Origin: Candidatus Lokiarchaeota archaeon
GTDB taxonomy: Archaea > Asgardarchaeota > Thorarchaeia > Thorarchaeales > Thorarchaeaceae
DNA: 34,171 bases
Reading direction: 5' to 3'
NCBI GenBank assembly: GCA_014730275.1
Contig: WJIL01000044.1
Location: 1-34,171 of the forward strand
Of the stretch, positions 1 through 34,171 are shown piece by piece. Within the stretch, counting starts at the first letter, position 1. Every line of letters begins with the position of its first letter. The position numbers and the translations under genes are program-made. The notes under the pieces were generated by a model that ran no database searches, was not told where the DNA came from, and saw only the letters and a list, made by a program, of their open reading frames with translations.

Positions 1-555
1 AGTACTTTCGTTTCCCTGTATTCCACCTATTTTGTCTACAATGTGTTGAAAGGTTTTGATCCGGGTATTGACTGGGTAAGCCTAGGAATCACTGTTTTCT
101 TCACGCTTTATACCATGTCCTCAGTAGGCCAGATTCTTGCCAGTAGAGCCGATATGGACACTCGTTTAAAGATGTCTAAGGAAACAGCAGCTACACTGAC
201 TTTCTTCCTCGCAACCGGGTACACATTTGTAGATACAACCTTCACTCAGCTTGGGGGCGGTATACAGGGTGCGACGGGCGATATAGTCAAACTACTGATT
301 TTCCCTCTGGTTGCACTGGTGATGGAGCTTCGGTTTATTTACAGAGCTCGGAAGGCACAAGAAGCACCTGAAGTTCCTGATGATATGCCCGTGGCAGCTC
401 CCGAGGAAGAGGCTGAACCGCAATCAGAACGTGAGACTGAGCCAAGTTCAGATGAAGAGACTACAGAAGAACCTAGTCCTGAGGCGGATTATCCTGATAT
501 GGAACTAGACTCTGAAAGTGGTAATGGCAATTCGGCGGGAGATATCGAACCTTAG
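1..555 (+). CDS. Membrane protein with acidic C-terminal tail (5' end missing)
   Basis: The reading frame is open to the first base of the window, so the N-terminus is missing; the GTG at position 43 is only an internal possibility. The visible part has about three hydrophobic segments: around WVSLGITVFFTLYTM, around ATLTFFLATGYTF, and around VKLLIFPLVALVMEL. A tail of about 65 residues follows, very rich in Glu, Asp, Ser and Pro, and probably lies disordered in the cytoplasm. No enzymatic motif is visible and I do not recognise the family. No clear hairpin terminator follows the stop codon. The next gene on the same strand starts about 280 bases later and appears to have its own promoter, so an operon link is unlikely. 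Confidence 0.75.
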   Translation, partial: STFVSLYSTYFVYNVLKGFDPGIDWVSLGITVFFTLYTMSSVGQILASRADMDTRLKMSKETAATLTFFLATGYTFVDTTFTQLGGGIQGATGDIVKLLIFPLVALVMELRFIYRARKAQEAPEVPDDMPVAAPEEEAEPQSERETEPSSDEETTEEPSPEADYPDMELDSESGNGNSAGDIEP

Positions 556-677
556 TTTGCTGACGTAGGTCTGCATGCCTAGAATCAGGGAAATTGAAGG
601 AAGTAATTCCTACTCTGTAACTGTCGATAGGGTCAACTTCGCACTCTAGCTATCATATACTTTCTCGTTTATCCGAA

Positions 678-697
678 TTGCACCTCTTTGAGTGCAA
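678..697. repeat. Short inverted repeat upstream of the surface-protein gene
   Basis: TTGCAC and GTGCAA face each other across 8 bases, a perfect 6-bp inverted repeat. No T-tract follows, so it does not look like a terminator of the preceding gene. It lies about 45 bases upstream of an AT-rich stretch (741-750, ATTAAAAAG) that could be the TATA box of the next gene, so an operator role is possible. The sequence gives no direct proof. The rest of 556-836 shows no gene or RNA that I can support. Confidence 0.25.
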
Positions 698-836
698 GTA
701 TGCCATTCTGACCATTTCCTGTTCGTATACACCAGACTAACATTAAAAAGCGAACCTGAAGGATTAGTGGTAATAGGTGGATTGATGACTACATTTCGGA
801 GATAGTCCACCTGATATTCTTATGGAGAATAATACA

Positions 837-3296
837 ATGAGACGAAGAGAACACTTGCTACTTGCTGCATTCTTGGTGATGACACTTGTCACGCCTATAC
901 TAGCAGGCAGTAGTGACAGCATGCCAATCCCCGTGAAACAACACGAAGAGTCCATGACTGAGGGACCAAAACTAGCCACTGTAGAGGCGATGGTCTCAAA
1001 GGTGGATCAGTGGGGCGGTGTGCAGAACATGCTTGCGTCATTACAGAATGCAACCCACTATGGATACTCCCATGTGAGCACTCTTGAGAGTGTGGTAACA
1101 AGCCAGATGGAGAACGACGATGGGTATATTGCCCTTTCAACGTTGAATCTAAATGGCCTTACCCCGTTCCCGAATGGTGCAATTGGAGGTCCCACGGCAG
1201 TGCTTCAACTCAGTGTGAAGCCCATCTTCGAGGTTCCAGTCAATCGAAGCGAGGCTTCTTTCACAGAGCTGAGTGAAAGCGAAGCTATTGCCCTAGCAGA
1301 TGAGTTCACCTCAGAATACGAATCTGCATTTGGCATTGATTTTGAACAGTTCATGCTAGTGGGTACGGAAATCGAAGAGACGGCCGAATACGACTGGAAT
1401 GTTGAAGACAACGCTACTGAGTATGAGATAACCTATGTCAGTTTGATGAATGGCACCTTAGGCAATTCAACAATGACCTCCATGCTTGACAGAGCGTCTC
1501 AGCTTGGCGGTTTCATGGATCTTGTTGGTGCTGACGACTGGCCTACATTGAGTAGTGTTGCAACAGAAGTCTTCGCTCCAGTTCACTTCCTTTCAGGCGG
1601 TGGTTATCCCAGCTTCAATGTCTTGAATATGATGGACTACTATTCCCGCCCGTATTATAGAGCGGATTCTTCACACAGCGATCTTGTGGAGATTGTTCAA
1701 TCCGCCATTATGAATCAAATTTCCTTCGATGAGCCTGGCTATGTGGGTGCGACTGCTGGAAACGAGACTTATTCGCTATCAGACCATGTTGGCTACACAG
1801 GAACCATCGAAAACAAGATGAAACAGGATGACAGCGCTCATTCGATTTCAGTTGTCGGTGGAGCAGCTCCAGCTTCGCTATCAATCAATGGTGTCCCTGA
1901 TTCGTGGCTCACCATTGATGATCAGTTCCAGATTCCAACTGATTTGGAGTTTGGTGGAATAACAGTACCAGAAAACAGCACAATATCAGAAGCGGTCAAA
2001 CAAGTCCTAACACACATGCCTCGACAGCTTGCTTTGGAGGTCAATGACGGACTTGGTTCGCTTGACCCGACCATGTTCGATAGCTATATCGACCTTCTCT
2101 GGGATTCAACGACACCTCTTCCTGATTTCAAGCAAACACTACTGAACACCAATTTCAGTTCGGAGATTGGAGAGACTCCACTCAAAGATATCAATATAGA
2201 CATGCTTGCTTCAATTATGGAATTGGCAGGCATGACTCCTGAAGCTCTTGTGGATAATATCGACCAAGATGTACTTGAAGCGAACCCAGTAGCTGCCATT
2301 CTTGAGGCATTCCTGGAATACTTCGATTCGTACAATCTGTTGGATATTCTGGACAATGATGTCTATGGCGAGCCAGATGCCCTGGTGAACCATCTAAACA
2401 CTACCATTGACGGCATCAATGCATTCCTCCAGGACTTTGGCGGAATCGATACTCCTTCAGAGTTTAGAAGTAAAGAGGCAATTGCAGAGTTCGTGGAAGC
2501 TCATTGGGACATCGTACTCCAGAGTCTGTGGAACGCGATGGCGGATGATAATGTGACCGCTATCAAGGAAGCAGTACATAGTATCTTGGAGCCCGAGAAT
2601 CTGCAAGAAGAAATCACACCGTACCTTATGGCCGACCTCGGCAATTCGCTGATGACGGGACTTGGATTCTCATTCTCTGTGAATATGAATGCGACCGCTG
2701 AGTATCCCCAGTTGCTTGGCTTTGATACAAGTAACTTGGAGTTGACATTCGATGCAGATCCTGATGATATCAGCTTTGATGGGCCATATCTGGTTGTAAC
2801 CAAGGGCACTGCAGACAGAACAGTTGTCGTTAATTCAACAGTGGACTTCAACATCACTGTTCATAACTATGGCTCAGATACTGCCTACAGAGTACGAGTG
2901 CTTGATGGTATGAGCTCAGGCCTTGATGGCGACCGAGAGTTCTATTGGGGTAGAGATGAGCTTGCTCCGGGTGAGACTTGGACAATAACCTATAATGTGA
3001 CGGTTACTGAACTTGGTCTCTACGCGGATATGCCTGCGGTATGCTTCTACTTCAATACCACACTGGATACATTCGACCCTAACGACGCCGAAAACTGGAA
3101 TGGTGCATCATACTACACCATGTCAGCCACAGGTTACCAAATCCTTGTCGAGGAACCAGAAGGCGGTGGAGGTTGGTGGGGTAGCGGCTTGCTTGAAGGC
3201 GAGATTTTCGGTATTCCCACGCTCTACGTCGCTGCTGGTGTTGGAGGAGTTGCAGTCATAGGTGTTGCCATCTTACTAGTACGGCGAAGACCTTAG
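837..3296 (+). CDS. Secreted, C-terminally anchored surface protein with CARDB/DUF11-like domain
   Basis: This is probably a cell-surface protein of 819 residues. The ATG at 837 is preferred over the in-frame ATG at 822: it has GGAG at 824-827 at suitable spacing, and it begins a classical signal peptide (MRRREHLLLAAFLVMTLV, then a small-residue cleavage region). A long acidic ectodomain with many N-x-S/T sequons follows; I do not recognise residues 40-640. Residues about 650-770 read like an Ig-fold CARDB/DUF11 module (TVDFNITVHNYG, then a conserved LAPGETWTITYNVTV turn), a type used for adhesion or spacing in archaeal surface proteins. A glycine-rich GGGGWW hinge, one membrane helix (about 795-816) and the tail RRRP end the protein. 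Two-strand pairing and glycosylation are inferred; the substrate is unknown. Confidence 0.85.
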   Translation: MRRREHLLLAAFLVMTLVTPILAGSSDSMPIPVKQHEESMTEGPKLATVEAMVSKVDQWGGVQNMLASLQNATHYGYSHVSTLESVVTSQMENDDGYIALSTLNLNGLTPFPNGAIGGPTAVLQLSVKPIFEVPVNRSEASFTELSESEAIALADEFTSEYESAFGIDFEQFMLVGTEIEETAEYDWNVEDNATEYEITYVSLMNGTLGNSTMTSMLDRASQLGGFMDLVGADDWPTLSSVATEVFAPVHFLSGGGYPSFNVLNMMDYYSRPYYRADSSHSDLVEIVQSAIMNQISFDEPGYVGATAGNETYSLSDHVGYTGTIENKMKQDDSAHSISVVGGAAPASLSINGVPDSWLTIDDQFQIPTDLEFGGITVPENSTISEAVKQVLTHMPRQLALEVNDGLGSLDPTMFDSYIDLLWDSTTPLPDFKQTLLNTNFSSEIGETPLKDINIDMLASIMELAGMTPEALVDNIDQDVLEANPVAAILEAFLEYFDSYNLLDILDNDVYGEPDALVNHLNTTIDGINAFLQDFGGIDTPSEFRSKEAIAEFVEAHWDIVLQSLWNAMADDNVTAIKEAVHSILEPENLQEEITPYLMADLGNSLMTGLGFSFSVNMNATAEYPQLLGFDTSNLELTFDADPDDISFDGPYLVVTKGTADRTVVVNSTVDFNITVHNYGSDTAYRVRVLDGMSSGLDGDREFYWGRDELAPGETWTITYNVTVTELGLYADMPAVCFYFNTTLDTFDPNDAENWNGASYYTMSATGYQILVEEPEGGGGWWGSGLLEGEIFGIPTLYVAAGVGGVAVIGVAILLVRRRP

Positions 3297-3318
3297 TTTA
3301 CCACATGTTATGCTGATT

Positions 3319-3361
3319 GACCTGCACCAAATTGGTGTGGGTCTCCAGCCTTTCTTTTTTT
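3319..3361 (+). terminator. Hairpin plus T-tract after the surface-protein gene
   Basis: A stem of GACC (3319-3322) with GGTC (3340-3343) encloses a second stem CACCA/TGGTG with a 3-base loop. A run of mostly T follows at 3351-3361. It lies 23 bases after the stop codon and just before the rubredoxin promoter, so it should separate the two transcripts. Confidence 0.6.
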
Positions 3362-3389
3362 GGCCGACCCGAATTGTCAAAGAGAATCA

Positions 3390-3398
3390 CTTTTATTC
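3390..3398 (+). promoter_or_regulatory. TATA-type promoter of rubredoxin
   Basis: CTTTTATTC lies about 50 bases upstream of the rubredoxin ATG, directly after the terminator of the previous gene. An archaeal TATA box at this place would put the transcription start near 3420, leaving a leader of about 20 bases that holds the GTGGGATG-type ribosome-binding region. Confidence 0.5.
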
Positions 3399-3441
3399 AG
3401 TATTCTAGTGGTCTTCTTAGAATTCCTGCAGTGGGATGTAG

Positions 3442-3603
3442 ATGGCCAAGTACGAATGTTTGATATGCGGTTGGATTTACGACGAAGAAAAAGGCGATCC
3501 AGGTAGTGGTGTTGAACCGGGAACAAAGTTTGAGGACATTCCCGAAGATTGGGTGTGCCCGATGTGTGGAGCCGCCAAAGCCGATTTTGAGAAAATTGAA
3601 TAG
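3442..3603 (+). CDS. Rubredoxin
   Basis: A 53-residue reading frame encodes a small iron protein that carries single electrons in the cytoplasm. The two knuckles that bind the Fe(Cys)4 centre are both present: CLICGWIY near the N-terminus and CPMCGAAK near the C-terminus. Between them are the usual aromatic and acidic residues, including [15 protein letters not shown]. Length and motif spacing are typical of the family, so the identification is firm. It is a single-gene unit, with a TATA-type element before it and a strong hairpin with T-tract after it. No redox partner gene (rubrerythrin, superoxide reductase, flavodiiron protein) lies next to it, so its electron acceptor cannot be deduced here. 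A role in oxygen or peroxide detoxification is common for archaeal rubredoxins but is not shown. Confidence 0.95.
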
Positions 3604-3658
3604 AATTTCAATCCTCAAGAAACTCCTTATCATAGGGGATTCAGAACATATCACTAGG

Positions 3659-3699
3659 TAGTGGTTGATTCAAGTACTCGACCACTAATTCTCATTTTT
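3659..3699 (+). terminator. Strong hairpin plus T5 terminator after rubredoxin
   Basis: A 10-bp stem (TAGTGGTTGA at 3659-3668 with TCGACCACTA at 3678-3687, one T-G wobble) closes a 9-base loop, and TTTTT follows at 3695-3699. It starts 55 bases after the rubredoxin stop codon. It looks like a bacterial-type intrinsic terminator. Confidence 0.65.
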
Positions 3700-3850
3700 C
3701 TTATCTGTTATTTATCAGACTTGGTATTCTTTACACGCGCTAGGCTGAATTGAAATTGCTTTCCGACGGTTTGGAATTACCAATTCTTTTACATAGTCCA
3801 TTTAATTTTTAAACAAGGTAACATATTATAGATAAATTCAATAGTATTCA

Positions 3851-3860
3851 AAATATTAAA
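3851..3860 (+). promoter_or_regulatory. Possible TATA box for the PAS histidine kinase
   Basis: AAATATTAAA sits about 60 bases before the TTG start, which would place the transcription start near 3881 and give a leader of about 35 bases carrying the GAGGTG ribosome-binding site. Other AT-rich stretches nearby (around 3803-3830) are alternatives. Confidence 0.35.
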
Positions 3861-3915
3861 GAGTAACACCATTATCGCGCGAGTGTGGACAAAGTGAATC
3901 ACTTGAGGTGGCGTT

Positions 3916-6090
3916 TTGCAGTGTAGGGTAGTCCTATTCTATGATAACCCTACTAGCTTAGCCACTACAAGGGATTTCTTACTTCACAAATTGAGAACCG
4001 AAACTAAAATCACCGATGAATTTCGCGTGCTTATTCAGAACATGCTAGAGGGTGAAATGGATATCGTAGTAGCTGCTCTGGATGTATCGAAGAGTGAGAG
4101 CTTTGAACTGCTCAAGCGAATCAGGCAGCTTGATTCTACAATCCCCCTCATCATATTTGCTGAAAACTCAACAGAGACCACATCGATACGGGCGCTTAAT
4201 CTTGGTGCATCTCGCTATGTAACAAGGAATGGCAAGCCTGATGTCCAACATAAGAAACTTCTAGCAGCAATCGAGAACGAAATTGTAGCTGTATCCTCTC
4301 ACAAGAGTGCAAAACATCTGCAAGGGCGTCCAAAGAACTTCAAACTCCTCTATCAGAATATGCCTATTCCATATCAGTCACTTGGCAAGAACGGATTCTA
4401 TCTTGACGTTAATCCTGCTTGGCTTGAAGCTCTGGGTTATGGCGAAGACGAAGTCATTGGGCGCCATTTCAAGGAATTTCTTAGTCCACAGAGCAAGAAG
4501 CTCCTGGAGAAAAGTTTCCCCGAGTTCATTCGCAATGGAAAAACACCTCCTGAAGGTGTAGTTCATAGACTACAAAGGAAGGATGGATCCTTTCTTACAG
4601 CTCGCTATACGGGAAGAGTTGCGTACAAACCGAATGGTGAGGTACGTCGAACCCATTGCGTTTTTGTTGACATAACAAGACAAGTCATAATCGAACAGGC
4701 TCTAAGACAAAGCGAGTTAGCTTTTCGGAATATGTACGAGAACGCTGTGGTAGGACTAGCCAGAGCCAATCTTGATGGTAAACTCTTGGAATGCAATCAC
4801 AAATTTGCAGAGATATTTGGGTATGATAATCGAGAGCATGCAATGAATGCCGGTTCTGCAATGAAACACTATCCAACTAAGCGGGACCGTGAACATGTAC
4901 TCCAGGCTCTCAGAAAGCATGGCGAAGCCGAATTCGATAGGAAATTTCTTCGCTTAGATGGGTCAGTAATCTGGGGCCACATTGTGATGAAGCTCTTCCC
5001 AGAGGATGAATATCTTGAGGTGGCTATTGTTGACATAACGGACCTCAAGAATATGGAAGAAAAGCTCAGGGAAAGCCAGAAATGTTTTCGTGCCATTGCT
5101 GATTATACCTATGATTGGGAGAGCTGGATTGGGATAAATGATCAATTGCTTTGGGTCAATCCACGAGTCGAGGATTTCACAGGCTATTCCGTAGAAGAAT
5201 GCCTAACAATGGAAAACTATCCACTCCCGATTATTCACGAAGATGATAGAGATACAATTAGTGCCATAGTGACGGATTTCTCAAAGCACAACAAAGGCAA
5301 TGACTTGACATTCAGAATTGTTACCAAGGATGGGATAACTAAGTGGATGGCATTGTCTTGGCAACCTATCTGTGATGAGAATGACAATCCAGCGGGAATT
5401 AGAACAAGTGCCAGAGATATTGGAGAGCGTATTAAAGCGACAAAGCGTCTCCAGGCACAGAAACGAGAACTGAGTGAATTTGCACACCAGATGAAACACG
5501 ATATTGGGAATAGGTTACACAACATACTTGGTTACATTTCTCTTATTCGGGAAGGGTACGAAGAAGAACAGCTTGACAGAATCGAAGATTTGGTTCGCAG
5601 GACAGAAACCCTGTTGAAGCGGTCTGTGAAATTGGCTGATGCAGGACAAATTATAGGTGATGTTGAACCTATTGATGTTGGTTCTGTTGTGCAAAAAATC
5701 GCAGCTCTTGAGATACCAGAATCGATTGAATTCAGAATGGACCCTTTGCCTATCGTCGAATGTGACAGGAACAAGTTTGAGCAATTGGTAGAAAACATCT
5801 TCAGCAACGCTGTGGAACATGGGAAGCCTTCTCTTATTGAGGTTCGTTGTGAAGAAACAGCCGATAGCATTACTCTTCTTTTCAAGAATGATGGATTTCC
5901 TATTTCAAAGAAGACCCGAGAAACTCTTTTTCAAGGACAAAATGAGATTAGTATCGAAGGCGGACTTGGCCTAAGCATAGCCAGGAAAATTGTTGAGGCT
6001 CACGGCTGGGAAATATCACTGGATCCTGATATTATGACCTCTTTTCGGATTACTATGCCAAAAACTGATTCTTCCTCATTGATGATATGA
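3916..6090 (+). CDS. Soluble PAS-domain sensor histidine kinase with degenerate receiver
   Basis: This 724-residue protein has no membrane segment, so it probably senses a cytoplasmic signal and autophosphorylates. Order: receiver-like domain (1-125), three PAS domains (about 144-258, 270-378, 391-505; each ends in a VDIT or DIGER-type motif), a dimerisation helix with H-box MKHDIGN (H528), then the ATPase domain with N-box ENIFSNAVEH (N631), a weak G1 box (NDGFPI) and G2 box GGLGLSIA (from G682). The receiver lacks an Asp at the usual phosphoacceptor position (Ala in VVAALDVS), its switch Thr is replaced (IIFAENS), and the conserved Lys is replaced by Arg in YVTRNG. The TTG start is supported by GAGGTG at 3905-3910, five bases upstream. 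No response regulator gene is adjacent, so the partner is unknown. Confidence 0.9.
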   Translation: MQCRVVLFYDNPTSLATTRDFLLHKLRTETKITDEFRVLIQNMLEGEMDIVVAALDVSKSESFELLKRIRQLDSTIPLIIFAENSTETTSIRALNLGASRYVTRNGKPDVQHKKLLAAIENEIVAVSSHKSAKHLQGRPKNFKLLYQNMPIPYQSLGKNGFYLDVNPAWLEALGYGEDEVIGRHFKEFLSPQSKKLLEKSFPEFIRNGKTPPEGVVHRLQRKDGSFLTARYTGRVAYKPNGEVRRTHCVFVDITRQVIIEQALRQSELAFRNMYENAVVGLARANLDGKLLECNHKFAEIFGYDNREHAMNAGSAMKHYPTKRDREHVLQALRKHGEAEFDRKFLRLDGSVIWGHIVMKLFPEDEYLEVAIVDITDLKNMEEKLRESQKCFRAIADYTYDWESWIGINDQLLWVNPRVEDFTGYSVEECLTMENYPLPIIHEDDRDTISAIVTDFSKHNKGNDLTFRIVTKDGITKWMALSWQPICDENDNPAGIRTSARDIGERIKATKRLQAQKRELSEFAHQMKHDIGNRLHNILGYISLIREGYEEEQLDRIEDLVRRTETLLKRSVKLADAGQIIGDVEPIDVGSVVQKIAALEIPESIEFRMDPLPIVECDRNKFEQLVENIFSNAVEHGKPSLIEVRCEETADSITLLFKNDGFPISKKTRETLFQGQNEISIEGGLGLSIARKIVEAHGWEISLDPDIMTSFRITMPKTDSSSLMI

Positions 6091-6217
6091 GTTAGTATGG
6101 ATTTTCACAAAATTGAGAAGAATTCGCTCATAACCTTCAATTCTTGGAACGCTGTCGAACGGATGAAATGCATATATGCATCTCTAGCTATCTTACTGTC
6201 TATTCGGAGGTAGAATT

Positions 6218-6655
6218 GTGAAAGGTTCAAAGAACAGTGCAATCCTGTTCTTATTTGCTGGTATCCTACTAATACTTCAGAGTGCAATCAGCGGCTTGGT
6301 TTTCGATGATGGGATTGGAGCACTGGCCGCCGGTGGTTTTGCTTTTGTTATGTTCATTGAAATGGGCATGGCCTACAAAGGTGGTCTCAGCGCAGTTATG
6401 GATCAAACCGTCTTTGATACTCCCGGTTGGAGAACAGTTACGACACGCGATACGGGTCAGCGTATTCAGGCTACGCCTTGTTGCGGCGCCTGCATTGGAA
6501 TTGCTACAATAGCTGTAACTGCTTTGTTCAGTGCGGGATTAGGAGAAGCTATCTTGTTTCTGGCACCGGGATTTCTGGCTGGGGTGATAGCTATCTTGGC
6601 ATCGATTGTATTCGCAGTTGAATACAAAGGGCCTTGGACAGAACGGGCTTTCTAA
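6218..6655 (+). CDS. Small hypothetical membrane protein
   Basis: This 145-residue protein starts at a GTG preceded by a perfect GGAGG (6206-6210) at 7-base spacing, which makes translation likely. It has four hydrophobic segments: about 8-28 and 33-50, then after a polar stretch (residues 60-85, FDTPGWRTVTTRD) a segment starting at the Cys cluster PCCGAC, and a C-terminal one (AILFLAPGFLAGVIAILAS). The three cysteines CC-x2-C could bind metal or form a disulfide, but a full metal site is not visible. I do not recognise the family. It follows the histidine kinase by 127 bases on the same strand. A 7-bp AAGAATT/AATTCTT inverted repeat lies between them, so it may be a separate unit. A link to the kinase is speculation. 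Confidence 0.7.
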   Translation: MKGSKNSAILFLFAGILLILQSAISGLVFDDGIGALAAGGFAFVMFIEMGMAYKGGLSAVMDQTVFDTPGWRTVTTRDTGQRIQATPCCGACIGIATIAVTALFSAGLGEAILFLAPGFLAGVIAILASIVFAVEYKGPWTERAF

Positions 6656-6974
6656 TTTGAAACACTATTGCAAGAATAGTACAAACGCCTAGATAGGTAC
6701 TTTGGTTACTATGTAAAGCGATATCAAAATGTGGGGGAAGCATTCACTACTCGTTCTGAAGCTGATTTCTGCAGTGCTTTTTCTATCTGGGTCTTTCTGG
6801 ATCGTCCCTACAGGGACATCTGGTGCGATAATAGAGCATGGTGAACACCATTCCAATCCAACAACACACAACTCTCCGACATGGATATCGCGCTGCGGTT
6901 TGAACCTCACATCAAGTGTAGATACATGCACAAGATGCATAATACCTGCGTCTTGAATTAGATTGTTTCTTCAA
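6656..6974. other. Convergent intergenic region (319 bases)
   Basis: This stretch separates the end of the small membrane-protein gene (+) from the end of the LURP-like gene (-). A perfect 6-bp inverted repeat (ACTATT/AATAGT, 6664-6680, 5-base loop) lies just after the plus-strand stop codon, but no T-tract follows. The only candidate gene is the doubtful small secreted protein listed at 6729-6956. Confidence 0.4.
6729..6956 (+). CDS. Doubtful small secreted protein
   Basis: A 75-residue frame begins with a credible signal peptide: MWGKHS, then a hydrophobic core LLVLKLISAVLFLSG, then GTSGA as a possible cleavage region. The rest is polar, with a His-rich patch (EHGEHHS) and three Cys near the end, two of them in CTRC. 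There is no good ribosome-binding site before the ATG and no known family. It fills an otherwise empty convergent gap. It could be a real small cysteine-containing exported protein, a decayed gene, or chance. Confidence 0.25.
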   Translation: MWGKHSLLVLKLISAVLFLSGSFWIVPTGTSGAIIEHGEHHSNPTTHNSPTWISRCGLNLTSSVDTCTRCIIPAS

Positions 6975-7568
6975 CTAGGGCATTAACAGCGTACTGAGCA
7001 GAGTGATGACCATTAGGGCTAGGAATAGGAAGCAAACAATGAATCTGCAACCGCAGCCTTTACCTTTGAAAAAGATTCTATCAACGACAATAGCTGATGC
7101 TACAGCATGTCTCCAATCCATGTAGTCACCAACCTCAACACGAAATTGGTCACGAATGGAGAACACTTTCTTATCCAGCTTGAATGCAAAACTGCCTGAC
7201 TGACTTGCAGCACTGAATCCCCACGCCATGACCCCACCTTGTGCGTGGATTTCATCGTCTCTGTAGTGCATGGTGAACCGCTTATTCCACATTATCCAAG
7301 GTCGAGTTATTTTTGCTATTTTTCCTCCCGAGGGATCTAACAGATGAAACGTTTTGTCAAAGAATCCCCCTTTAGCGGTTAGCATTTTGTTGCCCTGAGG
7401 ATTTTCCATATTGACTGTTGATCTAAGGAAGCTAAGCCAGGTCTGTCTGGCCACCGCAACCTTCTCTCCTGTTTCCTCATCATAGATTTCATAGACTGGT
7501 CTCATTGAGACCAATTTTTGTTCAACTTTGTAGAAATGACGTTTTCCTTCCTCTGGTTCGACTTCCAA
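6975..7568 (-). CDS. LURP-one-related/tubby-like protein with C-terminal membrane anchor
   Basis: The 197-residue product reads as a LURP-one-related (tubby-C/scramblase-fold) beta-barrel domain over residues 10-170. Landmarks are FYKVEQKLVSMRPVYEIYDE, an LLDPSGGKIAKI strand pair, and a late FRVEVGDYMDWRHAVASAIVVDRI segment typical of the family's end. A basic, Cys-containing linker (FKGKGCGCRF) leads into one terminal hydrophobic helix (about 174-196), so the protein is predicted tail-anchored with the barrel in the cytoplasm. Members of the fold bind membrane lipids or phosphoinositides, but the archaeal function is unknown. The start is TTG, supported by GGGGAGA at 7574-7580, five bases upstream. 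It follows the zinc-ribbon membrane gene by 67 bases on the same strand and is probably co-transcribed with it. Confidence 0.75.
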   Translation of the reverse strand: MEVEPEEGKRHFYKVEQKLVSMRPVYEIYDEETGEKVAVARQTWLSFLRSTVNMENPQGNKMLTAKGGFFDKTFHLLDPSGGKIAKITRPWIMWNKRFTMHYRDDEIHAQGGVMAWGFSAASQSGSFAFKLDKKVFSIRDQFRVEVGDYMDWRHAVASAIVVDRIFFKGKGCGCRFIVCFLFLALMVITLLSTLLMP

Positions 7569-7635
7569 GTAAATCTCCCCAGCTTGGTCAGCGCTCTGTT
7601 CATTCTAATAAATGCTCCTTCTATATCTCAATGAC

Positions 7636-8274
7636 CTAGCTAATGGAAGCTCCTGCATCTGCAATTTGGATCCATTTGCGACATTTTGGGCATGGTGTTC
7701 CACCTGCTGAATCAAGCTCTGAAGGTCCTGTAATCCATCGAGCCCCACAGTACGGACACGTCACCTGTCTGTCATGGACAGAAGATAATTCGTGAGATTT
7801 GTAGTTCGTACTAACGAATTCAGCTGCGACATTGCGGCCTATGTATCCCAGAATCAGAGATAGTATTACGAAGGTGACGAGTATCAGTATTGCATCAAGT
7901 ATTAGAGTAGCCGCGAAAGTGAACAGAATAAAGTAGAGGAACGGGTCAACTAAAGAAAGCAATAATGTGAAGAGGAAGCCTTGGCCTAGGAAACTCCCAA
8001 TATTGCTGCTGGGCTCTATTTCCCACACCATACCCGTAACAACATTGTTCAGCCCACCAATAATAACGAGATATGCCCCACCTATTATCAATACAAAACC
8101 AATGACTTCTGAAATATCATTATGCATGGTAAGAACTAGTGAGAAGCTAAATATGTACATGAAAACGAGCGAAACTGCGGCTAGCGGGATTCCATGGAGA
8201 AAATACTTGACGATACTATTTGTTTCTTGATTTTGTTTCTGCGGTGACTTCGCATCATTCTTGTTAGCCTTCAA
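7636..8274 (-). CDS. Multi-pass membrane protein with C-terminal zinc ribbon
   Basis: The 212-residue product has a polar N-terminus (1-22), then four to five hydrophobic segments up to about residue 145, and a soluble tail. The tail holds a treble-clef/zinc-ribbon pair, CPYCGARW and, 20 residues on, CPKCRKW, which should bind one zinc on the cytoplasmic side. I do not recognise a transporter or enzyme family, so the role is unknown. The TTG start has GAGAGGGGG at 8280-8288, five bases upstream, and a TATA-type element further up, so the start is well supported. The LURP-like gene follows 67 bases downstream on the same strand. Together they look like a two-gene membrane-associated operon. 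Confidence 0.75.
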   Translation of the reverse strand: MKANKNDAKSPQKQNQETNSIVKYFLHGIPLAAVSLVFMYIFSFSLVLTMHNDISEVIGFVLIIGGAYLVIIGGLNNVVTGMVWEIEPSSNIGSFLGQGFLFTLLLSLVDPFLYFILFTFAATLILDAILILVTFVILSLILGYIGRNVAAEFVSTNYKSHELSSVHDRQVTCPYCGARWITGPSELDSAGGTPCPKCRKWIQIADAGASIS

Positions 8275-8304
8275 TGTTTCCCCCTCTCAATTGGACAATA
8301 CATA

Positions 8305-8322
8305 ACACAAATTCAATTGTGT
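8305..8322. promoter_or_regulatory. Candidate operator: ACACAA-N6-TTGTGT
   Basis: A perfect 6-bp inverted repeat with a 6-base spacer lies exactly where transcription should start, about 25 bases below the TATA box at 8327-8336. A dimeric repressor bound here would block initiation of the zinc-ribbon/LURP-like operon. The position is suggestive; the regulator is unknown. Confidence 0.4.
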
Positions 8323-8326
8323 CTTC

Positions 8327-8336
8327 GAATAAAAAG
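8327..8336 (-). promoter_or_regulatory. TATA box of the zinc-ribbon/LURP-like operon
   Basis: On the minus strand this reads CTTTTTATTC. It lies 53-62 bases upstream of the TTG start, giving a leader of about 30 bases that includes the strong ribosome-binding site. Confidence 0.5.
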
Positions 8337-8437
8337 GTAGCCTCAACCCAGACTAGTAAGGTGTTACTGCGATTGGGTCTCAGCTACCAGATTCTTGGTC
8401 ATATCTTTGCTTCTGGGAAGAACCGATTACATATTCC

Positions 8438-10228
8438 TCAGATTATTTCCTCAAAACTCTGCAATAGCCGATCTGCTTGTGATGAGCCGAGTTTCCAGAA
8501 CTTGGGCTTGGTCAAGTCGTATCCGAAATCCGCAATCTGTTCCTTTGGACTTTTGCTCCCGCCAGCTGCCAAGAGTTGCTTGAACCTGCTGTTGAAGTCT
8601 GGCTCCCCTTTCTGATAGTCCCCATAGACAGCAAACACAAGCATTTGCGCGAAACTATATGGATAATTGTAGTAGCGGTAGTTGCTGAAGAAGAAGTGGG
8701 GTATGCGGGCCCATTCATATTCCATGTACTGAGTCCAATCAACAACATCACCGAAAATCCGGTTTTTCGCCTTGTTCCACAATTCACAGGCGAGGTCTGC
8801 GTCGATCACCTCTCCGTTGTTTATTGCATCATAGAGACTCTTCTCGAAGAAGGCTCTGACGCCCACATAGTAAACGGTGTAGTAATACGAATTGAGAACG
8901 TGAGAAAGAATCTCATAACGCTCCTTATCCGCATCAGCCATTGACAGTATTTTCTCGGTCAGAAGCAGTTCCCCGAAGATGCTTCCTGTTTCCGCCATGC
9001 ACATCGACATGCTGTAGTTGACGGGTGTTTGATTCTCGTAGACGAGGTGGCCCTGAGCGGCATGGCCGTTTTCATGTGCTAATGTATAGATGTCATTCAG
9101 TGTCTTGCTGTAATTGAGGAAAACGAAGCTCTTGCTAGCACTGGGCCATGAAGAACAGAAAGCAGTGTTCATCTTACCAACCCTATTCTCCGAGTCAATG
9201 CGCCTATCATCGAACATGCTCTGAACAACTGAACCAAGATCATCATCGAACGAATCGAATGCATCAATAACAATGGATTTAGCTTCTGGCCAATCAAATG
9301 TCCATACTGGATCTGTTACCCATGGAGCAATCACATCATGCCCGGGCAATTTCTTGACATCCATCGCCTTAGCCTTCAATTGCAGGAAATCTTGAAAGCT
9401 CTCAGCTGTCTCCTCAATGGTATTCAGAAGGGTATCAATTGTACTTCTGTCCACATCTTGGTCAAGAAGGCTTTGCGTCATTGGTGATGGCATGCCACGC
9501 CGCTCGGTCATCTTCATGTGATCTGCACAGATGGCACGAAGCGCCATGCCGTGAATCATGTCATCATCCGCATAGCTGTTGTAGAGCTTCTTAGTTGCCA
9601 TTTTGCGAATCTCTCTATCTGGGCTCATTCGCATTGAGCTGAGTTCAGGAAGTGTTACGGTCTTGGTTTCCCCCCCCACTTCTATTTCGAATGTCTTCCC
9701 AGATACCCAGGATTGCTGCAGTTGTTGAAGTGTCTGAATGCCATTGACGTCCTTCATCGATACGAGTTCTTCTTCTGTTTCAGAAAGACGATATGGCGCA
9801 CGACGCTTCAGCTTCTCTAAGTAATGTCGGTAGTTTGCGAGTTCTTTGCTCTCAAGCAATTCGGGCGTCTCATCAAGAACCTTTCCGAGTCTTATTTCGA
9901 ATACCGTCCTAGCTGATTCGATGCGACTCCCCACATTTTGAGAGACATTGTACAACATTCCGGAATCCTTGTCTTTGGTATTGGCTCTGTAGCGCATCGA
10001 GCAGTAGTTCCTAAGGTCGGATGACTCTAGGACCAGTTCCTCAAGATCCCGAATGGCATCAGCAAGTTGCTTGTCTGAATAGTCTCCGAGTTCTCCAGCA
10101 TAACCCTCAACTGCTTCTTCAAATTCTTGTGCTGTTTTGTGTAATAGTTCCTTGACTTCTTGAGGGCTCTTGCCTTTGACCATTGGAGAAAGATCCCACT
10201 CTCTATCATTACTCATAATATTCGCCAT
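8438..10228 (-). CDS. pepF: Oligoendopeptidase F, M3 family metallopeptidase
   Basis: This is a cytosolic zinc peptidase of 596 residues, the normal length for PepF, that cuts short peptides. The catalytic HExxH motif is HENGH (H385-H389), with the third zinc ligand in MAETGS (E413), the spacing expected for M3. The helical N-terminal half carries the PepF_N-type region (residues about 10-190), and the C-terminus keeps the conserved aromatic stretch YRYYNYPYSFAQML found in this family. It probably recycles oligopeptides taken up or released by proteolysis. It may act on cargo of peptide-binding proteins such as the one at 27-29 kb, although the two genes are not linked. A TATA box 25 bases before the ATG suggests a leaderless mRNA. 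Confidence 0.95.
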   Translation of the reverse strand: MANIMSNDREWDLSPMVKGKSPQEVKELLHKTAQEFEEAVEGYAGELGDYSDKQLADAIRDLEELVLESSDLRNYCSMRYRANTKDKDSGMLYNVSQNVGSRIESARTVFEIRLGKVLDETPELLESKELANYRHYLEKLKRRAPYRLSETEEELVSMKDVNGIQTLQQLQQSWVSGKTFEIEVGGETKTVTLPELSSMRMSPDREIRKMATKKLYNSYADDDMIHGMALRAICADHMKMTERRGMPSPMTQSLLDQDVDRSTIDTLLNTIEETAESFQDFLQLKAKAMDVKKLPGHDVIAPWVTDPVWTFDWPEAKSIVIDAFDSFDDDLGSVVQSMFDDRRIDSENRVGKMNTAFCSSWPSASKSFVFLNYSKTLNDIYTLAHENGHAAQGHLVYENQTPVNYSMSMCMAETGSIFGELLLTEKILSMADADKERYEILSHVLNSYYYTVYYVGVRAFFEKSLYDAINNGEVIDADLACELWNKAKNRIFGDVVDWTQYMEYEWARIPHFFFSNYRYYNYPYSFAQMLVFAVYGDYQKGEPDFNSRFKQLLAAGGSKSPKEQIADFGYDLTKPKFWKLGSSQADRLLQSFEEII

Positions 10229-10248
10229 CGAAATGCACTTCTTCTCAA

Positions 10249-10256
10249 CATAAAAG
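10249..10256 (-). promoter_or_regulatory. TATA box of pepF, leaderless arrangement
   Basis: CTTTTATG on the minus strand is centred about 25 bases upstream of the pepF ATG (10228). That distance equals the usual TATA-to-start spacing in archaea, so transcription should begin at or next to the start codon, and no ribosome-binding site is seen. Confidence 0.55.
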
Positions 10257-10304
10257 GGATTCCAATAGAGAAACTAGAATTCTCGGACTCGTCGTCTTAC
10301 AGAA

Positions 10305-10318
10305 GAAAAAGTTATAGG
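10305..10318 (+). promoter_or_regulatory. TATA-type promoter of the anchored extracytoplasmic protein
   Basis: AAAAAGTTATAGG lies about 35-45 bases before the ATG at 10351, in the short divergent gap shared with pepF. The predicted start of transcription is near 10338, just before the GAGG ribosome-binding site. Confidence 0.45.
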
Positions 10319-10350
10319 CATTGCTTAGATGGTTAATATGAGGCATGTAA

Positions 10351-11202
10351 ATGCATAGGAAAGTCGGAGCTGTACTGATTATCTTCTTAGTGGCCATATC
10401 CTCGGTAGCCGCTGTTGTCTACTACTATGATGCTAGAGCCAAGGCTAGAGCAAATCCATATCCGGGAAGCGAGGCTGTCCATCATTCTCTGAAAGATTTA
10501 TGGTATCCTCCGGAGGAAGGTTACAATGTTTTCCCCCTTATGATAGCAGCCATATGCAGTGGCGGATATCAGTTTCCTATACTCCAGCTACCAGTACGTA
10601 TGGATATCATTGTCTACCTGCTTGATGCTACTGATAATTCAACAGACTTAACCTGGATTAAACCGCTGCGGGGTAGGCTGATAGAGTCAGGGAGCATCAA
10701 TGTAAGTTATGAACCCGCTTTATACGGGCAATATGGAGAGGGAGAGAAGACCTATCACCAGAGAGAATACTCAGAGCTGTGGGGAAGTTTGCACACTGAA
10801 GGTGTCGATGACTCTTCGATAGAGAATGAAAGTGAGAAAATTGGTGCTTACACAAAAATATGCACGCTCCGATTCGATTTGAGTGCAACAGTATCTAAGC
10901 CCTTTACCCGCTGCACATATGTCCTTGATTTGAAAATCCCTTATACAAATGCTTCTCTTATTCATGGACACGAAATCAACATCATGATTCAATATACTAC
11001 TTGGTGGCAGAGTTTCTACTTGGGCGTATTGCCAACTGGGAACCCACACCTCGCTGAACATGATCCAAAAGCCAATTTCACCTTGGGCAACGGAGAAACA
11101 TATGGTATATGGGACTCTGGCACCATTTTCGTGCTAAATGGGACCTCAAGCTGGGAGTGGGTCCCAGAGGAAGCACCTTTTCCTCCTCGTGAGAACACAT
11201 GA
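10351..11202 (+). CDS. N-terminally anchored extracytoplasmic protein, unknown function
   Basis: The ATG at 10351 follows GAGG (10340-10343) at 7-base spacing. The 283-residue product starts with a basic patch and a long hydrophobic stretch (residues 6-26, VGAVLIIFLVAISSVAAVV) that is either a signal peptide or, since no clear cleavage site follows, an anchor. The remaining 255 residues are polar and aromatic, with several N-x-S/T sequons (for example NVSYE, NASLI, NGTSS) and predicted beta-strands. A central segment, SATVSKPFTRCTYVLDLKIPY, looks like a strand pair. I recognise no domain. It is divergent from pepF and about 420 bases upstream of a histidine kinase on the same strand. A sensory role with that kinase is possible but unsupported. 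Confidence 0.7.
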   Translation: MHRKVGAVLIIFLVAISSVAAVVYYYDARAKARANPYPGSEAVHHSLKDLWYPPEEGYNVFPLMIAAICSGGYQFPILQLPVRMDIIVYLLDATDNSTDLTWIKPLRGRLIESGSINVSYEPALYGQYGEGEKTYHQREYSELWGSLHTEGVDDSSIENESEKIGAYTKICTLRFDLSATVSKPFTRCTYVLDLKIPYTNASLIHGHEINIMIQYTTWWQSFYLGVLPTGNPHLAEHDPKANFTLGNGETYGIWDSGTIFVLNGTSSWEWVPEEAPFPPRENT

Positions 11203-11626
11203 CCGTAGCCTAGCCAAAAACCTCATCTACAAAGAGGGAAGGAATCACCAAATACTTGTATATTGTGATTATAGTCACGGCAATCTCCCTGAAGAAACCG
11301 GAGTGGGTGGAAACTGCGCTAACTCGTATGAGACTTATTCTTGGATACTGATACGGAATAAGAGGAACTAAAATTCCATATCCGAATCGTATGCGTTACC
11401 GCTTCATCATCCTCACTGGATTTCATGTCGAACTGAAGGATATGCATGGTACATTGATATCAACGTCCTCTTTGAAATAACTAAAATATACGGCATTCCA
11501 TGCCTAAATGAATCATATGAGTAGCTGATTAGTACTAGATACCGATTGGTGCTCATCTATTTAACCGTGGTCGAAACACACAAGATTCCTACAATAATGA
11601 ACTAGAGATTATGAAGGTGGCTTCAA
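11203..11626. other. Intergenic region (424 bases), no convincing gene
   Basis: This is the longest gap in the window. It holds TATA-like stretches (around 11481-11490, CTAAAATATA, and around 11557-11566, TATTTAACC) that could serve the kinase gene at 11627. A frame running into it from inside the preceding gene has no ribosome-binding site. A short hydrophobic frame around 11250-11360 has no start codon after its upstream stop. I see no tRNA-like or hairpin terminator structure. Confidence 0.45.
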
Positions 11627-12835
11627 TTGACTGAGAATCCTGGAAATGATTCAATAACCGAAGAACCATTTGAAAACAATCTTTCACGTTGCAAGAGAGA
11701 AAAAGAAGTACTCTTGGAAGCCGCCGGTGTAATTCTAAAACACACGTCATTTGAAGAGTCTGCCAAGGAAATTTTTGAATTCTGTAAAGGCATCACAGGG
11801 GCACAGTCAGGCTATGTGGCTCTTCTTTCGGATGATGGGAGTGAAAACGAGGTTCTATTCCTCGATTCTGGTGGTCGTCCTTGTACAGTTGATCCGAATC
11901 TGCCAATGCCAATTAGGGGCTTGCGCGAAATTGCTTACAGAGAAAACAGAACGGTCTACGAGAATGATTTTGAGGAAAGCGAATGGCAAAACTTCATGCC
12001 CAAAGGACATGTAACACTGAGAAATGTTCTATTTGGTCCGCTTGTTTTGAATGGGCAATCAGTAGGTCTAATAGGATTGGCAAACAAACCCTCTGATTTC
12101 ACTAATCGTGATGCCTCGATTGTTGGTGCGCTAGGGGAACTGGCAGCCATAGCGTTAGAAAAAAGTCATAGGACCGAGGAACTTCGAAGAACCAAAACCG
12201 AGCTCGAATTATACACGTCCTTCTTGCGACATGATTTGCGCAATGACCTTCAGCTCGTACTGGCGAATCTGGAAGAATCTCAACTACATACAATGAAAAC
12301 AGAGAATCAAGCCTTGAAGGATTCAATTACGCGGTCAATCAATGCTGCCGACCGCATGATACGCGTATTGAAGGCCATGAAATCACAGAAGTTCGATTGG
12401 GAAGGGAATCTTGTGACTGGAGTTGAGCTTATAGCAAAACAGGCTGAGGATTCCTATCAAAATCTAACGGTAAGCGTGGATTGCGCTGAATCTGTTAAGA
12501 AAGAAAAGGCTCTGGGAGGGAGTCTAATGACCCTAGTTTTGGACAACATCTTCAGAAACGCCGCCCAACATGCAGGTCCTGAACCACATGTAGATGTTAG
12601 GATTACCCGCTCTGGTGATTCAATTAGGATTGATTGCGTAGATGATGGATCTGGCATACCACCGGACAAACAAGCAAGTCTCTTTGAAAGGGGAAATGGA
12701 GAAAGCCTAGGCGGCTTGGGACTCTACTTATCAAAGAAGCTTGTGGAGGCGTATGATGGATCTCTGACACTGGTTCAGAACCAGTATCCAGATTGGGGAG
12801 CCGCATTTCGGATAGAATTACCTATCAGAAAATAA
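11627..12835 (+). CDS. Soluble GAF-domain sensor histidine kinase
   Basis: The 402-residue product has no membrane segment. A GAF-type sensor domain spans about 41-178 (from SFEESAKEIFEFC to IVGALGELAAIALEKS), with the usual FGPLVLNGQSVGLIGLANK strand pair. A coiled helix follows with H-box LRHDLRND (H202), then the ATPase domain with N-box LDNIFRNAAQHAG (N311), G1 DDGSGIP, an F-box-like LFERG and G2 GGLGLYLSKKL. All catalytic elements look intact, so autophosphorylation is expected. It presumably senses a small cytosolic ligand or redox state. The TTG start is chosen because AAGGTGG (11614-11620) lies 6 bases upstream and the nearby ATG is out of frame and stops at once. No response regulator is adjacent. 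Confidence 0.9.
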   Translation: MTENPGNDSITEEPFENNLSRCKREKEVLLEAAGVILKHTSFEESAKEIFEFCKGITGAQSGYVALLSDDGSENEVLFLDSGGRPCTVDPNLPMPIRGLREIAYRENRTVYENDFEESEWQNFMPKGHVTLRNVLFGPLVLNGQSVGLIGLANKPSDFTNRDASIVGALGELAAIALEKSHRTEELRRTKTELELYTSFLRHDLRNDLQLVLANLEESQLHTMKTENQALKDSITRSINAADRMIRVLKAMKSQKFDWEGNLVTGVELIAKQAEDSYQNLTVSVDCAESVKKEKALGGSLMTLVLDNIFRNAAQHAGPEPHVDVRITRSGDSIRIDCVDDGSGIPPDKQASLFERGNGESLGGLGLYLSKKLVEAYDGSLTLVQNQYPDWGAAFRIELPIRK

Positions 12836-12937
12836 CGATGTTTGGCTCTGTGTTTTGGTCTTCGTAGTCTGCCCGTTGGATGATTGCATTGTTCTTGATT
12901 GAGGCGATGATGGCTTGCTTGAGAATCCTGTTTTAAA

Positions 12938-14086
12938 TCAGTAGATAATCAAAGGAACCAACATCTCTTCCTCTGAAATTCCACCGTGCTGTCCTACCAG
13001 TTCCGGATACTCTTCACCGGGAATATCATTGAGTAAAGCGTAGCCTTCTTTCATCATCGCCACAAAATCGCCTACTCGCCCATCAAATTCCTCGCTGGGG
13101 ATTCCTGTTCCAAACCACCCTCGACGCACCAGTTCGGAGCTTTTGGATAATGTGCAGGCATGGCCAAGGTTGTTTCTGATGTATGATTGAAATTCATCAG
13201 ATTTGTTTGCTCGAACGTAAAAGTAGCAGGAGCGCGTATCGCCACAGACTGGCGTTATGAGCATCTTTTTGAGTTCAGGGTGCTTTCCAAGCAAGATTGT
13301 ATTTTCTTGCTCTATGTCAACAAGACCATGGTCTGCAGTGACGATTATTCTTACATTATTCGGAACCTCTCGGGCCAGCTTCTTCAGATTCTTGTCCACT
13401 CTGTTCAATTCCTTCAAAACAGCTTTGCTTTCGATGCCTTTGTCGTGTGCTATAGCGTCCAGCTCAGGATAGTATGCAAAGATGAACTGTTTTTGTTGGG
13501 ATTGACATGCCAAATCTCTTACATTGCCAAAAAGTTCTCTTAATGTTCTGTATCCAAATCTTGTACACTCCTCTGTTGCAAATTTAGAATATGGGGAGTT
13601 GATTATCCTGCTTGGCCCCAAAAAGACCATTCTATTCTGTGTTTTCTTGAGCCAAGGTTGAGCTCCAACAAAACGTGCAAGATGAGCCTCAATGGGCTTA
13701 TTGCCAATCATAGTTGTAAAGGGTAGGAACCGTGATACGATACCTAATTCTCGAAGATATACAAACCAACCCGTCACAGCATGCTCAATAGGGGGTGCAG
13801 CTGTGTAGAAGGTCGTCATTGCTGAACCTGTACTCGGAGGAAATACACTGCTGATAGAGGAAACGAGGTTATCACGAAGCCAGAGTCCTGAACCATGGCG
13901 CACGAGATAATTGTAACCAAGTCCATCCAATACTATGAATAGGATAGTTGCTGATTCATCAATTTCCTTGAGCTTCTGCTGCTCAAGCTTCCTCTCTTTA
14001 CATTCGACACCCATTTTTTTAGCTAGCGTGCTTGTCAGATTTAGGATACCATTCTCATAGTCGGGTTGGATATCCGATAGGGCCAT
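12938..14086 (-). CDS. Alkaline-phosphatase-superfamily phosphodiesterase/pyrophosphatase
   Basis: This 382-residue hydrolase matches the type I phosphodiesterase/nucleotide pyrophosphatase branch (PF01663). The two-metal site can be read in full: D54 in VLDGLG, nucleophile T86 in FPPSTG, D210 and H214 in YYPELDAIAHDKG, D252 and H253 in TADHG, and H367 in QHGGIS. The family hydrolyses phosphodiester or phosphonate bonds, often of nucleotides or phospholipids; the substrate cannot be read from the sequence. There is no signal peptide or membrane helix, so it should act in the cytoplasm. It lies downstream of the giant surface protein but behind that gene's terminator, so it is probably transcribed separately. 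The closest archaeal relatives of this kind are also annotated only as nucleotide pyrophosphatase-like. Confidence 0.85.
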   Translation of the reverse strand: MALSDIQPDYENGILNLTSTLAKKMGVECKERKLEQQKLKEIDESATILFIVLDGLGYNYLVRHGSGLWLRDNLVSSISSVFPPSTGSAMTTFYTAAPPIEHAVTGWFVYLRELGIVSRFLPFTTMIGNKPIEAHLARFVGAQPWLKKTQNRMVFLGPSRIINSPYSKFATEECTRFGYRTLRELFGNVRDLACQSQQKQFIFAYYPELDAIAHDKGIESKAVLKELNRVDKNLKKLAREVPNNVRIIVTADHGLVDIEQENTILLGKHPELKKMLITPVCGDTRSCYFYVRANKSDEFQSYIRNNLGHACTLSKSSELVRRGWFGTGIPSEEFDGRVGDFVAMMKEGYALLNDIPGEEYPELVGQHGGISEEEMLVPLIIY

Positions 14087-14143
14087 ATGATTCTTGATTA
14101 CACGAGATGTTTAACGCTTTCCCATTGTAATGAGAGCTGACGC

Positions 14144-14182
14144 AAAAAGACTGATGCCGCCAGATAGTGGCGCCAGTCAGTC
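14144..14182 (-). terminator. Hairpin plus T5 terminator after the giant surface-protein gene
   Basis: On the minus strand an outer 6-bp stem (GACTGA at 14149-14154 with TCAGTC at 14177-14182) and an inner CGCCA/TGGCG stem form a GC-rich hairpin. TTTTT (14148-14144) follows directly. It starts 15 bases after the stop codon at 14197. Confidence 0.7.
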
Positions 14183-14196
14183 TCTAATTACGGTTA

Positions 14197-17100
14197 CTAG
14201 TTGTTTTTCTTCATTTTGATGAAGATTATGACGATTACAATGGCAACAGCAGCTCCACCAACAACTAGACCAATCATCAGGATGTTACCATCGCCTGGCG
14301 GTGGCCCTGTGGTTGTCGTAGTTCCTGTGGTTGTATCTGTGGTCGTTGTTGTGGTGGTAGTGGTGGTTGTCGTTGTGGTTGCTTCTGTGACTTCGACTGA
14401 CACGGTATCGGAAACAGAATGCCCCGCTTGGTCGTACACCGTGATTTGTATCGAGTGGTCGCCTACACTCAGACCGTCAACATTGATTTCGATATCCCCG
14501 CCGTTCCACTCAGCATTAACTTGGGGCATTCCATCGATTGTAACGTTGTAGTGGCTTGGGGTGAGATCGCTGGCCTCCCACGTAATTGTGTTGCCTGTGC
14601 TTCCTTCCTCATACGAGATGTCTTCTGGAGAAGATAGCTCAGGGCTAGTAGTATCATAGTATACTGTGAGATTAACTTCAGCAAGATTGCCCAAATCGTC
14701 CATTGATCTCAAAGAGAGCTCGTAACTACCATCACTTCCAAAGCTGGGAGAGAAGGAAAGCGAGGTTGGCCCAATTGTTTCATTCTCTAACAGGGAGCCA
14801 TCCACAAAGGCTGCTGTCCAGACTACGGAGGATAATGCATCCGAAGCGTCCACAGACCACCATGGATTAGGATCCGTTGTGACGGTTCCATTTGCTATCG
14901 ATGGTTCAAGCTCTGGGCCAGTGTTGTCTATGGTTATCTGGATTTGCTCATCATACTCGTCAACAGAGTTCACAGTAGCGGTAACTAGCAGAATGTAAAC
15001 CCCATCCGTATGTTGAGTAGTATCAAGGTTGAATTCAATTTCTCCATCAGTACCCGTTTGTACTTCGGTGCCGTTGAGGGTTATACTGGTACTAGTTGTA
15101 ATCGATCCATCATAGTAGAAACCTGCATAGACATCGATATACACCGATACGTTAACCATGCCGTTCACAAAAACACTGTCGCTTGGTGCGTGAATGGTCA
15201 CATATGCAGTGTACTCGACAGGATTGGCCATGAGAGGCAGGTAGTCATAAAGATTTGACATGTGACCTGGGAGCCTGAATGGGTCATCTCCAATCCCATC
15301 ATGGTCCGCGTCAGTGCCATCATGGTTGTACCAATAGTTGCCATAGTCTGATGCGTTGAAGTGCAGATCAGTCACTCTGAATGAATCATCAAAGTAGTAA
15401 GATGTCTTGAAGGCATTGAGAGTGAAGGTAAAGTTCTCAGAGCCGGAAATGAAGTTGATGACTGTATCATCAAAGGTGTTACCAATGAAGTAGTAGTCAT
15501 CCCCAGAGAGTTCCAAATCAGTATTCACCGTTGAGTTTGCCAAGGTGACATTGTCAGAATGCCGGATGAAGAGATTATCTAAATAATGGAATTCTCCAGA
15601 CACAATCGTCACATTGCTGGACTCAATAACTGCAAAGGAATAGGTCTCGAAACCTGAGGTTGTTACATCTGACACGTTGTAGAACGAGTAGATTGGTAAT
15701 CCTTCAAGCATGTTACTAGTATCAATGTCAATATGGATATCTGTGCCATGGACATCGTAGTAGTCGATTCCTGTAGTTCCAATGCTAGACATTATACAAT
15801 CTCTCATGGTCATATACGGTTCAAGGAGATACAGACCAACATCACAATTGGTCAAGACGGTCTCGTTCAGATACAAACCGCCGCCAGTTCCAGAGGTGTC
15901 AATCGAACCAATATAGATTCCTCGATCACATCCATCAAGGGTCACATCAATCATTGTGAGATTGTTGTAATTCAACAGACGTAGACCCGTACCAGATACT
16001 GTGGCAACATCCACATTGCGAACAGTCACATTGTGAGTGTCATCCAGAGTGACAGCATAACTGCAGGAAACTATGGTCTCGTTCTCAATGACAAAATTAT
16101 GACTATGAGAGATATGGATTGGATAGGCGGTATCCGAGTAGGTGTTACCTGCAATAATGCAGTCGGTGAAGGTGTTGTGTGTAGTAATACCGTACTCACA
16201 GTCTTCGATAATCAGGTCCATGAAGTACGAATCGGTCAGAGTTTGGATATCTACTGCTTCACCGCAGTATTGGAAAGTGTTCCCAATTACATAGGCGGTA
16301 GAATCAAGGTATCCGTAGAAGCCAGTTTCACATCCATAGAGTAAGGAGTTAGTGACATTGACATCTATCGGTCCGAAAAGCCTGATACCTGTTGAGAAGT
16401 TGTAGAACTCACAAGTATCTATGATTCCATAGGAGTAATCGTCGATGAGAACTCCTTGAGTACCGTTGAATCCGTACAGATTATGCAATTCGAAATGATC
16501 AGTATAGCTGTCCAGTTCAAAGCATGTACCACTACCAAACATCTCAATGTGTGTGTTGATGATTGTAGCATTATCTACGTAATAGGTGCTGATGCCACGT
16601 GTACCAATGAAGTACCCGTCAACATTATCAACAAGAATAGTGACAGCGGTATTTCCATCCAGACAGTAGTTTGTATCATTGAATACGGAATTCCTTACTG
16701 TAAGGACACCACCCGTATGATCGTAGTATACTCCAATCTCACAGGAGTAGACAAAGATGTCTTCAATAGTTACATCAGTTCCTTCCGTGCGAATAGCCAT
16801 GTCATCAACAGAATAGAAGAACCAGTCCCGAATCGTCATGTTGCTAAAGGCATCTATGAAGATCCCGTGATGTGCAGCACCATTAACAGTGCAGTTAGCA
16901 AACTCGTAATCACCAGTTCCTCCACCAAGGAGTGCGACACCATCATAGACGTCAACCCACGTTACATTGGTCAATGTCAAGTCCAGTGTTCGTGTCAACA
17001 ACCAGTGCTGATTGATCAGATATGTGTCAACAACATAGACTTCAGAACCGATATTCGCAGTAATCTTGTAGCGATAGCTGGAATTGGTTGCTCTTAGAGT

Positions 17101-20100
17101 TGCGTTCGTCACATGGAGTTTGCCACCATCATAGACTGTTATTGTCCTGTAGGTTGCAGTTTGAGATGAGTTCATCCATAGTCGCGTGCCTTCCAGATAG
17201 AGGTCAGCATAGACATCAACATCTCCATTCATCGTGAAGTTAGTATTCAAAGCGATGGTAGACCTATCAACAGTCCATTCTGTGGAAGTAGGTAGAGCAC
17301 CATATACCATGAGGGGTTGATTGTCTACGATATCAGATATTGCTGAACTGTAAGGTGTATCTCCTACGAGATTACCATCGTCATCTACGCCATCATAATC
17401 ATAGTAGAAATTGCCAAAAGTGCCGTTGGTGTATGTGTTGGTTACTGAACCGAATTCATCGATGTGCCAACCGTTTTGCACAAAGGCATTGAGATAGACA
17501 TCTGTACCGCTGGATGCGACATAGAGTCCTGTGCCAGAGATTGCAACAAACTTGTTGTCGATGATGTTGTTATCGGGTGAACCCGTACTGATCCAGACAC
17601 CATAGTTGGTGCACATTGTGAACTCTGCCAATTGAATTGTACATTCTGATGAAGCTGTGATATTGACACCAAGGCCAACATTCTCGTTGTAAATGTCGGT
17701 GACATTACAGAGGGTACAGTCGTTTATCAGAAGTGCAGTATCACAGTCGTAGAATGAGATAGTGCTGAGGTCAAGACTGACTTGGTATAATTCCATTCCA
17801 ATGGGTGAATCATGAATGCTTACATCACTGAATGAAACCGCAGTCGAATTCACAAAGAAACCAGCGTTTCCATCACCGTAACCGCACCGATTTACGGAAG
17901 CATTATCTATTTCCAACCAAGAACCAGACTTTAGGTAGAATCCATAGGTGGCATCAGTGTTGTTAGCAGTGAATACTGCACCACTCAAAAGAGTCAGAGA
18001 ACAACCATCTTCGATAATGATTGGTTGAACACTTGCTGCATCAGACTGGAATTCTACATACGTTCCTATCAGCGTAAGATTTCCGCCGTCATAAATGTAC
18101 ATTTCTTGTTGTGGAAAAGCTGAACAGTTCAATGCAATGAGATGGAAATTAACCCCCCATACGGTATCAATGACGTTGGGGTATGATAGGAATTGCGGCA
18201 TGCTAAGAAGCAATGCATGATTGTCATAATAACCAGATGTCACTTCATAAGGTACATCCGCAATCCATGGATTTCCGCCAGTGGAATAGCTATCACAGTA
18301 CTCTGAACCACCAGAGCCTGATGGACCCCAGAAGTTGCCATGAGTGCCATTGTCAAAGACATAGGTTCCAGTACCAACGAAATTACCATCCTGATTATCG
18401 TAGAGGATATTCATCCAGAATGTAGAACTGTAACTCCAGTCACTGTTGAATCCATAGGCTCCACTGTCAGTAATTCTGTTGTTGTAGATAGATGCGTTAT
18501 GAAGATCCACCAGGTAGATTCCATCACCAGAACAGTTCGTAACGATGTTATTGTGGACCGTAATGAAATAACCATGGTCATCAATACCACCATCGTACCC
18601 TCGTACACGAATACCATAGCCACCAACTAGTTCAATACTATTGCCAGCTATTAGAGAATCGTTATCCAAACCAAATGTGACGATACCATTCCCAGTAGCA
18701 TTGGATATCTGATTATCTATTATCCAAGCTGCGCTTATATCTGAGTCTACGTTGATTGCAGTGCCAGAAGTATTTGCAATAGTGTTCCCAACAACGATTG
18801 GATTTTTACCATATCGAACTCTGATACCATTTCCAGTAGCATTGACTATCGTGTTACCCGTTATGGTTGCGTTATCACCGTAATCGATGAAGATAGCTTC
18901 ATCTCCACTCATGTAGAATTCGTTGTTGTCTATGGTTACATTGTCGACTCCATTAGAATAACCCGTATCTGCAACGAATCCACTGTAGAATGTACTGTCG
19001 CTTATTTCGAAGAAGTAAGTATCACTGTCCATGTTCCAGGTAATGTCGTTGAAAGTACAATTATCGAAGATAGTGTAGTTTACGCTAGATGATGATCCAA
19101 CATCAATCGTTGCAGATTCAAAGAAGATGTCTTGGAAGGTGATGTGAGATGAAGGCCCTTCCAGATAGACATTGCCATTTGCTTCACTACCCGATATGAC
19201 ACAATCGCTGGTGTCGTCAATCCATAGCTGATTGTTGAATGTGTTATTATCTCCACTACAGCTATCAATATAGAACATCTTACAATCTCCGCCAAAGACG
19301 TTGTCATCAAGTACTAGATCCAAATAGTACTGAGTTCCGAGAAGTGCAAGACCTCTAATATCGAAATCTCCAGATAGGACAGTATTGTTGATTATCTTCA
19401 CCAGAGGTGTCTGTTCGCCATATGTTTCCATTGCTGTAACGAGACCCCCTTGACCCAATTCACTGTTACTGATATTCACAGTAGTATATTCGGAACTAAC
19501 TACTGTCACATTTAGAATTGCATTAGAGATATTGCAGCTATCCATCGTAAAGTACTGTTCATAATTGAAGCCAAGTTGAATGTACGGTTCTATAGTAACA
19601 GTCCTGTCTGAATCTCTAGCTGCAATGGTGTTGTTAGCGAAATTCACATTTGGCCATTCAAGCGTGAAGACATTTGTATATGTACTGTCAGCCTTGACAT
19701 CTTCAAAGATGTTGTTCTCAATAGTGCAATGACCAATTGGTGTCCAATGGTCTCTCCCCTCATAATCAGAATGTGCTGAAATTATCATTCCAGGAATATT
19801 TGAAAAGGTGCTATTTTCTATGTCAACAAATCTAGCTGAAATGGTGAAGTCATCTTCAAAGGTATCATCGTTGATATTACTTATAGAAGAGTCTAGTGCT
19901 CCAAAGTAAAAGACATCATTGAAATGGAAATCACCCATCTCCACTGAAGAACCGGAGGTTGTTATTTCAGCGTCTTGAAGCCAGAATATTGAATTCTCGC
20001 CAAATGTGAAGGTATCCCCTGTAGTGCATTCCAGAGTGTTTGAAATGAGTAGAATCGAACCAGCAGGTCCGGTTACTTCCACATTACCGTATATTGCTAA

Positions 20101-21555
20101 GTCATTTCGAGTAAAGATGTTAGGTATGTCTGTCTCCCACTTGCCAGATGAAGGCGGAAGGGCACCGATCATGAGAGAAGGATAATTATCAGTGATGTTG
20201 ACGTGAGGACTGAACGATAAATCTCCAACCCATGGATTTCCTGAAGAAGCTGCACCAGTGAAATTGTCCCAGAGATTGCCATGCGTTCCATTATTCCAGC
20301 TTATCAGGTCATCATTATTCAAATCTATAGCATGTTGATTGTTATCCATAAACGCATTGAGGTAGATGACTGGAGCATTTGTTACCTCATCGACCTTGAG
20401 TCCAATATTGTTTGAGAATAGAGCATTTCCATGAACAAGAGCGCCATCAGCATCATCAAGATGAATTCCATTTCCAGTATTTTCTAGAATATTGTTCCAT
20501 CGTACTGTGCTATTTCCCCACAGCACTCGAATACCTGCACCAGTGTGATTCCAAATTAGGTTTTTTTCAGCAATAGTTCTGTTTGAAGCTACTAGGTCTA
20601 TTGCTGCATGTCTTGTGAGCCAGGTTGAACAGCTAAGTATGCGATTTCGTGAGATTACCGCATCCTCGTCTTGAACTTTGATTATTGCATCTAGAAAGGG
20701 GCCACATCCTATGAAACGATTATCCGAAATTGTAACATTGCCAGTTATATCAGAAATATCGATAACCTGTCCAGTAGTGGCACCATCGGTATTTACTTGA
20801 TAGAAATCGTTTGAAAGTATCTTAACGTAACCAGTTAGAACCGCAGAATGTATGAGTCCAGATTTAGCGCGAGGTGAAGGGACAGTCCCCGAACCTTCAA
20901 ATGATCCAAACCTGCAGTTCTCTACAATGAAATTTATTCCATCTATGAAATATCCTGAGCAGCTGATATGATGGAAATAACAGGTATCAAAATGGGCTGA
21001 ATGAACACTACTAACTCGGATTCTTCCTGTTCCATTCTGAAACTCGCAATTTGTGAATGTAGCATTAAGAGTGTTATAGTTCATTGTTATTTCGTCAAAA
21101 CCCATAATGTTGGTGTCAGTCAGTGACACATTTCCGAAGATAGTGAAATTGTAGTACCCCTCACCTACAGCTGCAATACCGCTTCCGTCAAATGTCTTCA
21201 AGTATCCACCAACGCTTACATTGACAAGTGAACTGGAATTCTGTAGTTCGATGTTTGTGTCCTGCAGAACCAGTGCACCGGTACTTTCTATGTGGATGTT
21301 ACCATAGACTTCGATGGTACCGTTGCTTGTGTACTCCGTATATTGACTGATAGTCCAATTTCCAGATCCATCATAGGTGTCGCCTGTCCCACTACTGACG
21401 ACAGATGAAGAATCGGGGAATGAAACATCGATATCATTCACATCATACTCTGTTCCATATTCTGTATTCGTCTCAGCGGATGGCAGAGAAAGAACAAGGA
21501 CGACGGATATTACAAAAACTAATGTGATTTTGCTGTACGTAAAATTGACACTCAT
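14197..21555 (-). CDS. Giant NosD-like parallel beta-helix surface protein
   Basis: At 2452 residues this is the largest protein here. It begins with a signal peptide (YSKITLVFVISVVLVLSLPSA). Four right-handed beta-helix modules (PbH1/NosD type) follow, rich in N-x-S/T sequons. Each ends in a GN-aromatic motif plus an Asp-rich loop and D-N-x-P-L-M-like closure: near residues 422 (GTHGNLWDNF), 1071 (GTHGNFWG), 1385 (GTFGNFYYDYDG) and 2075 (YGNYWYNHDG). Residues about 2114-2385 hold three Ig-like domains. A threonine-only stalk, a PPPG break, one membrane helix (about 2422-2446) and the tail KMKKNN end it. It probably projects from the cell surface and may bind or cleave polysaccharide, or act as an adhesin; no catalytic residues are recognised. 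A TATA box and a GGAG site support the ATG. Confidence 0.9.
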   Translation of the reverse strand: MSVNFTYSKITLVFVISVVLVLSLPSAETNTEYGTEYDVNDIDVSFPDSSSVVSSGTGDTYDGSGNWTISQYTEYTSNGTIEVYGNIHIESTGALVLQDTNIELQNSSSLVNVSVGGYLKTFDGSGIAAVGEGYYNFTIFGNVSLTDTNIMGFDEITMNYNTLNATFTNCEFQNGTGRIRVSSVHSAHFDTCYFHHISCSGYFIDGINFIVENCRFGSFEGSGTVPSPRAKSGLIHSAVLTGYVKILSNDFYQVNTDGATTGQVIDISDITGNVTISDNRFIGCGPFLDAIIKVQDEDAVISRNRILSCSTWLTRHAAIDLVASNRTIAEKNLIWNHTGAGIRVLWGNSTVRWNNILENTGNGIHLDDADGALVHGNALFSNNIGLKVDEVTNAPVIYLNAFMDNNQHAIDLNNDDLISWNNGTHGNLWDNFTGAASSGNPWVGDLSFSPHVNITDNYPSLMIGALPPSSGKWETDIPNIFTRNDLAIYGNVEVTGPAGSILLISNTLECTTGDTFTFGENSIFWLQDAEITTSGSSVEMGDFHFNDVFYFGALDSSISNINDDTFEDDFTISARFVDIENSTFSNIPGMIISAHSDYEGRDHWTPIGHCTIENNIFEDVKADSTYTNVFTLEWPNVNFANNTIAARDSDRTVTIEPYIQLGFNYEQYFTMDSCNISNAILNVTVVSSEYTTVNISNSELGQGGLVTAMETYGEQTPLVKIINNTVLSGDFDIRGLALLGTQYYLDLVLDDNVFGGDCKMFYIDSCSGDNNTFNNQLWIDDTSDCVISGSEANGNVYLEGPSSHITFQDIFFESATIDVGSSSSVNYTIFDNCTFNDITWNMDSDTYFFEISDSTFYSGFVADTGYSNGVDNVTIDNNEFYMSGDEAIFIDYGDNATITGNTIVNATGNGIRVRYGKNPIVVGNTIANTSGTAINVDSDISAAWIIDNQISNATGNGIVTFGLDNDSLIAGNSIELVGGYGIRVRGYDGGIDDHGYFITVHNNIVTNCSGDGIYLVDLHNASIYNNRITDSGAYGFNSDWSYSSTFWMNILYDNQDGNFVGTGTYVFDNGTHGNFWGPSGSGGSEYCDSYSTGGNPWIADVPYEVTSGYYDNHALLLSMPQFLSYPNVIDTVWGVNFHLIALNCSAFPQQEMYIYDGGNLTLIGTYVEFQSDAASVQPIIIEDGCSLTLLSGAVFTANNTDATYGFYLKSGSWLEIDNASVNRCGYGDGNAGFFVNSTAVSFSDVSIHDSPIGMELYQVSLDLSTISFYDCDTALLINDCTLCNVTDIYNENVGLGVNITASSECTIQLAEFTMCTNYGVWISTGSPDNNIIDNKFVAISGTGLYVASSGTDVYLNAFVQNGWHIDEFGSVTNTYTNGTFGNFYYDYDGVDDDGNLVGDTPYSSAISDIVDNQPLMVYGALPTSTEWTVDRSTIALNTNFTMNGDVDVYADLYLEGTRLWMNSSQTATYRTITVYDGGKLHVTNATLRATNSSYRYKITANIGSEVYVVDTYLINQHWLLTRTLDLTLTNVTWVDVYDGVALLGGGTGDYEFANCTVNGAAHHGIFIDAFSNMTIRDWFFYSVDDMAIRTEGTDVTIEDIFVYSCEIGVYYDHTGGVLTVRNSVFNDTNYCLDGNTAVTILVDNVDGYFIGTRGISTYYVDNATIINTHIEMFGSGTCFELDSYTDHFELHNLYGFNGTQGVLIDDYSYGIIDTCEFYNFSTGIRLFGPIDVNVTNSLLYGCETGFYGYLDSTAYVIGNTFQYCGEAVDIQTLTDSYFMDLIIEDCEYGITTHNTFTDCIIAGNTYSDTAYPIHISHSHNFVIENETIVSCSYAVTLDDTHNVTVRNVDVATVSGTGLRLLNYNNLTMIDVTLDGCDRGIYIGSIDTSGTGGGLYLNETVLTNCDVGLYLLEPYMTMRDCIMSSIGTTGIDYYDVHGTDIHIDIDTSNMLEGLPIYSFYNVSDVTTSGFETYSFAVIESSNVTIVSGEFHYLDNLFIRHSDNVTLANSTVNTDLELSGDDYYFIGNTFDDTVINFISGSENFTFTLNAFKTSYYFDDSFRVTDLHFNASDYGNYWYNHDGTDADHDGIGDDPFRLPGHMSNLYDYLPLMANPVEYTAYVTIHAPSDSVFVNGMVNVSVYIDVYAGFYYDGSITTSTSITLNGTEVQTGTDGEIEFNLDTTQHTDGVYILLVTATVNSVDEYDEQIQITIDNTGPELEPSIANGTVTTDPNPWWSVDASDALSSVVWTAAFVDGSLLENETIGPTSLSFSPSFGSDGSYELSLRSMDDLGNLAEVNLTVYYDTTSPELSSPEDISYEEGSTGNTITWEASDLTPSHYNVTIDGMPQVNAEWNGGDIEINVDGLSVGDHSIQITVYDQAGHSVSDTVSVEVTEATTTTTTTTTTTTTTDTTTGTTTTTGPPPGDGNILMIGLVVGGAAVAIVIVIIFIKMKKNN
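14302..14395. repeat. Low-complexity tract encoding the threonine stalk
   Basis: On the plus strand this is a run of GTGG/TTGT-type triplets; on the coding minus strand it is almost entirely ACN codons. It encodes the threonine-rich stalk between the Ig-like domains and the membrane helix of the giant surface protein. Such tracts mutate in length easily and are likely O-glycosylated. Confidence 0.7.
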
Positions 21556-21600
21556 GGCAACGCGGCACTCCTAGATACTAACCGTTGCCCTCCATTATCA

Positions 21601-21608
21601 GATATAAA
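21601..21608 (-). promoter_or_regulatory. Consensus TATA box of the giant surface-protein gene
   Basis: TTTATATC on the minus strand matches the archaeal TATA consensus closely. It lies about 46-53 bases upstream of the ATG (21555), so transcription should begin near 21579 and include the GGAG at 21568-21571. Confidence 0.6.
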
Positions 21609-21724
21609 CTTCCCGGTGATTCTTTGACTGCCAGATGTCTTCAACGCACGAAAATGTACATTCGATTTCTGCTGTACAGTGAATAATCTACTATCCACAA
21701 AACTATCTTTCAAGTAGATAAGCG

Positions 21725-21734
21725 TAAAAATATA
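21725..21734 (+). promoter_or_regulatory. TATA-like element that moves the start of the membrane kinase downstream
   Basis: TAAAAATATA overlaps the first possible ATG (21734). If it is the promoter, transcription would begin near 21757, after that ATG, and translation would have to use the next in-frame ATG at 21770. Confidence 0.4.
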
Positions 21735-21769
21735 TGCTTCAGGAAATCTTCAACATTGAGACATATACA

Positions 21770-23248
21770 ATGCTCGGACTGTTGCATCTGGCGTTGCATG
21801 TTCTGATTTATTCGGGATCAGGCATTCTGCTGTACTTCCTCCGCCGGCGCATTTCCCTGATACCATTTTACATTTATCTGGGGATTCTCCAAGTCTTTAC
21901 ATCTCTAATGAGCGGCTTCTATGTTCTGGACATTGGTTGGGGTGCCAGTGTTGGTGGAGGAAGCATTGCATATGCAGCCACACTCTGGGCTGTAATGCTG
22001 CTCTACATAATGGAACATGATTTGGAAGCCATCAAGATGGTTATTCTTGGAATAATCGCTATCCAGTTTGTTTTCTTCTTATTGTATCCTTACTTTGGTT
22101 ATTTGCTTGGCTATGCTGGTTCTACAAATCCGCTCATGGTGCCTCCTGCCCTTTTTAATGTAAGCTTTGGTATTTTCTGGGTTGGAAATCTATTAGCTCT
22201 GATTGAAATGGTGCTGATGATTTTTGCAGTGGAGAAAATGAAGAATCTGTTCGCTGATATTCCTTCGGTCGTTCATGTGCTAGTGGTCTATATCGGCGTC
22301 ATGCTTATTGATTCGGTTCTCTATCCGCTTTTTGCTTTCCCCGTAACGCAATCCATCTCAATAGTCCAAGGGATTGCGTCTCTTATCAGCAAAATCTTTT
22401 TGGGTCTCTTTTATAGTGGTATGCTGCTTTTTGCTGGAATTGCTTTGAAATCTCCATATATCCAGAAAGAGGATCGAACCCATCTAACTTTCTCAGATAT
22501 GCTTACTCTGCCAAAAAGCGATGTGATTCACGCTTGGCGAAGAGCTGAAGAGAATCAAGAACGGGTGAGACTGCTTCTAGACATTATTAGCCACGATATC
22601 AGAAATTACTCCAGCAGTAGTCTTGGAATAATTCAGCTTCTTAAGATGGAATATCCTGACTTGAATGAAGGTGTTATTGATAAAATCAACAGGTTACAGC
22701 GGATGGAACAACAGTCTATTGCGCTTCTTGAGAATGCTCTAAACTTGGGTACGCTTGAAGATACTATACTTCAAACCCAAATTGTTGATATCGAGTCTAC
22801 ATTTGAAGAAGCTAAATCCCGACTCAAAGAGTCTTATCCTTCCCTATCATTTCGGTTTACTGGTGAAGACACACTTGAAGGGAAAAATGTAGTTTGCAAT
22901 AAGCTTCTAGAACTCGCAATATACAACATTCTCTCAAATATGGCCAAGTACCGAAAGCAGGAATCAGAAGAAGTCATCATTGATGTCGATACACTTGTGG
23001 ATGATGAAACAGTAGAGGTAATTCTCTCAGATCATGGTATTGGTATGGACGAGGAAGAGAAAAAGCATGCGTTTGATAGTCTTCAAGAGCGTCCTCGACA
23101 TCAACGGTTTGGGTTGTTACTAGTCAAATCGATATTAAATCAATCTGACTGTGACATCTGGATAACCAACAGACCAGATGCCCCTGATGATTACACGGCT
23201 GGCACCTCGTTCCATCTTGTGTTTCCGCGAGCAGAGGCTACCGATTGA
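21770..23248 (+). CDS. Membrane-sensor histidine kinase
   Basis: A kinase of 492 residues (504 if the ATG at 21734 is used). The N-terminal half is seven hydrophobic segments up to about residue 228, with short loops; it resembles integral 6-7TM sensor modules of archaeal kinases, but I cannot name the family. The H-box is ISHDIRNY (His encoded at 22592-22594), followed by a two-helix dimerisation region, an N-box-like LAIYNILSNMAKY, G1 DHGIGMD, and a worn G2 (RFGLLLVKSI instead of GxGLGL). Catalytic activity is likely but may be altered. The start at 21770 is favoured because a TATA-like element covers the upstream ATG. The convergent neighbour ends only 8 bases away, leaving no room for a separate terminator. 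No response regulator is adjacent. Confidence 0.85.
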   Translation: MLGLLHLALHVLIYSGSGILLYFLRRRISLIPFYIYLGILQVFTSLMSGFYVLDIGWGASVGGGSIAYAATLWAVMLLYIMEHDLEAIKMVILGIIAIQFVFFLLYPYFGYLLGYAGSTNPLMVPPALFNVSFGIFWVGNLLALIEMVLMIFAVEKMKNLFADIPSVVHVLVVYIGVMLIDSVLYPLFAFPVTQSISIVQGIASLISKIFLGLFYSGMLLFAGIALKSPYIQKEDRTHLTFSDMLTLPKSDVIHAWRRAEENQERVRLLLDIISHDIRNYSSSSLGIIQLLKMEYPDLNEGVIDKINRLQRMEQQSIALLENALNLGTLEDTILQTQIVDIESTFEEAKSRLKESYPSLSFRFTGEDTLEGKNVVCNKLLELAIYNILSNMAKYRKQESEEVIIDVDTLVDDETVEVILSDHGIGMDEEEKKHAFDSLQERPRHQRFGLLLVKSILNQSDCDIWITNRPDAPDDYTAGTSFHLVFPRAEATD

Positions 23249-23256
23249 AACCAAAA

Positions 23257-24216
23257 TTATAATCTTCTAAGCGTCTCATATGAGCCGTACCCATCTGTTC
23301 TATCGTTGAGTTTGAATTTTCCGAACGATTGAACAAGCATAGATTCCCTTCCTGAACGGTCAGTGAAAGGTACGGGCACAATTCGTCCCGGTTCTCCTGT
23401 GAGCTTGTATGTAGTTCCCCTCTTGTCTTTGAGTTCGAGTTCTGTCCTTAATGGGAATATTTCGTCATCTCGGAACTCATGTGAAAGAACCTCTATATCA
23501 CGAAGTGGAATGTTTTCCCCTTCCCGGAAGATGAAACCTCCTGTTGCCAATCGTCCATCTTCTGCAATTACGGCTGCTGGGTTCACTGCGAGATGCTCAT
23601 CAAACCATATAACGAAGTAGAACCAATTGCCTACACCAGTCCAGTCTCTGATGCCATGAGTGTGATCTCGCTGCCCCATCACATCTTTGATAGAATAATG
23701 GTCTTTACCAAGCTCTATTGATCCGGAAATCTTTGCTATTTGTTCCCAATGCTTATCTCCCGATTTCTTCCCCAATTCAAGCGACTCACTTGTCATGTGC
23801 TCACTGTACTCATAGGGCTCATTGATTGGATCGAAATTCAGGTCGATGTGGGTTTGTAGGAGGTCAGATATGATTTGCGGGTTTTCTCTTGCTTCGGGGA
23901 GATTCTCTGAATCTTCCACCACAACCAATGATCCGTCAAAAGAATATTTCCACGTTCCATCTGATTTGGGCTGATGAGATACACCGCCGACCTCGAGACT
24001 ATCTGGATAGGATTTACCTTCATCGGTCGTATGAAAAGCTGCAACTGACCCATCCGGCAGAAAGAGAAACAGAAATGTCATACCTTCTGGCCTATTTGGT
24101 TTGAAGCCAACTCTGCTCATGAGTCCCAATTCTGTCTTTTTGTCATAGAACAGAAAATAGTAGCTCTCGTTCCAGTTAGCATCCTCTGAAGTTGGTTCAT
24201 GTGTGATTTGTTCCAT
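23257..24216 (-). CDS. CrtC/AttH-like (DUF7064-type) beta-barrel protein
   Basis: The 319-residue product has two beta-rich halves. Landmarks are NESYYFLFYDKKTELGLMSR near the N-terminus and QRDHTHGIRDW in the second half. These resemble the lipocalin-like hydroxyneurosporene-synthase (CrtC)/AttH superfamily and its DUF7064/7065 relatives, whose members bind hydrophobic molecules such as isoprenoids or sterol-like compounds; some hydrate double bonds. No signal peptide or membrane helix is seen. The ATG lies 6 bases after the stop codon of the phosphotransferase gene, with GGGGA of that gene's last codons serving as a plausible ribosome-binding site. The two are almost certainly co-transcribed and probably act on one substrate. 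Function by family: moderate confidence. Substrate: unknown. Confidence 0.65.
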   Translation of the reverse strand: MEQITHEPTSEDANWNESYYFLFYDKKTELGLMSRVGFKPNRPEGMTFLFLFLPDGSVAAFHTTDEGKSYPDSLEVGGVSHQPKSDGTWKYSFDGSLVVVEDSENLPEARENPQIISDLLQTHIDLNFDPINEPYEYSEHMTSESLELGKKSGDKHWEQIAKISGSIELGKDHYSIKDVMGQRDHTHGIRDWTGVGNWFYFVIWFDEHLAVNPAAVIAEDGRLATGGFIFREGENIPLRDIEVLSHEFRDDEIFPLRTELELKDKRGTTYKLTGEPGRIVPVPFTDRSGRESMLVQSFGKFKLNDRTDGYGSYETLRRL

Positions 24217-24222
24217 GTTGAT

Positions 24223-26970
24223 TTAATCCCCGTTGTGAATGATAACTTCCCCTTTGTAACCGTCAATGGTAACCATCTGGCCTGTGGTTACTAGCTTACA
24301 TGCACGACTGATATTTGTTACAGCGGGAATCCCGAATTCTCTTGAGACTACAGCTCCATGTGAAAGAAGGCCACCAGTTTCAGTCACCACGCCAGCTATC
24401 TTCGAGAAGACAGGGGTCCAGCCTGGGTCAGTGCGTGGGACTATGAGAATCTCTCCCTGACGAACTTGTGGAACTTGATTCACCGTTTCTAGCACCCTAA
24501 CGGGACCGCTTACGCGGCCATGACTGGCTGGTATTCCGGTTAGAATGCCGCCCTCGCTAATACAGAAGACAGCATCGTTGTATTCTCGATTACCTTTGAG
24601 GAATTTCGGTGGTGTAGTATCTTCATAACTCTTGAATTCGTGAAACCGTTCTTCTATGGTTTCTGCAAGCTGAGCTAGTTCAAAATCACTCAACTCATCA
24701 TAAACGATTTTTCTAATTTCCTTTCTGTGGAAGAAGAAAATTCTAGAGGCCTCTGGAATGATATTTTGCTTTTTCATTCTATACCCCATTTCCAAGAAAA
24801 CGGCTCTGTTACGGGTTATCCATCTATCAAGGTTGAAGCGCTGATCCTCTCTGAATTTGATATAGCGTCTGGCAAAGCCAAGGATAGTGGAAAAGAGTTC
24901 CCATTTTATTCTTCCAAACCTTTGGGCTTTGATTTCTCTTCTTACCTTGTTTTCAGCAACTATCCTTCTCCTCTTGGGGTCGTGAGAAGTAGATGTGGTT
25001 TGTTGGTCGCGAACGAGAGACTTGAGAATATCAAATACATATTCTGGTGCTTCACCCCATCTTGGGTAGAACGGTTCTCTGGTGAATCCCCGCTCTCCAA
25101 ATTCTTGTAAGAATTCATCGAACGCACTCATGAATAGCTTCACAGAATCATGTTTCTTTTCTTGCAGATGATTATACAGTGACTCAGAAGGATACTCTGT
25201 TATTACTTCTCGAATCTTTGGGCTGGAAACGGCTATTTCCGCAAGTTTGTTCACTTCTTTGTTAATTTCGTTTGTTTTGTGTTCTAACCCTGAAATGAGT
25301 AGTGGATAGTATGTTCCTGCCTTCCTTCGACCGAGGAACTTGCCAAGCAGGTATTTCGTAAGCAGATTCATGCCGATATTGTGAACTGGAATGCCGTATC
25401 GAACCATGCGGAAATGCGTCATCATCTCTCTGTCCAGTTCGTCCGCCAAGTGCATGAGATCTTTGAGTGTAGCTTCCTCAGCTTTTGATTTCAATGTGGA
25501 GTCGAATTCTCTGCAATAAGGAATGAAAACATTGCTGGTCCATTGGTCATAAGATTCTGCAGTTTCCGTCAATGAACCCCTAGGGTCATACAGCATAACT
25601 CTAATCTCTGCCATGAGACGTCCCAGCAGATTGAACGGCATTTCCCTCATTGTTTCTTTGCCATAGGGACCATCCCCGTCGGGGAAATAGTTCAGAACAT
25701 CTTCAGATCTTATGAACGGAGGAATTTCATTCCTGACTTTTTCTCGTAGGACATCTAGATTGAAGTAGACATGGGCTTTGTGGAGTTTGAGAAGCTCGTC
25801 AGGCATGTCCTTGTAGCCCATTATCGAATTCAGCTCTTTGTTTACGATATAGGTCAGCTGATCTCCTAGAAGGTCGAAGAATAACGGAGTAACATTGTCA
25901 TTCCAATAATCGTCACTATATCCCCTTGTCCATAGAATCTCTTCTTCGTCATCCTTGGTGCTTGTTGTTATTGGACGAGATTGCAGTATACAGATTCGAT
26001 CGTCCTCATCGATTGCCCATTCGATATCTTGTGGACTCCCGAATATGGACTCCAATTCCTTGCCAATCCGGGCCAGCTCTATCGCTTGATGGTTGGTTAT
26101 TGACGGAGTTTCAGATTCGTTACTGGTAGCATTAACAGCAGTGATTCCCCCCTCTCCATCTTGAGATAACGGCTTCACCACAACGCCCTTGATTCCAATC
26201 TGGGTTTCTTTTACTCCGAAGCTTTCTACCTTACTTGGTTGCTCTTTTTCCAATACAAAGCGGTCTGGTATGGCCTGGCCGGAAACTACAGACTCGCCAA
26301 GCCCGAAGTTGGATTCAATAACAATCCTATCGCTCTTCGTTGATGTCGGGTCCCTTGTAAAGAGTACACCTGCAGCCTTTGCATCTACTGTTTCTTGAAT
26401 CAGTATCGCAAGCTTAACCTCGAGGTGGTCAATCCCATTGCGCTGCCTATAGGAAATCACTCTTGGTGACCACATCGATTGATAGCATTTGACTAACGCC
26501 TTGGCTACCTGCTCCTGATTCTTGATGTTCAAAAATGTCTCATACTGCCCTGCAAAAGAGGATTCAGGCAAATCTTCCGCTGTCGCTGAGGATCTTACAG
26601 CAACCGCGTCTAGATTCATTTCTTGATACTTTTCCGAGATTAGTGCGAGTATTTTATTCTCCAAATGGGCTTCTGTGATTGCCTCGCAGATTGAGTCGGA
26701 ATACCGTTCAACGGATTCAGCATCATCAAAATTAGTATGATTCAATAATCTGGCGATGGTATCACCGAGATTCTCAGATTCTAGTAGGAAATCATACACT
26801 GCTGTGGTAAGAATGAATCCTTTTGGCACATGATATTCGTAATCAGAGAGTTCTCCCAAGTGAGCGGCCTTGGAACCTACCAATTCCTTTTCTTTTAGGC
26901 TGGCATCTGCCAGATTCATGACATATTCTCTATTGGATATCGTGGCCAGCTCCATGAATGAAGTATTCAT
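24223..26970 (-). CDS. PEP-synthase/rifampin-phosphotransferase-like enzyme
   Basis: The 915-residue enzyme has an N-terminal ATP-grasp (PPDK_N) domain, about 20-335, with GSKAAHLGEL, AVRSSATAEDLPESSFAGQ (R126) and a closing CILQSRPITT. A long helical middle region (about 345-800) is unlike the PEP/pyruvate barrel. The C-terminal phosphohistidine domain has GGLLSHGAVVSREFGIPAV (His871) near residue 871. The order ATP-grasp, middle, His domain and the length match rifampin phosphotransferase (RPH) and related enzymes that pass phosphate from ATP through His onto a small molecule, rather than true PEP synthase, in which the His domain lies before the barrel. The substrate is unknown. The ATG at 26970 lies close to the TATA-predicted start (leaderless); the ATG at 26955 is an alternative. 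It is the first gene of the pair with the CrtC-like gene. Confidence 0.8.
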   Translation of the reverse strand: MNTSFMELATISNREYVMNLADASLKEKELVGSKAAHLGELSDYEYHVPKGFILTTAVYDFLLESENLGDTIARLLNHTNFDDAESVERYSDSICEAITEAHLENKILALISEKYQEMNLDAVAVRSSATAEDLPESSFAGQYETFLNIKNQEQVAKALVKCYQSMWSPRVISYRQRNGIDHLEVKLAILIQETVDAKAAGVLFTRDPTSTKSDRIVIESNFGLGESVVSGQAIPDRFVLEKEQPSKVESFGVKETQIGIKGVVVKPLSQDGEGGITAVNATSNESETPSITNHQAIELARIGKELESIFGSPQDIEWAIDEDDRICILQSRPITTSTKDDEEEILWTRGYSDDYWNDNVTPLFFDLLGDQLTYIVNKELNSIMGYKDMPDELLKLHKAHVYFNLDVLREKVRNEIPPFIRSEDVLNYFPDGDGPYGKETMREMPFNLLGRLMAEIRVMLYDPRGSLTETAESYDQWTSNVFIPYCREFDSTLKSKAEEATLKDLMHLADELDREMMTHFRMVRYGIPVHNIGMNLLTKYLLGKFLGRRKAGTYYPLLISGLEHKTNEINKEVNKLAEIAVSSPKIREVITEYPSESLYNHLQEKKHDSVKLFMSAFDEFLQEFGERGFTREPFYPRWGEAPEYVFDILKSLVRDQQTTSTSHDPKRRRIVAENKVRREIKAQRFGRIKWELFSTILGFARRYIKFREDQRFNLDRWITRNRAVFLEMGYRMKKQNIIPEASRIFFFHRKEIRKIVYDELSDFELAQLAETIEERFHEFKSYEDTTPPKFLKGNREYNDAVFCISEGGILTGIPASHGRVSGPVRVLETVNQVPQVRQGEILIVPRTDPGWTPVFSKIAGVVTETGGLLSHGAVVSREFGIPAVTNISRACKLVTTGQMVTIDGYKGEVIIHNGD

Positions 26971-26988
26971 TTTTGGAGACTGCGTGGC

Positions 26989-26994
26989 TTATAA
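26989..26994 (-). promoter_or_regulatory. TATA box of the phosphotransferase/CrtC-like operon
   Basis: AGTTATAAG on the minus strand is centred about 22 bases above the ATG at 26970. This suggests a leaderless transcript, or use of the second in-frame ATG at 26955 with a short leader. Confidence 0.45.
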
Positions 26995-27102
26995 CTGTTT
27001 GAGATACTCTTTGGGCCAGAGATTGAAGCGCCACCTACCAGTTACTGTTGTAGATTGGCTGCTCTATGCCTTCCATTGGGAGTGTCTATGTTATTTCTTG
27101 TC

Positions 27103-28161
27103 TCAATGTACTGCTATCTTATATCCGGCAAGTACGACGATTACTAGCCCAGTGAAACCAATGACAAACAACAAGCCTTGCTGGAGGCCATGGCGCGTTG
27201 GCTCCGTATTTTGAGTAGTTATTTTTGGCAAGAAGGGATAATCAGCATTCTTTGTTAGATTCAGACACTCCCCTCTAACATAGGCCGATACGTTAAATGG
27301 CCCCGAGGTGAACATCTCTTCATCTGGAGGATGGGGATCCCACGTATTCCACCCAGAAATGCCGATTTGGCTGAAGATGTGCTTGGGAATGATGGGCTTG
27401 TAGCTGATTCTTCTAGCTGCCCAAAATGAGCCTGCTTCTAGTTCCACTATCAGGGTATAGGGAGATATTGCATAGACCGTAGTCAGTTTTGTCAAATCTG
27501 TACCGAAAGGACAACCCGGCGCGTCTCGGTAGTAGTTGAGTGAGAATGCAACATCCTCTGCTGTAAGCGGTTCGCCATCTGTCCACGTAACATTCTCAAT
27601 CATGTTATAGGTTATGCGGGTGTGGTTCTCTGGCACGGATGAATTGTCTGCGTGTGTTTCAGTAGTGTAGTCTGTTGCGAACCAATTGATTTCATTACCT
27701 TCCGGATCCTTTCGAAGTAGACTGTCATAGAACATCTGGTCAATCGTGTCAGGGACTGGGGAAGTACCAAGCATTAAGTTAAAGCTGTCCACATAAGAAA
27801 GACTTGCGATTGGTAATGTGTTCGTAGTTTCGACCTCACCTGTTTCCATGGGCTGTGCTTTGTATGGCATCCACCATGATTCAACCCCTTGGTGATGTCC
27901 CTTTACAAATTCTTCAAAACGATCAGTTCTGTATGCAGACAGATACTTGTTGTCGTAGGCGACAATAATGGGAGACTCATACACAATTATTTTCTGAATT
28001 TCGATTGCAGCTTCGCGTGCTTCTTCAAATGATTCGGCTTCAAGCAGCTGTTCTTTCCAGTATCTGAAGCTAGCATTTCTCGCTTCGAGAATTTCTTGAT
28101 ATGGCTGATACTGAGAACATAAGCATCCCCATCCACTCACTATAGTCGAGAAGCCAACCAA
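27103..28161 (-). CDS. Family 5 solute-binding protein, C-terminal part (frameshifted gene)
   Basis: This frame continues the gene that starts at 28931 but is one base out of phase with it, so it is not an independent gene; the TTG at 28161 has no ribosome-binding site. It first completes the last lobe of an oligopeptide-binding protein (RYWKEQLL, AAIEIQKIIVYESPIIVAYDNKYL). It then holds the segment normally found at the N-terminus of SBP_bac_5 proteins: a substrate-lobe start around IASLSYVDSFN, the signature NVTWTDGEPLTAEDVAFSL, and GPFNVSAYVRGECLNLTKN. It ends with one membrane helix (about residues 325-347) and a short tail. Such proteins capture peptides or other solutes for an ABC importer. 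No importer permease or ATPase of that type is next to it. Confidence 0.7.
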   Translation of the reverse strand: MVGFSTIVSGWGCLCSQYQPYQEILEARNASFRYWKEQLLEAESFEEAREAAIEIQKIIVYESPIIVAYDNKYLSAYRTDRFEEFVKGHHQGVESWWMPYKAQPMETGEVETTNTLPIASLSYVDSFNLMLGTSPVPDTIDQMFYDSLLRKDPEGNEINWFATDYTTETHADNSSVPENHTRITYNMIENVTWTDGEPLTAEDVAFSLNYYRDAPGCPFGTDLTKLTTVYAISPYTLIVELEAGSFWAARRISYKPIIPKHIFSQIGISGWNTWDPHPPDEEMFTSGPFNVSAYVRGECLNLTKNADYPFLPKITTQNTEPTRHGLQQGLLFVIGFTGLVIVVLAGYKIAVH

Positions 28162-28931
28162 TCCACAGTGAAGTCTTCGAAACGATTCTCAAGCAAACGG
28201 ATATCGAAGTATTTTGTCTTGCACTTCATATCGTAGGGATCAGCTTGGGCTGCTGACGCATTAATGTGAAGCTCTTTGAACGCATCTTCAAGCGTTTCCG
28301 CTACTGCGAATTGTAAATCAGAGTCCCAAGAAGCATCAATCCAGATGTCAAATGGCTCTCCATTAGGGGCCTCTCTATAACCATTTGTTTCATTGATTTC
28401 GAAGCCGGCATTATCGAGGAGTGAATTAGGATATTCAATTTTCGCTTCGTAATAATGGTAACCGAGGTCATCCTCCGCGGAGAATGGATTCATCGTGGGA
28501 ACAGGTGCGTCAAGGGGTTCAGCGTATCCCCTCCAGGTTTCGTTGGCTACCTTTTCTTTATCGAAGGCAAATGCGGCTGCTCGTCTGAGAACAGTCATAT
28601 TCAACGGATACCTTTCGTAATTGAATAGGAAGAACCCATAGCTATTCCGGTTTGTTTTTACTACGTCTATGTTTGTAGATTCCTCTAATTCTTCGAGATA
28701 CTGCGGATCAATTGAATCAAGAATGATTTCGATTTCTCCGTTCTGAAGTGCTGCAATAGCGTCTTCTTGATTTTCCGTGATTTTGTACATGACGGTATCT
28801 ACGTATGGCCCCTGCCTATTGATATCCACATTGTCTGCATCTCCCTCAATAAATAGCAGAGACTGAGCTATCAAGAGTACGAAACCTATCCATGCGAGCA
28901 GAAAGAACTGTTTTGGCCTATTTTTATGCAA
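28140..28931 (-). CDS. Family 5 solute-binding protein, N-terminal part (frameshifted gene)
   Basis: The TTG at 28931 is the likely start: AGGAGAGGGTGG lies 7 bases upstream (28939-28950), and the protein then opens directly with a signal peptide (KQFFLLAWIGFVLLIAQSLLF). Frames further upstream only add a polar, unlikely extension. After cleavage it begins with GPYVDTVMYKI and AIAALQNGEIEII, which normally sit in the middle of SBP_bac_5 proteins. The usual FAFDKEKV and NPFSAEDD segments follow. The frame stops at 28140 in FTVDWLASRL, and the rest of the lobe continues in another phase. A one-base loss (or two-base gain) near 28140-28160 explains the break. It could be a true inactivating mutation or an assembly error. 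Confidence 0.7.
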   Translation of the reverse strand: MHKNRPKQFFLLAWIGFVLLIAQSLLFIEGDADNVDINRQGPYVDTVMYKITENQEDAIAALQNGEIEIILDSIDPQYLEELEESTNIDVVKTNRNSYGFFLFNYERYPLNMTVLRRAAAFAFDKEKVANETWRGYAEPLDAPVPTMNPFSAEDDLGYHYYEAKIEYPNSLLDNAGFEINETNGYREAPNGEPFDIWIDASWDSDLQFAVAETLEDAFKELHINASAAQADPYDMKCKTKYFDIRLLENRFEDFTVDWLASRL

Positions 28932-28938
28932 TAGAGAA

Positions 28939-28950
28939 CCACCCTCTCCT
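28939..28950 (-). promoter_or_regulatory. Strong ribosome-binding site deciding the TTG start of the binding protein
   Basis: AGGAGAGGGTGG on the minus strand, seven bases before the TTG at 28931. It is the best ribosome-binding site in the area and fixes the start just before the signal peptide. Confidence 0.6.
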
Positions 28951-29048
28951 GAATGAATATGAATCATCATTGATATTATCTCTTGTGTTGACGAGTACAC
29001 TAGTATTCTGAATTGACTCGTGTACAATGGATTCACCAATGGATTCTT

Positions 29049-31646
29049 CTAACGGTTCTTTGCTTTCCTGCCAGCAAGTAGATCCGCTGGATGCTCCTTT
29101 GCTGTAGATTTCACGGATCGGTATGTAAGTGCTGTTGATAAGATGACAGATACTATCAGTAGGACCACGATTTTCGGATCTATCAAGATTGGGGGAGCGG
29201 AGACGAAACGTTCCATTATTGCTTGAAGATTTGACTGCACGATTAGGCCAACAACGGTACCTGTTACTAGTCCGCCTATTATCGCAACTGAGCTTTCTAC
29301 AGCTATAGACCTGGCTATGTCTGAATTAGGCATCCCCATTGACGCAAGAAGCCCAATCTCTCTGATTCGTGTAGATGAAATTGCCCAGCTACCGATGAGT
29401 GCACTGAGTATCGTCGTTATGACAAGTGTCACCATGGATGCATCAATAGTGGCTTGTATCGCGGTGAGGGCCGCTTCATAGTCAGCTTCAATTGCTGAAA
29501 TGAGGACACTTTGGATGTTGGGAAACCCTGCAAGTCCATTCATTGTCTTGCCGGGCTTATTTGATCTTATTAGAACGCTTCCTGCTTGGAAAGCTTCACC
29601 AACTAGTGAAGACCACGTAGAATTGCTTACAATCACGAAATTTGGTGTCATGATTGTTAGAACAAAGAACGGTACAGAAGAGCCTGCAATTCCCACAATT
29701 GTTACATTACCTAATTCTCCGATTGTGATTTCATCGCCAAGTTCAAGATTGCGTTCGCGAGCAGTGTACTCAGAAATAACACCAGTTTGATTCTGCTCTA
29801 GGATTCGTAATCCTTTGCTTTCATTCACACTCCGAGATAGACCGATTGAAGCCAACCCTTCGAATTCTGTTGGATGGGTACCGAGCAAGATACCCATACC
29901 GCTTTCTTCCTTGAAATGCACCTCGGTTATGAGCTGGTTCACTGGCACAGCCCTCTCTACATGTGGCATTGATTGAATAGCATCGACCACAGGAAGCTCA
30001 ACTGCGGGGTCCGCATACCCGATGATGTTAGCTGAGGAAACGCCAGCACCCAGACTTCTCTTCCAAGAGGCTGTTACTGCATATCCAACATTGCTGGAAG
30101 CTATGAGCAACGTTGTTGCAGCCGCGAAAAGGTTGAATATAACCACACCCACGATTGCATTTCGTTTCAAATTGCGCTTGGAGAGTACTCCAACCACTTC
30201 TTTCGTACGATAAGTTAAGGGTTTGAGAATTGATTCCAATCCTGCCAACTTGGGGGAAAGAGCTACTACAGTAAGAAGCAGAATGGGAACGGATCCAATT
30301 CGAATTACATCGCTTGAAAACAAGCCGAGATTGAGGAAATCTATTGCCATCTGAATCGCTACAAGCAGACAGAGTAAAGCACTAGTACCAAGAATGATTC
30401 TTTGTAGTCTCTTGGATGGTTCGAAGCCAGTTTCGCTACCGCTAGCACTGGTGTGAACTGTTCCTTTTCCAAGATTGTTTGCGATTGATTCTTTAGAAGC
30501 CTGCCATGCTGGCACTATTCCGGAAATGAGAGTAATTCCAACACCGAACAACCCTGATGCAATAAGCCCCCAGAAGCTGATACCTGCAGCACCACCGAAG
30601 AACGCGGCAGTTGGAGCAAGATAGATGATTCTTGACGTTGCTATAATCAGCTGTAGAATAACACGGCTCAGAACAACCCCAATCACCCCTCCAAGAAGAG
30701 CTCCAGTCAGTCCGATAATACCAATTTCAGAGATGAGTATGGACAACAAGTCCTTTCTTGAACCTCCGAATGCAAGTAGGACCCCACTTTCTCGCTTCCT
30801 TTGGCTGAAAAGCATACTGAAGGATGAGAATACCCGAAATGCGGCAACAAATACCGCAGCACCAACCAGAGCGAGGAGGATTGTGTTAGCTTGGTTGAGA
30901 AACAACTCTGCAATCTTGAGCTGATACGTTTTCAAATTGGTTACTACATATTCCTCACCAAGTATTCCTTCTATGCTCTTGGTAGTTCGACGTGCTGCAA
31001 ATACATCCTCGATTTCAACCAGAAGCTTGTTGACAGAATGATTCGGATACCTAATTGTGTAGATTTCCCATGCATATTCAAGTGAAACAAAAACTGCTGG
31101 TCCGACAACACCTTTGTCGATAGCGAGACCATATCCTGATACATTGAAAAACTGATGACCCGCCGAAGTATCAAGCCGTAATTCTTCACCAAGTGACAGG
31201 TTCAGCAGTTCCATTACCTGAGTTGTAACAAAGCAATTCCTACCTGTCAGTTTGTTGGAACCTTTAGTAACATTAAGTCGCCCAATGTCTACTTCTAGCT
31301 GATTATCAATTCCAACGAGAAAGAGGGGTAGCGTGGTAGTCTCGTTCTGAAAACTGACAAGCTCTTCTATCCTGGGTATTGTATGGGCTGAATTCGGAAG
31401 CTCTTCGACTGATTCCTGCATTTCCTGTGTGATTGGACTTCCCCATTTGGTTGACGAAACAGTCAGATCTACTGGAGATAGCGACTGCTGCATGAACGTG
31501 TTAGCACTTGCTTTGAGTCGGTTCGTGCTTGAGACTGCTGTATAAGTTAGGCTGACTGCCAAAGCCACAGCAAGAATCGTAAGTAGGGAGGTGGTCTTCC
31601 GCCGCTTGGCGTTCTTCAGACCAATCGATGCTATGGCTCCAATCAC
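29049..31646 (-). CDS. FtsX/MacB-type ABC transporter permease
   Basis: An 865-residue membrane protein with the duplicated layout of large FtsX-like permeases (LolC/MacB-related, PF02687). An N-terminal helix (about 20-40) is followed by an extracytoplasmic MacB-PCD-like domain (about 45-245). A first FtsX core (about 248-390) contains RKRESGVLLAFGGSRKDLL. A pair of helices (about 415-525) and a second extracytoplasmic domain follow, then a second FtsX core (about 733-855) with RIREIGLLASMGMPNSDI. These permeases do not import solutes; they work with an ATPase to move lipids, lipoproteins or peptides, or to drive extracellular domains. No ATPase gene is present in the window. The start is GTG with GGAG 11 bases upstream. 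The binding-protein gene follows 117 bases downstream with its own strong ribosome-binding site. Confidence 0.9.
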   Translation of the reverse strand: MIGAIASIGLKNAKRRKTTSLLTILAVALAVSLTYTAVSSTNRLKASANTFMQQSLSPVDLTVSSTKWGSPITQEMQESVEELPNSAHTIPRIEELVSFQNETTTLPLFLVGIDNQLEVDIGRLNVTKGSNKLTGRNCFVTTQVMELLNLSLGEELRLDTSAGHQFFNVSGYGLAIDKGVVGPAVFVSLEYAWEIYTIRYPNHSVNKLLVEIEDVFAARRTTKSIEGILGEEYVVTNLKTYQLKIAELFLNQANTILLALVGAAVFVAAFRVFSSFSMLFSQRKRESGVLLAFGGSRKDLLSILISEIGIIGLTGALLGGVIGVVLSRVILQLIIATSRIIYLAPTAAFFGGAAGISFWGLIASGLFGVGITLISGIVPAWQASKESIANNLGKGTVHTSASGSETGFEPSKRLQRIILGTSALLCLLVAIQMAIDFLNLGLFSSDVIRIGSVPILLLTVVALSPKLAGLESILKPLTYRTKEVVGVLSKRNLKRNAIVGVVIFNLFAAATTLLIASSNVGYAVTASWKRSLGAGVSSANIIGYADPAVELPVVDAIQSMPHVERAVPVNQLITEVHFKEESGMGILLGTHPTEFEGLASIGLSRSVNESKGLRILEQNQTGVISEYTARERNLELGDEITIGELGNVTIVGIAGSSVPFFVLTIMTPNFVIVSNSTWSSLVGEAFQAGSVLIRSNKPGKTMNGLAGFPNIQSVLISAIEADYEAALTAIQATIDASMVTLVITTILSALIGSWAISSTRIREIGLLASMGMPNSDIARSIAVESSVAIIGGLVTGTVVGLIVQSNLQAIMERFVSAPPILIDPKIVVLLIVSVILSTALTYRSVKSTAKEHPADLLAGRKAKNR

Positions 31647-31768
31647 GCTGATACATTCTCCATTCGTTACTGTCTTATGCTTCTAGGTTCGAGATGATTA
31701 CTTAGTCATTTTGTGTATCAGAAATTCCGTAGGAATCTCCTTAAGTAATGTTTCAATTGGTTTTCCAA

Positions 31769-31775
31769 GGAAGGA
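31769..31775 (+). promoter_or_regulatory. Ribosome-binding site choosing the second ATG of the 4-TM protein
   Basis: GGAAGGA lies 8 bases before the ATG at 31784, while the upstream in-frame ATG at 31748 has no such site. It supports the shorter product. Confidence 0.5.
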
Positions 31776-31783
31776 TTCACCAA

Positions 31784-32320
31784 ATGGACGTGATTAAGGA
31801 AATTCATGAGAGAGCTTCACTGTGGACTTTCTTCGGGTTTTTGGTACCAGCGTTAGCTGTTCTTGCATTGATGGGTCTGCTGTTCCAAGCACCGATTCTC
31901 ACAATTACAGGTGGCCGCCCCATACTTGATGTACGCCCGTGGTATTCGTTTGAAGAGGCAGTACAACTGTTCAATCTGCTTGGTGAAAATGGGAGAACCC
32001 TCTACAGCCAGCAGCAGATTCTGGATGCCGTCTTCCCGATTCTTTTTGGAACCGCCTTTTCTCAAGGCATTGCTCATGTGAACAACCTAAGAGGTGAAGA
32101 GGATACCGCATGGCGCAAGTTGGTGTTGCTTCCTTATCTTGAGACATTCTTCGACTATCTTGAGAATCTCCTCATTGCCACCCAGCTCATGGCTTTTCCC
32201 GCGCTATCCCCGGTTGTGATTTCGTTTGCTTGTATTGCAACAATTGCAAAATGGGTTTTGCTGATCCTCGCCGCATTTTCCTTTATTGCATCAGCTGCGA
32301 AGTCAGTTTCCACAAACTGA
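31784..32320 (+). CDS. Conserved 4-TM membrane protein, unknown function
   Basis: The start at 31784 (178 residues) is favoured by GGAAGGA eight bases upstream; starting at 31748 adds 12 residues. Four hydrophobic segments are visible: the first soon after the start (FFGFLVPALAVLALMGLLF), then a loop with LDVRPWYSFEEAV and GENGRTLY, then three more, with the motif PYLETFFDYLENLLIA between the second and third. The combination of a G-x-x-G-R-x-x-Y loop and an acidic FDxLEN helix is one I associate with an unnamed family of small membrane proteins in bacteria and archaea, without known function. It is divergent from the FtsX permease and 116 bases ahead of GAPDH, which has its own promoter. Confidence 0.7.
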   Translation: MDVIKEIHERASLWTFFGFLVPALAVLALMGLLFQAPILTITGGRPILDVRPWYSFEEAVQLFNLLGENGRTLYSQQQILDAVFPILFGTAFSQGIAHVNNLRGEEDTAWRKLVLLPYLETFFDYLENLLIATQLMAFPALSPVVISFACIATIAKWVLLILAAFSFIASAAKSVSTN

Positions 32321-32397
32321 AAGGCTTGAATCTGTATTGCAATTGAGAATTATGGGTTTGTATGAAGATTCAGAGTGATACAAAGGCAAGTCACAAG

Positions 32398-32405
32398 AAA
32401 TATAG
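32398..32405 (+). promoter_or_regulatory. TATA box of GAPDH
   Basis: AAATATAG lies 32-39 bases upstream of the ATG at 32437, placing the transcription start near 32427 and leaving a leader of about 10 bases. The gene should be expressed independently of the membrane-protein gene before it. Confidence 0.5.
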
Positions 32406-32436
32406 AGTACCTAATCACACTTCAATATGAGAGAGT

Positions 32437-33441
32437 ATGACAACGAGAGTTGCAATCAACGGTTTCGGCAGGATTGGACGAAATTACATGCGTGCTGCTA
32501 TTGGAAGGGATTTCGATGTAGTGGCTATCAACGATATAATGGACGTTGAAACGCGGGCTCATCTGTTTCGGTATGATACTGTCATGGGGAAATTCGAAGG
32601 ATCAGTCGAAAGAAATGATGATGAATTGGTTATAGAAGGCCATGGAATCAAGATGCTGAATGAGAAGAATCCAGAGGAACTGCCCTGGGATAAGATGGAT
32701 GTCGATATAGTCATAGAATCAACAGGCGTATTCAGAACTCGCAAGGATTGCGACAAACATCTTGCAGCGGGAGCAGATAAGGTTCTCTTAAGCGCACCTG
32801 GCAAAGGCGGGGAAATGCTTACTGTCGTGCTTGGAGTAAATGGTGACGACTACGATCCTGACAAGCATGATGTGATTTCAAATGCTTCTTGCACTACCAA
32901 TTGCTTGGCGCCCTTGGTAAAGGTGCTTGATGAAGCGTTTGGTCTTCAGTGCGGATTAATGACTACAACTCATGCTGTGACGACAAGCCAGAGGATTCTT
33001 GATATGCCACATGGTGACCTCAGACGAGCTCGAGCAGCTGGCTGGAATATCATTCCGACTACTACTGGGGCTGCAAAGGCAATCGACTTGGTTTATCCGG
33101 AAGCATCTGGAAAACTAGATGCGATGGCTATGCGTGTTCCCGTCATGGACGCCTCGATAGTTGATATGGTCGTCAATCTCGAGGAGAAGACCAATGTTGA
33201 AGGTGTCAACGCAGCATTCAAGGAAGCTTCCGAGAAAGGAGACCTAGCTCCATACCTAGCGTACATTGATGAACCGCTTGTCTCTTCAGATTTTATCGGT
33301 GATCCTCATTCCTGCAGCTACGATTCGCTCATGACCCGTGTCATTGGTAATATGGCGAAGGTGCTCGGCTGGTATGACAATGAGGCTGGTTATGCCACGC
33401 GCATGGTCGACCTCACAGAAATCGTTGGAAGTAGTCTGTAG
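32437..33441 (+). CDS. gap: Type I glyceraldehyde-3-phosphate dehydrogenase
   Basis: A 334-residue dehydrogenase with the features of the bacterial/eukaryotic type I enzyme. The Rossmann start is INGFGRIGRN. The catalytic motif is SNASCTTNC with C152, the activating base is H179 in TTHAVT, and NIIPTTTGAAKA and WYDNEAGYATR are conserved. It converts glyceraldehyde-3-phosphate to 1,3-bisphosphoglycerate in glycolysis or the reverse in gluconeogenesis. The Asp in VAINDIMD and the Pro in LDMPHGDL (position 188 type) point to NAD+ rather than NADP+. Most archaea instead use type II GAPDH, which lacks this SCTTNC signature. A TATA box precedes it and a strong terminator follows, so it is a single-gene unit. 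No other glycolytic gene is adjacent. Confidence 0.97.
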   Translation: MTTRVAINGFGRIGRNYMRAAIGRDFDVVAINDIMDVETRAHLFRYDTVMGKFEGSVERNDDELVIEGHGIKMLNEKNPEELPWDKMDVDIVIESTGVFRTRKDCDKHLAAGADKVLLSAPGKGGEMLTVVLGVNGDDYDPDKHDVISNASCTTNCLAPLVKVLDEAFGLQCGLMTTTHAVTTSQRILDMPHGDLRRARAAGWNIIPTTTGAAKAIDLVYPEASGKLDAMAMRVPVMDASIVDMVVNLEEKTNVEGVNAAFKEASEKGDLAPYLAYIDEPLVSSDFIGDPHSCSYDSLMTRVIGNMAKVLGWYDNEAGYATRMVDLTEIVGSSL

Positions 33442-33470
33442 AGATTGGTAAAAGTAGCAGATGAAATGAT

Positions 33471-33516
33471 ATCTATGGACCTTCTAGAAGTAGGTTCATA
33501 GATTCCTCTTTCTTTT
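33471..33516 (+). terminator. Long hairpin plus T-rich tract after GAPDH
   Basis: A 12-bp stem with one G-T wobble (ATCTATGGACCT at 33471-33482 with AGGTTCATAGAT at 33492-33503) and a 9-base loop is followed by TCCTCTTTCTTTT. It begins 29 bases after the GAPDH stop and faces the convergent kinase gene. Confidence 0.7.
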
Positions 33517-33545
33517 CGAGTGTTTCATCACGAAATCAGATTTGT

Positions 33546-34171
33546 CTAAGTGCCTTCAGCACAATTCAAATACACATGAACTGCGGTGCCGCCCAACTCG
33601 GAGTGCTTTATCTCGATACTGCCTTCGTATAATTCAACAATCTCTTTAACCAATGATAATCCCAATCCGTTGTTATTCTTTATACGCTGACTGAGCATTT
33701 GATTCTCGATTTGATTCCTAGTTTCTTTGGGGATGCCTATCCCATCATCTTCTACGGAAAGCTTGATCATTGGATTGCAGCGTTCACAAGATACTCTGAT
33801 TATGCTGCCACCTGAGTGTTCGATTGCATTTTCTACTAGATTGCTCAACAACGGCTCAAGTAGCAGCCCACCTCTAACTTTTAGGTTATTCTTGGGGAAT
33901 TGAGTTTCAATCGTGATTTGTTTTTCCTGAGCAAGCGCCTGTTTGCGTTTGGTCACGCCTTTAACCAATGAGTTGATAGATATAGCCTGCAATTCTTCGG
34001 TTTTCATGTCCCGAAGTTCGCGAATCATGTCTATGACTCGCCCTCCCTCTTCTACAGCTTGGTTTGCTTTGTTCAAGAGAATTTGTTGTTTGTTGTCAAG
34101 ATTGCTAGATTCTAGGAGATCTAGGCTCGATTGGATTATCTGGCTCTTGTTCGCTACTTCGTGACTCAATA
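33546..34171 (-). CDS. Histidine kinase, C-terminal part (cut by window edge)
   Basis: The frame is open to the last base, so this is only the kinase core and the sensor part lies outside. The first visible residues form the H-box LSHEVANKSQ with the phosphoacceptor His, followed by the second dimerisation helix (GGRVIDMIRELRD). The ATPase domain has N-box LLSNLVENAIEHSG, G1 DDGIGIP, and G2 NNGLGLSLVKEI, all intact. The usual short beta-end GGTAVHVYL closes the domain. It converges with GAPDH, whose terminator lies between. It is the fourth kinase in the window; no response regulator is visible. Confidence 0.9.
   Translation of the reverse strand, partial: LSHEVANKSQIIQSSLDLLESSNLDNKQQILLNKANQAVEEGGRVIDMIRELRDMKTEELQAISINSLVKGVTKRKQALAQEKQITIETQFPKNNLKVRGGLLLEPLLSNLVENAIEHSGGSIIRVSCERCNPMIKLSVEDDGIGIPKETRNQIENQMLSQRIKNNNGLGLSLVKEIVELYEGSIEIKHSELGGTAVHVYLNCAEGT

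Follow-up and report, generated by a model that had tools for sequence, protein, structure and literature searches.

The gene at positions 27103–28931 (minus strand) of the window (the whole 34,171-nucleotide stretch of Thorarchaeales DNA analysed here) poses the following question: is the solute-binding protein of family 5 (SBP_bac_5) that it encodes truly circularly permuted, as the first-pass annotation proposed, and, if so, is this the oddity of one damaged gene or a working design? The gene is split into two open reading frames (ORFs), and both exceed the gathering cut-off of the Pfam SBP_bac_5 profile (PF00496, 32.4 bits) as follows: The upstream ORF (28140–28943) matches profile positions 144–341 (94.6 bits, E = 9e-27) and the downstream ORF (27103–28161) matches positions 9–148 (68.5 bits, E = 7.5e-19), so the canonical C-terminal part precedes the canonical N-terminal part, and the colinear N-to-C order of the profile is absent from the chain. 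The two blocks join at profile position ~144–148, practically without overlap or loss, and the complete order is signal peptide, profile 144–341, C-terminal end, profile 9–148 and membrane helix.

All features lie on the minus strand. The first ORF, from a TTG start at 28931 to 28140, encodes the signal peptide and the canonical C-terminal part (profile ~144–341), whose middle and C-lobe segment begins with GPYVDTVMYKI and occupies 28200–28814 by profile match. A single-nucleotide frameshift zone at ~28140–28165 then splits the gene. The second ORF (27103–28161) encodes the canonical C-lobe end, a fusion linker leading from the canonical C-terminus into the canonical N-terminus (the WMPYKAQPMETGEVETTNT region, 27811–27870, located by alignment with its position counted along the ORF), the canonical N-terminal segment with NVTWTDGEPLTAEDV and GPFNVSAYVRGE (27220–27645 by its match to profile 9–148) and a C-terminal hydrophobic helix, the predicted membrane anchor (27106–27186, Kyte-Doolittle maximum 2.36). 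By hydropathy, the N-terminal hydrophobic segment after the TTG and the C-terminal helix predict export and surface retention.

The gene starts 117 bp from an upstream FtsX-type gene, and no Opp permease or ATPase genes lie beside it. A canonical N-terminal lobe ahead of the gene, which the first-pass annotation had named as the mark of a truncated double-lobed protein, was sought in the flanking six frames, and no further binding-protein piece was found in 20.0–27.1 kb or 28.9–34.2 kb of the window. Among the neighboring genes are a 190-aa ORF (31748–32320, plus strand), which contains hydrophobic segments, matches nothing in Pfam and lies between the FtsX-type gene and GAPDH, and a DUF7065 plus DUF7064 protein (23257–24216, minus strand) that adjoins a PEP-synthase-like gene.

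The frame interrupted in the window is intact in the same-genus orthologue (G001:C140), a single unbroken 615-codon frame that is 81% identical to the window gene over the downstream ORF and, like it, lies between an FtsX-type permease gene on the upstream side and a PEP-synthase-like gene on the downstream side. The dN/dS values of 0.17 and 0.16 in the two parts of the window gene indicate purifying selection on both. Together, the intact orthologue and this selection imply that the permuted gene either lost its function only very recently or still has it and is mis-assembled; the window copy itself may be non-functional owing to the frameshift, unless the break is an assembly error.

Type A chains: distribution and fold

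We call the arrangement of the window gene type A, in which the cut falls between NPxYF and GPYxDK, in a loop of domain I (profile ~143; residue ~210 of Bacillus subtilis AppA), and use type B for chains cut in the C-lobe (profile ~287; DppA precursor ~370). Distinct complete ORFs were sorted with an independent 553-position profile built from nine canonical-order Asgard solute-binding proteins (SBPs), which gave 69 of type A, 20 of type B and 26 in canonical order. The median blocks on this profile are 247–542 then 54–243 for type A (n = 69) and 398–538 then 64–382 for type B (n = 20). The comparison of domain order among homologues that the first-pass annotation had suggested thus yields 69 distinct complete ORFs with the swapped order, and with the E-values above they exclude a chance match.

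A scan of one genome per prokaryote species gave 48 loci, nearly all labelled Candidatus Thorarchaeota, and a profile across the fusion linker matches 45 of 47 same-family genomes, 43 of them at E ≤ 2e-60. Type A is present in at least 43/47 genomes of this family, and the earlier suspicion of a lineage-wide design is in this way borne out for Thorarchaeota. Canonical-order SBPs occur alongside type A in several Thorarchaeota genomes, and type A extends to other Asgard families (genomes G031, G032, G087, G090 and G100). The top matches of a full-length type A query to plasmid records are in two pieces, i.e. canonical, and so type A has thus far been seen in Asgard only. The 137 of 228 Asgard genomes that match the junction profile are unusable as a count of permutants, since canonical and type B proteins match its N-part. 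Assembly chimeras as the cause of the layout are ruled out by its recurrence in independent MAGs and in the single-contig genomes G021, G043 and G087. A 916-aa protein of another genome (L154:1174-3924; G029:C87) has a type A-like start and a second half without a significant N-part match, and from its sequence it may be a very divergent permutant.

How much of this genome's binding-protein complement is permuted? Searched with PF00496, the whole genome yields 29 hits, which resolve into 13 type A loci (C95, C21, C6, C138, five in the C61 cluster, C89, C20, the window and C96/C52), one type B locus (below) and one sub-threshold fragment; judging from matching end sequences, the C96/C52 locus appears to be split over contig ends. 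Most of the other type A loci are single intact ORFs of 607–894 codons, the 609-aa C95 protein being one example. No canonical-order family-5 protein was found among the 29 hits, and for this reason peptide-type uptake of this Thorarchaeota genome appears to rest on permutants. The C20 protein (L032:7873-15414 = G000:C20:20872-28413) is 2513 aa long and consists of a permuted SBP followed by a subtilase (Peptidase_S8) domain and a C-terminal helix. It also has repeats of weak PKD-like similarity, and junction matches in G002, G008, G016 and G023 have frames of similar length (2310–2597 aa). The C61 cluster (L041; G000:C61:50381-63207) holds its five permuted SBP genes with one unrelated opposite-strand gene in between and has no permease among the listed ORFs of at least 250 codons.

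The profile blocks place the two parts in sequence, but do such chains close into one binding protein? The type A profile aligns to AppA (1xoc) in two swapped blocks, 324–529 on AppA 12–209 and 7–273 on 212–479, which meet at residue 209/212, and the type B profile aligns to DppA with 202–532 on 25–367 and 35–189 on 375–525. Nearly all of the canonical chain is thus accounted for a single time by each type, and the cut is clean. An AlphaFold2 model of the type A homologue L043, computed from 37 type A sequences, is one two-lobed chain (pLDDT 92.5, pTM 0.89) in which confidence is high across the hinge and the fusion linker as well; the non-closing fold that the first-pass annotation had considered is not what is predicted. 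Foldseek, which keeps chain order, aligns ~311–335 of the 538 columns of the type A model to cluster C SBPs (TM 0.40–0.48, AppA the best), a partial coverage that is expected of a permutant, and all family and structure matches are to SBP_bac_5/cluster C. Profile order, intact single-ORF homologues, a confidently predicted closed fold and the swapped alignments to solved structures all support the circular permutation first read from the window as real.

A second cut site and the origin of permuted chains

The first-pass annotation was correct about the type A permutation and missed the second, more widespread cut site of type B. Contig C1 of this genome encodes a 577-aa type B protein that starts at profile position ~288, ends at 287 and is followed by a helix, and its gene heads a run of OppB, OppC, OppD and OppF-like genes. 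A close relative of this protein (L155, genome G021) is in canonical order, and BLAST aligns the two in swapped blocks of 48% identity over 361 aa and 42% over 191 aa, so that they form a near before-and-after pair of permuted and canonical order within one archaeal family.

Type B is common in other Asgard families, and a tblastn search of its fusion region against plasmid records finds it in haloarchaea and Alphaproteobacteria, where it heads permease/ATPase operons. A full-length type B query is covered over at least 80% of its length in 55 plasmid records, almost all of them, among the matches listed, in one uninterrupted piece. Outside Asgard, the type B chains that were read stop right at the cut, without a C-terminal helix. 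Three plasmid type B SBPs from Alphaproteobacteria and haloarchaea (L207:3138-4736, L206:3102-4751 and L215:2444-4120) are annotated just as "ABC transporter substrate-binding protein". A junction match in Phaeobacter (L210) was rejected as a permutant, as it proved to be canonical.

Trees were built after rotating the permutants to canonical order. All type A proteins fall in one clade (SH-aLRT 90 and 84). Type B, in contrast, requires a minimum of three changes, placed on well-supported branches, and its monophyly is rejected by an AU test (p = 7e-58, log-likelihood difference 299). Given how divergent the rotated C-parts are, we call several origins likely rather than proven, and the canonical order of L155 is possibly a reversion. 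Permutation probably occurred on more than one occasion, and at two loops. A broader reading, toward which we lean, is that cluster C SBPs have been permuted repeatedly across Asgard, haloarchaea and Alphaproteobacteria, with at least three origins at the C-lobe loop (type B) and one at the domain I loop (type A), and that in some Asgard lineages the canonical topology has for the most part given way. If so, a fold order supposed to be fixed in a major transporter family can shift in evolution, with two loops as hot spots.

As to mechanism, the likely first step would be an in-frame tandem duplication of the mature SBP domain, after which the first N-part and the last C-part would have been lost while the signal peptide and anchor were retained; we infer the same origin, a tandem duplication that lost its outer parts, for the window gene. 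Genome G022 encodes an in-frame tandem fusion of two canonical SBPs (L162:6690-9617; G022:C1) whose copies are 51% identical over 311 aa and which is flanked on both sides by 100-N assembly gaps. This locus (L117/L162) was rejected as an ideal transitional form whose end would coincide with the type B cut, since that end is such a gap, and only the in-frame C-to-N tandem fusion is used as evidence.

Function, anchoring and alternative readings

We conclude, with a probability of roughly 0.88, that the window holds a frameshifted gene copy for a naturally permuted cluster C (OppA/DppA-type) SBP; on this reading, such proteins would be working peptide-type binding proteins of Opp-like importers, their chain rearranged when a tandem duplication lost its outer parts. 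The evidence that the permuted architecture exists is strong. The type A chain is cut at the AppA ~210 loop, its old C- and N-termini being joined through the short linker, and it would fold like a normal SBP, be exported by its signal peptide and be held at the cell surface by its C-terminal helix; peptides or similar solutes would bind between its lobes and be delivered to Opp-type ABC importers. The role as binding protein in such importers is deduced from family and operon context, which likewise suggest the peptide-type substrate class.

Could the architecture instead be irrelevant in the window, the gene being a decaying pseudogene or an assembly artefact? The frameshift favors this, but the unbroken orthologue, the low dN/dS of both parts and the intact paralogues elsewhere in the same genome all argue against it, and the break concerns the window copy alone and not the permuted design; we regard it as possible but on the unlikely side. 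The in-frame tandem fusion in G022 also lends some color to the view that the window protein is what remains of a longer, double-lobed or tandem (N-C-N-C) protein, with its outer parts lost or located elsewhere, and not a working permutant. That is highly improbable given the 69 distinct complete ORFs, which have exactly one copy of each part with zero overlap and most of which run from a signal peptide to a C-terminal helix, the lack of any flanking SBP remnant at the window gene, and a homologue model that closes with high confidence.

Type A proteins might also pair up as part-swapped, intertwined dimers, or serve at the surface as receptors or as traps for peptides, and not be importer subunits: many copies, that in the window included, are orphans away from permease genes, and Ig-like stalk repeats or a subtilase domain are attached to some of them. 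This is quite unlikely, since the monomer model is confident throughout hinge and linker, and one type A gene, at C96, does adjoin permease and ATPase genes. In Opp systems, orphan SBPs commonly share one importer. Selection for C-terminal membrane tethering, as suggested for Treponema pallidum TpMglB-2 (PMC4990184), might alternatively have driven the permutation. By hydropathy nearly all Asgard permutants (type A, 67 of 69; type B, 18 of 20) have a C-terminal helix, compared with 10 of 26 canonical-order SBPs, a pattern in keeping with tethering; the permuted proteins thus do have the C-terminal anchor that the first-pass annotation described, but its idea that the anchor had moved there is weakened by the canonical proteins that can also have one and by the haloarchaeal and alphaproteobacterial type B proteins that end at the cut with none. 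As the latter are untethered, tethering cannot be the whole cause, and we consider it unlikely as the driving force.

Comparison with known binding proteins

SBP_bac_5 ranks among the largest families of binding proteins, and its profiles and annotation treat chain order as fixed; permutants go unseen because they are split into partial matches and generically named. Their best NCBIfam match, for type A and type B alike, is Opp4A (NF045467), with 140–146 bits for three permuted relatives and 93 for a fourth, all below the cut-off of 650. They match that model in out-of-order blocks and are not members by it.

TpMglB-2 (Tp0684, "cluster Bc") is a natural circularly permuted ABC-importer binding protein that still binds ligand and closes, and is membrane-tethered (PMC4990184). 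It resembles types A and B in being a circularly permuted SBP but differs in its Type I/cluster B sugar-binding fold, in the position of its cut and in being bacterial and outside SBP_bac_5. In the literature covered, which excludes most subscription journals, permuted family-5 SBPs are represented just by engineered sensors, together with this cluster B case; natural permutation is therefore known in cluster B and apparently undescribed for SBP_bac_5/cluster C. Natural permutants offer ready-made tests of the effects of chain order on folding, hinge motion and permease docking, and templates for permuted biosensors, which at present are engineered by hand.

Within the family, the type B proteins of Nitratireductor (WP_113156578.1) and Halalkalicoccus (WP_238532955.1) are likewise permuted SBP_bac_5 proteins that head ABC-importer operons; unlike type A they are cut in the C-lobe (~287) and not in domain I (~143), and they have no C-terminal helix. 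With the canonical cluster C SBPs (AppA, 1xoc; E. coli DppA, 1dpe and 8z1y; OppA) the permutants share the family profile and, by alignment, both lobes, and the operon partners of canonical proteins are the same as those of permuted relatives. The differences from AppA and DppA are that the chain order is rotated and that the Asgard members are mostly anchored by a C-terminal helix.
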